64,000 bases of DNA from Williamsia limnetica (lineage in GTDB: Bacteria > Actinomycetota > Actinomycetes > Mycobacteriales > Mycobacteriaceae), in contig NZ_QJSP01000007.1 in NCBI RefSeq assembly GCF_003217475.1, positions 62,001-126,000 on the forward strand, written 5' to 3'. The stretch's first letter is position 1, and each line of letters starts with the position of its first letter. The position numbers and the translations under genes are program-made. Shown here in pieces: positions 1 through 64,000 of this stretch. The notes under the pieces are model-generated. The model did no database searches, was not told where the DNA came from, and saw only the letters and a program-made list of their open reading frames with translations.

Positions 1-1122
1 GCGATGGAACAGCGGCAGATTCAGCAGGAATCGGGGGGCACTGGACCAGCGGGCGATCGACTCCGCGAACACCGAGGCGAGCGCCATCGCCATCGTGACA
101 CCGCGCTCCTGCGCGGCTGCGGCGAGCGCGGCCTTGGCATCGGCGTCGATCCAGTGATGGTGGCGGACGACGCGGTTCTCGTCTGTCCGCTGCGACTGCG
201 GCACGAGGGGAAGCGACGGTGCCGCTGGTAGTTCCGGCAACCGATCGTGCCACCAATCCCGGTCGCGGTCACGGGCCGGATCCGGGTTGGCATCCCGCCA
301 CGCCAGGTAGTCGCGGTAACTGAAGTCCACCGCACTGACCGCAACACCCCGGTACAGCGCGGCGAGGTCTGCGAGCATGGTGCGATAACTCATCGCATCG
401 CCCGCGATCATGTCGACGTCCACGTGCAGCCGCGTCTTTTTCTCCGGCAGCAACGACAGCGTGACGTCGAAGACCTGACCATCCGAGATGGGCAGCACCT
501 GATGGGACTTGGTGTCCCGGATCGCTTGCAGGCGCTCTTCGAGATCACCATCGGAGAGATCGCGCAGATCGACGACGGCGAACACCTCGCGCCCCGGAGC
601 CCGCAAGATCTGCTGGGTGCCGTCGGGCAGGATCTGCGCACGCAACATCGGGTGTGCGGCCGCGAGTCCGCCGATCGCCGCGCGGAGTGATTCGGGGTCT
701 ACGTCCGAGCCGTCGAATTCGACGTAGAGGTGGGCCGCGACTCCACCCAGATCCTGCCCGGCCGACCGGCCGATCCAATACGCGTGTTGCATCGGGGCCA
801 ACTCGAATGCCTCGTCCGGCACCGAAGTGGTCGACGGCGCAGCAGCTTCCGCGACGGTGGACTCCGGGGGCACCCCGATGATCTCTGCCCATGCCGCCAC
901 GGTGGGCGCTGCGGCCAACTGGGCGAAGTTCACATCGTGACCGCGTTTGCGCCAGGACCCGGCTATCTTCATCATCCGGATCGAGTCCAGCCCCAATCCG
1001 ATCAGATCGGCATCGAGGGCGACCTCGTCCGTAGCCATCGCCAGCTGCGCGGCGACCTGTTCACGGATCTGAGTCAGTCCCAATGCATCCGGTGCTTGAC
1101 CACTCACGACGTTCTTCCTCAT
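1..1122 (-). CDS. NRPS, N-terminal part: aryl carrier protein plus cyclization domain (MbtB-like), runs off left edge
   Basis: An open frame of 374 codons has no stop before the window edge, so only the N-terminus is present. Residues ~10-80 are a carrier domain with the phosphopantetheine-site pattern LGLDSIRMMK. From residue ~110 a condensation-type domain begins (LAPMQHAYWIGR) with DVDMIAGDAMS, the DxxxxD signature of heterocyclizing Cy domains rather than HHxxxDG. An N-terminal carrier followed by Cy is the layout of phenyloxazoline synthases such as MbtB, where the carrier holds salicylate and Cy condenses and cyclizes Ser/Thr/Cys onto it. The salicylate synthase and aryl-AMP ligase nearby fit this. 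The ATG follows the permease stop by one base (TGAGATG), so translation is probably coupled. The downstream A, T and TE domains expected of this family cannot be seen. Confidence 0.88.
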   Translation of the reverse strand, partial: MRKNVVSGQAPDALGLTQIREQVAAQLAMATDEVALDADLIGLGLDSIRMMKIAGSWRKRGHDVNFAQLAAAPTVAAWAEIIGVPPESTVAEAAAPSTTSVPDEAFELAPMQHAYWIGRSAGQDLGGVAAHLYVEFDGSDVDPESLRAAIGGLAAAHPMLRAQILPDGTQQILRAPGREVFAVVDLRDLSDGDLEERLQAIRDTKSHQVLPISDGQVFDVTLSLLPEKKTRLHVDVDMIAGDAMSYRTMLADLAALYRGVAVSAVDFSYRDYLAWRDANPDPARDRDRDWWHDRLPELPAAPSLPLVPQSQRTDENRVVRHHHWIDADAKAALAAAAQERGVTMAMALASVFAESIARWSSAPRFLLNLPLFHR

Positions 1123-1123
1123 C

Positions 1124-1933
1124 TCAGCTGTTCTCTGCAGCTCTGCGATAGCCTCTGACGGCCAGCCCACCGAACACCGCGGTCATACCCGCGACCCACA
1201 ACAGGGTCAGCGCCAAGGGCGCCGCGATTGCACCACCGGCGGTGAGCCCCGACATCGTGTCGATGGCCGGACTCATCGGCTGGTACCGGACGACCGGTTG
1301 CAACCACCCGGGATACTCGGTGACCGGTACGAATCCGCTGTTGAAGAAGAGCATCAACAGGAACAGCGCACCCAGGTGGGTGACAATCTGTTTGCCGGAC
1401 GAGACCGTGGCGAGCGCAACGACGAGTACTGCCCAGCCCAGGGAGCACAGCATCGCCACGCCGATGGCCGCCACCCCGAGTGCGACTCCCTGCTCGAACC
1501 GGAATCCCATGGGGATGGCCACCACGAACAGGACGATGGTGCCGATCCCGGTACGGGCGATCTCCGCCAGCATCCGTCCGGTGATGAAACCGATGCGCGG
1601 CACCGGCAACGTCCACAGCCGTCCGAGCAGACCACTCTCACGTTCGGCGGTCAGACTCAATCCCGTCGAGATGGTCCCGAACATGGTGCCGACCAACGCG
1701 ACGAGCCCGACATTGCCGTACACGCTGTCGCCGCCACCCATCGCGGTGACCGTCTCGCCGAGGACCAGCTGGAACATGACGAGCAGAAAGGCGGGAAAGA
1801 CGACCGCCTGCACCACGACCGCGGGATCACGGGACCACGCTCGCAGCAAAGCGATGGCGTGCACCGCGCTCTGGGTTCCGAGACCGACGCGGCGCCGGTG
1901 CACGTCCGGTGGAGCCGCCTGCGCCTGACTCAT
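1124..1933 (-). CDS. ABC-2 type exporter permease 2 of the siderophore locus
   Basis: A 269-residue integral membrane protein with about six hydrophobic segments, starting MSQAQAAPP. It has the ABC-2 permease pattern: a cytoplasmic N-terminus, a first helix near AVVFPAFLLVMFQLVLG, a long conserved segment around ERESGLLGRLWTLP, and a C-terminal helix pair around WVAGMTAVFGG. The start ATG overlaps the stop of the upstream permease (ATGA), so I chose it over the longer open frame, whose extension is arginine-rich and non-membrane. It should pair with the permease and ATPase upstream as a DrrABC-like exporter. Its place between salicylate synthase and the NRPS suggests export of the siderophore or an intermediate; this is inferred from position only. 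Confidence 0.85.
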   Translation of the reverse strand: MSQAQAAPPDVHRRRVGLGTQSAVHAIALLRAWSRDPAVVVQAVVFPAFLLVMFQLVLGETVTAMGGGDSVYGNVGLVALVGTMFGTISTGLSLTAERESGLLGRLWTLPVPRIGFITGRMLAEIARTGIGTIVLFVVAIPMGFRFEQGVALGVAAIGVAMLCSLGWAVLVVALATVSSGKQIVTHLGALFLLMLFFNSGFVPVTEYPGWLQPVVRYQPMSPAIDTMSGLTAGGAIAAPLALTLLWVAGMTAVFGGLAVRGYRRAAENS

Positions 1934-2742
1934 CGACTCGCCGCCCGATGACCGACGACGAGCGCGGCCACGGCCCCGGCGAGCAGCAAACCGATCGCCC
2001 ACGCGATCGGCGCGAAGGCGTCGAAGTCCGACCCGGTGGACAGGGCCCGCAGCGCATCCGCGAACTGTGAGACCGGAGAGTTGCGGACCACCGGCTGTAC
2101 CCACTCCGGAAAAGCCGCTGCCGGGACGATTCCGGTGGAGAGCATCACCAGGATGAGCTGCGGGATCATCAGTGCCTGCCCGACGCTCTCGGCGTTGGTG
2201 AGCACCGACCCGAGGGCATCGGTGAGCAGGCTCAGCGCCAGCGCGAAGACCACCACGAGGACCACGAATGCCGCGATCTCGAAGATCGTTGCAGTGAAAC
2301 GGAATCCGAAGACGGCACCGATGATGAGGCCGCCGGTCGTGGAGACCAGCGACATCACGATGACCACCGACATCCGGGCCAGGGTCGGCACCGAACGCGA
2401 GATCGGCAACGAGGTGAGCCGGTCGCGGACTCCGGCCGCGGCGTCGATGCCCGCGTTCTGCGCCGCCATGATCGCGGTGAACAACCCCGTCTGCAGCAGG
2501 ATCACCGGAGTCAGGTACTGCGCGTAGTCGATCCCGGATCGCTCGAACTGTCCGTGCAGCGGAACGTAGAAGCACACGAAGAAGATGACGGGGGTGAGTG
2601 CACCCGAGACCAGGTCGCCGTCGCGCCAGGCCGAGCCGATCGAGCGAACCGAGAGGACCTGCAGCGCAGGGCCGAAACGGACACTTGTGCGAACCGCTGC
2701 GGTGATCGCCGGCGCGCGCTCGATCGGCGCGGCGACGCTCAC
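1930..2742 (-). CDS. ABC-2 type exporter permease 1 of the siderophore locus
   Basis: A 270-residue membrane protein starting with GTG (VSVAAPIERAP). The GTG overlaps the TGA of the upstream ATPase gene (GTGA), and the protein's own stop overlaps the next permease, so three ABC genes are translationally linked. Six hydrophobic segments are visible, with the motif SGIDYAQYLTPVILLQTG and the ABC-2 block around GVRDRLTSLPISRS. It resembles its partner permease, so the exporter is probably a heterodimer. The longer open frame upstream is a shadow of the ATPase gene and was rejected. The substrate is not determinable from sequence. Confidence 0.85.
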   Translation of the reverse strand: MSVAAPIERAPAITAAVRTSVRFGPALQVLSVRSIGSAWRDGDLVSGALTPVIFFVCFYVPLHGQFERSGIDYAQYLTPVILLQTGLFTAIMAAQNAGIDAAAGVRDRLTSLPISRSVPTLARMSVVIVMSLVSTTGGLIIGAVFGFRFTATIFEIAAFVVLVVVFALALSLLTDALGSVLTNAESVGQALMIPQLILVMLSTGIVPAAAFPEWVQPVVRNSPVSQFADALRALSTGSDFDAFAPIAWAIGLLLAGAVAALVVGHRAASR

Positions 2743-3734
2743 GACGCCGCCGGTCCGATGTCGCCTGCGGCGGTGACGCTGTCGGCGCTCTCGGGATCGG
2801 TTCCGGTCAACCGGAAGAACACCTCGTCGAGCGAGGGCCGACGCAGGCCGATGTCGAACACCTCGATGGAATGGTCCTGGAGGCGGGCTATGACCTGTGC
2901 GACGGTGGCCATCCCGTCCGGCGCTGCCACCCCCAACCGCGGATGCGGTGTGGTGGCGGTGCTCTCGCCGTCCTCGACCAGTGCCAGCCCGGCCAGTGCC
3001 GTTCGCGCGCGATACAGGTCGGCCGACTCTTGCAGATTGATCTCGCACACTGCGCTACCTGCGCGGGCTTTGAGGGTTTCAGAGGTGCCCTCGGCCACCA
3101 CATGACCGTGGTCGAGCATGACGATCTGATCGGCGAGCCGGTCGGCCTCTTCGAGATACTGGGTGGTGAGCAGCACCGTTATGCCCTGGATACGCAAGGT
3201 GGCAACCGTCTCCCAGACCGACTGCCTGCTGCGGGGATCGAGTCCGGTGGTCGGTTCGTCCAGGAACAGCACCTGCGGCCGGGTCACCAGGGCGCAGGCG
3301 ATGTCGACCCGGCGACGCATGCCTCCGGACAAGGTGCCGATTCGTCGATCGATGAATTCCTCGAGACCGAAGTCTCGGGCCACCTCGCCGATCCGCTGCC
3401 GGGCCCCGCGCCTGCTGAGCCCGGTCAAACGGCCGAACATCGTGAGATTTTCTCTCGCCGTGAGTGATTCGTCCAGGGATGCATACTGACCGGTCAACGA
3501 GATCAGTTCACGCACCCGCGCGGGATCGTCGACCACGTCGAAACCGCCAACTGTTGCGCGACCACCTGACGGCCGCGACAGGGTCGCGAGGATCGACAGT
3601 GCGGTGGTCTTGCCGCTGCCGTTCGGACCGAGCAGTCCGAGGACGGCGCCTTCGGGGACCGCGAAACTCACCTGGTCGAGCGCTCTGATCTCGCCGTAGT
3701 CCTTGACCAGTTCGTCAATCACGATTGCCGACAC
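2739..3734 (-). CDS. ABC exporter ATP-binding protein (DrrA-like)
   Basis: A 331-residue ATPase with Walker A GPNGSGKT at ~36-43, signature LSGGMRRR at ~135, Walker B VLFLDEPTTGLD at ~155, and a C-terminal extension of ~100 residues as in DrrA-type drug/lipid exporters. It starts with GTG three bases after the stop of the salicylate synthase gene. It should power the two permeases encoded immediately downstream. The operon order synthase-ATPase-permease-permease-NRPS suggests one iron-regulated transcript from the iron-box promoter. The cargo is inferred, not shown. Confidence 0.88.
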   Translation of the reverse strand: MSAIVIDELVKDYGEIRALDQVSFAVPEGAVLGLLGPNGSGKTTALSILATLSRPSGGRATVGGFDVVDDPARVRELISLTGQYASLDESLTARENLTMFGRLTGLSRRGARQRIGEVARDFGLEEFIDRRIGTLSGGMRRRVDIACALVTRPQVLFLDEPTTGLDPRSRQSVWETVATLRIQGITVLLTTQYLEEADRLADQIVMLDHGHVVAEGTSETLKARAGSAVCEINLQESADLYRARTALAGLALVEDGESTATTPHPRLGVAAPDGMATVAQVIARLQDHSIEVFDIGLRRPSLDEVFFRLTGTDPESADSVTAAGDIGPAAS

Positions 3735-3737
3735 AGT

Positions 3738-5078
3738 TCACCTCAACTCACGCTCGACGAGATACGGCGCCACGCTACCGAGCTTCTCGCAGGTTTCTTC
3801 GAACTCGCGGTCCGGAGACGACTGGCCGACGATCCCGGCGCCCGCCCGGATCCACGAACGTCCGTCCTCGCGAAACACGGTGCGCAGTGCCAGGGTGGCT
3901 TCGAGTTCGCCTTCTGACGACGCGGTCAGCACCGCGCCCGAGTAGAGGCCACGACGGGTGGCCTCGAGCCGGTAGATCGCATCGACCGCAGCAGCTTTCG
4001 GGATTCCCGATGCCGTGACCGCAGGAAAGAGCACTTCGAGCCCATCCCAGGGCCCGAACTGCGGAGCCAGGGTGCCTTCGACCGTGGAAGCCAAGTGCTG
4101 GACGCTTCCACGTTCGCGGACGACCATGAACTCGGTGACCGCGGTGGTGCCGGGAACGGCGACGGATTGGACCTCTGCGAACGAGGTGCGCACCGACACC
4201 GCGTGTTCGACGATTTCTTTCGCGTCGGAGATCAATTCGGCACGCGCCGAACGATCCAGTTCCTCCGATCGACCGAAAGCACGGGTCCCGGCCAGCGGTT
4301 CGGTGACCAAGGTCCCGGCGGCGTCGACGGCACCGACGAGTTCGGGGCTGAATCCGGCCGCCTCGAGGCCACCTAGTCGCAGCAGGAAAGACCTCGCCGG
4401 ATTGTTGTTCCGGCGGCCTTCGGCGTAGGTGGCAGCGATGTCGACGTCGAACGGGACCTCCACCGCACGGGAGATGATCACCTTCTCGTAGTCGCCGCGA
4501 TGGATCTCGGCGACGGCGGTCGCCACGCGTGCGCGGTAGTCGGAGGTGTCCTCGTGGACCGGGAGTGGTCGCGGTGCACTCGGATCGGTGCGACCGGCGG
4601 CGGCTGCTATCTCGCGCAGGAGGGTCTCGGTGGCCTCGTCGGCACCCTCGATACGGATCCCATCGGTGTCGATCCAGGCCTCGAACTCCGGAACGATGAG
4701 GTGGGCGAGAACGCTGCCCGCTGCCAGATGGTGACCGGCACCGAGACCGGGAGCACAGAAATCGAAACCCACCCAGCCGTAGACGCGCCAGTGCGGGAAC
4801 GGCAATGTCGACAGCGCGTCCGAGATCGCGGCAGCGGGTGATCCGGTCCAATCCCCGACGGTCTCGACGTCACCGGCGACGGTGGTGATCGACTCGGTGG
4901 TGAGCCGGAGTTCGGCGCGGCAGCCCCCCGCGAAGACCCATCGGTTCTCGCGCTCGTAGACCACATGGTCGGACACCATGTCCGCGGCAGCCCACGCTGC
5001 GCAGATCTCGGCGGGTGCCGCGGCAGCGACGCCGGCATGGATGTGGTCGTTGTTCCCTGTATCGATGATCGCCGTCAT
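3738..5078 (-). CDS. salicylate synthase (MbtI/Irp9 family)
   Basis: A 446-residue chorismate-utilising enzyme converting chorismate through isochorismate to salicylate and pyruvate, the aryl starter of mycobactin/nocobactin-type siderophores. Visible signatures are YEKVIISRAVEV (general-base Lys region), VTEPLAGTRAFG (Mg2+/substrate Glu), VRERGSVQHLAS and the C-terminal EKLGSVAPYLV. The C-terminal half reads much closer to MbtI than to isochorismate synthases of the EntC/DhbC type, which would feed 2,3-dihydroxybenzoate. I chose ATG 5078 (MTAIIDTG) because AGGAG sits seven bases upstream, and the length then matches MbtI (~450). The open frame extends to 5126 without a better ribosome site. 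It is first in the leftward operon downstream of two iron boxes. Confidence 0.88.
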   Translation of the reverse strand: MTAIIDTGNNDHIHAGVAAAAPAEICAAWAAADMVSDHVVYERENRWVFAGGCRAELRLTTESITTVAGDVETVGDWTGSPAAAISDALSTLPFPHWRVYGWVGFDFCAPGLGAGHHLAAGSVLAHLIVPEFEAWIDTDGIRIEGADEATETLLREIAAAAGRTDPSAPRPLPVHEDTSDYRARVATAVAEIHRGDYEKVIISRAVEVPFDVDIAATYAEGRRNNNPARSFLLRLGGLEAAGFSPELVGAVDAAGTLVTEPLAGTRAFGRSEELDRSARAELISDAKEIVEHAVSVRTSFAEVQSVAVPGTTAVTEFMVVRERGSVQHLASTVEGTLAPQFGPWDGLEVLFPAVTASGIPKAAAVDAIYRLEATRRGLYSGAVLTASSEGELEATLALRTVFREDGRSWIRAGAGIVGQSSPDREFEETCEKLGSVAPYLVERELR

Positions 5079-5149
5079 CGCGGGACTCCTACGGCACATG
5101 CTCTGCTCATGACATCCTCTGCTCACCGCATCACGCGACCGTGCAACAC

Positions 5150-5191
5150 TTAGGCTTGGCTAAGTTCCGCTTGAAGGTTAGCCTAAGCAAT
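5150..5191. promoter_or_regulatory. two iron-box-like (IdeR/DmdR) operators in the divergent siderophore promoter
   Basis: Two 19-bp sequences resemble the IdeR consensus TTAGGTTAGGCTAACCTAA. Box 1 is 5150-5168 (TTAGGCTTGGCTAAGTTCC, about 13/19). Box 2 is 5173-5191 on the minus strand, with an exact TTAGGCTAACC core (about 14/19). They lie between the salicylate synthase (leftward) and the aryl-AMP ligase (rightward), so an iron-loaded repressor could silence both directions. Match counts were made by eye. Confidence 0.8.
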
Positions 5192-5272
5192 GCGGGGCGC
5201 CAAGTCTTGTAGTGAAGACAACCTCCGCCCGTGAAGCCGGACTCCCCGTCGCCCCCAGCAAGGAACCGCCGC

Positions 5273-6895
5273 ATGCCTGACGTCATCGCCACCGGCGATC
5301 TCACCACCGGTTTCACCGATCAACCAATCCCCGCGGCCGCCCGCTACCGCGACGCCGGTCTGTGGCTCGACCTACCGCTGTGGCGGGTGCTGTGGGACCA
5401 GGCCGATGCCCGCCCCGACGCGCCCGCGATCTCCGATGCAGACCGGACCTTGAGCTACAGAGAATTCGTCGCAGCCGCGCAGGCACGCGCAGCCGGGTTC
5501 GTCGAGACCGGGCTCCGAGCCGGCGACCGCGTCATCCTGCAGAACCAGAACTCGGTGGATTTCGCGATCAACCTGTTCGGTTTGCTGCGTGCCGGTATGG
5601 CCCCGGTCATGACACTGCCCGCACATCGCATCAATGAGATCGCCCACCTCGCGCGCACGGCGGGTGCGGTCGGCTACATCTGCCACGACCGGAGCAACGA
5701 TTTCGACTACCGCGGTCTGGCGCGCGAGCTGTCCGAACGCGAGCCCACGGTGAAGAGCATTTTCGTCACGGGCGATCCGGCCGAGTTCTCCCCGCTGCCA
5801 GACGGCGACCCCGGATCTCTGCAGGGCGCGCCGGCACCCGACCCCGATGCGCCCGCGCTGTTCCTCGTCTCCGGTGGCACCACCGGACTTCCCAAACTGA
5901 TCGCGCGCACCCACAACGACTACCGGTTCAACGCCCAGCTCAGTGCCGAGATCGCGGCGTTGACCTCAGCAGACACCTATCTCGTCGCACTCCCAGCCGC
6001 CCACAATTTCCCGCTCGCCTGCCCCGGCCTGCTCGGTGTCCTGTCGGTGGGTGGCCACACGGTCTTCACCGGCAACCCGTCGCCCGACAACACGTTCGAC
6101 CTCATCGAGAAGCATCACGTCAGCGTCGTCGCGCTCGTGCCGGCACTGGCCCAGGTCTGGACCGCTGCCACCGAATGGGAACCGGCGGACATCTCGTCGC
6201 TGCGTTTACTACAGGTGGGCGGGGCCAAGCTCGCCGAACCCGACGCGCTCGCCGCCAACGCCGCCTTCGGTGGCGCGGTGCAGCAGGTGTTCGGTATGGC
6301 CGAAGGGCTCATCTGCTACACCCGGGCCGACGATGACGACGCAATCGTCAACCGCACCCAGGGCAGACCCATGAGCGATCTGGACGAACTGCGGATCGTC
6401 GACGACAACGGCGCCGACGTACCCGACGGATCCGAAGGCGAACTGCTGGTCCGCGGCCCCTACACGATTCGCGGCTACTACCGCGCCGAGGAACACAACG
6501 CGCGGTCGTTCACCGACGACGGTTTCTACCGCAGCGGCGACCGGGTACGGCGGATGCCGTCCGGGCACCTGATGGTCACCGGTCGTATCAAGGACACCAT
6601 CAACCGCGGTGGCGAGAACGTCGCGGCGGACGATGTCGAAGAGAATCTGTTGGCGCACCCGAACATTCGGCAGGCAGCCGTTGTCGGGCTGCCCGATCCG
6701 GGCCTCGGGGAGAAGATCTGCGCGGCCATCGTCACCGACGGCCCGGCACCCGACCTTCCTGCGATCAGGGCGTTCCTCTCCGACCGCGGGCTCGCAACTT
6801 TCAAGCAGCCCGACCAGTTACAGGTGGTGCGCTCGCTGCCGGTCACCGCGGTCGGAAAAATCGACAAACGCACACTCGTGGCGCAACTCACCTGA
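5273..6895 (+). CDS. aryl-AMP ligase, probably salicyl-AMP ligase (MbtA/DhbE family)
   Basis: A 540-residue stand-alone adenylation enzyme that activates an aryl acid with ATP and loads it on an aryl carrier domain. The ATP loop is VSGGTTGLPKLI at ~200-211, the acidic hinge region reads SGDRVRRMPSGHLMVTGR at ~424, then DTINRGGENVAADDVEE, and the catalytic lysine is in AVGKIDK near the end. ATG 5273 (MPDVIATG) has AAGGA eight bases upstream and gives a DhbE-like length. A GTG at 5231 is in frame but lacks a good site. Salicylate is preferred as substrate because the divergent neighbour makes salicylate; 2,3-dihydroxybenzoate cannot be excluded by eye. The cognate carrier is probably the N-terminal domain of the NRPS at 1-1122. 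Confidence 0.87.
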   Translation: MPDVIATGDLTTGFTDQPIPAAARYRDAGLWLDLPLWRVLWDQADARPDAPAISDADRTLSYREFVAAAQARAAGFVETGLRAGDRVILQNQNSVDFAINLFGLLRAGMAPVMTLPAHRINEIAHLARTAGAVGYICHDRSNDFDYRGLARELSEREPTVKSIFVTGDPAEFSPLPDGDPGSLQGAPAPDPDAPALFLVSGGTTGLPKLIARTHNDYRFNAQLSAEIAALTSADTYLVALPAAHNFPLACPGLLGVLSVGGHTVFTGNPSPDNTFDLIEKHHVSVVALVPALAQVWTAATEWEPADISSLRLLQVGGAKLAEPDALAANAAFGGAVQQVFGMAEGLICYTRADDDDAIVNRTQGRPMSDLDELRIVDDNGADVPDGSEGELLVRGPYTIRGYYRAEEHNARSFTDDGFYRSGDRVRRMPSGHLMVTGRIKDTINRGGENVAADDVEENLLAHPNIRQAAVVGLPDPGLGEKICAAIVTDGPAPDLPAIRAFLSDRGLATFKQPDQLQVVRSLPVTAVGKIDKRTLVAQLT

Positions 6896-6927
6896 CGCTG
6901 GCGTAGGCTGCGTTCGGTAACCACACA

Positions 6928-9616
<2,689 letters not shown>

Positions 9617-10366
9617 TCAGGCGTCGCGGCGGTCGGTGACGAAGACTGCCGCGCCGAAGACGAGTGCGGCGACCACGATGAAGTAGAGCAGCGAACCGTA
9701 CTCGTTCCACCACCAGTCGAATCCGTAGTCGCGGCCATCGATGAAGTGGTTGGCATTGAGGAACGGCATGAGCGGTCCGGCGACATCGCTGACCTTCGGG
9801 ATGGCCGACAGCACGTTCTCCAGCACCAGACTCCACACCAGCAGGACCACGATGGCCCCGGCCGTCTGCCTGATGAGTGCACCGAGTCCCAGACCGATCA
9901 GTACCGCCAGGAACGCGTAGACCGGGACACCCCAGTAGAGGCGGATGGCATGTGACCCGAGCAGGTCGACGTCGTCGCTACCCGACAACGCCTTGCCGAG
10001 CGGCAAGGCGATCAGCGTCAACACGAACGTGATCACCGCAGACAGGCCGCCGTAGACCACTGCCTTGGCCAGCAGGACGTTGTAGCGCTGCGGGACCGCC
10101 TGGAAGGTGGTCCGGATGGTGCCGAACCGGAACTCGCTGGTGACTGCCAGAACGGCCATGATCATGAGGACCGTGATGCCGAATCCGGTGACGCCGACGG
10201 CGTAGTCGGACACGTTCGTCTCGACGCTCGTACTCTCGCCGTTCGTCACCAATCCGAGGATCAGGGCGAGCCCGATCCCCAAGGCGATCACGATTCCGAC
10301 ACACCAGTACGGAGATCTGGTGGTGAGCAGCTTGATTCGTTCAGCTGCAATGGTATTGGTCAACAT
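9617..10366 (-). CDS. ABC transporter permease (ABC-2 type)
   Basis: A 249-residue membrane protein with about six helices, the first around SPYWCVGIVIALGIGLALILG. The pattern is of ABC-2 permeases: SEFRFGTIRTTFQAVPQRYNV (coupling region) between helices 2 and 3. Its start overlaps the stop of the ATPase gene by one base (TGATG), so the two form an exporter pair. No substrate clue is visible. The location between thiD and thiG is probably incidental, since it is on the opposite strand from thiCD and carries no THI box. Confidence 0.85.
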   Translation of the reverse strand: MLTNTIAAERIKLLTTRSPYWCVGIVIALGIGLALILGLVTNGESTSVETNVSDYAVGVTGFGITVLMIMAVLAVTSEFRFGTIRTTFQAVPQRYNVLLAKAVVYGGLSAVITFVLTLIALPLGKALSGSDDVDLLGSHAIRLYWGVPVYAFLAVLIGLGLGALIRQTAGAIVVLLVWSLVLENVLSAIPKVSDVAGPLMPFLNANHFIDGRDYGFDWWWNEYGSLLYFIVVAALVFGAAVFVTDRRDA

Positions 10367-11424
10367 CAGGCTTGTCCTCCCCCGAATTGCTTCGGCTGCT
10401 GCGGCGCTTGGTTCGGTGACCCACCCGGCGGCGGGCCGCCGTACTGCCCCTGCCCCTGCTGGGGTGGACCTCCGTACGGAGCCTGTTGCTGCTGCGCGCT
10501 GTAGGCCATCGACGCGTCGCCGTGGTACTCGACCGCACCCGCGGTCATCGTCATGAACACCTCTTCGAGCGAGGCGGTCTTTCCGGACAACTCGTGCAAG
10601 CCGATGCCGTTGGCGGCAGCGATGTCACCGACCTGGTCGGTGGTGACGTTCTCCAGGCTCAGCGCCGGGCCGGTGCCGTCGTCGGGCAGGGGCACCGACC
10701 GCAGCCCGGCCGATGCCAGCGCCGACTGCAACTCGCCGAGCCGGGGGCTGCGAACACGTACCGTGACCTGGGCACTGCTGGTGAAGTCCTTGACGGACGA
10801 GTTCGCTATCAACTGGCCGCGTCCGATGACGATCAAGTGCTCTGCGGTGAGTGACATCTCGGTGAGCAGGTGGCTCGATACCAGGACCGTGCGGCCCTGA
10901 TCCGCAAGCGCCCGCATGAACTGCCGGATCCAGACGATGCCTTCGGGGTCGAGACCGTTCACCGGCTCGTCGAACAACAGCACGCCGGGGTCCCCGAGCA
11001 GTGCACCGGCGATCCCGAGCCGCTGCGACATGCCGAGCGAGAAGCCGCCTGCCTTCTTCCCCGCCACCTCGGTGAGGCCGACGTCGCTGAGCACCTGGTC
11101 GACGCGGTGGGCCGGTATGCCGTTCGCTGCAGCCATCCACCGGAGGTGACCCCGGGCGCTGCGGTTGGGGTGGACCCACTTGGCGTCGAGCAACGCGCCG
11201 ACCTGCGTCAGTGGGTTCTTGAGCTTTTGGTACGTGGCGCCGTTGATGGTCGCCACACCCGAAGTCGGGCGGTCGAGGCCGAGAATCATGCGCATCGTCG
11301 TCGATTTCCCGGCCCCGTTGGGCCCGAGGAATCCGGTCACGACACCGGGTTTCACGTCGAAGGTCAGGTTGCTGACCACCTGATTCTTTCCATAGACCTT
11401 TGTCAATCCCTGAACACTGATCAT
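10366..11424 (-). CDS. ABC transporter ATP-binding protein with low-complexity tail
   Basis: A 352-residue ATPase: Walker A GPNGAGKS at ~31-38, signature SLGMSQRLGIAGAL, Walker B VLLFDEPVNGLD, switch His in LVSSHLL. A CcmA/NatA-like C-terminal region follows. The last ~45 residues are a Gln/Pro/Gly-rich low-complexity tail with repeated QYGGPP-like units, unusual for a soluble ABC ATPase. I chose ATG 11424 (MISVQGLTKVYG), where the family homology begins. An in-frame GTG at 11451 with GAGG upstream would add nine residues and cannot be excluded. It is coupled to the permease downstream. Confidence 0.85.
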   Translation of the reverse strand: MISVQGLTKVYGKNQVVSNLTFDVKPGVVTGFLGPNGAGKSTTMRMILGLDRPTSGVATINGATYQKLKNPLTQVGALLDAKWVHPNRSARGHLRWMAAANGIPAHRVDQVLSDVGLTEVAGKKAGGFSLGMSQRLGIAGALLGDPGVLLFDEPVNGLDPEGIVWIRQFMRALADQGRTVLVSSHLLTEMSLTAEHLIVIGRGQLIANSSVKDFTSSAQVTVRVRSPRLGELQSALASAGLRSVPLPDDGTGPALSLENVTTDQVGDIAAANGIGLHELSGKTASLEEVFMTMTAGAVEYHGDASMAYSAQQQQAPYGGPPQQGQGQYGGPPPGGSPNQAPQQPKQFGGGQA

Positions 11425-11494
11425 GAAGGTCAGTGTGCCAGAGCGCGCCACGCCCTCGCCTCATCCTTGCGGTTGATCTTCGGCGCGGTGCCGG

Positions 11495-12577
<1,083 letters not shown>

Positions 12578-12593
<16 letters not shown>

Positions 12594-13630
12594 GAAAGTC
12601 TCCCTGCATCGATCGAAGGATTGTCGATGGTCTTGCCCGCCAGTGTTTCTGCCACCAGTTCCGCGGTGATGGCGCTCATCAGGATGCCGTTGCGGCCGTG
12701 GCCGGTGGCCACCACGGTGCGATCGTCGACACGTCCGATCAGCGGCATACCATCCGGTGTCGCCGGGCGCAGACCGGCCTCTGCCGAGAGCAACCGGTAC
12801 TCCCGCAGCGACGGCATGAGTTCGATGGCGTCGCTCAGCAGATCCGCGACTCCACCCGCCACGGGCAACCGATCGTCGCCGCCGTCGTATTGGGTGGCCC
12901 CCACCACCACCCCGTCGTGCCGAGGCACGACATAGACAGCTCGCCCGTTGATACGGCCGCGGACAACATGTTCAGGCGGCGGCAGCGCTCCCGTCGCCCA
13001 CCCCAGGCGCAGGACCTCGCCCTTCGACGGATAGACACCGAGATCAGGTGACAGCAACGCAGAATTCACACCCGCGGCCAGGACCACCTGGTCGCCCCGC
13101 ACGTCGGCGAGGTCGGTGACCTGCGATCGAACAGTCCGTACACCTGCTTCGGCGGCCCGGTCCGAGAGCACCTGCAGAAGCCGTCGATTGTCTACCGCGA
13201 GCTCACCGCCGGCGCGAAAGCCACTGCGGATCCGGGACGAGACGGCGGGCTCCAGTATGCGTATCTCCTTGCCTGTCAACGGCTCCACCGGATGACCGCG
13301 ACCGCGGAGCCAGTCGGCCACCATAGTCAGTTCTCCGACATCGGCACTGTCCACGCCCACCATCAGGCTCGACGAGGCGGCCACGATGCGGTCGTCGCCG
13401 AGCCGCTCGAGGAAGGCAGGCCAGCGGGACATCGCCTGCTCGGCGAATGCGAGGTAGGCATCTTCTCCGGTACGGCTCTCCCCTGCGATACCCAGCATCC
13501 CCGCTGCGACACGTGACGCGGCGCAGGTCTGATCAGGCTCGTAAACCGTTACTTCCCAGCCACTCTCGGCGGCACGCAGTGCACACGACAAGCCGATGAC
13601 AGCTCCGCCGACAATCGTGAGGGTCTTCAT
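12578..13630 (-). CDS. thiO: glycine oxidase ThiO
   Basis: A 350-residue FAD-dependent D-amino-acid-oxidase-family protein producing dehydroglycine for the thiazole ring in aerobes. The FAD-binding GGAVIGLSCALRAAESG is at the N-terminus (GxGxxG variant), with RVAAGMLG following. The C-terminal FAD block GLRPATPDGMPLIGR and ATGHGRNGI are present. ATG 13630 has an AGGAGG site five bases upstream; a GTG two codons earlier is less likely. First gene of thiO-thiS-thiG, following a TPP riboswitch. Confidence 0.95.
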
Positions 13631-13640
13631 CGGCACCTCC

Positions 13641-13731
13641 TTCCTTCGCCGGCATTACCCGGATCAGGTGTAACGGTCTCGTGGACGGAACGCGCCCCGA
13701 TCTCAGCCCGACGTCTCCTCGAGCACCCGTG
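13641..13731 (-). ncRNA. TPP (THI-box) riboswitch upstream of thiO
   Basis: Read on the minus strand it contains GGGTGCTC, GGGCTGAGATCGGGG, a variable stem, GACCGTTACACCTGATCCGG and GTAATGCCGGCGAAGGAAG. These are the conserved core of the thiamine pyrophosphate aptamer. It ends next to the AGGAGG of thiO, so control of translation initiation is likely. The divergent thiE transcript does not include it. Confidence 0.93.
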
Positions 13732-13772
13732 TGTGTATTGCTGTACAGACTACGCCGGTAGATTCTGTCCCT

Positions 13773-14468
13773 GTGACTCCCACCGATCTTTCGCGACGCA
13801 GCGACCGCTTGGCCGAAGCCCGGCTCTACCTCTGCACCGACGCCCGCCGCGAGCGCGGCGACCTGATCGACTTCGCCGAACAAGCGCTCTCTGGTGGCGT
13901 CGACATCATCCAACTCCGCGACAAGGGGTCGGCGGGCGAACGCGAGTTCGGACCGCTCGAAGCCGCGCAGGAGATCGACCTGCTCGGGGCACTGGCGGAG
14001 GTCACGGCGCGACACGGTGCCCTGTTGTCGGTCAACGACCGCGCCGACATCGCCGCGCTCACCGGCGCCGACGTCCTGCACCTGGGTCAGGACGATCTGC
14101 AGGTGGACCTCGCCCGCACGATCGTCGGCGACGACATCATCATCGGACGCTCCACCCACTCGACCTCCGAGGCCACCGCCGCCGCCACGGCACCCGGCGT
14201 CGACTACTTCTGCACCGGCCCTTGCTGGCCGACGCCGACGAAACCGGGCCGGCCCGCGCCGGGACTCGGCCTCGTCGAAGACACCGCGGCCCTGCGTACG
14301 GACCGGCCGTGGTTTGCCATCGGTGGTGTCGACGAAGCCAGGCTCCCCGAAGTCGTGGCGGCCGGCGCGAGCAGAATCGTGGTCGTCAGGGCCATCACTG
14401 CGGCCTCGGATCCACGCGCGGCAGCGCAGAGGTTGCGCCGGACACTGCTTGCGTCCTCGAAAAGCTGA
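13773..14468 (+). CDS. thiE: thiamine-phosphate synthase ThiE
   Basis: A 231-residue TIM-barrel enzyme joining HMP-PP and thiazole phosphate. Visible motifs are IIQLRDKG (~43), [33 protein letters not shown] and [18 protein letters not shown] (pyrophosphate/thiazole binding). GTG 13773 is chosen because TAGATT at 13759-13764 lies nine bases upstream, which looks like a -10 element for a leaderless message. The open frame continues further upstream into the riboswitch region without homology. It is divergent from thiO, so it escapes the two TPP switches. Confidence 0.94.
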
Positions 14469-14487
14469 GGTCTATGGTGGACCGATC

Positions 14488-14529
14488 ATGAAGCGAATTC
14501 TCGTAGTACGCACCCGTAGCGGGGTCTGA
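14488..14529 (+). CDS. 13-residue leader peptide MKRILVVRTRSGV (putative attenuator)
   Basis: A short frame after thiE encodes MKRILVVRTRSGV with Ile, Leu and three Val, two of them consecutive GTA codons, which are uncommon in this GC-rich DNA. A possible promoter is TTGCGT (14449-14454), an 18-bp spacer and TATGGT (14473-14478). The stop lies inside the first arm of a hairpin. The downstream gene is a LeuA regulatory-domain homolog, and actinobacterial leuA and ilvB genes are known to carry short branched-chain-rich leader peptides. Function inferred from this arrangement. Confidence 0.6.
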   Translation: MKRILVVRTRSGV

Positions 14530-14560
14530 TCCGACCGGCCCCCCGCTGCGGGCCGTCGTG
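14518..14560 (+). promoter_or_regulatory. possible attenuator with mutually exclusive hairpins
   Basis: AGCGGGG at 14518-14524 can pair with CCCCGCT at 14541-14547, enclosing GGTC/GACC. The second arm can instead pair with the adjacent GCGGG (CCCGCTGCGGG). A ribosome halted in the leader peptide would mask the first arm and switch the fold. The T-run further downstream is short (TTTT near 14577), so termination strength is uncertain. Confidence 0.5.
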
Positions 14561-14601
14561 CTATCTGCTGGTCATCCTTTTCTCACCGGAAGACCGCTCT
14601 C

Positions 14602-15063
14602 ATGAAAACTCTGACTTCACCTGATACCTGTTCTGATTCCTGCGCCTCGCACTTTCGAACGCCGCTGCCGCCCGAACTCCGCGCCGAGGCGACCGGCATG
14701 AGCTGGTCGACCTTCACCGAGACCTACGCCCCCACTGCCGGACCGATCCGGCTGGGCGCCTGGACCGCCTCACCGGGCCGCCATGACCTGCTCGAGTGCC
14801 AGGCCACCATCGCCACCGGCGACTCGATCGCGTCGCTCACCGCGACCGCGTCCGGCGCCATCGCGGCGCTCTCGGACATGCTTTACCGGTTGGGGTCGGG
14901 CGTCGAGATCATCCGCCTGCACCAATACCCCCACTCGGGCGGCGTCGCGACGTTCCTTCTCTGTGAGCGCGACGAACGCCGCAGCTGGTCGATGGGCAGC
15001 GGCCCGTGCGGCGAAGAGTCCGCGCTCGGCGCTCTGATCGCAGCCGCGAACCGGCTCAGCTGA
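14602..15063 (+). CDS. stand-alone 2-isopropylmalate synthase regulatory (LeuA dimer) domain protein
   Basis: A 153-residue protein matching only the C-terminal part of actinobacterial LeuA. MSWSTFTETYAPTAGPIRL (~34-52) corresponds to the linker EMWDAFAEEYLAPVRPLE. ECQATIATGDSIASLTATASGAIAALSDML and EIIRLHQYPHSGGVATFLLCE follow the leucine-binding domain, and WSMGSGPCGEESALGALIAAANRLS parallels [24 protein letters not shown]. The HMGL catalytic barrel is absent and the N-terminus is not hydrophobic. It might sense leucine or modulate full-length LeuA, which is not in this window; a degenerate paralog is the alternative. ATG 14602 has GGAAGA nine bases upstream and follows the leader peptide. 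Confidence 0.75.
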   Translation: MKTLTSPDTCSDSCASHFRTPLPPELRAEATGMSWSTFTETYAPTAGPIRLGAWTASPGRHDLLECQATIATGDSIASLTATASGAIAALSDMLYRLGSGVEIIRLHQYPHSGGVATFLLCERDERRSWSMGSGPCGEESALGALIAAANRLS

Positions 15064-15084
15064 ACCGCGGCCCCGCCGATCGAC

Positions 15085-15564
15085 TCAGGCGCCCGCCAGC
15101 GCCAGGAGCTGCGTCCGGAGTTCGGGCCAACTCGCCGCGAACGCGGGATGAAGCGCAAGTCCGTCGACCTCGTCCGTGGTCACCCAGCGCAGTTCGACCG
15201 ATTCCATGTTCGCCGTCGTCGCCAGCGGTGCGGCGACCTCGGCGATCACGGTGGTGTAGGTCCAGCCGCTGGGTGCGCGGTGGGTCACCAATTCCGCGTG
15301 CACCGTGAGTTCGGCATCCGCGATGCCGGCTTCCTCGTCGGCCTCACGGGTGGCGGTGTCGACCGCGCTCTCGTGGGAATCACGGGCCCCACCTGGCAGC
15401 GCCCACGTCCCACCCTGATGGCTCCAGACCGCGCGGTGCTGTAACAGAATCAGCGCCGCGCTCGTTTCACTAGATGTGAACAGGAGCAGTCCGGCGGCAC
15501 CGTGCCGACCCCAGTACCGCGATCCGTCCGCGTCGAAAACCCATCCGTCGCCGTCGCCACGCAC
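15085..15564 (-). CDS. mutT3: Nudix hydrolase (MutT3-like)
   Basis: A 159-residue Nudix protein. The box GGARDSHESAVDTATREADEEAGI (~60-83) fits Gx5Ex7REUxEExGU exactly, so the Mg2+-binding glutamates are intact. In mycobacteria the gene between thiE and glnX is mutT3, active on 8-oxo-dGTP/dGDP; the same neighbourhood here supports the name. The N-terminal WGRHGAAGLLLF is typical. GTG start. It is monocistronic, converging on the LeuA-domain gene and divergent from glnX. Confidence 0.87.
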   Translation of the reverse strand: MRGDGDGWVFDADGSRYWGRHGAAGLLLFTSSETSAALILLQHRAVWSHQGGTWALPGGARDSHESAVDTATREADEEAGIADAELTVHAELVTHRAPSGWTYTTVIAEVAAPLATTANMESVELRWVTTDEVDGLALHPAFAASWPELRTQLLALAGA

Positions 15565-15744
15565 GCGGCACCTCCTCGCCAGCCCAACCGTTCTCGGTCC
15601 TCACGCTACTTGGGCCGAGGTGGTGACACGGCGCCGCACTGTCACTGACCCACCCGTATCCGCAGTAATGTCGGTTACAGCTACAAAAAATCCTCTCAGG
15701 CAGAAACCCTGAGCAACCGGCGAACTCCGGGAAGAAGGGATCGT

Positions 15745-17159
15745 GTGACCGGCGGCAACGCAACCTCTTTGCGTACCCGGCTCATGCGTGCGGACAGGAC
15801 GCAGGGGTACCGCTTTCGGCGGGCCGCCGACCGCCCGGCACCGCTGACGCGACGCGAATTGATGGTGCTGACCCGCGAACGCGCCCAGAACCCCTTCACC
15901 AACATTCGGCAACTGGCGTGGACCAGCCCGGGCAAACTGTTCTTGCTCGCCATCGTGCTGGTCATCTCGTGCGTCACCGTCGGCTGGTACGCCTCGGACA
16001 CACTCGACGACCGCACCAGCACGCTCGAGGGGATGATCGTCGAGACCGAACCCCTCGCCGAGGCATCGCAGGTTCTCTACAGCTCACTGTCCATTGCCGA
16101 CGCCGCGGCCAACACCGCATTCATCTCGGGCGGGCTGGAGCCGGCTGAACTGCGGCAACGCTACAACGACGCGATCGCGACGTCGGGGCAGGCGCTGGTC
16201 CAATCGGTCAGCGGCGCCTCGATCGACAACGGCATGATCCGTGAGGATCTCACCATCCTGTCGTCGCAGATCCCCGTTTACACCGGACTCATCGAATCGG
16301 CTCGCATCAACAACCGCCTCGGCAACCCGGTCGGTTCCGCGTATCTCGGCGAAGCGTCGAACATGATGCAGTCGACGATCCTGCCCGCTGCCGAACGGTT
16401 GTACACCGAGCGGGCCGACGCCATCGGCGATGCCAGGACCAACTTCACCACCCCACCCTGGGGCGTCTACATCGCCCTGGTCCTGGTGCTGGCCGTCATG
16501 GTCGGCACCCACGTCTACGTGGCGCGCCGCAGTCGCCGACGGTTCAACGTCGGACTGCTCAGCGGCGTCGGGTTCCTGGTCATCGGGTTGCTCTGGCTCC
16601 TCGTCGGCGGCCTGCTCTCGGTGAACGCCACCAGCAATGCGGAGAACCGTGGTGCAGCGCCGCTACGTGAGCTGACGTCGGCGCGCATCCTGATCCAGCA
16701 GGCCCGGTCCGACGAGACGTTGTCGCTGGTGCGGCGCGGTGATCAGGAAACCCTGGAAGCGGGGTACGCCGACGCGACCGCACAGATCGGCGATCTGCTC
16801 GACGAGTACCGCGACGACGAACGCAAAGACGTCGCCGAGGATTCGGTGGATGAGGCCGCCGCCGCCCTCGCCATGTGGCGCGACGCGCATGCAGCGATGC
16901 TCGAGCGCACCAACGCCGGCGACTTCAACGGAGCGACCGCCATCGCCGTCGGCGACAATCCGGACGGTGCCGCCGCGGCCTACACCCGACTCGACATGGC
17001 CTTGGTCGAGGGCATCACCAAGACCAGAGAAACATTCCGCGACGACATCAACACCGCCCGAGTGGTGATCGGGTACGCAGGACTGGGGATCATGCTGCTC
17101 GGTATCGCGGCCGCCGTCGCGGCGCTGGCCGGCTTGTTCCCGCGGATCAGGGAGTACCG

Positions 17160-17163
<4 letters not shown>
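15745..17163 (+). CDS. glnX: membrane sensor GlnX
   Basis: A 472-residue membrane protein with four helices: ~55-78, ~233-255, ~270-292 and ~443-465. They leave two large extracytoplasmic helical regions, and the cytoplasmic N-terminus is basic. It matches the Rv0412c type, which receives the amino-acid signal from the lipoprotein GlnH and passes it to PknG, controlling the TCA cycle and glutamate metabolism. GTG 15745 follows AAGGGA. Its stop overlaps the glnH start (ATGA), and pknG follows, so the sensing cascade is one operon. Confidence 0.88.
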
Positions 17164-20460
<3,297 letters not shown>

Positions 20461-20464
20461 CCCG

Positions 20465-20532
20465 AATTCGCGCCACGTACCGACAAACGCGCCGGTTGCA
20501 ACCGGCGCGAACGCCGACACGTGGCGCGAATT
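20465..20532. terminator. nested perfect inverted repeat between pknG and ackA (bidirectional terminator?)
   Basis: Outer arms are AATTCGCGCCACGT (20465-20478) and its exact complement at 20519-20532. Inside sits an independent 22-bp perfect palindrome at 20488-20509 centred on GGTTGCAACC. TTTT follows the outer arm on the pknG strand, and AATT flanks it on the other, so both convergent transcripts could end here. Confidence 0.75.
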
Positions 20533-20544
20533 TTGGGGTGGTGG

Positions 20545-21747
20545 TCAGGCCCGGGCTTCAAGAGCTGTCACCGATTGCCGGGCGATGGCCAGTTCCTCGT
20601 TGGTCGGGATCACCAGCACGGTCACCGCTGAGTCATCGGTGGAGATGACGCGCGCCTCGCGGCTTTTCGAGTTGTTGCGCTCGGCGTCGAGCTGTATCCC
20701 GAAATTCTCCAGACCCGCCATCGCATCGGTCCGCACCCTCGCTGCGTTCTCGCCGACCCCCGCGGTGAAGACGATCGCGTCGGTACGACCAAGAGTGACC
20801 ATGTAGGCGCCCACATACTTACGCAACCGGTGGATGTACACGTTGTATGCCAGCGTCGCATCCGGGTCCCCGGCCTCGACCCGTTCGGTCAACGCACGAA
20901 AATCGTTCTCGCCGCACAACCCCTTCAACCCGGATTGCCGATTCAGCACGGCGTCGATCTCGTCGACATCCATGCCTGCGGCCCGCCGCAGGTACATCAC
21001 CACCCCGGGATCGATATCGCCACTGCGGGTACCCATCACCAGACCCTCCAGCGGGGTCAGGCCCATCGACGTCTCGACCGGCCGACCACCTTCGATGGCA
21101 GACGCCGACGCACCGTTACCGAGATGCAGGACAATCTGGTTGAGACTCTCCGGATCCGCACCCAAGAACTCGGCAGTCTGTTGCGACACATACTCATGCG
21201 ACGTCCCGTGGAAACCGTAACGCCGGATATCGTGTGCCTCGGCGAGGTCCTTGTCGATCGCGTAGGTGGCGGCATGGTCGGGAAGATCATGGAAGAATGC
21301 CGTGTCGAAGACGGCCACCGACGGCACGTCAGGAAGTAGTTCCCGGATTGCCTCGATACCGAGAAGATTTACGGGATTGTGCAGCGGTGCCAGATCTTCG
21401 AGTTCGTTGATCTCGGCGATGACCTCATCGTCGACGACGGTTGGCCGGTAGAACTTGGGTCCGCCGTGGACCACCCGATGGCCCACGGCAGTGATGCCTT
21501 CTTCCGCCAGGTCGTGCCCGGCCTCCCTGAAGAGCTCGAAAGCTTTCTCCAGACCCTCCTGGTGGTCGGCGATCTTGCCGACGAACTCATGGGTTTCATC
21601 GCCGCGTCTGTGCTTGACCGTCGCACCGCTCTCACCGATGCGTTCGACCACGCCGGAGGCGATGACCTCCCCCGAATCGGGTTGCACAAGCTGATACTTC
21701 AGCGACGAGGACCCCGCATTGAGGACGAGTACGGTATCACTGGCCAT
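20545..21747 (-). CDS. ackA: acetate kinase
   Basis: A 400-residue ASKHA-fold kinase interconverting acetyl phosphate + ADP and acetate + [18 protein letters not shown] is at the N-terminus (phosphate 1 motif), HRVVHGG at ~86, [13 protein letters not shown] at ~138, [13 protein letters not shown] at ~165 with the catalytic His, [21 protein letters not shown], and [13 protein letters not shown] near the C-terminus. ATG 21747 gives the family length (~400). The start overlaps the pta stop by 11 bases, so the two are co-translated. Confidence 0.97.
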
Positions 21748-23827
21748 CTGGCTGCCCCTGGGCTTGGATCGCGGTGATCGCGACGGTGTTGACGATGTCG
21801 GACACCAGCGCGCCCCGGGACAGATCGTTGATCGGTTTGCGCAAACCCTGCAGAACCGGTCCGACAGCCACGGCATCGGCACTGCGCTGCACGGCTTTGT
21901 AGGTGTTGTTGCCGGTGTTGAGATCTGGGAAGATCAGCACGGTCGCCTGTCCGGCCACCGGAGAATTGGGCATCTTCGTGCTGGCCACCGAGGGGTCGAC
22001 GGCGGCGTCGTACTGGATGGGACCTTCCATCAACAACTCCGGCGCCCGCTCGCGGACTAGCTTGGCAGCCTCACGTACCTTCTCGACATCGGCGCCGCTG
22101 CCCGATTCCCCGGTCGAATACGAGAGCAACGCAACCCGCGGCTCGATACCGAAACGGGCAGACGTGGCAGCAGACGAGATCGCGATGTCAGCGAGTTGTT
22201 CGGCCGTCGGATCGGGCACCACTGCACAATCGCCATAGGCCAGAACATGATCGGCGAGGCACATGAAGAACACACTCGACACCGTCGACACGCCCGGCAC
22301 GGTCTTGATGATCTCGAACGCCGGCCGGATGGTGTGCGCGGTGGTGTGCACAGCCCCCGACACCATGCCGTCGGCGTAACCGAGTTGCACCATCAGTGTG
22401 CCGAAATAGGAGACGTCCTGCACGATCGTGCGGGCCCGTTGCGCGTCCATCCCCTTGTGCTTGCGCAGCTCGGTGTAGGTCTCGATGAACTCGTCGAGCA
22501 GTTCGGATGTCGCCGGGTCGATCACCACTGCATCGGACAGATCGATGCCCAGTTCGGCAGCCCGGTCACGGACCGCGCGCTCCTCGCCGAGGATGGTGAG
22601 ATCGGCGACCTGCCGCCGCAGCAACCGTCCCGCTGCCCGCAGGATGCGGTCATCTCCGCCCTCGGGCAACACGATTCGCTTCTTGTTCTTGCGGGCCTGC
22701 TCGATCAGCTGGTACTCGAACATCTGGGGTGTGACCACCTCGGGGATCGGCAGCTGCAACTTCTCGAGCAACCCCACAGAATCGACGTGCTCTTCCATGA
22801 GGTTCAGCGCGACGTCTATCTTGCGGACCGAATCGATGTTCATGCGGGCCCGAGCGTGTGCGGCCGCACGCGCTGTTTCATACGTTCCCTGTTCACACGT
22901 GATGATCGGTAGCGGCGACTGCAACCCCTCCATCAAAGCGGCGATCTTGGGATGCGGCATCAGCCCACCGTTGAGGATGATGCCCGAGAGTTTCGGGAAG
23001 CCCTCGGCGGCGTTCGCGGCGACGAGCGAGACCAGCACATCGGACCGGTCTGCCGGGGTGATCACTGCCAACCCTTCGGTGAGTCGCTCCAAGATGTGCT
23101 CGACGGTCATCCCCCCGACCATCACGTGCATCGCCTCCCTGCTCAGCAGTTCGGGGTCGCCACTGTAGATCTCGCCTCCCAGCTCGGCCATGAGTTCGGC
23201 GACTGTCGGGGCGATCAGTACCGGATCCTCCGGCAGAGCCCAGGCCGGCAGTCCGGTCGCTGATTCGAGGGCCTCCCTCACCTGGACCAGCCGCTCTGGA
23301 TCACAGCGATTCGCGATCAAGGCAACCGCCTGGGCGTGATTGGTCGCCAACTCCGCGAGACAGAGTTCCGCCAGACCCACGACCTCGGCCTCGCTGCGTT
23401 CTGCGGCTTTGAGAGCCAACAGCATCGGCGTCTGCAGATTCGCGGCGATCCGGGCATTGAAACTGAGCTCGGACGGGCTGGCGATGTCGGTGTAATCGGA
23501 ACCGATCACGAGGACGGCATCGCACCGCTGCTCAACGGCATGAAAGCGGGTGACGATCTCACTCAACGCAGCGTCTGGATCAGCGTGCACCTGGTCGTAG
23601 GTGACCCCGATGCAGTCTTCGTAGCTCAGGTCGGTGGAATCGTGTTCGATCAGCAGTTCCAGAATGTAATCGCGCTGGCCGGAGTTGGTCCGCGAGATCG
23701 GCCGGAACACCCCCACGCGTCCCCCTGAGGCGGCGAGTAGGTGCAACACCCCCAGCGCCACCGTCGACTTGCCGGTGTCCCCTTCGGGTGAGGCCAGATA
23801 GATGCTGCTCGACGATGAAGAGCCCAT
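21737..23827 (-). CDS. pta: phosphate acetyltransferase
   Basis: A 696-residue long-form Pta converting acetyl-CoA and phosphate to acetyl phosphate. Domains in order: N-terminal P-loop ([15 protein letters not shown], ~10-25), a DRTGG domain (~220-330), and a catalytic PTA_PTB domain from ~360 with [18 protein letters not shown] and a C-terminal [19 protein letters not shown] 23827 has AAGG eight bases upstream; a GTG three codons earlier is weaker. Length equals the mycobacterial enzyme. It heads the pta-ackA operon. Confidence 0.96.
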
Positions 23828-23850
23828 GCCGCCCACCTTAGATGTAGTAC

Positions 23851-23915
23851 CCGATCTTGGTGGCTTCTGGTGTGGCCGAACTGGGCAGATGCTCGCCCGA
23901 ACCCACCAAGATCGG
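23851..23915. terminator. inverted repeat with CCGATCTTGGTGG arms after the TetR gene
   Basis: CCGATCTTGGTGG at 23851-23863 pairs exactly with 23903-23915, and pairing continues with two mismatches for eight more bases. It starts two bases past the TetR stop (minus strand) and lies upstream of pta. The same core forms the larger hairpin at 27580-27644. Confidence 0.7.
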
Positions 23916-23916
23916 A

Positions 23917-24477
23917 CTAACGGATGACCGATCGCACCACCATGTCGGCGATGTCCTCATCAGACATCGCGCTACGCGGAATCAGCATGTACGAGTACAC
24001 AACTCGAACCATCAGCTCGGTGGCGCGGCGCGAATCGGGCACCAGTGCTGCCTCCAGTTCGGGTTCGCCCTCGAAGTTGCCCACACTGTTGGCCACGATG
24101 AGATCGACGATGGTGACGTCCGTGCCCCGGTCGGGGCCGCGGGCCACCAGGGTGGTGATGATCTCTTCGGGCTCGTTCTGCAGAATGTATTGCAGCGCTT
24201 CGTGTTTGCGAATGTAGTCCATCACGTTGATGACGAGGATCCGGACCTTGTCCGCTGGATCGGAGGTGGACGCCGTCCATTCCTTGATCAGATCGCCGAG
24301 GGTCCTGACCTCGCGTTCGACGATTGCCTGGACCAGCGCGTCGCGGCCACCGAACATCCGGTACGCCGTCGCTCGTCCGACACCCGCGTGGCGGGCCACC
24401 GACGTCAGACTCAGTGCGCGCGCGCCGAATCTCTCCACCACCGCGATGGCAGCGTCGACCATCCGCTCTCGCTCCAT
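23917..24477 (-). CDS. TetR-family regulator
   Basis: A 186-residue TetR-type repressor. The N-terminal helix-turn-helix (ALSLTSVARHAGVGRATAYRMFGGRDALVQAI, ~21-52) is clear; the C-terminal ligand domain is not assignable. It starts nine bases after the stop of the EamA exporter gene on the same strand, so the two are probably co-transcribed and it may control that transporter. ATG 24477. Confidence 0.88.
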   Translation of the reverse strand: MERERMVDAAIAVVERFGARALSLTSVARHAGVGRATAYRMFGGRDALVQAIVEREVRTLGDLIKEWTASTSDPADKVRILVINVMDYIRKHEALQYILQNEPEEIITTLVARGPDRGTDVTIVDLIVANSVGNFEGEPELEAALVPDSRRATELMVRVVYSYMLIPRSAMSDEDIADMVVRSVIR

Positions 24478-24486
24478 ACAAGAAGG

Positions 24487-25413
24487 TTAGGAGGTCGGAC
24501 TCGTTTCAGGAACCTGGGCATCGACCGCGGCGGGTTGTTGGCGCGGACGGCGCCTGCTGATCGCGACGCCGGTCAGCGCCATGGCACCGCCGACCAGCCC
24601 CAGCGCGGTCGGAACCTCACCGAGGAAGATCCAGGACAGCCCGATGGCGATGGCGGGTACCGCGAGGGTGGTCGCGGCCATCTTGCCCGCATCGGTGCGG
24701 GACAGGGCGTACGCCCAGGTCAAGAAGGCAATCGCCGTCGGCCCGACACCCAGGAACACCACGCCTGCGATGGCTCCTGCGGATGCGTCGCCCAGTTCGC
24801 TCACTGCTTGCGGCGCGAACGGAGTGGTGGCGAGCAGGCCCGCGAAGCAGCCGACCCAGGTCGCGGTGACCGCGTCCACCGTGCGCAGGGCAACCTTCTG
24901 CATGAGAACGCCGGCCGCGTAGAGCACTGCGGTGATCAGGCCGAGGGTGATGCCGAGTCGGTCGTTGTGGCTGCCACCGGAGCCACCGAGGGCGATCAGC
25001 AGCACACCGGCGAACGCGATGACGATCCCGATGACCAGTGGTCGTGGGAAACCTTCACCCATGAACAGGCCGGCGAAGATCGCCACGAGTATCGGCGCGA
25101 GATTGACCAGGAGTGCCGCGGTACCGGCGTCGAGGTGCTGCTCGGCCCAGTTGAGCAGCACGGTGTACGCCGCGAACCACAAGAGTCCGTAACCGATGAC
25201 CAGTGCCAACGCCCGGCCGCGCGGGATGGGTCTGCGATAGCGCACCGCGATCACCGCGAGGACGGCCGCCCCGACCGAGAGCCGGGCGAACGCCATCGCG
25301 CCGGGCGACAACGAGTCTCCGGCAAACCGGATGACAACAAACGAGGACGCCCAGAGCAACACCGTGATCACGGCGGCGACGACAGCGAGGTTGCCCGAGA
25401 GCTTGGCTTTCAT
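24487..25413 (-). CDS. EamA/DMT-family transporter
   Basis: A 308-residue protein with ten predicted helices in two EamA repeats (~8-140 and ~155-290), typified by ITVLLWASSFVVIRFAG, LLVNLAPILVAIFAGLFMGE and VPAIAIGLSWIFLGEVP. Family members export amino acids or other metabolites; the substrate is unknown. ATG 25413 (MKAKLSGN) is used because upstream in-frame codons are polar and non-homologous. It is divergent from a LysR gene with an 81-bp gap, the usual regulator-target layout, and followed by a TetR gene. Confidence 0.87.
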   Translation of the reverse strand: MKAKLSGNLAVVAAVITVLLWASSFVVIRFAGDSLSPGAMAFARLSVGAAVLAVIAVRYRRPIPRGRALALVIGYGLLWFAAYTVLLNWAEQHLDAGTAALLVNLAPILVAIFAGLFMGEGFPRPLVIGIVIAFAGVLLIALGGSGGSHNDRLGITLGLITAVLYAAGVLMQKVALRTVDAVTATWVGCFAGLLATTPFAPQAVSELGDASAGAIAGVVFLGVGPTAIAFLTWAYALSRTDAGKMAATTLAVPAIAIGLSWIFLGEVPTALGLVGGAMALTGVAISRRRPRQQPAAVDAQVPETSPTS

Positions 25414-25494
25414 GTGTCCACTGTCGCCGACGAAATACGTAAGCACAAGCGATTACTACTTGATGACATTTCAGTCCGACTGTACGGTCGGAGA

Positions 25495-26391
25495 ATGCTG
25501 GATGTGCATCGCTTACGTATCTTCCGAGCCGTGGTCGCGGCCGGCTCGATCAATGGGGCGGCCTCCGCGCTCGGCTACACGCCATCGGCGGTCAGCCAGC
25601 ACCTCACCGCGCTCCAGCGGGAAACCGGTCTCACCCTCGTCGAGAAACATGGTCGCGGCATCGAGACGACGGCCGCTGGTCGCACCCTCGCCGAGGAAGC
25701 CGCGCAGGTACTCGAACGCCTGGCGGAACTGGAGTCGCTCGTCGCAGACCTGCGGTCGGGTCGCGTGGGAAGTTTGTCCGTGAGTTACTTCGCCTCGGCG
25801 GGCGCCGCCTGGATACCCCCGGTGATTGCCGCGATCACCCATGAATTTCCCAGGCTCCGCGTTGATCTGCGCCTCATCGAACTGGCACACGACTCGTCGG
25901 GCGATCCCGATGTGGAGATCTACGTCGAGGGCGCCGCGTCGACGTCGCTGCGCGGATACGACGTCGAGGAATTGCTGAGTGAGCCGTACGTGGTGGTGCT
26001 GCCCGAAGATCATCCGCTCGCCGCCCGCGAACAGGTCGAACTCGCAGCGCTGCGTGACGAGCGTTGGGTCGACAACGACGTGTCGCGCGGCCCGTGCCGG
26101 CAGTCGATTCTCGATGCCTGCTCGGTGGTGGGTTTCAGTCCCGGATTCCACATCGAGACCCACGACTACCCCACCGCGATCAGTTTCGTCGCGGCCGGGG
26201 TCGGGATCACCGTGCTGCCCCGACTCGGCATCGGGATGCTGCCACCGGGCTTGGTGGCCAGGCCGCTGATCAATCCAACACCGATGCGGACCGTCGCCGT
26301 CCGAACCCGCGAGGCGGTACGCGACAACCCGGCGGTACGGCGGATCATCGACCTGCTCCGAGAGCGGGTCGACGTGCGTCAGGCCGCCTGA
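25495..26391 (+). CDS. LysR-family transcriptional regulator
   Basis: A 298-residue regulator. The winged helix-turn-helix at ~3-60 (HRLRIFRAVVAAGSINGAASALGYTPSAVSQHLTALQ) is followed by a periplasmic-binding-like effector domain from ~90. ATG 25495 matches the family start. It faces the EamA exporter across 81 bp that contain TCCGAC...GTCGGA just before the start, so autoregulation and control of the exporter are likely. The open frame runs far upstream antisense to EamA and TetR genes; that extension is not coding. Confidence 0.88.
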   Translation: MLDVHRLRIFRAVVAAGSINGAASALGYTPSAVSQHLTALQRETGLTLVEKHGRGIETTAAGRTLAEEAAQVLERLAELESLVADLRSGRVGSLSVSYFASAGAAWIPPVIAAITHEFPRLRVDLRLIELAHDSSGDPDVEIYVEGAASTSLRGYDVEELLSEPYVVVLPEDHPLAAREQVELAALRDERWVDNDVSRGPCRQSILDACSVVGFSPGFHIETHDYPTAISFVAAGVGITVLPRLGIGMLPPGLVARPLINPTPMRTVAVRTREAVRDNPAVRRIIDLLRERVDVRQAA

Positions 26392-26498
26392 GGCGGCGTG
26401 TGGTCTGCGCGGCGAACGATGATCGCGGCCATGCCGTAGATCATCCATGTCGACAAGAGGATGCCCTGAAGGACGACGAGTAGGGGAAAGAACTGCAA
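26379..26498 (-). CDS. small single-span membrane protein, TTG start
   Basis: A 39-residue frame beginning TTG-CAG-TTC (M)QFFPLLVVLQGILLSTWM. A strong AGGAGA ribosome site lies six bases upstream, and there is no in-frame ATG near. Residues ~2-27 form one hydrophobic helix followed by a basic RR and a polar tail, suggesting an inner-membrane peptide with the C-terminus in the cytoplasm. Its 3' end overlaps the 3' end of the LysR gene by 13 bases. No family recognised. Confidence 0.6.
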   Translation of the reverse strand: MQFFPLLVVLQGILLSTWMIYGMAAIIVRRADHTPPQAA

Positions 26499-26756
26499 GT
26501 GAGTCTCCTGGAGTGAGAGAGGTTGATGCCGCCGGAGTCGGCGCTGACTCACTTCTTGGCTGACGTGCATTTGCGATCGACCCTCCGGGTGGACCACGAA
26601 TGGGTTGATCAAGCTTCCCCAACGTAGGCGCTGAGCGCCCTTGGGTCGAGCCAGAAGCGGCCTCCTGTGACGAAGCCGACCATAGGCCCACTAATGTTGA
26701 AGAGTCCACGAGGTCCAGACCGCGCCCCGTCTCATCACTACACGTCAGAGGTGCCC

Positions 26757-27575
26757 ATGGCTGAAAATCGAGTGAGTGGCGCGGTGGAAAAAGCCACCGA
26801 CAGCACGGCGTTCGAACGGGCGGCTCGGGCCGGCCACATCGTGAGCGGGCTGGTTCACCTTTTGATCGCATTCATCATCATCCGGATTGCCTTCGGCTCA
26901 GGCGGCAATGCCGACCAGTCCGGAGCGCTCGGCACCCTCGGAAGCAGCCCTGGCGGCAAGACGATGCTGTGGATCGCGGCGGTCGCCTTTCTGGCCATGG
27001 CGCTGTGGCGGGTCGCCGAGGCCATCGTCGGTCCGCATGCCACCGAACCGGGCGACGACGATTCGGGTGCGTCCAAACTGTTCGATCGCGCGAAAGCGGC
27101 CGGCGTCGCGTTGGTCTATTTCGGGTTCGCCTTCTCCGCTTTTCAATTCGCACGCGGCACCGGCCAGTCGAGCGGTCAGCAGAGCGCCGGACTGTCGGCT
27201 CGCCTGATGGAGAACACCGCGGGTAAGACACTGCTCGTCGTCGCAGGCCTGGTGATCATCGCCATCGGCGGATACCACGTCTACAAGGGCGTGACCAAGA
27301 ACTTCCTCGATGATCTCAAGGTCTCGGGTGGAACGGTCATCACCCCGCTCGGTATCGCCGGCTACACGGCGAAAGGACTCGTCCTGATCGGTGCCGGGGT
27401 CCTGGTGATCGTGGCGTCCATCAATTCCGACCCCTCCAAAGCGACGGGCATCGATGGGGCGGTCAAGACCCTCGGCGAAGCTCCGTTCGGCAAGTTCTTA
27501 CTGATCCTCGCCGGGATCGGGATCGCAGCCTACGGCCTATACAGCTTCGCGATGGCCCGCTACTCCCGCATGTAG
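26757..27575 (+). CDS. DUF1206 family membrane protein
   Basis: A 272-residue membrane protein built of three repeats, each with two helices and an opening pattern (A)RAGHIVSGLVHLLIAF, AAGVALVYFGFAFSAFQF and GYTAKGLVLIGAGVLVIV. This is the DUF1206 layout found in actinobacteria, of unknown function. ATG 26757 follows AGAGGTG. A preceding 258-bp gap (26499-26756) contains the promoter regions for this gene and the small membrane gene, and a GGCGCTGAGCGCC hairpin. Confidence 0.85.
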   Translation: MAENRVSGAVEKATDSTAFERAARAGHIVSGLVHLLIAFIIIRIAFGSGGNADQSGALGTLGSSPGGKTMLWIAAVAFLAMALWRVAEAIVGPHATEPGDDDSGASKLFDRAKAAGVALVYFGFAFSAFQFARGTGQSSGQQSAGLSARLMENTAGKTLLVVAGLVIIAIGGYHVYKGVTKNFLDDLKVSGGTVITPLGIAGYTAKGLVLIGAGVLVIVASINSDPSKATGIDGAVKTLGEAPFGKFLLILAGIGIAAYGLYSFAMARYSRM

Positions 27576-27579
27576 CTCT

Positions 27580-27644
27580 CCGATCTTGGTGGGTTTTGGC
27601 GACTCCCACCTGGGGATATGGTCGCCAAAACCCACCAAGATCGG
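27580..27644. terminator. perfect 24-bp inverted repeat between convergent DUF1206 and fgd genes
   Basis: The arm 27580-27603 begins CCGATCTTGGTGGGTTTT and is exactly complementary to 27621-27644, with a 17-nt loop. It fills the space between the two stop codons, ending one base before the fgd stop. No long T-run follows. It shares its first 13 bases with the repeat at 23851-23915. Confidence 0.8.
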
Positions 27645-28652
27645 TCAGCCGAGCTTGCGTAGGCGGGGTTCGAGGTCTTTCTGGAAGTTGGTCAGGAACC
27701 GCTGCTGATCGTGGCCCGGTGCGTGGAACACCAGGTGGTTCAGGCCGGCGTCGGTGTACTGCTTGACCTTCTCGACGGCCTCATCAGGATCGGAGGCGAC
27801 GATCCAGCGCTTGGCGACCTGCTCGATCGGCAACTCGTCGGCGAGCCGTTCCATCTCGGTCGAGGAGTTCACGCTGTGCTTCTGCTCCGGGGTCAGCGAC
27901 AGCGGCGCCCAGAACCGACAGTTCTCCAAGGCCAACTCGGGATCGGGATCGTAGGAGATCTTGATCTCGATCATCCGGTCGATCTCCTCGAAGTTCCGCT
28001 CGGCTTTGTCCGCGCCCTCTTTCACCGACGGGATCAGCTTCTCGGTGTAGAGCTCCATGCCCTTGCCCGAGGTACAGATGAAACCGTCACCGCTGCGACC
28101 GGCATAGCGGGCGACCACCGGCCCACCGGCAGCGATGTACACCGGCACCGGCTGCTCGGGGATGTCATACATGTACGCACCCTGGGTCTTGTAGTACTCG
28201 CCGTCGAAGTTCACCTCGTCGCCGGTCCACAACTCCCGCATCAACCGGACCGCCTCACGCAACCGCGCGAAACGTTCCTTGAACTCAGGCCACTCGCCCT
28301 GAAAGCCGGTCGCGTATTCGTTGAGTGCTTCGCCGGTACCCACACCGAGCATGATCCGCCCCGGATACATGCAGGCCATCGACGCGAACGCCTGCGCGAT
28401 CACCGCGGGGTTGTACCGGAACGTCGGCGTCATCACCGAGGTACCGATCTGCACCCGATTGGTCCGCTCACCGACCGCGGCCATCCACGCCAGCGAGAAC
28501 GGGGCATGCCCACCCTCATGCCGCCACGGCTGGAAGTGATCGGACACCGCCACCGAATCCATACCGTGTTCCTCGGCCGCCACCGCGATCTCGACCAGCT
28601 CACGCGGGTTGAACTGTTCTGCCGAAGCCTTGTATCCGAGTCGCAATGCCAC
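27645..28652 (-). CDS. fgd: F420-dependent glucose-6-phosphate dehydrogenase
   Basis: A 335-residue luciferase-like TIM barrel oxidising glucose-6-phosphate and reducing coenzyme F420. Signatures nearly identical to mycobacterial FGD1 include [28 protein letters not shown]-like [68 protein letters not shown] and [17 protein letters not shown] 28652 is chosen: it has GAGGGAGA upstream and aligns with the FGD1 N-terminus, whereas the open frame to 28697 adds 15 unrelated residues. It implies the host makes F420. Confidence 0.95.
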
Positions 28653-28752
28653 CAGACCATCTCCCTCATCCGCCGTGTAGTCATTCCAGTTCATCACAGG
28701 GCGCCCAGGTGCTCTTTTCCGACAGGTCCGATTCAGCCCTCGGCGGAAGTCG

Positions 28753-28783
28753 TTGACTTCAAGTGAACTTGAACTTCTACTGT
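28753..28783 (+). promoter_or_regulatory. MerR-type promoter with SoxR-like palindrome
   Basis: TTGACT (28753-28758) and TACTGT (28778-28783) are separated by 19 bp, the overlong spacer typical of MerR-family-controlled promoters. Within the spacer lies the palindrome TTCAAGTGAACTTGAA (28758-28773), close to SoxR-type operators (CCTCAAGTTAACTTGAGG). Transcription would start next to ATG 28791, giving a leaderless message. No MerR gene is in the window. Confidence 0.65.
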
Positions 28784-28790
28784 GGAGATC

Positions 28791-30725
28791 ATGAGTATGG
28801 AGTCAGTTGCGTGGAACACGATGTACAGGTCGATGAACGCGCCGAATCTGAGCAAGGAACGCCGGCGACAAGACCGCGGCGTGACCATGCGCCGTATTGC
28901 AGCATTCGCGCGACCGCACCGCGGCAAACTCACGGTGTTCATGGTGCTCAGCGTCATCGTCGCGGTTCTCACCGTCCTCACCCCGATCCTGGCCGGACGG
29001 GTGGTCAACAACATCGTCGGCGACGGTCCGGCGTCGACGGTCATCTGGCTGGCGGTGCTGATCGCGATCATCGCGGCGGCCGAGGCCGCCACCGGCCTCG
29101 TGGTCAGCTGGCTGTCGTCGAACATCGGTGAGGGACTGATCTACGACCTTCGACGTTCGGTGTTCGATCACGTCCAGAAGATGCCGGTCGCGTTCTTCAC
29201 CCGCACCCGGACCGGCGCCCTGGTCAGCCGACTCAACAACGATGTGATCGGCGCGCAGCGCGCTTTCTCGGACACGCTCTCCGGTGTGGTGTCGAACATC
29301 GTCACCCTGACCCTGACCCTGGCGGTGATGATCTCGATCAGCTGGCAGGTCACCCTGCTCGCCCTGGTCCTGCTGCCGCTCTTTGTGATACCCGCCCGTC
29401 GCATGGGTCGGCGCATGGCCGCACTGTCCCGGGAGGCAGCCGAATACAACTCGCTGATGTCGACGCAGATGACCGAACGTTTCTCCGCACCCGGGGCGAC
29501 GCTGGTCAAGCTGTTCGGCAGGCCCGGGCAGGAATCGGACGAGTTCGCGGTGCGCGCAGACAAGGTCCGCGACATCGGCGTCCGGCGGTCGGTGGCGCAG
29601 AGCATCTTCGTCACCTCGCTGACTCTGGTCTCGGCCCTCGCTTTGGCCCTGGTCTACGGACTCGGCGGATATCTGGCGGTCAACGGACACCTCAACGCCG
29701 GCGCCGTGGTATCCCTGGCGCTGCTGCTCACCCGCATGTACGCGCCGCTGACCGCCCTCGCGAACGCACGGGTCGAGATCATGAGCGCCCTGGTCAGCTT
29801 CGAGCGCGTCTTCGAGGTCCTCGACCTGGCGCCGCTGATCGCCGACAAACCCGACGCCATCGCCGCACCCACGGGGCCGCAGTCGCTGAGCTTCGACAGC
29901 GTCAGCTTCAGCTATCCCTCAGCGGAGAAGGTGTCGCTGGCCTCACTCGAAGAGGTTGCGACACTGGACAAACGCGGCGGAGAAGAAGTCATCCATGACG
30001 TGTCCTTCACCGTGCCGGAGGGCAAGATGGTGGCGCTGGTGGGCAGCTCGGGCGCAGGCAAGTCGACGATCGCACAGCTGGCAACCAGACTCTACGATGT
30101 CAATTCCGGCGCTGTTCGTCTCGGCGGCAATGACATTCGCGACCTGGAGAGCGGATCGCTGCACCGCGCCATCGGACTGGTCACGCAGGACGGCCACCTG
30201 TTCCATGACACTGTCCGAGCGAATCTCCTGCTCGCCAATCCCGACGCCACCGAGCAGGACATCTGGGACTCGTTGCGGCGGTCCCGCCTCGACGGGCTGG
30301 TGGCGAGCCTGGCCGACGGACTCGACACCGTCGTCGGCGAGCGCGGTTACCGGTTGTCCGGGGGTGAGCGTCAACGCCTCACCATCGCGCGACTTCTCTT
30401 GGCCCACCCCGGCGTGGTGATCCTCGACGAGGCGACAGCGCACCTGGACTCGACGTCGGAGGCCGCAGTGCAGGAAGCTCTGGCCGAAGCATTGGAAGGG
30501 CGGACCTCGGTGGTGATCGCGCACCGATTGTCGACCATCAGGGCCGCCGACGAGATCCTGGTGCTCGAAGCCGGGCGGGTCGTCGAACGCGGCACTCACC
30601 TCGAGTTGCTGGCACGCAGCGGACGCTACTCAGAGCTCTACCGGACGCAGTTCGCCGACGGCTCCGCTCCGCCATCGGTGTCCGACGACCCAGTTCAGCC
30701 CTCGGTGCCTTCGGACCGCGCCTGA
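28791..30725 (+). CDS. ABC exporter, fused permease-ATPase
   Basis: A 644-residue half-transporter: six helices in ~40-330 (ABC type-1 exporter fold) and a nucleotide-binding domain from ~360. Walker A is GSSGAGKS, Q-loop VTQDGHLF, signature LSGGERQR, Walker [13 protein letters not shown], switch HRLS. A ~35-residue insert ([19 protein letters not shown]) interrupts the start of the ATPase domain. It probably works as a homodimeric drug or lipid exporter. Start ATG 28791 or 28797; both sit just after the MerR-type -10 element, so induction by an effector-sensing MerR regulator is inferred. Confidence 0.87.
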
Positions 30726-31039
30726 CGGACCAGTTTCGCGGCCTTCTCCAGGCTCAGTCCGCGATCGGCGCGACGTAGTTTGCGGATGGCGTTGACCTCG
30801 TTGTCGATGCCATCGGTGACCTCGTGCACCTCGGACATCGTCCAGGGCAACGGCTTGGGCTTGGGCCGGAGTTCGGTCGCGACCAACACCAGGTTGACGG
30901 CGATGATCACCATCCCGAGCGCGAACCAGCCCCATCTGCCGTCATTTGCCCAGCTCACCGACAGGAGTGCGACACAAATCATCAGCACCAGCGAGCCGAT
31001 CACGGTCAGGCTGGAGCCGAGCCTCTTCAGAACGTGCAT
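30695..31039 (-). CDS. small two-helix membrane protein
   Basis: A 114-residue protein with helices at ~9-29 and ~36-54, then a charged cytoplasmic tail with a possible coiled segment ([26 protein letters not shown]). No family recognised. Its 3' end overlaps the convergent ABC exporter gene by 31 bases. A clean frame and typical codon use support it as coding. Confidence 0.7.
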   Translation of the reverse strand: MHVLKRLGSSLTVIGSLVLMICVALLSVSWANDGRWGWFALGMVIIAVNLVLVATELRPKPKPLPWTMSEVHEVTDGIDNEVNAIRKLRRADRGLSLEKAAKLVRQARSEGTEG

Positions 31040-31063
31040 GCCTCAAGTGAACACGGCCACCAC

Positions 31064-31954
31064 TCAGGCCCGCACTCCGGCCTGCGCATATCCCTTCAAT
31101 GCGTACTTGTTGTAACGGACCTTCGCCGGCAGACGCCGGTAGATCGGATCGATCGCGCGGACGCCGGCGCAGAACCGCCGGTAGTTGCGTTCCTTGCGCT
31201 CGCTCCACGGCAGTTCGAGTTGCTCCCGCGAGCGGGGCGGCATGCCACCGGTGGTGATGAACGCCGCGAAAGGGTTGACCACACGAGACAACACCTTCCA
31301 CACCACCGGGTGCATGCCGGGCGGCAGCGGATAACCCCTCGTGACGTATCCGACGCCGTATCGTGCGGTTTTGTGCGGGACGAGCACCTCGTCGACGGTG
31401 CGGTCCCAGTATTCGACGAAGTCCGCATAGGTGGCGGGCATGGGGCGATCACTGACGCCGTATCGGCGGTACCAGGTGATCGACTCCGCGTAGATCTGTT
31501 CTTTTTCCGCGTCGGTCAGCTTCTTGATCATGCGGTCGGTGCCGGTGAGCAACGCGTCGACGAAGGTGGCGTGGGCCCAGTAGTACGTTTCCGGATTCAG
31601 TGCGTGATACCGCTCGCCATCAGGCATCGTGCCCTTGATGTTGGTATGGAAGTCACGAACCATCGGGCCCACCGGGTCGCCCTCGAGCGAGTAGACGGTG
31701 CCATAGATTCCCGGTAGAGAGCGCTTCACCCGCGCGAAGGGATCGTCGAAGAACACCGAATGCTCCATCACGGCCTGCCCCAACGCCGGCAGCATGTTCT
31801 CCAGCACCGCGGGACGCGGCCCGAGCAGCCCCAGGCGACTGTCGCCGAAATACTTCCAGGTCAGCGATCCAGGGCCGAGTGGAGCTCCGACGAGCTCAGG
31901 ACGGTCCGCGTCGTCCACCACTTCTACAGACGGCGTGTCTATTGCGTCGGTCAT
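31064..31954 (-). CDS. oxygenase MpaB family protein (DUF2236)
   Basis: A 296-residue helical protein of the MpaB/latex-clearing-protein-like family, whose characterised members are heme b oxygenases. Blocks include SVFFDDPFARVKRSLPGIYGTVY, MVRDFHTNIKGTMPDGERYHALNPETYYWAHATF with the family's conserved histidines, and YRRYGVSDRPMPATYADFVEYWD. ATG 31954 (MTDAIDTP) is preferred; the 12 upstream codons are cysteine-rich and unlikely. A palindrome at 31971-32002 lies in its promoter region. Substrate unknown. Confidence 0.82.
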   Translation of the reverse strand: MTDAIDTPSVEVVDDADRPELVGAPLGPGSLTWKYFGDSRLGLLGPRPAVLENMLPALGQAVMEHSVFFDDPFARVKRSLPGIYGTVYSLEGDPVGPMVRDFHTNIKGTMPDGERYHALNPETYYWAHATFVDALLTGTDRMIKKLTDAEKEQIYAESITWYRRYGVSDRPMPATYADFVEYWDRTVDEVLVPHKTARYGVGYVTRGYPLPPGMHPVVWKVLSRVVNPFAAFITTGGMPPRSREQLELPWSERKERNYRRFCAGVRAIDPIYRRLPAKVRYNKYALKGYAQAGVRA

Positions 31955-31970
31955 ACGAGAACCGTAGCAG

Positions 31971-32002
31971 CAATGGAACGTTATCGCCATAGTGTTCCAT
32001 TG
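31971..32002. promoter_or_regulatory. palindromic operator candidate upstream of the MpaB-family gene
   Basis: CAATGGAAC (31971-31979) and its exact complement GTTCCATTG (31994-32002) are separated by 14 bp. The element sits 17 bases from the start of the leftward gene, over its likely promoter. This spacing suits a dimeric helix-turn-helix repressor. Nothing identifies the regulator. Confidence 0.5.
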
Positions 32003-32022
32003 AACGGACTGCAGCGGACGCG

Positions 32023-32952
32023 TCAGGCCGCGACGGCGCGATCCGAGGCTCGCGGATCGACGATGTCCGAGAAATGCGAGGCGTCACCGGTCACCACTCG
32101 GCTCGGCTCACCGTCGACACCGACCGGCACATCGCCGGCCAGGGTGATCCGGTTCAGGCGGCGGTACTGGTCGTCGTAGTCGGCGACCGCGTAGTGCTGC
32201 GTGGCGCGGTTGTCCCAGATCGCCAGGTCTCCGGACTCCCAGTTCCAGCGGACCGTGTTCTCCAGCTTGATGATCCGGGCCTGCAGAACATTGAACAGCT
32301 CTGCCGATTCGACGCTCCCGAGCTCGACGAAGCGTTTGACGAAGTTGCCGAGAAGCAACGCCCGCTCACCGGTTTCGGGATGAACCCGGACCACGGGGTG
32401 TTCGGTCTCGTAATACGACGACTGGAACTCGGCGCGATAGGCGTCCGCATTCTTGGCATTGACGAGTTCCGCGGCTGTTCCGGCGTAGTCGGTCACGTTC
32501 GTATGCACCGCCCACAAGTTCTCGGTCAGCGCCTTGAGGGATGTCGGCAGATTCTCGTACGCCGCGACCGTGTTCGCCCAGGTGGTGGATCCGCCGTAGG
32601 TCGGCAGTGTGACCGCACGCAGGATCGACGCCTTGGGAATCCGGTCGACGAAGGTGACATCGGTGTGCCAGCTGTTCGCGCGACCGTAGTCGGAGTCGAT
32701 CGGCAAGATGGTGTCGCCGCGGGAGGTGACCGTCGGGTGGGCGATCGTCGGGATGCCGAGTGACCGCGCGAACGCGAGCTGCCCGTCGTCGTCGAGATGA
32801 TCCTGCCCGCGGAAGAAGATCACCTTGTGGGCCAGCAGAGCGTTGTTGATCGTTGCCAGCGTCGCGGAGTCGAGATCGCCCGAGAGCGTGACCCCGTCCA
32901 CCCGCGCGCCGATATTGCCCCCGATTTTGACGACGTCGATCTGTGCAGACAT
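32023..32952 (-). CDS. TauD/TfdA-family Fe(II)/2-oxoglutarate dioxygenase
   Basis: A 309-residue dioxygenase. The facial triad is visible: His/Asp in [10 protein letters not shown] (~105) and the distal His in [12 protein letters not shown] (~255); the 2-oxoglutarate Arg is in [11 protein letters not shown] (~275). [21 protein letters not shown] is the typical N-terminal block. Members cleave taurine, alkylsulfonates or alkyl sulfates; length and motifs recall the mycobacterial alkylsulfatase Rv3406. ATG 32952 has GGGAGG ahead. A perfect 19-bp palindrome is 31 bases upstream. Sulfur scavenging is the likely role; the exact substrate is inferred. Confidence 0.87.
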
Positions 32953-32982
32953 GGCCTACCTCCCGAAGAACTGGACTGCGAA

Positions 32983-33001
32983 TATGTTCTCCGCGAACAT
33001 A
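32983..33001. promoter_or_regulatory. 19-bp palindrome upstream of the TauD-like gene
   Basis: TATGTTC (32983-32989), five bases, then the exact complement GAACATA (32995-33001). It lies in the 5' region of the dioxygenase gene, where an operator for sulfur-limitation or substrate control would be expected. The orientation GTTC-N5-GAAC is the reverse of the actinobacterial SOS box. Confidence 0.55.
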
Positions 33002-33062
33002 GTTGCCGGGCCTGCCCTTGAGAACGTTATGACGCAGCGTGAGCCGAAGGGTGCCCACCAAC

Positions 33063-33128
33063 AAACCCAGCTACTCCCGGAAGACCCAGGTGTTGCAGCA
33101 CCTGGTTCTTCCTGGAACGAGTGGGTTT
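33063..33128. terminator. long imperfect hairpin just after the acyl-CoA dehydrogenase gene
   Basis: Four successive paired blocks form one long stem: AAACCCA/TGGGTTT, ACTC/GAGT, GGAAGA/TCTTCC and CCAGGTG/CACCTGG, closing on a TTGCAG loop. It begins seven bases past the stop of the leftward gene. No T-run of note follows, so it may protect the 3' end or act with Rho. Confidence 0.65.
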
Positions 33129-33134
33129 GCGGAA

Positions 33135-34340
33135 TCAGCGGAAGGCGTCGTGACCCGTCAGCGCCTTACCGATCATCAACTGATGCATCTCCGAGGTGCC
33201 CTCGTACGTCAGCACCGACTCCAGATTGTTGGCGTGCCGGATGATCGGGTACTCCAACGTGATCCCGTTGGCGCCCAAGATCGTTCGACATTCCCGCGCG
33301 ATCTTGATCGCCTCCCGGACATTGTTCAACTTGCCCAGGCTGACCTGCTCGGGCCGCAAGGTGCCCGCATCCTTGAGCCGACCGAGATGTAGGGCGAGCA
33401 ATGTCCCCTTTCCCCACTCGAGCGCCATGTCCGCGATCTTCGCCTGCGTGAGCTGGTAACCCGAGAGCGCCTTGTCGAAGACGTCGCGTTCTCCGGCATA
33501 GTCGATCGCCGTCTCGAGGCAGTCGCGTGCCGCCCCGACGGCACCGAAGACGATGCCGAACCGGGCCTCGTTCAGGCAACTGAGCGGTCCGCGTAGCCCC
33601 TCGACACCGGGCAGCATGGCCGTACCGGGCAGCCGTACCTCCTCGAGAACGAGTTCGGAGGTGACCGAGGCACGCAGGGACAGTTTGTGTTTGATCTCCG
33701 GCGCACTGAAACCAGGGGTGGCGGTGGGCACCACGAAACCGCGCACACCCCGCGAGCCCTCACCGAGATCGGTGCGCGCCCACACCACCGCGACGTCCGC
33801 GACCGAGCCGTTGGTGATCCACATCTTCGTGCCGCTGAGTACCCAGTCGTCCCCGTCACGCTTGGCGGTGGTCCGCATTCCTGCCGGGTTCGACCCGAAG
33901 TCGGGTTCGGTCAGACCGAAGCACCCGATCGCCTTGCCTGCCGCCATGTCCGGGAGCCACTGCTGCTTCTGCTCTTCAGAACCGAACTCGTGGATCGCGA
34001 ACATGGCCAGCGAACCCTGCACCGAGACGAAGCTCCGGAGTCCGGAGTCGACCGCCTCGAGTTCGGTACAGACCAGACCATAGGTGGTGGCCGACATACC
34101 GGCGCAGCCATAACCGTCCAGGTGCATCCCCAGCACTCCGAGTTCACCGAGCTCGGCGGCGAGTTCGGTGACCGGGAGTGAACCGTCCTCGAACCACTCG
34201 GCCACATGGGGCCGCAACTTCGAGCGACCGAATGCCGCGACGGCGTCCCGGATCTCGCGTTCGTCGGCGGTGATGAGCGGATCGGTGGCGAACAGTTCCG
34301 CCAGTGTTTGTTGGTTCTCGGACCCGTGTCGGTCGGCCAT
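33135..34340 (-). CDS. acyl-CoA dehydrogenase, glutaryl-CoA dehydrogenase-like
   Basis: A 401-residue flavoenzyme. Motifs: CFGLTEPDFGSNPAGMRT (~145, substrate/FAD), KMWITNGSVADVAVVWAR, SLRASVTSELVLEEVRLP and the C-terminal YEGTSEMHQLMIGKALTG with the catalytic glutamate in the GcdH position. Overall it resembles GcdH, which oxidises and decarboxylates glutaryl-CoA in lysine/tryptophan breakdown. ATG 34340 is used; a TTG at 34349 overlapping the upstream stop (TTGA) with GGAG nearby is a real alternative adding three residues. Operon with the hydrolase upstream. Confidence 0.87.
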   Translation of the reverse strand: MADRHGSENQQTLAELFATDPLITADEREIRDAVAAFGRSKLRPHVAEWFEDGSLPVTELAAELGELGVLGMHLDGYGCAGMSATTYGLVCTELEAVDSGLRSFVSVQGSLAMFAIHEFGSEEQKQQWLPDMAAGKAIGCFGLTEPDFGSNPAGMRTTAKRDGDDWVLSGTKMWITNGSVADVAVVWARTDLGEGSRGVRGFVVPTATPGFSAPEIKHKLSLRASVTSELVLEEVRLPGTAMLPGVEGLRGPLSCLNEARFGIVFGAVGAARDCLETAIDYAGERDVFDKALSGYQLTQAKIADMALEWGKGTLLALHLGRLKDAGTLRPEQVSLGKLNNVREAIKIARECRTILGANGITLEYPIIRHANNLESVLTYEGTSEMHQLMIGKALTGHDAFR

Positions 34341-34345
34341 CGCGA

Positions 34346-35323
34346 TCAACCCACTCCTTCGATGTCGTTGTTCTCACGCGCGGCGCGCGCCGCATTGGTG
34401 GCGTCCACGGCAAACGCGGCCGTGCGCGCGATCGCCCGCAGTGCGTCGGGCAGTCTGCCGGCGAGAACCGGGAACGCATGGACCTGCCATGAGTGGCTGT
34501 GCAGTTCGGCCTGTACCCCGTCGGCCGACAGCTTCTCGATCAGCTCCAGCGCATCGGGTTCGAGCATCTCGTCCTCGGCCGTGACGACGATGGTCGGTGG
34601 AAACGCCTCGGAAGGGACGTCGGCGATACGGCGGACACCTCGCAATGCGATCGGCCCCTGATCGAAGCGGGGCCGAAGTCTGCCCAGCTTCGAGATCGGC
34701 AGGTACGCATCAGATGTGCTGGTCCGATCGGGGTTGGCGGCAATGTCGAGATCGAGCAGGGGCGAGTAACCGATGAACGCCGCCGGAGCGGGCAGGCCGT
34801 CCCGGTGCGCGAACTCGATGACCTTGCCCGAGAGGAAGCCACCCGCCGAATCGCCGGCCACCACCACATGTCTGAATCCACGCTCGATGATGAGCTCACG
34901 GTAGGCCTGATAGGCATCCGTCACCGAGGTGCCGACCCCTGCCTCGGGCAACTGCCGGTACGCGACAGAAAACACCGGCAACCCGCTGTCGCGGCACAGC
35001 CGACCCGCGACCGCCCGGTGCGTGGCCAGGCCGCACACGACCAACGCGCCGCCGTGCAGGTACAGGATCGCGGTCGCCTCGTCGCGGTTGCTCGGACCCG
35101 CCGGCAAGGACAACTCCACCGGCCGCCCACCCAGTTCCAGCTGTTCCCGGACGATTCCCTTGGCCTTGGGCCCCAGGGCGAAGATCTCGTCGATCAGGTA
35201 CAGCGGCCGCAGCCCAAACGCACCGATCGGCCACAGCGCCAGCGCCGGCTTGACGAGCAGCCGCGACGCCAGCCACACCGGATACGAGCGGAGACTCGGG
35301 TGGCGGTGTCTGGTCACAACCAT
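34346..35323 (-). CDS. alpha/beta hydrolase, hormone-sensitive-lipase family
   Basis: A 325-residue esterase/lipase. The oxyanion-hole motif YLHGGALVVCG (~88) and nucleophile elbow VVAGDSAGGFLSG (~155) define the HSL group (LipN/LipH type); Asp near EDEMLEPDAL and His in SHSWQVHAFPVL complete the triad. A hydrophobic stretch at ~15-45 may associate with membrane. ATG 35323 with GGAAG ahead. The stop overlaps or abuts the next gene's start, so co-translation with the acyl-CoA dehydrogenase suggests ester/acyl degradation. The 235-bp upstream gap holds the divergent promoters. Confidence 0.86.
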   Translation of the reverse strand: MVVTRHRHPSLRSYPVWLASRLLVKPALALWPIGAFGLRPLYLIDEIFALGPKAKGIVREQLELGGRPVELSLPAGPSNRDEATAILYLHGGALVVCGLATHRAVAGRLCRDSGLPVFSVAYRQLPEAGVGTSVTDAYQAYRELIIERGFRHVVVAGDSAGGFLSGKVIEFAHRDGLPAPAAFIGYSPLLDLDIAANPDRTSTSDAYLPISKLGRLRPRFDQGPIALRGVRRIADVPSEAFPPTIVVTAEDEMLEPDALELIEKLSADGVQAELHSHSWQVHAFPVLAGRLPDALRAIARTAAFAVDATNAARAARENNDIEGVG

Positions 35324-35558
35324 CTGTTACTTCCTTCCACGGTTACTTCCATCCTGCTGCGCACCGCCTGGATCGACAAGGCCCGCCGGTTCCGAGTTGG
35401 TGAACGGCAAGCCAACCGTTGGTGAAGTTACGGCTCTCACCTGCACTGTTGAGCCAGCTGGATGACCGGAAAACTTGCCGCGTGTGGTCTCGTGGGCATC
35501 GCGGTGCACCTCGAGCTGAGACAATGACCGCACCAGGTAAGACGAAGGAAGGACCTCG

Positions 35559-38500
35559 GTGACCGCTCCGACCCTCGCGCAGTTCCACAGATCTGCGCAG
35601 GCGCCGACCGCCCGCACCCTCATGGACATCCTGACGGAGACCTCGTCAGCCCATCCGGATGCGCCCGCCATCGACGACGGCACCGTCGTCCTCACCTACT
35701 CCGAGGTGATGGAACTCGTCGAGGAGGGCGCCGCGTGGCTGGGGAGCCGGGGCATCGGTCGTGGTGATCGGGTGGGCATCCGGATGCCGTCGGGTTCGCG
35801 GGAGCTCTACCTGGCCATTCTTTCGACCCTGGCCGCCGGAGCCGCCTACGTGCCGGTTGATGCCGACGATCCGCCGGAGCGCGCAACGCTCGTTTTCGGT
35901 GAGGCCAAAGTGGCAGCGATCCTCGGCGCGGAGGGATTGACATGGCCCTCCGATCTGGGTTTGACGCGCACCGACACTGACGGCGATGCCGTGCGTCCCG
36001 ACGTCGACAACGACGCCTGGATCATCTTCACCTCCGGGTCGACCGGCACCCCGAAAGGTGTCGCAGTCACCCATCGCAACGCCGCCGCGTTCGTCGACGC
36101 CGAGGCAGAGATGTTCTTGCAAGACGAGCCACTGGGCCCGGGCGACCGGGTGCTGGCCGGATTGTCCGTCGCCTTCGACGCATCGTGCGAAGAGATGTGG
36201 CTGGCCTGGCGTCACGGTGCCTGCCTGGTCCCGGCACCTCGGTCGCTGGTGCGGTCCGGGATGGACCTCGGGCCGTGGCTGGTCCAGCGCGACATCACCG
36301 TGGTGTCGACGGTCCCGACCCTCGCCTCCCTCTGGCCGCCCGAGGCCCTCGAGGCCGTCCGGCTGCTGATCTTCGGCGGCGAGGCATGCCCTCCCGAACT
36401 CGGTGAGCGTCTCGCGGTGGACGGCCGCGAGGTCTGGAACACCTACGGCCCCACGGAGGCGACGGTCGTCGCCTGCGCCGCATTGCTCGACGGCAGCAAG
36501 CCCGTGCGTATCGGGCTGCCGCTGGCCGGCTGGGATCTCGCGGTCGTCGACGCCGAAGGCGTGCAGGTGGCGCCCGGGGAGGTCGGCGAGCTGGTCATCG
36601 GCGGAGTCGGACTGGCCCGCTACCTCGACCCGGCCAAAGACGCCGAGAAGTACTCGCCCATGGCCACCCTTGGCTGGGATCGCGCCTATCGCAGCGGCGA
36701 CCTGGTGCGGTTCGAGGTCGAGGGCCTGGTGTTCATGGGTCGCGCCGACGATCAGGTGAAGGTCGGTGGACGCCGCATCGAACTCGGCGAGGTCGACAAT
36801 GCCCTGCAGCACCTACCCGGTGTCGGTGGTGCGGCCGCCGCGGTCCGCAAGTCGGCGGCAGGCAACTCGGTGTTGGTGGGTTACCTCGTCTCCACCGATC
36901 CCGACTTCGACCTCGCCGCTGCCCGCGATCACCTGTCCGATCAGCTGCCCGCAGCCCTGATCCCCCGGCTCGTACTCGTCGATGAGCTGCCGACGCGCAC
37001 CTCCGGCAAGGTCGACCGCAACGCTCTGCCCTGGCCCCTGCCCTCCTCCGGCGGAGACGACGACACCAGTCATCTCGGCGCCACCGAGGCGTGGGTCGCA
37101 CAGCACTGGACCTCGGTGCTCGGGGTCACCATCACCGACACCAAGGCCGACTTCTTCTCCGAGGGTGGCGGCTCCTTGGCCGCAGCCCAGCTGGTGACCA
37201 TCCTCCGGCAGCGCTTCCCCACCGTCACCGTCGCCGATCTCTACGACCACCCGCGACTGGGCTCACTGGCACAGATGCTCGACGACATCAACCCCGGCGC
37301 CGTCACCGAACCCCGCATCGTCGAACCGACGCCGCGCAGGGCCGGGATCGCGCAGGTCGCGCTGTCGGTGCCCCTCACCACGCTCACCGGCCTGCAATGG
37401 GTCACGTGGCTGGCGATCGCCAACAATCTGCTGTCGCACTTCTACGACTCCGCCTGGATCACCCCGATCAACTGGTGGATCGTCATCGCCGCGTTCATCG
37501 TCTTCATCACGCCGCTGGGCCGGATGGTCACCGCCGCGGCCGGGATCCGGATGTTGCTGGCCGGGGTCGAACCCGGTGACTACCCGCGCGGCGGATCGGT
37601 GCACGTGCGGCTCTGGATCGCCGAGCGGCTGACCGAGGCGAGCGGCGCCGCGAACCTGTCCGGCGCCCCGTGGATGATCTACTTCGCCCGCTCGCTGGGG
37701 GCACAGATCGGTCGCGGCGTCGACATGCACACCTTGCCGCCGGTCACCGGCATGATCACGCTCGGCGACGGCTGTTCGGTGGAACCCGAGGTCGATCTGG
37801 CCGGCTGGTGGATCGACGGCGACATCGTCCACATCGGCGACATCGAGATCGGTCCGGGTGCGAGCGTCGGGTCGCGCTCGACTCTCATGCCCGGCACCCG
37901 GATCGGACCCAACGCCGAGATCGCCCCGGGCAGCGCAGTGATGGGCAAGATCAAGGGCGGCCAGCTCTGGGCCGGGTCCCCCGCGGTGAAAACCGGTAAG
38001 GCCCAGCGCCCCTGGCCCGATCACCGGCCGCCGAAGCGCAGCTACTGGGTGCCGATCTTCGGGATCTCGTCCATCCTTCTCGCCGGGGTGCCGTTGCTGT
38101 CCCTGGGCGCCGGGCTCGCGGTGATCGGCAGCTGGGCCGCCGATGCCGACCGGCTGCGATCCGTCGCATTGCGCTCCGCGGCCCTGCTCCCCGTCGCCAC
38201 GCTGGTGAGCCTGCTCGTCTTCGCGGTCATCACCGCGGTGCTGGTGCGGCTGCTGTCCATCGGGATGCAAAAGGGCTACCACCCGGTGCGCTCCCGGGTC
38301 GGCTGGCAGGTCTGGGTCACCGAACGGCTGATGGACGCGGCCCGGACCTTCCTGTTCCCGCTCTACGCCTCACTGTTGACACCGTGGTGGTTCCGACTCC
38401 TGGGTGCCGACATCGGCAAGGGCACCGAGATCTCCACCGCGCTGGTGATCCCCAAGTTCACCACCGTCGGCGACGGCGCGTTCCTGGCCGACGACACGAT

Positions 38501-39422
38501 GGTCGCGTCCTACGAGCTCGGCGGCGGCTGGATGCACATCGACGAGGCCAAGGTGGGCAAGCGCGCCTTCCTCGGCAACTCGGGGATGACCGGACCCGGC
38601 CGCAAGGTACCCAAGAACTCGCTGGTCGCCGTGCTGTCGGCCACCCCGAGCAAGGCGAAGTCGGGCTCGAGTTGGCTCGGCAGCCCACCGGTCCGGCTGC
38701 GCCGCGCCGCCGCGCAGTCCGACACGTCGCGAACCTTCGATCCGCCGCTGAAGCTGAAGGCGGCCCGTGCCTTCGTGGAAACGCTGCGCCTGATCCCGGT
38801 GATGATCACCTTCGGGCTCGGCCTGTTCGTGTTGATCGGCCTGCAGTACATCGCGCAGTCGTCCAACTATTTCGTCGCAGCGGCCGTCAGTGGACTCGTC
38901 CTGCTGGTGGCCGGGGCTGCCGCCTGCTGTATCGCCGCCGCCGCCAAGTGGGCGGTGGTCGGCAAGATCGAGGCCACCGAACACCCGCTGTGGAGCTCGT
39001 TCGTCTGGCGCAACGAGCTCTCGGACGCGTTTGTCGAGACGGTTGCGGCGCCGTGGTTCGCCAACGCGGCGACCGGCACCCCCATCCTGAACCTGTGGCT
39101 GAGGATGCTCGGGGCCCACATCGGCAAGGGCGTCTGGTGCGAAACCTATTGGCTCCCTGAAGCCGACCTCGTCACCCTCGGCGACGGCGCGACAGTACAA
39201 CGCGGCTGCGTGGTGCAGACCCATCTGTTCCACGACCGCGTGATGGCGATCGACGAGGTGGTCCTGGGACCCGGCGCCACCCTCGGGCCCCACTGTGTGG
39301 CGCTACCCGCCGCGGGGCTCGGCGCGGGCGCCACCGTCGGCCCCGCGTCGCTGGTGATGCGCGGTGATGTGGTTCCGGATTCGACGCGCTGGCAGGGCAA
39401 TCCGATCGCGCCATGGAATTAG
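35559..39422 (+). CDS. membrane NRPS of the epsilon-poly-L-lysine synthetase (Pls) type
   Basis: A 1287-residue single-module synthetase. The adenylation domain is ~20-490: FTSGSTGTPKGVAVTHRN at ~155, FDASCEEMWLAWRHGA, NTYGPTEATVVA, YRSGDLVRFEVEGLVFMGR, TRTSGKVDRNALP. The carrier domain at ~505-575 has GGGSLAAAQLV with the pantetheine serine. After it come six helices (~600-625, ~635-655, ~828-850, ~870-890, ~1078-1098, ~1104-1130) that separate three hexapeptide-repeat soluble domains (~715-810, ~950-1030, ~1185-1287). There is no condensation or thioesterase domain. This is the architecture of Streptomyces Pls (1319 residues), which makes isopeptide-linked homopolymers iteratively. By eye against PheA the pocket reads D-A-E-S-I-G-T-V-V. 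The product here is unproven. Confidence 0.87.
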   Translation: MTAPTLAQFHRSAQAPTARTLMDILTETSSAHPDAPAIDDGTVVLTYSEVMELVEEGAAWLGSRGIGRGDRVGIRMPSGSRELYLAILSTLAAGAAYVPVDADDPPERATLVFGEAKVAAILGAEGLTWPSDLGLTRTDTDGDAVRPDVDNDAWIIFTSGSTGTPKGVAVTHRNAAAFVDAEAEMFLQDEPLGPGDRVLAGLSVAFDASCEEMWLAWRHGACLVPAPRSLVRSGMDLGPWLVQRDITVVSTVPTLASLWPPEALEAVRLLIFGGEACPPELGERLAVDGREVWNTYGPTEATVVACAALLDGSKPVRIGLPLAGWDLAVVDAEGVQVAPGEVGELVIGGVGLARYLDPAKDAEKYSPMATLGWDRAYRSGDLVRFEVEGLVFMGRADDQVKVGGRRIELGEVDNALQHLPGVGGAAAAVRKSAAGNSVLVGYLVSTDPDFDLAAARDHLSDQLPAALIPRLVLVDELPTRTSGKVDRNALPWPLPSSGGDDDTSHLGATEAWVAQHWTSVLGVTITDTKADFFSEGGGSLAAAQLVTILRQRFPTVTVADLYDHPRLGSLAQMLDDINPGAVTEPRIVEPTPRRAGIAQVALSVPLTTLTGLQWVTWLAIANNLLSHFYDSAWITPINWWIVIAAFIVFITPLGRMVTAAAGIRMLLAGVEPGDYPRGGSVHVRLWIAERLTEASGAANLSGAPWMIYFARSLGAQIGRGVDMHTLPPVTGMITLGDGCSVEPEVDLAGWWIDGDIVHIGDIEIGPGASVGSRSTLMPGTRIGPNAEIAPGSAVMGKIKGGQLWAGSPAVKTGKAQRPWPDHRPPKRSYWVPIFGISSILLAGVPLLSLGAGLAVIGSWAADADRLRSVALRSAALLPVATLVSLLVFAVITAVLVRLLSIGMQKGYHPVRSRVGWQVWVTERLMDAARTFLFPLYASLLTPWWFRLLGADIGKGTEISTALVIPKFTTVGDGAFLADDTMVASYELGGGWMHIDEAKVGKRAFLGNSGMTGPGRKVPKNSLVAVLSATPSKAKSGSSWLGSPPVRLRRAAAQSDTSRTFDPPLKLKAARAFVETLRLIPVMITFGLGLFVLIGLQYIAQSSNYFVAAAVSGLVLLVAGAAACCIAAAAKWAVVGKIEATEHPLWSSFVWRNELSDAFVETVAAPWFANAATGTPILNLWLRMLGAHIGKGVWCETYWLPEADLVTLGDGATVQRGCVVQTHLFHDRVMAIDEVVLGPGATLGPHCVALPAAGLGAGATVGPASLVMRGDVVPDSTRWQGNPIAPWN

Positions 39423-39432
39423 CGTGGTGAGG

Positions 39433-39849
39433 CTACACCCGGTTTCGCCGTCGGCTCGTGAAGTATCCATCGGCACCGGTCCGGCCGGTCTCGGCGAGCC
39501 CGACGGCCACGAGACCGGCGATCAGCGCCAGCGGCAGCTCATAGCCACCGTCGGCGTTCCAGAACCCTTTGTCGATGTGGGCATAGAAGATCGCTCCGAT
39601 CATGTCGGCGATCAGCAGCAGCGACACCAGCGGCATCAGGACGCCGAGGATCAGCAGGATCCCGCCGCCGAACTCCACCAACGCCGAATACCAGGCCGCG
39701 GCCTTCGGGAACGGGATGTCCAGCGACTTGAAGAAGGCCTCGGTGGCGCTGATCCCGTTGGTGTGCAACTTCTGCCAGCCGTGGAAGATGAAGATGACGC
39801 CGAGGATGACCCTGGCCACCAGAGAAGCGAAATTTCGAGATGTACCCAT
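39433..39849 (-). CDS. DoxX family membrane protein
   Basis: A 138-residue protein with four helices: ~10-27, ~53-70, ~74-93 and ~107-124. VARVILGVIFIFHGWQKL is the typical DoxX first helix, and EFGGGILLILGVLMPLVSLLLIADMIGA the central pair. DoxX proteins associate with redox/thiol stress systems in mycobacteria; the role here is unknown. ATG 39849 follows AAGGAC. It is convergent with the Pls-like gene, ten bases apart, and divergent from the M1 peptidase. Confidence 0.85.
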   Translation of the reverse strand: MGTSRNFASLVARVILGVIFIFHGWQKLHTNGISATEAFFKSLDIPFPKAAAWYSALVEFGGGILLILGVLMPLVSLLLIADMIGAIFYAHIDKGFWNADGGYELPLALIAGLVAVGLAETGRTGADGYFTSRRRNRV

Positions 39850-39983
39850 GACTGTCGTCCTTGTCCTCGATGTACACGCGTGGAGGAATCCCGGTCGCCG
39901 GCACCACGGGTCTTCGAGCGCCGTCGCCGCACACTCCATGTAACGTCATGAACAACCAAAAATCAGCTGGAACTGGAGGATTT

Positions 39984-41348
39984 GTGCCGGGTAAACCAGG
40001 CAGGCGGTCAGGTGGGACCGGACAGCCGCTACTCGGCGACCCCTCCGACGGCATCGATCCCTATCTGCCCGGCAACGGCAACCTCGGGTATCACGTGTCC
40101 CGCTATGACCTCGACCTCGAGTACAAGGTCTCCACGAACCGTCTCGCGGGCACCGCGGTCATCACTGCGACGACGGTCAGCACGCTGGGCCGGTTGTCCC
40201 TCGACCTGTCGAACTCCCTCAAGGTCGACCGCGTCACCGTCAACGGCGACAAGGTGCGCCGTTTCTCCCATCGCAGCCGGAAGCTGACGATCACGTTGGC
40301 CACAGAGCTGCCCGCCGGCGGCGTCATGACGATTCTGGTGAAGTACGCGGGCAACCCGCGGCCGATCCGCGGCCAGTGGGGCGAGGTCGGCTGGGAAGAG
40401 CTCACCGAGGGCTCACTGGTGGCGAGTCAGCCCAACGGCGCCGCGTCGTGGTATCCCTGCGACGATCATCCGACGTCCAAGGCGGCGTACGGCATCTCGA
40501 TCACCACCGACACCCCGTTCATGGCCGTCGCCAACGGCGTCCTGATCCGCAAGCGGACGAAAGCCGCGCAGACGACCTGGGTGTACGAGCAGGTCGAGCC
40601 GATGGCGTCGTACCTGGCCACCATCCAGATCGGCCAGTACACCCGAAAGACGCTGACCACCAGGCCCGTTCCCATCCATGCGGTATTCCCACCGGCCCTG
40701 CGCCGCAACGTCGAGCACGACTTTGCCAAGCAGAAGCAGATGATGGACGCGTTCGTCGACATGTTCGGTCCCTACCCGTTTCCCGAGTATTCGGTGGTGA
40801 TCACCGACGACGAGTTGGAGATCCCCATCGAGGCCCAGGGCATGTCGATCTTCGGTGCCAATCACTGCAACGGCTCGGGTTCGTATGAACGTCTCGTCGC
40901 ACACGAGTTGGCGCACCAGTGGTTCGGCAACTCGCTGACGCTGAACCGGTGGAAGCACATCTGGTTGCACGAGGGTTTCGCCTGTTACAGCGAGTGGCTG
41001 TGGTCGGAACGGTCGGGCGGGATGACCGCCGAGGCGCACGCACGCAAGTACTACGACCGCCTCGCCGCGTCGCCGGTCGATCTGATCATCGGCGACCCCG
41101 GACCGGAGAAGATGTTCGACGACCGGGTGTACAAACGCGGCGCGCTGACCCTGCACGCACTCCGTAAGCAGCTGGGCGACACCCAGTTCTTCGATCTGTT
41201 GCGCGAGTGGACACGTCAGTATCGGTACAGCTCGGTCACCACCGAGGACTTCACCGGACTCGCCGCGCGGTTCAGTCCTGAACCGCTGAACGGTCTGTGG
41301 CACGACTGGCTGGGGCAGCGGTCGCTGCCGATGTATCCGGGTCTCTAG
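39984..41348 (+). CDS. M1-family zinc aminopeptidase
   Basis: A 454-residue metallopeptidase. HELAHQWFGNSL (~293) is the HExxH zinc site, and the third ligand Glu is in WLHEGFACYSEW 18 residues on. The exopeptidase GxMEN is replaced by PIEAQGMSIFG, as in the short actinobacterial M1 group that lacks the C-terminal helical domain. The catalytic Tyr is probably in DDRVYKRGALTLHALR. GTG 39984 has GGAGG close ahead; ATG 39948, preceded by TAACGT, is the alternative (leaderless, 12 residues longer). No signal peptide, so cytoplasmic. Confidence 0.88.
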   Translation: MPGKPGRRSGGTGQPLLGDPSDGIDPYLPGNGNLGYHVSRYDLDLEYKVSTNRLAGTAVITATTVSTLGRLSLDLSNSLKVDRVTVNGDKVRRFSHRSRKLTITLATELPAGGVMTILVKYAGNPRPIRGQWGEVGWEELTEGSLVASQPNGAASWYPCDDHPTSKAAYGISITTDTPFMAVANGVLIRKRTKAAQTTWVYEQVEPMASYLATIQIGQYTRKTLTTRPVPIHAVFPPALRRNVEHDFAKQKQMMDAFVDMFGPYPFPEYSVVITDDELEIPIEAQGMSIFGANHCNGSGSYERLVAHELAHQWFGNSLTLNRWKHIWLHEGFACYSEWLWSERSGGMTAEAHARKYYDRLAASPVDLIIGDPGPEKMFDDRVYKRGALTLHALRKQLGDTQFFDLLREWTRQYRYSSVTTEDFTGLAARFSPEPLNGLWHDWLGQRSLPMYPGL

Positions 41349-41362
41349 GTGAGGGTGGCCCG

Positions 41363-42610
41363 ATGAGTCGGGTGGCGCTGGCGACGGTGGTCGCCGCCAT
41401 CTCGGGGTATCTGGTCCTGTTGCTGGCGGCCCGCGGTCTCGGGGCCGACGGGTATGCCGCGTTCGCCGTGTTCTGGGCGGCGTATGGCCTGGTCACCGGC
41501 ACGCAGAACGGGCAACTGCAAGAAACGACCCGCGCTGTCCGTGGAGCCCGGATGCACGACGGGCCCGCGTCCGGTGCCCGTCCGATGCAGCTCAACGCGA
41601 TGGTCGGCCTCGGCCTCGGAGCGCTGGTTGCCGTCACCGCCATAGCTTGGGCATCAACAGTTTTCGAGTCCTACCGCGTCGAATCGGTCGCTCTGCTGGC
41701 TACCGGGGTCGCAGCGTTCGGCATCTACGCCGGCCTCGGCGGCGCCCTGTCGGGACTCGGCAGGTGGGGCCCGTTCGGGACGTTGCTCATCGTCGACGCA
41801 CTCATCCGCCTCATCCTGACCGTCATCGCCGTCGCCGCCGGCTGGGGCCTGGGCGCCTTTCTGATCATCACGGTGGCGGGCACGGTGTCCTCGGCGATCG
41901 TGCTCGCATTACTGCGGCCCGCGCGTGAGGCCCTCGCCGTCCGGGGTGACGCCGCGGCCCGTGAACTCGTCCGGAACACCTTCACCGCCATGGCCGCGGC
42001 CCTGGCCAGCGCCATCCTGGTCATGGGATTCCCGGTGCTCATCAAACTCTCGACGAGCGGCGACCTCGACTCCGCCGCGGGCGCGGTGATCCTGGCGGTG
42101 ACCTTGACCCGGGCTCCCTTGCTGGTCCCGTTGAACAGCTTTCAGGGTGCTCTGATCAGCCGCTTCGTCGAGGGGCGAGATCGCCTGTTCGCTGCCCTCG
42201 CGGCGCCCCTCGCCATCGTGCTCGGGGTGGGTGCGGTGGGGACGATCGCCGCGTGGGTGTTCGGTCCGTGGTTGCTGGAGAACATCTTCGGCGGCGACTA
42301 CCGGCTGTCGGGCACCACGGTGGCCGCCCTGACCGCAGGGGCGGTGGCGATGGCCGTGCTCACGCTGACCGGTGCGATGGCGCTCGCCGCCGGCCGGCAC
42401 CGGCTCTATGCCGCCGGCTGGTGGGTGGGCACGGCGGTCAGCATCGCGCTGTTGTTCGTCCCCGCCGATCTCGAGGTCAGGGTGCCGCTGGCGCTGATCG
42501 TCGGCCCACTGGTAGGTATGGCCGTGCACCTGGTCGCTGCGGCACGGCCGGGGTCAGCGCACGAGGTGCCGGGCCAGCTCCCCGGCGACCGGCCACTGCC
42601 TACCGACTAA
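41363..42610 (+). CDS. polysaccharide flippase-like (Wzx/MATE-type) membrane protein
   Basis: A 415-residue protein with about twelve helices, beginning ATVVAAISGYLVLLLAARGLGADGYAAFAVFWA, a pattern of Wzx-like lipopolysaccharide/oligosaccharide flippases. Long loops are few. It is followed by glycosyltransferase genes, which fits transfer of a lipid-linked sugar across the membrane. ATG 41363 follows GAGGGTGG, 15 bases after the peptidase stop. Its 3' end overlaps the convergent glycosyltransferase by 57 bases. Substrate unknown. Confidence 0.78.
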   Translation: MSRVALATVVAAISGYLVLLLAARGLGADGYAAFAVFWAAYGLVTGTQNGQLQETTRAVRGARMHDGPASGARPMQLNAMVGLGLGALVAVTAIAWASTVFESYRVESVALLATGVAAFGIYAGLGGALSGLGRWGPFGTLLIVDALIRLILTVIAVAAGWGLGAFLIITVAGTVSSAIVLALLRPAREALAVRGDAAARELVRNTFTAMAAALASAILVMGFPVLIKLSTSGDLDSAAGAVILAVTLTRAPLLVPLNSFQGALISRFVEGRDRLFAALAAPLAIVLGVGAVGTIAAWVFGPWLLENIFGGDYRLSGTTVAALTAGAVAMAVLTLTGAMALAAGRHRLYAAGWWVGTAVSIALLFVPADLEVRVPLALIVGPLVGMAVHLVAAARPGSAHEVPGQLPGDRPLPTD

Positions 42611-43429
42611 CGCCCCCGGTAGCAGGGTCGCGGCATTCAACCGCGAGGTGGGATGACGGCGCGCAGCCTTGGCGGCGGTGGTCCAGCCGAGCTCCTCGCA
42701 CGTCCTGGCCTCGGCCGTAAAGAACTCCCGTTCCTCGGTGAAGCGCCGACCGTCGATCGCCCGCACCGAACTGACCGATCCCACATGGCGTCGGTAGGCG
42801 AACGTCACGTCGGGATCGAAGACCAGCGACCCACCCGCCCGGGCGATGTCCACGAGCAGCGCCAGGTCGAGGACCACCTCCAGCCCCTCTCGGAAGCCGA
42901 TCTGCCGGGCGACGTCGCGGCGCCAGAGCAACGACGGGAAGTAGGTCCAGTTCCCGCGATACAGGCCCGCGGCCAACTCCTCGCCGCGCAGGGTGGTCGC
43001 CGCGCGCGGCGCCAGCGTCGATTTCACCCGGTCCCCCAGGGGCCGCACGACGGCCCCGTCAGCGTCGATGACCTCGACCCCGCTCGCCGCGACCGCCGCA
43101 TCGGGGTGTGTGGCCAGCGCTGCGACCGCACGGGCCAGATGGTCCGGCCCCATGAGGTCGTCGCACCCCATGATCGTGAACACGGGCGCTTCGGCGAGGT
43201 CGACACAACGCCGAAAGTTGCCGTTGACCCCCAAGTTCTCGGCGTTGCGCAGGTACTGCAACCGGGAGTCACCGAGTTCTTGAAACCAGCGCGCGGGCTC
43301 GGGGTCAGGATATTGGTCATCCACCATGACCAGCCGGAACTCGGCGTGGGACTGGGCGAGCACGCTGCGCACCGCCGCCTGAAAGAGGGACATGTCGCCG
43401 TAGAACGGCAGCATGACGTCGACCAGCAC
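42554..43429 (-). CDS. glycosyltransferase family 2
   Basis: A 291-residue GT-A fold enzyme. VDVMLPFYGDMSLFQAAVRSVLAQ opens the domain. Nucleotide/metal motifs are VMVDDQYPD, NLGVNGNFRRCVDLAEAPVFTIMGCDD (DxD-like GCDD) and SLLWRRDVARQIGFREGLEVVLDLALLVDIARAGG. It has no membrane helix and starts with GTG 43429. It is divergent from a second GT2 gene and convergent with the flippase, probably all parts of one surface-glycan locus. Sugar specificity cannot be told. Confidence 0.85.
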   Translation of the reverse strand: MLVDVMLPFYGDMSLFQAAVRSVLAQSHAEFRLVMVDDQYPDPEPARWFQELGDSRLQYLRNAENLGVNGNFRRCVDLAEAPVFTIMGCDDLMGPDHLARAVAALATHPDAAVAASGVEVIDADGAVVRPLGDRVKSTLAPRAATTLRGEELAAGLYRGNWTYFPSLLWRRDVARQIGFREGLEVVLDLALLVDIARAGGSLVFDPDVTFAYRRHVGSVSSVRAIDGRRFTEEREFFTAEARTCEELGWTTAAKAARRHPTSRLNAATLLPGALVGRQWPVAGELARHLVR

Positions 43430-43485
43430 GGTGGAAGAATACGCCGCCGTTGCCGTTAGACTCCCTATCGGCCTGTTACTACACG

Positions 43486-44217
43486 ATGAGCGCGGAGGTG
43501 TGTGAGATCACTGACCCACCTGCCGCCGACCGCAATGCCGATGTCTGGCTCATCGTCCCGGTCTACAACGAAGCGCCGGTGATCCGTTCGGTCGTCTCCG
43601 CTGCGAAACACACCTTCCCGAACATCGTCTGTGTCGACGACGGCAGCAAGGACGGCTCTGCGGACGAGATCCTGGCCGCCGGTGTGCGATTGGTACGTCA
43701 TCCCGTGAATCTCGGCCAGGGGGCCGCCATCCAGACGGGCGTCGAGTACGCCCGGTCCCAACCCGGGGCGCAGTTCTTCGTCACCTTCGACGCCGACGGA
43801 CAGCATCAGGTCGACGATGTGGTCGCCATGCTGGGGCGTCTGCGCACCGAGCCCCTCGACATGGTCATCGGCACGCGATTCGCCGACGACCGCAGCAAGA
43901 GTGTGCCGATCGTCAAACGAATGGCCTTGCGCACCATCGTCTTCCTGAGTCCCCGTACCCGACGCCTCGGATTGACCGACGCCCACAACGGCCTGCGCGT
44001 CTTCAACAAAAAGGTGGCCGACGAGCTGGATCTCATCATGAACGGGATGAGCCACGCCTCGGAGTTCGTCGCGCTGATCGACAGCCGCAAGTGGCGGGTC
44101 TCCGAGCAGCCCGTGACGATCCTCTACACCGAGTACTCGATGGCCAAGGGACAGTCACTGCTCAACGGGGTCAACATCCTGGCCGACGGGTTACTGCACG
44201 GTCGGATGAGGCGATAA
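43486..44217 (+). CDS. glycosyltransferase family 2 (polyprenyl-phosphate-type)
   Basis: A 243-residue enzyme close to polyprenyl-phosphate mannosyl/glucosyltransferases without the membrane domain. LIVPVYNEAPVIRSVV, CVDDGSKDGSADEI, NLGQGAAIQTGVEYA and TFDADGQHQVDDV (DxD) are all intact; DAHNGLRVFNKK lies in the acceptor region. ATG 43486 is preferred; upstream codons are unlikely. A DUF2304 membrane partner follows four bases later, a known pairing. It would build a lipid-linked sugar donor. Confidence 0.88.
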   Translation: MSAEVCEITDPPAADRNADVWLIVPVYNEAPVIRSVVSAAKHTFPNIVCVDDGSKDGSADEILAAGVRLVRHPVNLGQGAAIQTGVEYARSQPGAQFFVTFDADGQHQVDDVVAMLGRLRTEPLDMVIGTRFADDRSKSVPIVKRMALRTIVFLSPRTRRLGLTDAHNGLRVFNKKVADELDLIMNGMSHASEFVALIDSRKWRVSEQPVTILYTEYSMAKGQSLLNGVNILADGLLHGRMRR

Positions 44218-44221
44218 CACC

Positions 44222-44602
44222 ATGCTGGCCATCCAGATCATCCTCATCCTGTTCGTCATCGCACTGGTCGGATACTTCATCACCCAGCGCGGGAACGCCC
44301 GCGCCTCGGCCTGGGTCAAACTCGCCTTCCTCGCCTTCCTGGCCTTCGGTGTCTACGCCTTGCTGCGGCCCGATGACCTGACCACCCTCGCCGGTTGGGT
44401 GGGCGTCGGCCGCGGCACCGACCTGGTGCTGTACTGCCTGGTGGTGGCCTTTGCCTTCACCACGATCAGCACGTACCTCCGGTTCCGCGACCTGGAGATC
44501 AAGTACGCCCGGCTGGCCCGTGCGATCGCGCTGCAGAATGCCAAGCTCGAGAACGGGCCCTACACATCGCCAGACAATCCGCCGGCCGGGCCATCCGACT
44601 AG
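44222..44602 (+). CDS. DUF2304 family membrane protein
   Basis: A 126-residue protein with helices at ~2-20, ~31-48 and ~67-85, then a cytoplasmic helix (RFRDLEIKYARLARAIALQNAKL) that could form a coiled coil. This is the DUF2304 pattern, commonly encoded next to a GT2 enzyme and thought to anchor it. It starts four bases after the glycosyltransferase stop. Confidence 0.87.
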   Translation: MLAIQIILILFVIALVGYFITQRGNARASAWVKLAFLAFLAFGVYALLRPDDLTTLAGWVGVGRGTDLVLYCLVVAFAFTTISTYLRFRDLEIKYARLARAIALQNAKLENGPYTSPDNPPAGPSD

Positions 44603-44632
44603 GCAGACATCTCGATCAGAGGGGAGATCGAC

Positions 44633-45379
44633 ATGCCAGACCTGTCAGACAAGGTGGCCCTGGTCACCGGAGCGACGAGCGGCATCGGCAAGGCCACAGC
44701 GATCAGGCTCAGCGCCTGTGGGGCACATGTGGTCGTCTCGGGCCGTGACGAAGAACGCGGGCGCGCCGTGGTCGAGGACGTCCGGAACGATGGCGGCAGT
44801 GCCGAATTCATCCGCGCGGACCTCGTCGACGCACACAGCGCAGGCACCCTCGCCGACGCGGCACTCGCTGCCAACGGGCGCGTGGACATCCTCGTGAACA
44901 ATGCCGGCGCCGCCGTGTTCGGGACCACCGCAGCAGGCACCGAAGCAGACTTCGACGCCCTCTACGCACTGAACGTGAAAGCTCCGTACTTCCTCGTCGC
45001 GAAGATCGCGCCGGGCATGGTGGAACGTGGCTGCGGCTCCATCATCAACGTGAGCACCATGGCCGCCAGCTTCGGCAGCGCATCGTCGGGGATCTACGGG
45101 TCGAGCAAGGCTGCGCTCAACCACCTCACCCAGGACTGGGCGGTCGAGTTCGGTCCGCACGGGGTACGGGTGAACACCGTCGCCCCCGGACCCACCCGCA
45201 CGGAAGGCACCGAGCGGGTTCTCGGGCCGATGCTCGACAAGCTCGCCTCCAAGTCCCCGCTGGGCCGTACGGCGACGCCGGACGACATCGCCCACGTCAT
45301 CGCGTTCCTGGCGGGTGATGAGTCGAGGATGGTCCACGGTCAGCTCATCCATGCCGACGGTGGGCGCACCATCAGCTGA
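44633..45379 (+). CDS. short-chain dehydrogenase/reductase
   Basis: A 248-residue classical SDR. Cofactor site VTGATSGIGKAT (~10), NNAGAAV (~87), catalytic Ser in INVSTMAASFG and YGSSKAALNHL (YxxxK, ~153), and a typical C-terminal GDESRMVHGQLIHADGG. Arg-38-type residues in VSGRDEERG suggest NADP. AGGGGAGAT precedes ATG 44633. The substrate is unknown. It is convergent with an ArsR gene; CTGATCCCC/GGGGTCAG at 45392-45411 can form a terminator hairpin. Confidence 0.88.
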   Translation: MPDLSDKVALVTGATSGIGKATAIRLSACGAHVVVSGRDEERGRAVVEDVRNDGGSAEFIRADLVDAHSAGTLADAALAANGRVDILVNNAGAAVFGTTAAGTEADFDALYALNVKAPYFLVAKIAPGMVERGCGSIINVSTMAASFGSASSGIYGSSKAALNHLTQDWAVEFGPHGVRVNTVAPGPTRTEGTERVLGPMLDKLASKSPLGRTATPDDIAHVIAFLAGDESRMVHGQLIHADGGRTIS

Positions 45380-45407
45380 TGATCCTCAGTGCTGATCCCC
45401 AGCGGGG

Positions 45408-45725
45408 TCAGTGCTCGTGTGCCGGATGGTCGGTGTGCTCGGCGCCCATGATGTCGTGCAGGATTCGGTGGACGATCGCGTCGGGAACGATCCTGTAGTG
45501 CACGGTGCGCCCGGATTTGGTGGTGGTGACCCAGCCCTGGGAGCGCAGAGCCCGTAGTGACTGCGACGCCGCGTTCTCCGTGATCGACGCAGCCTCTGCC
45601 AACTCGCTGACTGTCGCACCCGGATGCTCGTGCATGTGGGTCAGCACACTCAGCCGGGTGGAATCCGACAGCAGCGCAAAGCGATTGGCCCACTCACCGA
45701 CATCGATGTGTTGGTGCCCGGCCAT
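45408..45725 (-). CDS. ArsR/SmtB-family metal-responsive repressor
   Basis: A 105-residue winged-helix repressor. The recognition region ATVSELAEAASITENAASQSLRALRSQGWV is at ~37-66. The C-terminal helix and tail are rich in metal ligands (DAIVHRILHDIMGAEHTDHPAHEH), a layout seen in alpha5-type Ni/Co/Zn sensors such as NmtR and KmtR. It is divergent from the importer operon, with a perfect palindrome between, so it probably represses metal uptake or autoregulates. Nickel or cobalt is inferred from the neighbours. Confidence 0.88.
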   Translation of the reverse strand: MAGHQHIDVGEWANRFALLSDSTRLSVLTHMHEHPGATVSELAEAASITENAASQSLRALRSQGWVTTTKSGRTVHYRIVPDAIVHRILHDIMGAEHTDHPAHEH

Positions 45726-45790
45726 CGCCAGTCCCTTCGCCGCTCGTACTGCCGCCCGCTGCGTCCGGTGTTAGGGTACGACACAAATAA

Positions 45791-45810
45791 ATGTGTCTGC
45801 ACAGACACAT
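45791..45810. promoter_or_regulatory. ArsR operator palindrome
   Basis: ATGTGTCTG-CA-CAGACACAT is a perfect 9-2-9 inverted repeat, the size and spacing bound by ArsR-family dimers (12-2-12 type). It lies 66 bases from the ArsR start and 24 from the importer's first gene, so one site could control both promoters. Confidence 0.8.
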
Positions 45811-45833
45811 ATCGGTGTGGAAGGGATCTGTCG

Positions 45834-47417
45834 GTGCGTCGAAGGGCTCTGCAGGCAGTGGTGACAGCTTGCGCCGGCGCAGTGGTCCTCGGCTCCTGCG
45901 CTGCCGCGCCTACTGAAGACCCGGGCCGAATCGTCCTCGCGGAAGGCCAGGAACTCGGCGACTACAACCCCGTGGCCGGGTACGGCGAACTCGGTGTCTC
46001 GCCGATCTACGAGGGCCTGCTCCGACCGCAGGCCGACACCGACGACCGTCTACCGGATCTTGTTCCGTCGCTGGCGACCTCGTCGCCCGAACCGATCGGC
46101 CCACGCCGGTGGCGGCTGCCACTGCGAGCCGGTGTGACGTTCTCCGACGGGTCCACCTTCGACTCGGCAGATGTCGTCGCAACCTACTCAGCCGTGCGCG
46201 ATCCCATTGTGGCGTCGGAGATCTCCACGAACTTCACGCCGGTCGTCGACGTCCAAGCCGATGGAGAGGCCGCCGTCGTCGTCACCATGAACACCGACGC
46301 CGACCCGTCGCCTCACCTGCTGCTCGGCATCGCCCCGTCGGAGAAGATCGAGCACGCTCCCGTCGCCGACTGGGCACTGAACACCGCGCCGGTGGGCACC
46401 GGACCGTACGCGCTGGAGAGCCTTGCTCCTGATCAGGCGGTGATGACCGCACGCGCGGATTACTGGGGTGAGGCCCCGGAGGTCACGTCCCTGGTGTTCA
46501 CCTACACACCCGATGACAACACCCGGGCTCAGCAAATTACCACGGGTGAGGTCGACGGCGTGAGCCTGCCGCCGACCATGCTTGCAGCGGTGTCCGATCG
46601 CGACGGCATCGAGACCGTCAGCGTCGCATCCGCCGATTGGCGTGGGGTGTCGTTCCCGGCGGAGAACCCGTTCGCGGCCGACCCGCAGGCGCGGCTGGCC
46701 ATGAACATCGGCATCGATCGCGGAGCGCTGATCACCGATGTGCTCGACGGCCACGGCCGGGCGGCCAGCACGCCTGTCGCAGCAATCTACGGTGACGCAT
46801 ACGAGCCCGGCGCCGAGTTCGCGCACGACACCGCCCGCGCCGCATCCGTACTCGATGCGGCGGGATGGATCGCCGGATCGGGTGGGGTCCGCGAAAAGGA
46901 CGGCCACGAGGCCTCTTTCGAGCTGCTCTACAACGCACAGGACACCCTGCGCCGCGACCTTGCGGTCGCGTTCGCGGCTGCCATGGCACCGCTGGGTATC
47001 GAGGTCACCCCCCGCGGGAGCAGCTGGGACGAGATCGAGATGTCGCTGGACACCTCGGCGGTCGTCCTCGGCGGTGGCGCGACGCCGTACAGCATCGACT
47101 CCCAGGTGTTCGACACCCTGCACAGCCGGGTTCCGGATTCGTCGCCGTACTCCAATCCGGGCAACTTCGTCCCGGCCGGGATGGATGCCCTGCTGCAGCA
47201 GGCCCGCGACGCGGCGACCACCCCGGAGAACGACGCACGCTATCGGACCATCCAAACCCTCTACATGTCCGAGCCGTCGTACGTGTTCCTCGCATTCCTG
47301 GACCACACGTACGCCTACCGAGATCTCGGTTGGCAGCAGGGCGCCCCCATCCTGGAGCCGCACTCTCACGGGGTCGCCTGGGGCCCGTGGTGGCACGTCG
47401 CCGCGTGGACACGGTGA
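45834..47417 (+). CDS. ABC importer substrate-binding lipoprotein (family 5, NikA/OppA-like)
   Basis: A 527-residue family-5 extracytoplasmic protein. The signal peptide ends VVLGSC with Cys22 as lipidation site. Typical blocks are LGDYNPVAGYGELGVSPIYEGLLRP, WRLPLRAGVTFSDGSTFDSADVVATYSA, GTGPYALESLAPDQAVMTARADYWGEAPEV and NIGIDRGALITDVLDGHG. Members bind peptides, nickel chelates or other metallophores. The divergent ArsR sensor favours nickel or a metal chelate. GTG 45834 has AAGGGA upstream. First of five overlapping genes. Confidence 0.87.
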   Translation: MRRRALQAVVTACAGAVVLGSCAAAPTEDPGRIVLAEGQELGDYNPVAGYGELGVSPIYEGLLRPQADTDDRLPDLVPSLATSSPEPIGPRRWRLPLRAGVTFSDGSTFDSADVVATYSAVRDPIVASEISTNFTPVVDVQADGEAAVVVTMNTDADPSPHLLLGIAPSEKIEHAPVADWALNTAPVGTGPYALESLAPDQAVMTARADYWGEAPEVTSLVFTYTPDDNTRAQQITTGEVDGVSLPPTMLAAVSDRDGIETVSVASADWRGVSFPAENPFAADPQARLAMNIGIDRGALITDVLDGHGRAASTPVAAIYGDAYEPGAEFAHDTARAASVLDAAGWIAGSGGVREKDGHEASFELLYNAQDTLRRDLAVAFAAAMAPLGIEVTPRGSSWDEIEMSLDTSAVVLGGGATPYSIDSQVFDTLHSRVPDSSPYSNPGNFVPAGMDALLQQARDAATTPENDARYRTIQTLYMSEPSYVFLAFLDHTYAYRDLGWQQGAPILEPHSHGVAWGPWWHVAAWTR

Positions 47418-48394
47418 GCCGTTTCGCGCCTGCCGCGCGCCTGCTGGGTATCCGCACGCTGATCGCCGTTCCGGTGACGCTGGCGGTGTCGGCGGCGATG
47501 TTTGCGATCGCCTCACTCTCGCCCTTCGATCCGCTGGCGGTGTACCTCGGCGACAACTATCAATCGGCGACGCTCTCGCAACGAGAAGCGGTGCGGGCCG
47601 CCTACGGCACCGACGTGTCCTGGTACACCGCGTGGTGGCGCTGGACCGGCGAGCTGTTCACGGGCGACCTGGGCTGGTCGTCGACACAGTCGCAGTCCGT
47701 TGCAGCGGTTCTCACCCAGCGGATGCCGTTCACCCTTGGCCTGTCGGCAGCCGCGCTCATCGCAGCGACCCTCATCGCCGTCACCCTGGGTGCCCTGGCC
47801 GGGATGCGCCGCGGCGGTGTCCTCGACAAGGTCTGCTCGGTGCTGTCGGCCGTCTTCGCGTCGGTTCCACCGTTTGTGGTGTCGCTGGTGCTGGTGGCGG
47901 TCCTCGCGGTCGGCCTCGGACTGTTCCCCGCGTCGGGCGCGCGGTCCCCAGGCGATCCGTACACGGTCGGCGGACTTGTCGGGCACGGACTACTTCCCTT
48001 TGTCGCACTGACCATCTCGCAGGTGCCCTGGTTGTTGCTGACCACCAGGGCCGCCGTGGTCGACACGGCAGGCTCTGACGCGGTCCGCGCGGCACGGGCC
48101 CGCGGTATCCACGGCTGGGCCCTGCTCGAGGGCCACATCGTGCCGTCCTCGATCGCGCCGACCCTTGCCCTGCTCGGCACCCGACTTCCCGAGGTGATCG
48201 CCGGCGCCGCCGTGGTCGAGACAGTCTTCGGCTGGCCCGGCGTCGCAGCGGTGCTCGTCGAATCCGCCTCAGCTCTGGACTTTTCGCTGCTCGCCGCACT
48301 GACCGTGGGCGCAGCCTTGGCCGTCTTGCTCGGCTCTGCGCTGTCCGATGCAGCGGCCACCGCGCTCGACCCCCGGATCGGGATGAGGGCATGA
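47414..48394 (+). CDS. ABC importer permease 1 (NikB/OppB-like)
   Basis: A 326-residue permease with six helices. The first periplasmic region, with DNYQSATLSQREAVRAAYGTDVSWYTAWW, is typical of OppB/NikB. The EAA loop is AARARGIHGWALLEGHIVPSS, contacting the ATPase. The final block LPEVIAGAAVVETVFGWPGVAAVLVESA is characteristic of the family. GTG 47414 overlaps the binding-protein stop. Confidence 0.88.
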   Translation: MSRFAPAARLLGIRTLIAVPVTLAVSAAMFAIASLSPFDPLAVYLGDNYQSATLSQREAVRAAYGTDVSWYTAWWRWTGELFTGDLGWSSTQSQSVAAVLTQRMPFTLGLSAAALIAATLIAVTLGALAGMRRGGVLDKVCSVLSAVFASVPPFVVSLVLVAVLAVGLGLFPASGARSPGDPYTVGGLVGHGLLPFVALTISQVPWLLLTTRAAVVDTAGSDAVRAARARGIHGWALLEGHIVPSSIAPTLALLGTRLPEVIAGAAVVETVFGWPGVAAVLVESASALDFSLLAALTVGAALAVLLGSALSDAAATALDPRIGMRA

Positions 48395-49215
48395 CCACGG
48401 TGATCGCCGCACGACTGCGGCTCGGATGGCCGTGGTTGTTGCTCGCGGTGATCGCCCTGTCGGCCATCGTCATACCGATGGCGGCGGGAGCCCAGATCGC
48501 CGATTTCGGCGCGGCGTTGCAGGCTCCCGGATCCGGCCATCTCGTCGGCACCGACCATTCCGGTTACGACCTGCTGGTGAGAACTGCGCAGGGATTGCGG
48601 ATCTCTCTCGTGATCGCCGCGATCTGTGCGGTGGCCGCGACCCTGCTCGGCGTGATCGTCGGGGTCGGGTCGATCGCGGCCGGAGGTTGGGTCGACGCGG
48701 TGGTGATGCGTGTCGTGGACGGGGTCAATGCCCTACCCCACCTGGTCGTCGGAATTGTCATCGCTGCCCTCTGGCGCGGGGATCCAGTCGCGATCATCCT
48801 GTCGATCTCCTTGACCCACTGGCCTTCGGTGGCGCGGGTGGTGCGCGCGGAACTGCTGTCGAATGCGGAAGCGGGGTGGGTCAAGTCGGCGCGACTGGCC
48901 GGCGCCGGTCGCTGGTTCGTCGCGCGCAATCATCTGCTCCCGGCAGTGGGCGGACAGGCTCTGGTCGCGATGATCATGCTGTTGCCGCACGCCGTCTGGC
49001 ATGAATCGACGCTGTCCTTCCTCGGCGTCGGCCTGTCCCCCGATCGCGCGAGTCTGGGCACCCTGCTCGGGCAGGCGAGAGGCGATGTGATGCTGGGAGC
49101 CTGGTGGACTCTCGCGATCCCTGCTACGGCGCTGATCGTCACGGCACTGATCTTCGCTGCCGGTGGCTCGATCGTGCGCAAGCAGATGCAATCTCCCGGA
49201 GGGCAGGTCTGGTGA
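48391..49215 (+). CDS. ABC importer permease 2 (NikC/OppC-like)
   Basis: A 274-residue permease. HLVGTDHSGYDLLVRTAQGLRISLVIA is the OppC/NikC N-terminal signature. The EAA loop is VKSARLAGAGRWFVARNHLLPAV, and WHESTLSFLGVGLSPDRASLGTLLGQAR marks the end of the domain. About six helices. ATGA overlap with permease 1; its own stop overlaps the first ATPase start. Confidence 0.88.
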   Translation: MTTVIAARLRLGWPWLLLAVIALSAIVIPMAAGAQIADFGAALQAPGSGHLVGTDHSGYDLLVRTAQGLRISLVIAAICAVAATLLGVIVGVGSIAAGGWVDAVVMRVVDGVNALPHLVVGIVIAALWRGDPVAIILSISLTHWPSVARVVRAELLSNAEAGWVKSARLAGAGRWFVARNHLLPAVGGQALVAMIMLLPHAVWHESTLSFLGVGLSPDRASLGTLLGQARGDVMLGAWWTLAIPATALIVTALIFAAGGSIVRKQMQSPGGQVW

Positions 49216-49973
49216 GCGCCGCACAGCTGCGCCGGTTCGGCGTGAGCATCGCGACCCGCGGCAGACGCGGCGAGGCCGTCGTCGGCCTACGCGGTGTCGA
49301 TCTCGACGTCGAGGACGGACAGGTCACGGCGCTGGTCAGTGAGTCCGGGTGCGGCAAATCCCTGGTGGCACTGGCCTTGTGCGGATTGCTACCGCCGGGT
49401 TCGTCGGTCGCGGGCGACCTGGCGATCGGCGCAGACACCCTCGTCTTCGATGACGAACGTCGTTGGCGCGCACTACGCGGACGAACGGTTGGCCTGATCC
49501 CACAGTCGCCTGCGACGTCTTTCACCCCTGTCCGGACCCTGGGGTCACAACTCGACGAGGTCGTCCGAATACTCGGCAGCGACCGGGACGCCTCAGAGTT
49601 GGTTGCACTGGCGGGGCTACCGAAAGATGCTCTGGCGCTGTACCCGCACGAGTTGTCCGGTGGGATGGCTCAACGCGCCGCCGTCGCCGCGGCCATCGCG
49701 GGTCGGCCGGCCCTCGTCGTCGCCGACGAACCGACCTCCGCGCTCGACCCAGAACTCGCCGACCTGGTGTGGAAGTTGCTGCGCGCGATAGCCGACGACG
49801 GGTGCGCCGTTCTGGTGATCACCCACGACCTGACGTCGTTGCTTCGCTCGCAGATCTGCGATTCCATCGCGGTCATGAGAACCGGAGAGGTCGTGCTCCA
49901 CGATGCCCCCGCGCACGTGGTGTCGAGTCCGGACGATTACATCAGCCGGCTGTTCTCCGGGGTGCACGCGTGA
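49212..49973 (+). CDS. ABC importer ATPase 1 (NikD/OppD-like)
   Basis: A 253-residue ATPase. Walker A is ESGCGKS (~41), Q-loop IPQSPATSFTPVRTLGSQLDEV typical of OppD/NikD, signature LSGGMAQRAAVAAAI, Walker B VVADEPTSALDPE, switch ITHDLTSL. The C-terminal Cys-containing extension of OppD, which carries an Fe-S site in some members, is absent, so it is shorter than usual. GTG 49212. Confidence 0.88.
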   Translation: MSAAQLRRFGVSIATRGRRGEAVVGLRGVDLDVEDGQVTALVSESGCGKSLVALALCGLLPPGSSVAGDLAIGADTLVFDDERRWRALRGRTVGLIPQSPATSFTPVRTLGSQLDEVVRILGSDRDASELVALAGLPKDALALYPHELSGGMAQRAAVAAAIAGRPALVVADEPTSALDPELADLVWKLLRAIADDGCAVLVITHDLTSLLRSQICDSIAVMRTGEVVLHDAPAHVVSSPDDYISRLFSGVHA

Positions 49974-50569
49974 TCACTGCCGAGAAGGTGACCGTCCGAT
50001 TCGGTGACCACACCGTCCTGGACGCCATGGACTTCCGAGCACCGCAGGGCCAGATCAGCGGGATTCACGGCCGCTCCGGAACCGGTAAGACCACCCTGTT
50101 GCGGGTGCTCGCCGGGCTGCAACGGCCCGATGCCGGCACCGTTCTGATCGACGGCGGCCCGGCAGCACAAGTGGGATCGATCGCCATGCTCGACCAGCAT
50201 CCACGGCTCGTGTGCAACCCGAGATGGTCGTTGACGCGCATCATCCGCGAACCGGCCGACATCGCCCGTCGCCCTGTCGATCCGGTGTCGGTGGCCGAGG
50301 GGGTCGGGCTCGACCCCGAATTGCTCACGCGGTTTCCCGCCCAGGTCAGCGACGGACAATTGCAACGCGCGTGCCTGGCCCGGGCGCTGGTGCAACGGCC
50401 ACGATATCTGCTGTGCGACGAGCCAACCGCGATGCTCGACCCGATCGCGACCGCCGATGTGGCGGAATTGCTGCGATCGATCGAGGTCTCGGGCACCGGC
50501 GTCGTGCTGGTCAGCCATGACCCCGACATCATCAGCGAGTTGTGTTCGACCACAACTGAACTCCGATGA
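49970..50569 (+). CDS. ABC importer ATPase 2 (NikE/OppF-like), short
   Basis: A 199-residue ATPase, shorter than typical NikE/OppF (~260-330). Walker A is GRSGTGKT (~36), signature VSDGQLQRACLARAL (Ser/Gly-Gly replaced by SDG), Walker B LLCDEPTAMLDPI, switch SHDPDI. The C-terminal domain is missing, but the catalytic parts are intact. GTG 49970 overlaps the previous stop. With the other four genes it forms a compact NikABCDE-like operon. Confidence 0.86.
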   Translation: MITAEKVTVRFGDHTVLDAMDFRAPQGQISGIHGRSGTGKTTLLRVLAGLQRPDAGTVLIDGGPAAQVGSIAMLDQHPRLVCNPRWSLTRIIREPADIARRPVDPVSVAEGVGLDPELLTRFPAQVSDGQLQRACLARALVQRPRYLLCDEPTAMLDPIATADVAELLRSIEVSGTGVVLVSHDPDIISELCSTTTELR

Positions 50570-50581
50570 GAGGTGGCCCGC

Positions 50582-51202
50582 TCAGCTCTCGGCGAGTCCC
50601 CGGAGAAACGCTGCCACGTCATCGCGATCGGGCAGCAATCCCATCGAGCGGGCCTCGGACAGGCTGGGGGCGTCGGTGTCTTTGTCCGACAACGTGTATT
50701 CCAGTGCTGAACCATCGCGCGCAGTGGTCGGGAACTCGATACCGATCTCCGGATCGAGGGGGTGAACGCCGTGCTCGCCGGTGGGGTTGTACCCGGTGGA
50801 GCACAGGTAGGTGACCACTGAATCGTCCTCGAGCGAGACAAAAGCGTGTCCGAGTCCCTCACCGACATACACGGCGCGCCGGTCGACGTCGTCGAGTAGG
50901 ACTCCGTCCCAGGCGCCGAAGGTCGGTGATCCGACCCGGATATCGACGACCACGTCGAAGATGGCACCACGCGGGCAGCTCACGTACTTCGCCTGTCCCG
51001 GCGGGACATCGGCGAAGTGGACACCGCGCAGGACGCCGGCGGCAGACACCGAGAGGTTCTGCTGCTGCAGGTCGAACGGGTGACCGATGACCTCTGCCAG
51101 CAGATCGGCCTTGAAGGCCTCCATGAACAGGCCTCGCGGATCGCCGAACTTCTTCGGGGTCACGGTCCAGGCACCATCGATGGCCAGGGGTTCGATCAGC
51201 AT
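50582..51202 (-). CDS. rmlC: dTDP-4-dehydrorhamnose 3,5-epimerase
   Basis: A 206-residue cupin. FGDPRGLFMEAF, LQQQNLSVSAAGVLRGVHFA, KYVSCPRGAIFDVVVDIRVGSPTFG and GLGHAFVSLEDDSVVTYLCSTGYNP are the RmlC blocks, with catalytic His in RGVHF and Asp in DVVVDIR. It performs the third step of dTDP-L-rhamnose synthesis, the sugar bridging arabinogalactan to peptidoglycan in mycolata. It starts five bases after the rmlA stop. Confidence 0.95.
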   Translation of the reverse strand: MLIEPLAIDGAWTVTPKKFGDPRGLFMEAFKADLLAEVIGHPFDLQQQNLSVSAAGVLRGVHFADVPPGQAKYVSCPRGAIFDVVVDIRVGSPTFGAWDGVLLDDVDRRAVYVGEGLGHAFVSLEDDSVVTYLCSTGYNPTGEHGVHPLDPEIGIEFPTTARDGSALEYTLSDKDTDAPSLSEARSMGLLPDRDDVAAFLRGLAES

Positions 51203-51207
51203 GGGTG

Positions 51208-52083
51208 TCAGTGTTCCTTACCGCGTTCGAGGAGATCGAGAAGGTAGGTGCCGTATCCCGATTTGGTCAGGGCCTGCGCCCGGACGCGGAGCTGGTCATC
51301 GTCGATGAAGCCGCGGCGCCATGCCACTTCCTCCGGGACGGCGATCTTGAGTCCTTGGCGTTCTTCGACGGTGCGGACGAAGTTACCTGCATCGAGCAGG
51401 GAGTCGAAGGTGCCGGTGTCGAGCCAGGCGGTGCCGCGGGGCAGCACCTCCACCTGCAGCAGGCCCTTGTCCAGATAGGCGCGGTTGACGTCGGTGATCT
51501 CGTATTCGCCTCGGGCGCTGGGTTCGAGATTCGCTGCGATCTCGACGACGTTGTTGTCGTAGAAATACAGGCCCGGAACCGCGAAATTGGACTTCGGCTT
51601 ATCCGGCTTTTCCTGCAAATCGATCGCTGTGCCGTCGCTGTCGAAATCGACCACGCCATAAGCCTCGGGATTGCGTACCCAATAGGCAAATACTGCGCCG
51701 CCGACAATGTCGTGGAAACGGCCCAGTTGCGATCCCAGACCCGGGCCATAGAAGATGTTGTCGCCGAGGACCAGGGCCACCGAGTCTGTGCCGATGTGGT
51801 CGGCTCCGAGGACAAACGCCTGCGCAAGCCCGTCGGGACTCTCCTGCACCCGGTACGTGAGAGTCAGTCCGAATTGGCTGCCATCGCCGAGTAATGATCG
51901 AAAAGACTGTTCGTCGTGCGGCGTGGTGATGATCAGGATCTCGCGAATACCCGCAAGCATCAGGGTCGTGAGCGGGTAGTAGATCATCGGCTTGTCGTAC
52001 ACCGGGACCAATTGTTTGCTGACACCTTGAGTAATCGGATGCAGCCGAGTTCCCGTTCCCCCAGCCAAGATGATTCCACGCAT
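51208..52083 (-). CDS. rmlA: glucose-1-phosphate thymidylyltransferase
   Basis: A 291-residue nucleotidyltransferase. [18 protein letters not shown] at the N-terminus is the dTTP-binding loop; [26 protein letters not shown] and [20 protein letters not shown] follow. First step of dTDP-rhamnose synthesis. ATG 52083 is the conserved start; the open frame runs on into the rmlB promoter region. Divergent from rmlB by 85 bp. Confidence 0.96.
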
Positions 52084-52117
52084 AGGTGACACCCTAAGCC
52101 CGGAGCCCGCCACATGA

Positions 52118-53173
<1,056 letters not shown>

Positions 53174-53233
53174 CCGGCGAGCGGGCCGACACCACCGCCG
53201 ACCGTCCGGCACCATCGGCGCGGTCGACGGAGG

Positions 53234-56193
<2,960 letters not shown>

Positions 56194-56265
56194 GCAATTC
56201 CCATTCGTCGTCTACAGGTTCACGATGAACCTTAAACGAGAGCGCCGCGGCACTACCGTGGGCAC

Positions 56266-56811
56266 ATGGACTGGCCGCGCAGTATTCCGACGTTGACCGA
56301 TGACGTCATCACGCTGCGACCACTCGACACCGGCGACGTCTTGCCGGTCTTGGCAGCCAGCCGGGATCCCGCCACCGCTGAGTTCACCGTCGTACCGCAG
56401 CCCTACACCGAGGCGGATGCCCGCGATTTCGTCGAGAGCCGGTCGACGAGGGTGTGGCCGGGGTTCGATCTCGCCATCGTCGATCGCGACGACCAGTTCC
56501 TCGGACTGTGTGGGTTGCGCGCCGAAGACGACGACGCGGTGACCAAGGTCGGTTACTCGGTCGCGCCGCAGGCCCGGGGTAGGGGTGTGGCGACCCGCGC
56601 GACGCGGCTATTGATCGGGTACTCGTGGCAGATCGGGGCCGTCCGCGTCGGTCTCGATGCGTATTCCACGAACACCGCGTCGCGGGCGGTTGCCCTCCGA
56701 TGCGGCTTCACCGAGGAAGGGGTGCTGCGATCGGCTGCCGTGGGCAAGAACGGCAAGCGCCACGACCTGGTGGTCCACGGTCTATTACGTACCGATCCCG
56801 GGGCGATCTAG
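56266..56811 (+). CDS. GNAT acetyltransferase (RimJ/RimL-like)
   Basis: A 181-residue N-acetyltransferase. ITLRPLDTGDVLPVLAAS opens the fold. VGYSVAPQARGRGVATRATRLLIGYSW (~98-124) is the acetyl-CoA-binding motif RGRGVA, and NTASRAVALRCGFTEEGVLR is the typical C-terminal strand. The likely role is acetylation of a protein N-terminus or small amine. ATG 56266 lies just after TACCGT, so the message may be leaderless. It converges on the PIG-L gene. Confidence 0.88.
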   Translation: MDWPRSIPTLTDDVITLRPLDTGDVLPVLAASRDPATAEFTVVPQPYTEADARDFVESRSTRVWPGFDLAIVDRDDQFLGLCGLRAEDDDAVTKVGYSVAPQARGRGVATRATRLLIGYSWQIGAVRVGLDAYSTNTASRAVALRCGFTEEGVLRSAAVGKNGKRHDLVVHGLLRTDPGAI

Positions 56812-56816
56812 CACGC

Positions 56817-57590
56817 TCACAGTGGCAGTGAGCGCTCCCGGGGTCCGTCGACGCCCCGGACCCGCCTGAACCATTCGAGACCGAACGCCGCGCGCAGTTC
56901 GTCCTGCGTCATACCCAAGAAAGGACCGAAGTCACCGATCTGGGTCGCGTGAGCCACCATCGCCGCACGCTTGGCGGTCATGTAGTCGCTGACGTCGACC
57001 TCGGTGGTGATGTCGGCGTCCGGTAACCCGATGGTCGACAGATCCAGAGACGCGTCCTCCTCGGTCCACTTCGGGTTGGACCGGATCAACTTCTGCATGT
57101 GGTCGCGATTGACCACACTTTCGTAAACGTAAGGAGTGTCGGCGATCTCGGCTGCACGACGCCCGACGTGGTGTACCTGGATGTGATCGGGATGTCCGTA
57201 GCCGCCGTTGCTGTCGTAGATCGTCACCACATCGGCGCGCTCCTCGAGGAGTACGTCGGCCAGACGCCGCGCAGCCTCTTCGACATCGATGTTCGTGAAG
57301 GCGAGCGGATTTGCGTTCTCCGCTGTCCCTGCCATCCCAGAGTCTGCGTACCCCAACATCACCAGGCGATGTACGCCAAGGATTTTCGCCGACTCCTCGA
57401 GTTCGGTTCGACGACGATCCGCCAGCGCCTCACCCTCGTCGAGTATCCCTTCGGGGAACTCCCCCACCGCGCCGTCGGTCGCGGTCACCAACACCACCCG
57501 ATGACCGGCATCGGCCGCCGCGCGCATCACGCCACCGGTGCTGAACACCTCATCGTCCGGATGCGCATGAAAACTCACCAGAACGCTCAT
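56817..57590 (-). CDS. PIG-L family zinc deacetylase (MshB/Mca-related)
   Basis: A 257-residue LmbE-like deacetylase. Zinc motif FHAHPDDEVFSTGG at ~6-19 and the third ligand in GGYGHPDHIQVHHVG (~130). Family members deacetylate GlcNAc-inositol (MshB) or cleave mycothiol conjugates (Mca); the paralog here is shorter than both and cannot be assigned. C-terminal RAAMVAHATQIGDFGPF recalls MshB-type ends. ATG 57590. Confidence 0.87.
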   Translation of the reverse strand: MSVLVSFHAHPDDEVFSTGGVMRAAADAGHRVVLVTATDGAVGEFPEGILDEGEALADRRRTELEESAKILGVHRLVMLGYADSGMAGTAENANPLAFTNIDVEEAARRLADVLLEERADVVTIYDSNGGYGHPDHIQVHHVGRRAAEIADTPYVYESVVNRDHMQKLIRSNPKWTEEDASLDLSTIGLPDADITTEVDVSDYMTAKRAAMVAHATQIGDFGPFLGMTQDELRAAFGLEWFRRVRGVDGPRERSLPL

Positions 57591-57642
57591 GACCGAACTC
57601 CCACCGATTGTTGCGTCGCGACCACGGACGAAGATCCCAAGC

Positions 57643-59073
57643 CTACCCAGTGGTCATCGGATTCTTCTGCGCGGCGGCGCTCTCGACCGACACAACCCGG
57701 GTATGCAGCGCGAGGACTGCCACCCCGCCGATGAGGGAAATGACCGCTGCCACCACGGCTGCGACATTCCAGCCCTCGATCAGGCCGCGTGCGGCGGATC
57801 CGGTCCGCGGATGGGTGGCTATCACCGCGACGACGGTGACCCCGATCGCCGACCCGACATAGCGGGCGGTGTTGTTGGCGCCGCTGCCCATTCCGCCGCG
57901 ACCCGCAGGAACGCTCGCCACCGCTTCTCGTCCGAGCGCGGCGTTGACCACACCGGACGCGATTCCCGCGACGACCAGCCCCGGCAGAAAGCGAACCCAG
58001 CCCGAACCCTCGTTGATTCCGGCCAGTCCCAGCAGACCCACCGCAACCCCGATGAGGCCCAGAGACAATTGGACCCGCCCGGATACCCGCGGTGAGATGC
58101 GTCGCGCCGCGATGGCGGTCACGACGCTGGTTGCCGACCACGCGAACAGCAACAACGCAGCGCCGACAGCAGAGATCCCCAGAGCTGACCCCAAGAAACC
58201 CGACATGAACGACATCAACGCGACGACGCCGGCGCCGGTGACGAAGGCCGCCACCGTTGCCGCCGCGAACGCCGGTGAGCGAAGCAACGACAACTCCAGC
58301 ATCGAGGTCGCACTCCGGTATTCGACGAACCAGAACAACGCCAACACCACACCCGCGACCACGAACAACACGATGACCGTCGGCTCGGACCATCCCTGTC
58401 TGCCCTCGACCAGCGCGGCGAGCAAAGCGCTGATCCCGCCGGCGAACAACACCGCTCCCGGCAGATCGAGGCCTCGGCGGTGCTCCGAACGCGACTCGGG
58501 CACCAGCATCTCCGCGGTGACGGCGAGGGCCACCGCGGCGGCGGCCAGCACCCAGTAGGCATCGTGCCAGCTGTGTACCCGTTCGAGCAGCGCGGACAGC
58601 AGGGGTCCGATCGCGATACCCGCGCCGACGCTGGCTCCCCAGATGCCGCTCGCGGCCGCACGCGCCGGTCCGGGCGCGTAACTGTGGGCGATGATGCCGA
58701 GGCTGGATGCGATCACCGCCGCACCACCGATCCCGACGACAATCCGCGTCAGCACGAAGGCGACCACGTCGGGGATCAGAACCCCCACGATCGATCCGGC
58801 TGCGACGACGAGCAGCCCGATCACCAATGTTCGACGGCGCCCGTAGTCGTCTGCGATCGTCCCTGTCGACAGCAGCGCCGCAGTAAGGCCGATGCTCATG
58901 GAACTCAAGATCCAGGTGGTGCCCGATACCCCCGCGTCCAGGGATGCCGCAGTGGCGTTGATCGTCGACAGGGGCGTGGTGAACGCGACCAGGACCAGCA
59001 GAGTGCCGAGCGCTGAGACGACAAGTGAGCGTCGTGCCTGCACCGCGATGTCCTGAACATCCGAACTGGTCAT
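57643..59073 (-). CDS. MFS drug-efflux transporter (DHA2, 14-TM type)
   Basis: A 476-residue transporter with about 14 helices. GTIADDYGRRRTLVIG (~72) is motif A, ILSSMSIGLTAALL and GIWGASVGAGIAIGPLLSALL (~144) fit antiporter motif C of drug:H+ exporters. The central loop ESRSEHRRGLDLPG is typical. It is divergent from an HxlR regulator with a 21-bp palindrome between, so induction by a toxic compound is likely. Confidence 0.9.
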   Translation of the reverse strand: MTSSDVQDIAVQARRSLVVSALGTLLVLVAFTTPLSTINATAASLDAGVSGTTWILSSMSIGLTAALLSTGTIADDYGRRRTLVIGLLVVAAGSIVGVLIPDVVAFVLTRIVVGIGGAAVIASSLGIIAHSYAPGPARAAASGIWGASVGAGIAIGPLLSALLERVHSWHDAYWVLAAAAVALAVTAEMLVPESRSEHRRGLDLPGAVLFAGGISALLAALVEGRQGWSEPTVIVLFVVAGVVLALFWFVEYRSATSMLELSLLRSPAFAAATVAAFVTGAGVVALMSFMSGFLGSALGISAVGAALLLFAWSATSVVTAIAARRISPRVSGRVQLSLGLIGVAVGLLGLAGINEGSGWVRFLPGLVVAGIASGVVNAALGREAVASVPAGRGGMGSGANNTARYVGSAIGVTVVAVIATHPRTGSAARGLIEGWNVAAVVAAVISLIGGVAVLALHTRVVSVESAAAQKNPMTTG

Positions 59074-59119
59074 GGCCGCCCTTTGGTCTGATCACCGAAC
59101 TATCCAGGAAATCTAGCAC

Positions 59120-59140
59120 ATGGTCTGGTGAACAGACCAT
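59120..59140. promoter_or_regulatory. HxlR operator candidate
   Basis: ATGGTCTG-GTGAA-CAGACCAT is a perfect inverted repeat between the MFS and HxlR starts. A further half-site TGGTCTG lies at 59084-59090, close to the MFS start. It probably binds the HxlR protein encoded 20 bases away. TAGACT near 59146 could be the hxlR -10. Confidence 0.72.
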
Positions 59141-59159
59141 CGGTGTAGACTTGCCGGTC

Positions 59160-59669
59160 ATGGCACTCGGCACCGATTACGACACGCAGGACTGCTCGCT
59201 TGCGCGGGCCCTGGAAATCGTCGGCGAACGCTGGACGATGCTGATCCTGCGCGAGTGCTTTTTCGGGGTCCGCCGTTTCACCGACTTCCAGCAGCGCCTC
59301 GACATCTCCAAAGCGGTTCTGACCCAGCGTCTTTCCGACCTCATCGACGCTGGCGTACTCGAGCGGGCGCCCCGGGGAGGCCGCACCGACTATGTATTGA
59401 CCGAGGCAGGCCTGCAGCTGTGGCCGTCGTTGCACGCGCTGATCCGCTGGGGCGACGGTCGGTCCGATCCGACGCGGCGCCGTCGAATTTTCTCTCACAG
59501 TGTCTGCGGCACCGACATCGACGAGTACGGCCGCTGCCCGCGGTGCGCCGCGGTGCCCGGTGCGCCCGAGTTGCTCGTGCGTCCCGGACCAGGGCTCGGA
59601 CCGGCAACCCGCACGGATCCCATCTCCATGGCCCTACGATCCGAGCGCCCGTTGCTCACCCCGTTCTGA
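59160..59669 (+). CDS. HxlR-family transcriptional regulator
   Basis: A 169-residue winged-helix regulator. CSLARALEIVGERWTMLILRECFFGVRRFTDFQQRL is the HxlR signature with a conserved N-terminal Cys; SKAVLTQRLSDLIDAGVLERAP is the recognition part. The C-terminal ~50 residues carry a CPRC pair (GRCPRCAAVPG), perhaps a redox or metal site. ATG 59160. Paired with the divergent MFS exporter. Confidence 0.9.
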   Translation: MALGTDYDTQDCSLARALEIVGERWTMLILRECFFGVRRFTDFQQRLDISKAVLTQRLSDLIDAGVLERAPRGGRTDYVLTEAGLQLWPSLHALIRWGDGRSDPTRRRRIFSHSVCGTDIDEYGRCPRCAAVPGAPELLVRPGPGLGPATRTDPISMALRSERPLLTPF

Positions 59670-59684
59670 CACAGATGCACACGC

Positions 59685-59726
59685 TTCGGTCATATGCACA
59701 CGTTGCGACGTGTGCATATGACTGAA
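59685..59726. terminator. long inverted repeat after hxlR
   Basis: GTCATATGCACACGT (59689-59703) is exactly complementary to 59708-59722 around a TGCG loop. Three more pairs (TTC/GAA) follow after one mismatch. It begins 15 bases after the hxlR stop. There is no T-run directly after; it lies between hxlR and the tRNA terminator. Confidence 0.65.
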
Positions 59727-59749
59727 CGGTGTGCTTTTGCGCGAGTACC

Positions 59750-59777
59750 AAAAAAGGCCCTCACCATGGAGGGCCTT
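59750..59777 (-). terminator. intrinsic terminator of tRNA-Thr
   Basis: On the minus strand AAGGCCCTC and GAGGGCCTT form a 9-bp stem with a CATGGT loop followed by a T-run (AAAAAA at 59750-59755 on the plus strand). It starts two bases past the tRNA CCA end. This is the only classical Rho-independent terminator I see in the window. Confidence 0.92.
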
Positions 59778-59779
59778 CG

Positions 59780-59855
59780 TGGAGCCGCCTGCGAGAATCG
59801 AACTCGCGACCTTTTCATTACGAGTGAAGCGCTCTACCGACTGAGCTAAGGCGGC
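59780..59855 (-). tRNA. tRNA-Thr (anticodon CGT)
   Basis: A 76-nt cloverleaf: acceptor GCCGCCT/AGGCGGC, D arm GCTC/GAGC, anticodon loop CTCGTAA with CGT at 34-36, T arm GCGAG/CTCGC with TTCGATT, discriminator T and encoded CCA. The pair 27-43 (C/A) at the base of the anticodon stem is mismatched. It reads ACG codons. It lies next to the APH gene and upstream of its terminator. Confidence 0.95.
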
Positions 59856-59914
59856 GTGCTGCGCGAGGCAGCGCCCGCCAGTCTATCGAGCACCAACCCG
59901 AGCACCAAACCGGC

Positions 59915-60994
59915 TCACCCGACGGGGCTCCGAGCCGGCACCAAGCCCAGGTCGACGGCCCTGCGGACGAGGTACCAGGCGGCGACGATCTTGGCCGGAC
60001 GATCTGTCGTCGCGGTGGTCACCTCGAACGCGTTGCGGATCAGTGCCGACCCGATGAACCCCGACCACACCTCGGAGACTTCCACCGTCATCCCCTCGCC
60101 CCGGAGACCACGGCAATAGGCATCCACGACCGCGTCGACCACATCGACGCCCATCCCCAGCACCGGACTGTGGCGTCCGAAGACCAACTGGCCCAGGTCA
60201 TATCCGAGTGCGTGCCGTGGAGTCAATGCGAGATCGATGAGGACCACCGCCGCCCGATCACGAGGGTCGGTGACGACATTGTCGGGCGCGGCGTCCCCGT
60301 GCACCGGCGTGTGACGCACCTGGAGGACCTTGCCGAGCACATCGTCCAGATGCTCGCCGACCCAACGCAGGTCATCGCCCAGATCAGTCGGCATCACGTC
60401 ATCCGCGACGTCACGCAGCGGTCCGCACAGAAGCGGCAGATCACCACACTGCACCCGGTTGCGGGCGATCATCGTCAGAGCGAATGAGTCGTCGAACCGC
60501 GCCGACAACGGTGACCCCAGAATGTCCCTGCGCGCGGCCAACGCCCCCAGCAACCGAGCCGCATTGACGAATTCCTCTGCGCCGCGCAAGGTCTGGACGT
60601 TTCCGAGGTCTTCCAGCCACATCGACCGCCGATCCGTGCCATGCCACTGCGACGCCAGGAGTTCGACGGTGCGAAGACCCGATGGGCACACCGCCGACAC
60701 CTCGCGCAACACCTCGGGGTCATCCGACCACGGGAAGTGGTCGATGAACATGGCCTGGGCATCGGGCGGGAGCTGAGCGAGAACCGGCCAATCCCGCGGA
60801 TGCCGGAGCAACTTCACCACCGCGGTGCCCTGCCCGCGATCCCCGGTCACACGCACCCGCCACAACCCCGCAGTCCCCGGTGCCTGCACATCGAAATCGA
60901 GCGGTCGCCCTTCGAGGTTCGAGCAGTCGCCGATCCCGAGTCGGGCTGCAACCATCTGCAGAGTCTGATCGTCCGGTGGTGGCATGTCGATCAT
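59915..60994 (-). CDS. aminoglycoside-phosphotransferase-like (APH) kinase
   Basis: A 359-residue kinase-fold protein. HTPVHGDAAPDNVV (~245) is the catalytic loop (HGDxxxxN), and VVLIDLALTPRHALGYDLGQLVF supplies the metal-binding Asp. The N-terminal lobe has VVKLLRHP as the ATP-lysine region. The physiological substrate is unknown; sequence does not place it with any resistance enzyme. ATG 60994 (MIDMPPPD) was chosen; the longer frame is antisense to marR. Divergent from a MarR gene across an AT-rich island. Confidence 0.85.
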   Translation of the reverse strand: MIDMPPPDDQTLQMVAARLGIGDCSNLEGRPLDFDVQAPGTAGLWRVRVTGDRGQGTAVVKLLRHPRDWPVLAQLPPDAQAMFIDHFPWSDDPEVLREVSAVCPSGLRTVELLASQWHGTDRRSMWLEDLGNVQTLRGAEEFVNAARLLGALAARRDILGSPLSARFDDSFALTMIARNRVQCGDLPLLCGPLRDVADDVMPTDLGDDLRWVGEHLDDVLGKVLQVRHTPVHGDAAPDNVVTDPRDRAAVVLIDLALTPRHALGYDLGQLVFGRHSPVLGMGVDVVDAVVDAYCRGLRGEGMTVEVSEVWSGFIGSALIRNAFEVTTATTDRPAKIVAAWYLVRRAVDLGLVPARSPVG

Positions 60995-61005
60995 GGCGGG
61001 CCTCT

Positions 61006-61042
61006 TGTACGATAATGATAAAGTCACTTGATAATAAAGGTA
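61006..61042. promoter_or_regulatory. AT-rich divergent promoter/operator between APH and MarR genes
   Basis: A 37-bp AT-rich island in otherwise GC-rich DNA holds the direct repeat GATAATGATAAAG (61011-61023) and GATAATAAAGG (61030-61040). GATAAT and its complement resemble -10 elements in both directions. MarR binding here would autoregulate and control the kinase gene. Confidence 0.55.
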
Positions 61043-61050
61043 GTTGACGA

Positions 61051-61479
61051 ATGTCACAAGAGGCAGCAAGCCCGCATCTCGCAGAACTGATGAGCGGCGC
61101 GTTCGAACGATTTCGGATCGACCTGCAGTCCCAGATGGGATCGATCGACCCACTACGGGTCTCCCATCTGCGCTTACTCGACTCGATCGACGACCAGGGC
61201 ACACGCCCCAGCGCGATAGCCGAACGAAGCCGGATCACCCGACAGGGCGTATCCCAGCTGCTCGCTCATCTCGAGGACCACGGTTTCGTCCACTCGATTC
61301 GAGACCCCGCGGATCGCCGCGCCACACTCGTCACCCCCACCGCTGCAGGTGCGGCGATGAAGTCCCGCACGGCCACCGCGATGTCCGACGTTCAGGCGCG
61401 GTGGCAGCAGCGACTCGGCCGCGATCGCTACAAGGAGTTCACAACCTGCCTGAAAGAGCTGACGACCGCCGATCAGTAG
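61051..61479 (+). CDS. MarR-family transcriptional regulator
   Basis: A 142-residue winged-helix regulator. LRLLDSIDDQGTRPSAIAERSRITRQGVSQLLAHLEDHGFVHSIRDPADRRATLVTPTAAG contains the helix-turn-helix and the wing motif DPADRRATL typical of MarR. ATG 61051. It is divergent from the APH-like kinase gene, its probable target, and followed after 20 bases by the unrecognised gene, perhaps in one transcript. Confidence 0.9.
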   Translation: MSQEAASPHLAELMSGAFERFRIDLQSQMGSIDPLRVSHLRLLDSIDDQGTRPSAIAERSRITRQGVSQLLAHLEDHGFVHSIRDPADRRATLVTPTAAGAAMKSRTATAMSDVQARWQQRLGRDRYKEFTTCLKELTTADQ

Positions 61480-61499
61480 GGTTGCCGTATGGAGATCGG

Positions 61500-62390
61500 A
61501 TGACCAAACGCCCGGCACTCGACGACGTCGAGCATGCGGTCGTGGCGCTCTCGACGACCGCGCTCCGTGACCTCGGGATCGAGGTCACAGCCATCGATGA
61601 CCCCGAGCACGGAGACGTATTCCTGGTCGGTCCCGACGACGAGCGCTACTTCCTGCAGAACCTCGTCGCCGCCTGCCGAAAGCTTCCCGAGAGTGAGTGG
61701 TCGGCCCACATCGGGGCGCACTTCGCCAGTCAACTGGAGGGACGCGCCGCCCCGGACGTCGCCGAACTGTCCGAACCCGATCTACTGACCGAAGTGCGCA
61801 CCCGGCTGCAGCCGGTCGACGTGGCCGTCGACCCGGAACTGCCGATGGCCTACGCACGCCGGTTCACCGACGACCTGGTCACCCATCTGTGCCGCGATCT
61901 GCCGACCACCGTCGAGACCCTCACCGATACCAGCCTGCAGGGTCGCGACCTCGACCTGCTCTATCAGGCCGGTCAACGCAACACAGACGCCGAACCCTAT
62001 GCCACTCAAGACATCCCGATCGACGGCACGCGAGGGATCACCGCCCTGGTCGGCGATTCGTTCTTCATCGCCACCAAAGCGCGGAACATGCGGCGGATCA
62101 TCGGCACCGAGCTCGGAGAGGCCGAGCACGGCGTCGTGTTCAGCGTCCCGCACCGGCACCTGCTCATGGTCCATCCCGTCACCAACCTCCAGTCCACCCT
62201 CGCGGTGAAGGAAATGGTCGGCTTCACGCTCGGACAGGTCGCCGAGGCCCCTGGCGGCAACATCAGCCCGCACACCTACTTCTGGTACGGCGATCGAGTC
62301 CAGCAGATCACCCACCTCGACCCCGATGAGAACGCGATCGTCATCGAGAGCCAGGGCATGTTCGGCGACGCCCTCGCCCTGTTCAGCTGA
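61500..62390 (+). CDS. conserved hypothetical protein
   Basis: A 296-residue soluble protein I do not recognise. It has no signal peptide or helix long enough for membrane. Notable blocks are VFLVGPDDERYFLQNLVAACRKLP, TLAVKEMVGFTLGQVAEAPGGNISPHTYFWYGD and a C-terminal ITHLDPDENAIVIESQGMFGDAL. The composition is acidic. ATG 61500 has GGAG five bases upstream; the longer frame is antisense to the APH gene's 5' part and in another frame of marR, so not coding. It may be co-transcribed with marR and converges on holB. Confidence 0.8.
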   Translation: MTKRPALDDVEHAVVALSTTALRDLGIEVTAIDDPEHGDVFLVGPDDERYFLQNLVAACRKLPESEWSAHIGAHFASQLEGRAAPDVAELSEPDLLTEVRTRLQPVDVAVDPELPMAYARRFTDDLVTHLCRDLPTTVETLTDTSLQGRDLDLLYQAGQRNTDAEPYATQDIPIDGTRGITALVGDSFFIATKARNMRRIIGTELGEAEHGVVFSVPHRHLLMVHPVTNLQSTLAVKEMVGFTLGQVAEAPGGNISPHTYFWYGDRVQQITHLDPDENAIVIESQGMFGDALALFS

Positions 62391-62427
62391 CCCGGCCCGA
62401 CTTCCCAACCCGCGCACGCGTTGGTGC

Positions 62428-62476
62428 CTCGCGCATCGGTTTGATCAAGTGCGCGACGCACCAGACGATGCGCGAG
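62428..62476. terminator. inverted repeat between the hypothetical gene and holB
   Basis: CTCGCGCATCG (62428-62438) pairs exactly with CGATGCGCGAG (62466-62476) in the 89-bp gap between convergent stops, ending three bases before the holB stop. No T-run is present. It could end transcription from both sides. Confidence 0.6.
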
Positions 62477-62479
62477 CCG

Positions 62480-63724
62480 TCAGTGGCGCAGCGCCAGGCC
62501 GATCTCGGCCACCATCGCGTCGACCGCGAACTTGGGCTTGACGTTGAAACCCAGCGCCTCTCGACACTGCAGGACCGCCTCCACGCACGCCAGCAGCTCC
62601 TCGGGGCGTGCGTAGCCGGCCATGGCGACGGTCTGCTCCGACATGTCCGGGTGCATCGCGGCCACCGGTGATCCGAAGGACGCCGCCAGCGCGTCGCGGA
62701 ACAGCGCGGCGAGGTCGACCAGAGCCCGATCGAGCAGGTCGCGACCTGTCCGCGTCTCCCTGGATTTCTGACGCCGCTCGAGTTCTTTGAGGATGCCCGC
62801 CGACCCACGGAGCGCCCCGGCCGCACCCTTGCCGGTACCTCCGGCACCCAGGGAGGTCCGCATCTCCTCGGTCTCGGCTTCGTCGAGTCGTGCGCTGATC
62901 GCCTTCGCCGCATCGGTGGCGGTCTTGACCAACGCCTCGGCGGCCGCGTATGCCGTGGCATCCCGGGTGGCGGCTCGCGCGATCCCCAGGGCCTGCTTAC
63001 GTTGCTCCCGCGATTCCTCATCCGTGGCCAGGCGTCGCGCGCGGCCGACATGGCCGCCGCAGACCGAGGCCGCCCAACGGGCCATCTCAGGGTCGATGCC
63101 GTCATTGCCGACCAGGACGTCGGCGATCGCAGAGACCGAGGGCATCGTCAGTGCCACATGGCGGCATCGCGACCGCAGGGTCACCGCGATGTCCTCGGGG
63201 TCCACACTCGGCGCACACAAGAGGAACACGGTCCGTGGAGGTGGCTCCTCGACCGCCTTGAGCAAAGCGTTGGCCGCGCCCTCGGTCAGCCGGTCGGCAT
63301 CTTCGATGACCACGACCTGCCAACGCCCCACGCTGGGGCGGCGGGCGGCCGTCTGTACGACTGCGCGCATCTCCTTGACCGAGATGGACAGCCCTTGCGG
63401 CACGATTCGTCGTACATCGGAGTGCGTGCCGGCCATCACCGTGGTGCAGGCGTGGCAGCGGCCGCATCCGGGAGTATCTGCCACCTCGCACTGCAGGGCT
63501 GCCGCGAAACACTGGGCCGCCACCGAACGCCCCGAGCCGGGCGGGCCGGTGAACAGCCAGGCGTGCGTCATCGCCGAGGAGCCGTGCCTGGGGCCGTCGT
63601 CGGGCGGCCCGCCGTGAGCCTCCAGATCACGCGAGGCGGCCAAATGAGCTGCGGCGACGGACGCGACTGTGAGTTCTCCCACCACATCCGGCTGGCCGAC
63701 CAGTCGATCGAACACTGTTGTCAC
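62480..63724 (-). CDS. holB: DNA polymerase III delta-prime subunit
   Basis: A 414-residue clamp-loader AAA+ protein. P-loop FTGPPGSGRSVAAQC at ~56-70 (degenerate, Arg in place of the nucleotide Lys, as expected of delta-prime). The zinc site CGRCHAC plus an upstream Cys, VVVIEDADRLTEGAANALLKAVEEPPPRTVFLL (Walker B/sensor region) and SRCRHVAL (SRC motif) follow. The C-terminal half is helical. It loads the sliding clamp with gamma/tau and delta. Gene order with the adenylate cyclase matches mycobacteria. Confidence 0.94.
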   Translation of the reverse strand: MTTVFDRLVGQPDVVGELTVASVAAAHLAASRDLEAHGGPPDDGPRHGSSAMTHAWLFTGPPGSGRSVAAQCFAAALQCEVADTPGCGRCHACTTVMAGTHSDVRRIVPQGLSISVKEMRAVVQTAARRPSVGRWQVVVIEDADRLTEGAANALLKAVEEPPPRTVFLLCAPSVDPEDIAVTLRSRCRHVALTMPSVSAIADVLVGNDGIDPEMARWAASVCGGHVGRARRLATDEESREQRKQALGIARAATRDATAYAAAEALVKTATDAAKAISARLDEAETEEMRTSLGAGGTGKGAAGALRGSAGILKELERRQKSRETRTGRDLLDRALVDLAALFRDALAASFGSPVAAMHPDMSEQTVAMAGYARPEELLACVEAVLQCREALGFNVKPKFAVDAMVAEIGLALRH

Positions 63725-63793
63725 AGGTCAAGCCTATCTGCACGCTCGGACAGCCGTGTTTAACTCTTGCAAGCAGGCAGCTACCGTATTCAC

Positions 63794-64000
63794 GTGGTCG
63801 AGAGACAGTCGCAACTACAGCGCGCATGGCACTTGTTGCGCTGGCTGGTGCGCACTCCATGGCCGGTACTGGCTCTGGACATGCTCCGCGCGAACGTGGC
63901 CGGGGCGCTCTTCACCTTCGCCTTCCTCCGTTTCGGCCTGCCCGCGCAGACTTCGGTCAGCCTGTCGGAGATCAGCGGGGTCGGACAGCTCATCTTCGTG
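63794..64000 (+). CDS. adenylate cyclase, N-terminal part (Rv3645-like), runs off right edge
   Basis: Sixty-nine codons from GTG 63794 to the window end without a stop. WHLLRWLVRTPWPVLALDMLRANVAGALFTFAFLRFGLP matches the N-terminus of mycobacterial six-helix HAMP adenylate cyclases encoded next to holB. Only the first helix is visible; the HAMP and cyclase domains would lie beyond the edge. TACCGT (63782-63787) just upstream suggests a leaderless message. Confidence 0.75.
   Translation, partial: MVERQSQLQRAWHLLRWLVRTPWPVLALDMLRANVAGALFTFAFLRFGLPAQTSVSLSEISGVGQLIFV

Follow-up and report, generated by a model that had tools for sequence, protein, structure and literature searches.

The leuA genes of Actinobacteria are preceded by the LEU element, for which Seliverstov et al. 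described in 2005 a pseudoknot and a leader containing leucine codons; that work considered sensing through the codons unlikely, proposed a protein bound to the element, with helicases of the ML1624 type as candidate binder, and cited leader mutations of S. coelicolor leuA that reportedly disagreed with classical attenuation (PMC1262725). Leucine-rich leuA leaders are also reported for C. glutamicum (PMC4046766), and ribosome-protected uORFs before leuA and ilvB for M. abscessus (PMC4974804), in the accessible portions of these two papers. A second group of related systems, the ilvB leader attenuators of M. tuberculosis (ilvB1, PMC13236596) and C. diphtheriae (PMC5784534), has branched-chain leaders with valine codons in which the position of the ribosome decides the RNA fold, according to the accessible parts of both sources; a 2026 study described ilvB1 as ribosome-read attenuation with GUA as the regulatory codon (PMC13236596). 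On the protein side, the closest described structure is the C-terminal allosteric domain of LeuA (PF08502; M. tuberculosis LeuA, 1sr9/3fig), in which the carboxylate of leucine is bound between two helix ends, as the available portion of one source states (PMC11057210). Among the literature matches listed, with subscription papers mostly outside coverage, no description was found of a lone domain of this type or of a valine-coded version of the element.

We analysed a 64-kb window of the Williamsia limnetica genome, the whole stretch of DNA considered here, in which an earlier note had marked a promoter-like motif, a leader ORF with tandem GTA codons, overlapping hairpins and a 153-aa ORF; each was found again at the same positions, all on the + strand. 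The promoter-like element (14449–14478) consists of TTGCGT (14449–14454), an 18-nt spacer and TATGGT (14473–14478), and the end of its −10 hexamer lies 9 nt from the leader ATG. The leader ORF, read from the sequence and the ORF list, encodes MKRILVVRTRSGV followed by a stop (14488–14529), and its tandem GTA valine codons (14503–14508), the putative sensing codons, occupy positions −8 and −7 from the stop in the register compared over 62 leaders of this kind. Mutually exclusive hairpins are located between 14503 and 14596, a region that includes the Shine-Dalgarno sequence GGAAG (14588–14592) of the gene for the 153-aa protein (14602–15063). Directly upstream of the leader is a thiE-like frame (region 13731–14529), the thiE end overlapping the −35 region; a motif search within 900 nt placed thiE near the lone-domain gene in 18/62 loci, in Williamsia and some relatives. 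A cluster of tRNA-Gly and tRNA-Val(GAC), mostly with tRNA-Cys, lies near the gene in 6/56 loci (L044, L046, L048, L061, L062, L083). A functional tie to thiE or to the tRNA-Val clusters was considered and set aside, as both vary by lineage.

We regard it as probable that translation of this stand-alone LeuA-type domain is governed by a valine-reading form of the LEU element; more tentatively, the domain may restrain LeuA. Comparison between relatives argues for the leader, for three pairings termed P1, P2 and P3, for the codon register, and for homology of the RNA to the leuA element and of the protein to LeuA.

Taken as a single sequence, the window protein showed too little similarity to LeuA for assignment: it matched 0 Pfam families (the curated PF08502 score was not reached), had no match in the PDB or in PHROGs, and gave a sub-threshold E of 0.068 with the NCBIfam LeuA model and 0.24 with the LeuA of its own genome. 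The similarity became clear once relatives were included. A profile of 46 of the 62 proteins (A3), with long members trimmed to their C-terminal 150–165 residues, found M. tuberculosis LeuA in the PDB at E 1e-8 as the sole significant match, the remaining rows being two exopolyphosphatase chains at E 0.65 and 0.68. In a profile-profile comparison by hhalign with LeuA C-termini from the same genomes, the match reached 99.2% (E 2e-19) over 146 columns, spanning the entire domain and some of the linker, a remnant of which (LPP.LR.E...W..F...Y) is kept in the window protein. PF08502 was detected in 37/46 members, the window protein not being among these, and the NCBIfam LeuA model in 38/46. In a quick tree (117 of 166 rows used), a branch with SH-aLRT 100 separated all 40 stand-alone domains from all LeuA sequences in the tree. 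These results bore out the assignment made in the earlier note, and the protein is, by profile comparison, a stand-alone relative of the LeuA C-terminal regulatory domain that lacks the catalytic barrel. The predicted order of strands and helices is compatible with the twice-repeated beta-beta-beta-alpha of LeuA; an AlphaFold model made from the window, L005 and L006 proteins only was unusable (pLDDT 36.2), and the domain assignment therefore rests on sequence profiles.

Residue comparison with LeuA, from which three partial leuA rows were dropped, indicated both conservation and change at the amino-acid site. At the start of the first LeuA helix, glycine, proline and alanine are kept in 97, 79 and 97% of lone domains, with alanine replacing that proline in the window protein. 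Near the E-H-A of LeuA, the lone domains carry a signature of their own, E102, H107 and Q108 (95, 92 and 92%), followed by a loop shorter than in LeuA. The site may thus persist in the lone domain with altered specificity.

LeuA consumes 2-ketoisovalerate, the precursor of valine, and its regulatory domains meet in the dimer. By this pathway logic the lone domain might pair with LeuA and restrain it at valine shortage, which would spare 2-ketoisovalerate for valine; the suggestion of the earlier note that the domain is a trans-acting sensor or modulator of LeuA is plausible on the same grounds. Such a protein would resemble the IlvN-type subunit of acetohydroxyacid synthase in being a regulatory domain supplied in trans. 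IlvN has an ACT fold unrelated to the LeuA domain and is encoded beside its enzyme; unlike in the IlvN system, LeuA here keeps its own regulatory domain. The lone domain could instead have AHAS or an aminotransferase as its target, serve as an activator, or be a free amino-acid sensor. The departure of its pocket strand from LeuA at the three signature positions would agree with such an action, as would the fact that valine coding is common to ilvB leaders; against it, the shared origin with LeuA and the single clade make LeuA the default partner, and the neighbouring genes vary. We hold these other modes of action to be quite possible but short of probable, and retain restraint of LeuA as the preferred reading.

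We then compared the leader region across relatives. A leader could be assigned in 62/64 lone-domain loci (none for G029 and G060; that of G040 is doubtful, and for G070 the reading starts at an in-frame codon downstream of its GTG), and 58/62 loci were aligned, with G012, G016, G040 and G042 left out as divergent or carrying a long insert. The leader, its valine codons and the hairpins recur in ~25 of 31 family genera sampled, far above chance, which provided the conservation across genera that the earlier note had named as a check. Its promoter assignment held in part. A search with the plain sigma-70 consensus found 0 promoter sites in the region 14380–14700, but a TANNNT motif ends 6–10 nt before the leader start in 60/62 loci; at 5–9 nt it was present in 54/62 loci compared to 4.4% in shuffled upstream sequence. 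This spacing places the expected start of the mRNA at or beside the leader start codon, so that the mRNA carrying the leader is probably leaderless. A start at or beside the leader start codon is likewise reported for the C. diphtheriae ilvB leader in the accessible part of that study (PMC5784534).

The branched-chain character of the leader peptide also recurred in relatives, with the qualification that it codes for valine more than for leucine: VV was present in 51/62 leaders, LL in 15/62 and LLL in 0/62. Ten of the 11 leaders lacking VV keep one valine near the site, and the eleventh (G040) is unlike the others. In five loci (L054, L045, L057, L094, L063), the leader stops early inside the P1 arm, with a valine codon and the same RNA retained. 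Internal valine codons of the leaders are GTA in 97/135 cases, compared to 2/313 valine codons in the lone-domain ORFs and 111/3951 in leuA ORFs. Because GTA may also serve a pairing (P0, below), this bias does not by itself prove sensing.

The RNA pairings were assessed by alignment and pairing counts. The 5′ arm of P1, CCCGTAGCGGGG (14513–14524), lies within the leader ORF and pairs with the 3′ arm CCCCGCTGCGGG (14541–14552); 98.3% of cells in this helix are paired, and changes on both sides occur at 3 of 11 pairs. The P1 loop contains the P2 5′ strand GACCGG (14533–14538), which would form a pseudoknot with CTGGTC (14568–14573). All 6/6 pairs of P2 are present in 50/54 distinct sequences, whereas 200 shuffles gave 4.7 on average and 10 at most, and a seventh pair covaries (28/2/2/22, relatedness uncorrected); in G019 and G052 the best P2 partner found by the script lies off the usual site, G019 also having TCGGTC there. 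The P2 3′ strand doubles as the 5′ strand of P3 (14569–14596), a hairpin of GGTC/TCC with GGA/GACC that would hide the Shine-Dalgarno sequence: GGTC pairs downstream with GACC around the Shine-Dalgarno sequence in 46/52 sequences, and the Shine-Dalgarno sequence itself is paired in 45/52. For P1 and P3 together, the paired percentage and covariation score were reached by 0/500 shuffles, the cells changed on both sides by 1/500 and the number of pairs changed on both sides by 72/500; the covariation signal is thus mixed, and the Fisher and shuffle values ignore relatedness. A search of Rfam up to E 1 returned no match.

A further helix, P0, is suggested by pairing between the valine codons (5′ strand 14503–14510) and the stretch after P1, CGTGCTAT (14557–14564). 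At least 6 pairs form in 33/52 sequences, compared to a mean of 24 and a maximum of 30 with swapped partners, and the mean length is 6.6 compared to 5.7 (maximum 6.17); we take these values as suggestive only. Pseudoknot-free folding predicted P0, P1 and P3 in the free RNA, with the Shine-Dalgarno sequence hidden. An alternative hairpin, CGACCGGCCC...GGGCCGTCG (14532–14558), would exclude P1 and P2, and its inner part is present in the fold predicted for the RNA once the first 33 nt are omitted.

The arrangement of these strands relative to the leader stop points to a candidate switch. Counted from the first base of the stop, the P2 strand begins 6–7 nt downstream in 44/62 loci, so that with enough Val-tRNA a leader ribosome reaching the stop would cover the P1 5′ arm and the P2 5′ strand; GGTC would then pair with the Shine-Dalgarno region in P3, and the gene would be off. 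With Val-tRNA short, the ribosome would stall at the GTA codons, leaving the P1 5′ arm and the P2 5′ strand largely free. P1 could then form ahead of it, the P1 loop would pair with GGTC in the P2 pseudoknot, P3 would open, and the freed Shine-Dalgarno sequence would allow the domain to be made. Since P2 and P3 compete for GGTC, plentiful valine is predicted to favour P3 and the off state and scarce valine to favour P1 with P2 and the on state, valine being the putative signal. The ilvB1 report makes valine sensing by GUA plausible in Mycobacteriaceae. Points against the model are the 11 leaders lacking VV, the weak P0 signal, the mixed covariation of P1 and P3, the free-RNA fold in which the Shine-Dalgarno sequence is hidden, the S. 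coelicolor leuA leader mutations (PMC1262725) and three genomes in which a covariance model detected the domain gene's element in no case (below).

The attenuator proposed in the earlier note was retained in its alternative hairpins, which recur in relatives; no intrinsic terminator was found in the region 14380–14700, and the layout of the pairings agrees with control at the level of translation. The M. tuberculosis ilvB1 attenuator differs in having a U-tract terminator and acting on transcription, as described in the accessible part of that study (PMC13236596). The same reading of the leader could nevertheless end transcription prematurely, through Rho or pausing, in place of hiding the Shine-Dalgarno sequence. 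Rho-dependent ends have been proposed for terminator-less mycobacterial leaders, on cys operons (PMC1262725), and a switch between P1 and the alternative hairpin would permit such an end; the lack of an intrinsic terminator, the pairing of the Shine-Dalgarno sequence by P3 and the sharing of GGTC between P3 and P2 argue against it. We consider premature termination unlikely, and translation control by hiding of the Shine-Dalgarno sequence is the output that we prefer.

To relate this leader to the LEU element, we built an RNA covariance model (R1) from 58 lone-domain elements. R1 found the lone-domain element in 61 of 64 gene-bearing genomes, 58 of these having trained the model. In the three other genomes (G040, G042, G060; 2.2–2.9 Mb), the lone domain is kept and R1 detected no element, a divergent one being visible by eye in G042. 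The model also returned two or three elements in 61/73 Mycobacteriaceae genomes, and 77/77 second elements examined precede leuA (89 listed, 12 not fetched), with leuA at first masked in four cases by a longer frame or, in one of these four, by a broken leuA frame. E values for the leuA elements ranged from 1.8e-14 to 4.8e-5 among the matches listed, and the leuA of the window genome has its own separate copy of the LEU element. In 14 genomes leuA is present in a second copy that has a leucine-coded LEU element of its own (L161, L169, L179, L181, L184, L187, L190, L192, L194, L195, L196, L197, L198, L200).

The leuA leaders read M.R.LLL..R.GV, with LLL in 75/77 (one of the others having LL and one, G084, LIL) and VV in 0/76 counted. 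With one leuA leader taken per genome, codon −7 from the stop is valine in 52/62 lone-domain leaders vs leucine in 57/62 leuA leaders, codon −8 is valine in 42/62 vs leucine in 61/62, and codon −9 is leucine in 37/62 and 61/62, respectively. The last sensing codon is followed by exactly six codons before the stop in 45/62 lone-domain and 63/76 leuA leaders. The two elements thus share a leader ORF with branched-chain codons in the same register, a P1 hairpin loop in a pseudoknot with the region before the Shine-Dalgarno sequence, and a single covariance model. They differ in that the lone-domain version has valine codons and controls a lone regulatory domain instead of leuA; moreover, the base stem of the LEU element joins the sensing codons to the Shine-Dalgarno sequence, whereas a corresponding stem in the lone-domain leader, if real, would pair the codons with GCTAC upstream of P2. 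By this comparison the lone-domain leader RNA is a recoded paralogue of the LEU element, Leu-Leu-Leu having become Leu-Val-Val, and the swap of codons in one register supports an amino-acid-specific translation control read by the ribosome.

A third version was found in a class-wide search for the element, in which 88/197 genomes were positive. Eighteen further places were examined; 13 lie before leuA and five (L210, L211, L214, L216, L223) before leuB followed by ilvE, four of these five in genomes of a single distant genus and the other in G477. NCBIfam confirmed leuB and ilvE in L210 and L223, and the genes of the other three were identified from translations. The leaders of this version contain ALLVIV, ILVVV, VFVLI, VLVLI or ALIL, the last without valine, and codon identity thus follows the controlled gene in three settings.

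These comparisons bear on the possibility that a protein or ligand bound to the element, in place of a ribosome on sensing codons, does the reading, with the codon differences arising by drift. Such a reading would accommodate the mutants of the S. coelicolor leader whose behaviour reportedly departs from attenuation (PMC1262725), and the RNA around the sensing codons is indeed strongly conserved. Drift would not predict the separation of the two paralogues by codon identity at two fixed positions, or the repeated agreement between codons and controlled genes before leuB-ilvE, and we judge a codon-independent element to be distinctly unlikely. Reading of the codons by the leader ribosome is therefore preferred.

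The stand-alone homologue was present in 64/73 Mycobacteriaceae (GTDB) genomes, among 121 genomes searched, with the frame open in all 64 loci taken. In a larger set, the 46-member profile matched 356/401 Mycobacteriaceae genomes at E 4.5e-23 or better, a count made by eye from the genome table at a cut near the top scores of full-length LeuA (4.8e-23 within the family, 3.8e-25 beyond it); frame lengths were given for the best rows only, and for the remaining matches among the 356 stand-alone status was inferred from the score. Another 42 genomes gave a weaker, LeuA-like best match only, and 3 gave none. In a class-wide search for the protein (197 genomes, 15 of them Mycobacteriaceae), the 14 top stand-alone matches were all in Mycobacteriaceae, and no clear stand-alone case occurred among the matches listed for the 182 genomes outside the family, where the frames listed are at least 570 aa save three of 209–291 aa (G479, G540, G559). 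Weak matches, some with a stop, were seen at G059:C1:2184187-2184360 and in short frames of G076, G105 and G107 (same order; E 0.0015–0.009), and could be remnants or chance. A one-contig genome (G137) has a LEU element and leuA (L224) and no domain match, lone or LeuA-type, at E 1e-6.

A search of phages found no lone domain, and a search of plasmids found one copy, broken and unannotated, on a plasmid of M. intracellulare subsp. chimaera (L098 4001–4374; NZ_CP012886.2 319705–320078). That the gene is a leuA remnant in decay, with the leader RNA as the sole part of importance, is very improbable: this broken copy and the fast evolution of the protein (tree branch lengths; mean column identity of 30% for 46 proteins vs 50% for the leader in 58 loci) would fit decay, but the frames are open, matches extend through most of the 401 genomes, two invariant and ten nearly invariant residues are found in the 46 members, and a Shine-Dalgarno-like stretch is kept before the genes.

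With a functional gene as the preferred reading, a broader history can be put forward tentatively. An ancestral member of the Mycobacteriaceae may have copied leuA without its barrel and recoded the accompanying LEU element from leucine to valine, so that at valine shortage the domain would now throttle LeuA in trans at the 2-ketoisovalerate branch point; the LEU element would then be a codon-programmable pseudoknot switch of translation that can carry leucine, valine or mixed codons.

For the mechanism of the LEU element, a question since 2005, the recoded paralogue provides, in some 60 genomes, a natural codon-swap experiment that makes it directly testable. The leucine/valine pathway is of interest for drugs and for amino-acid production. 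A conserved, uncharacterised protein of most Mycobacteriaceae may link valine supply to leucine synthesis, and the recoding of its leader suggests how these bacteria may balance valine and leucine.
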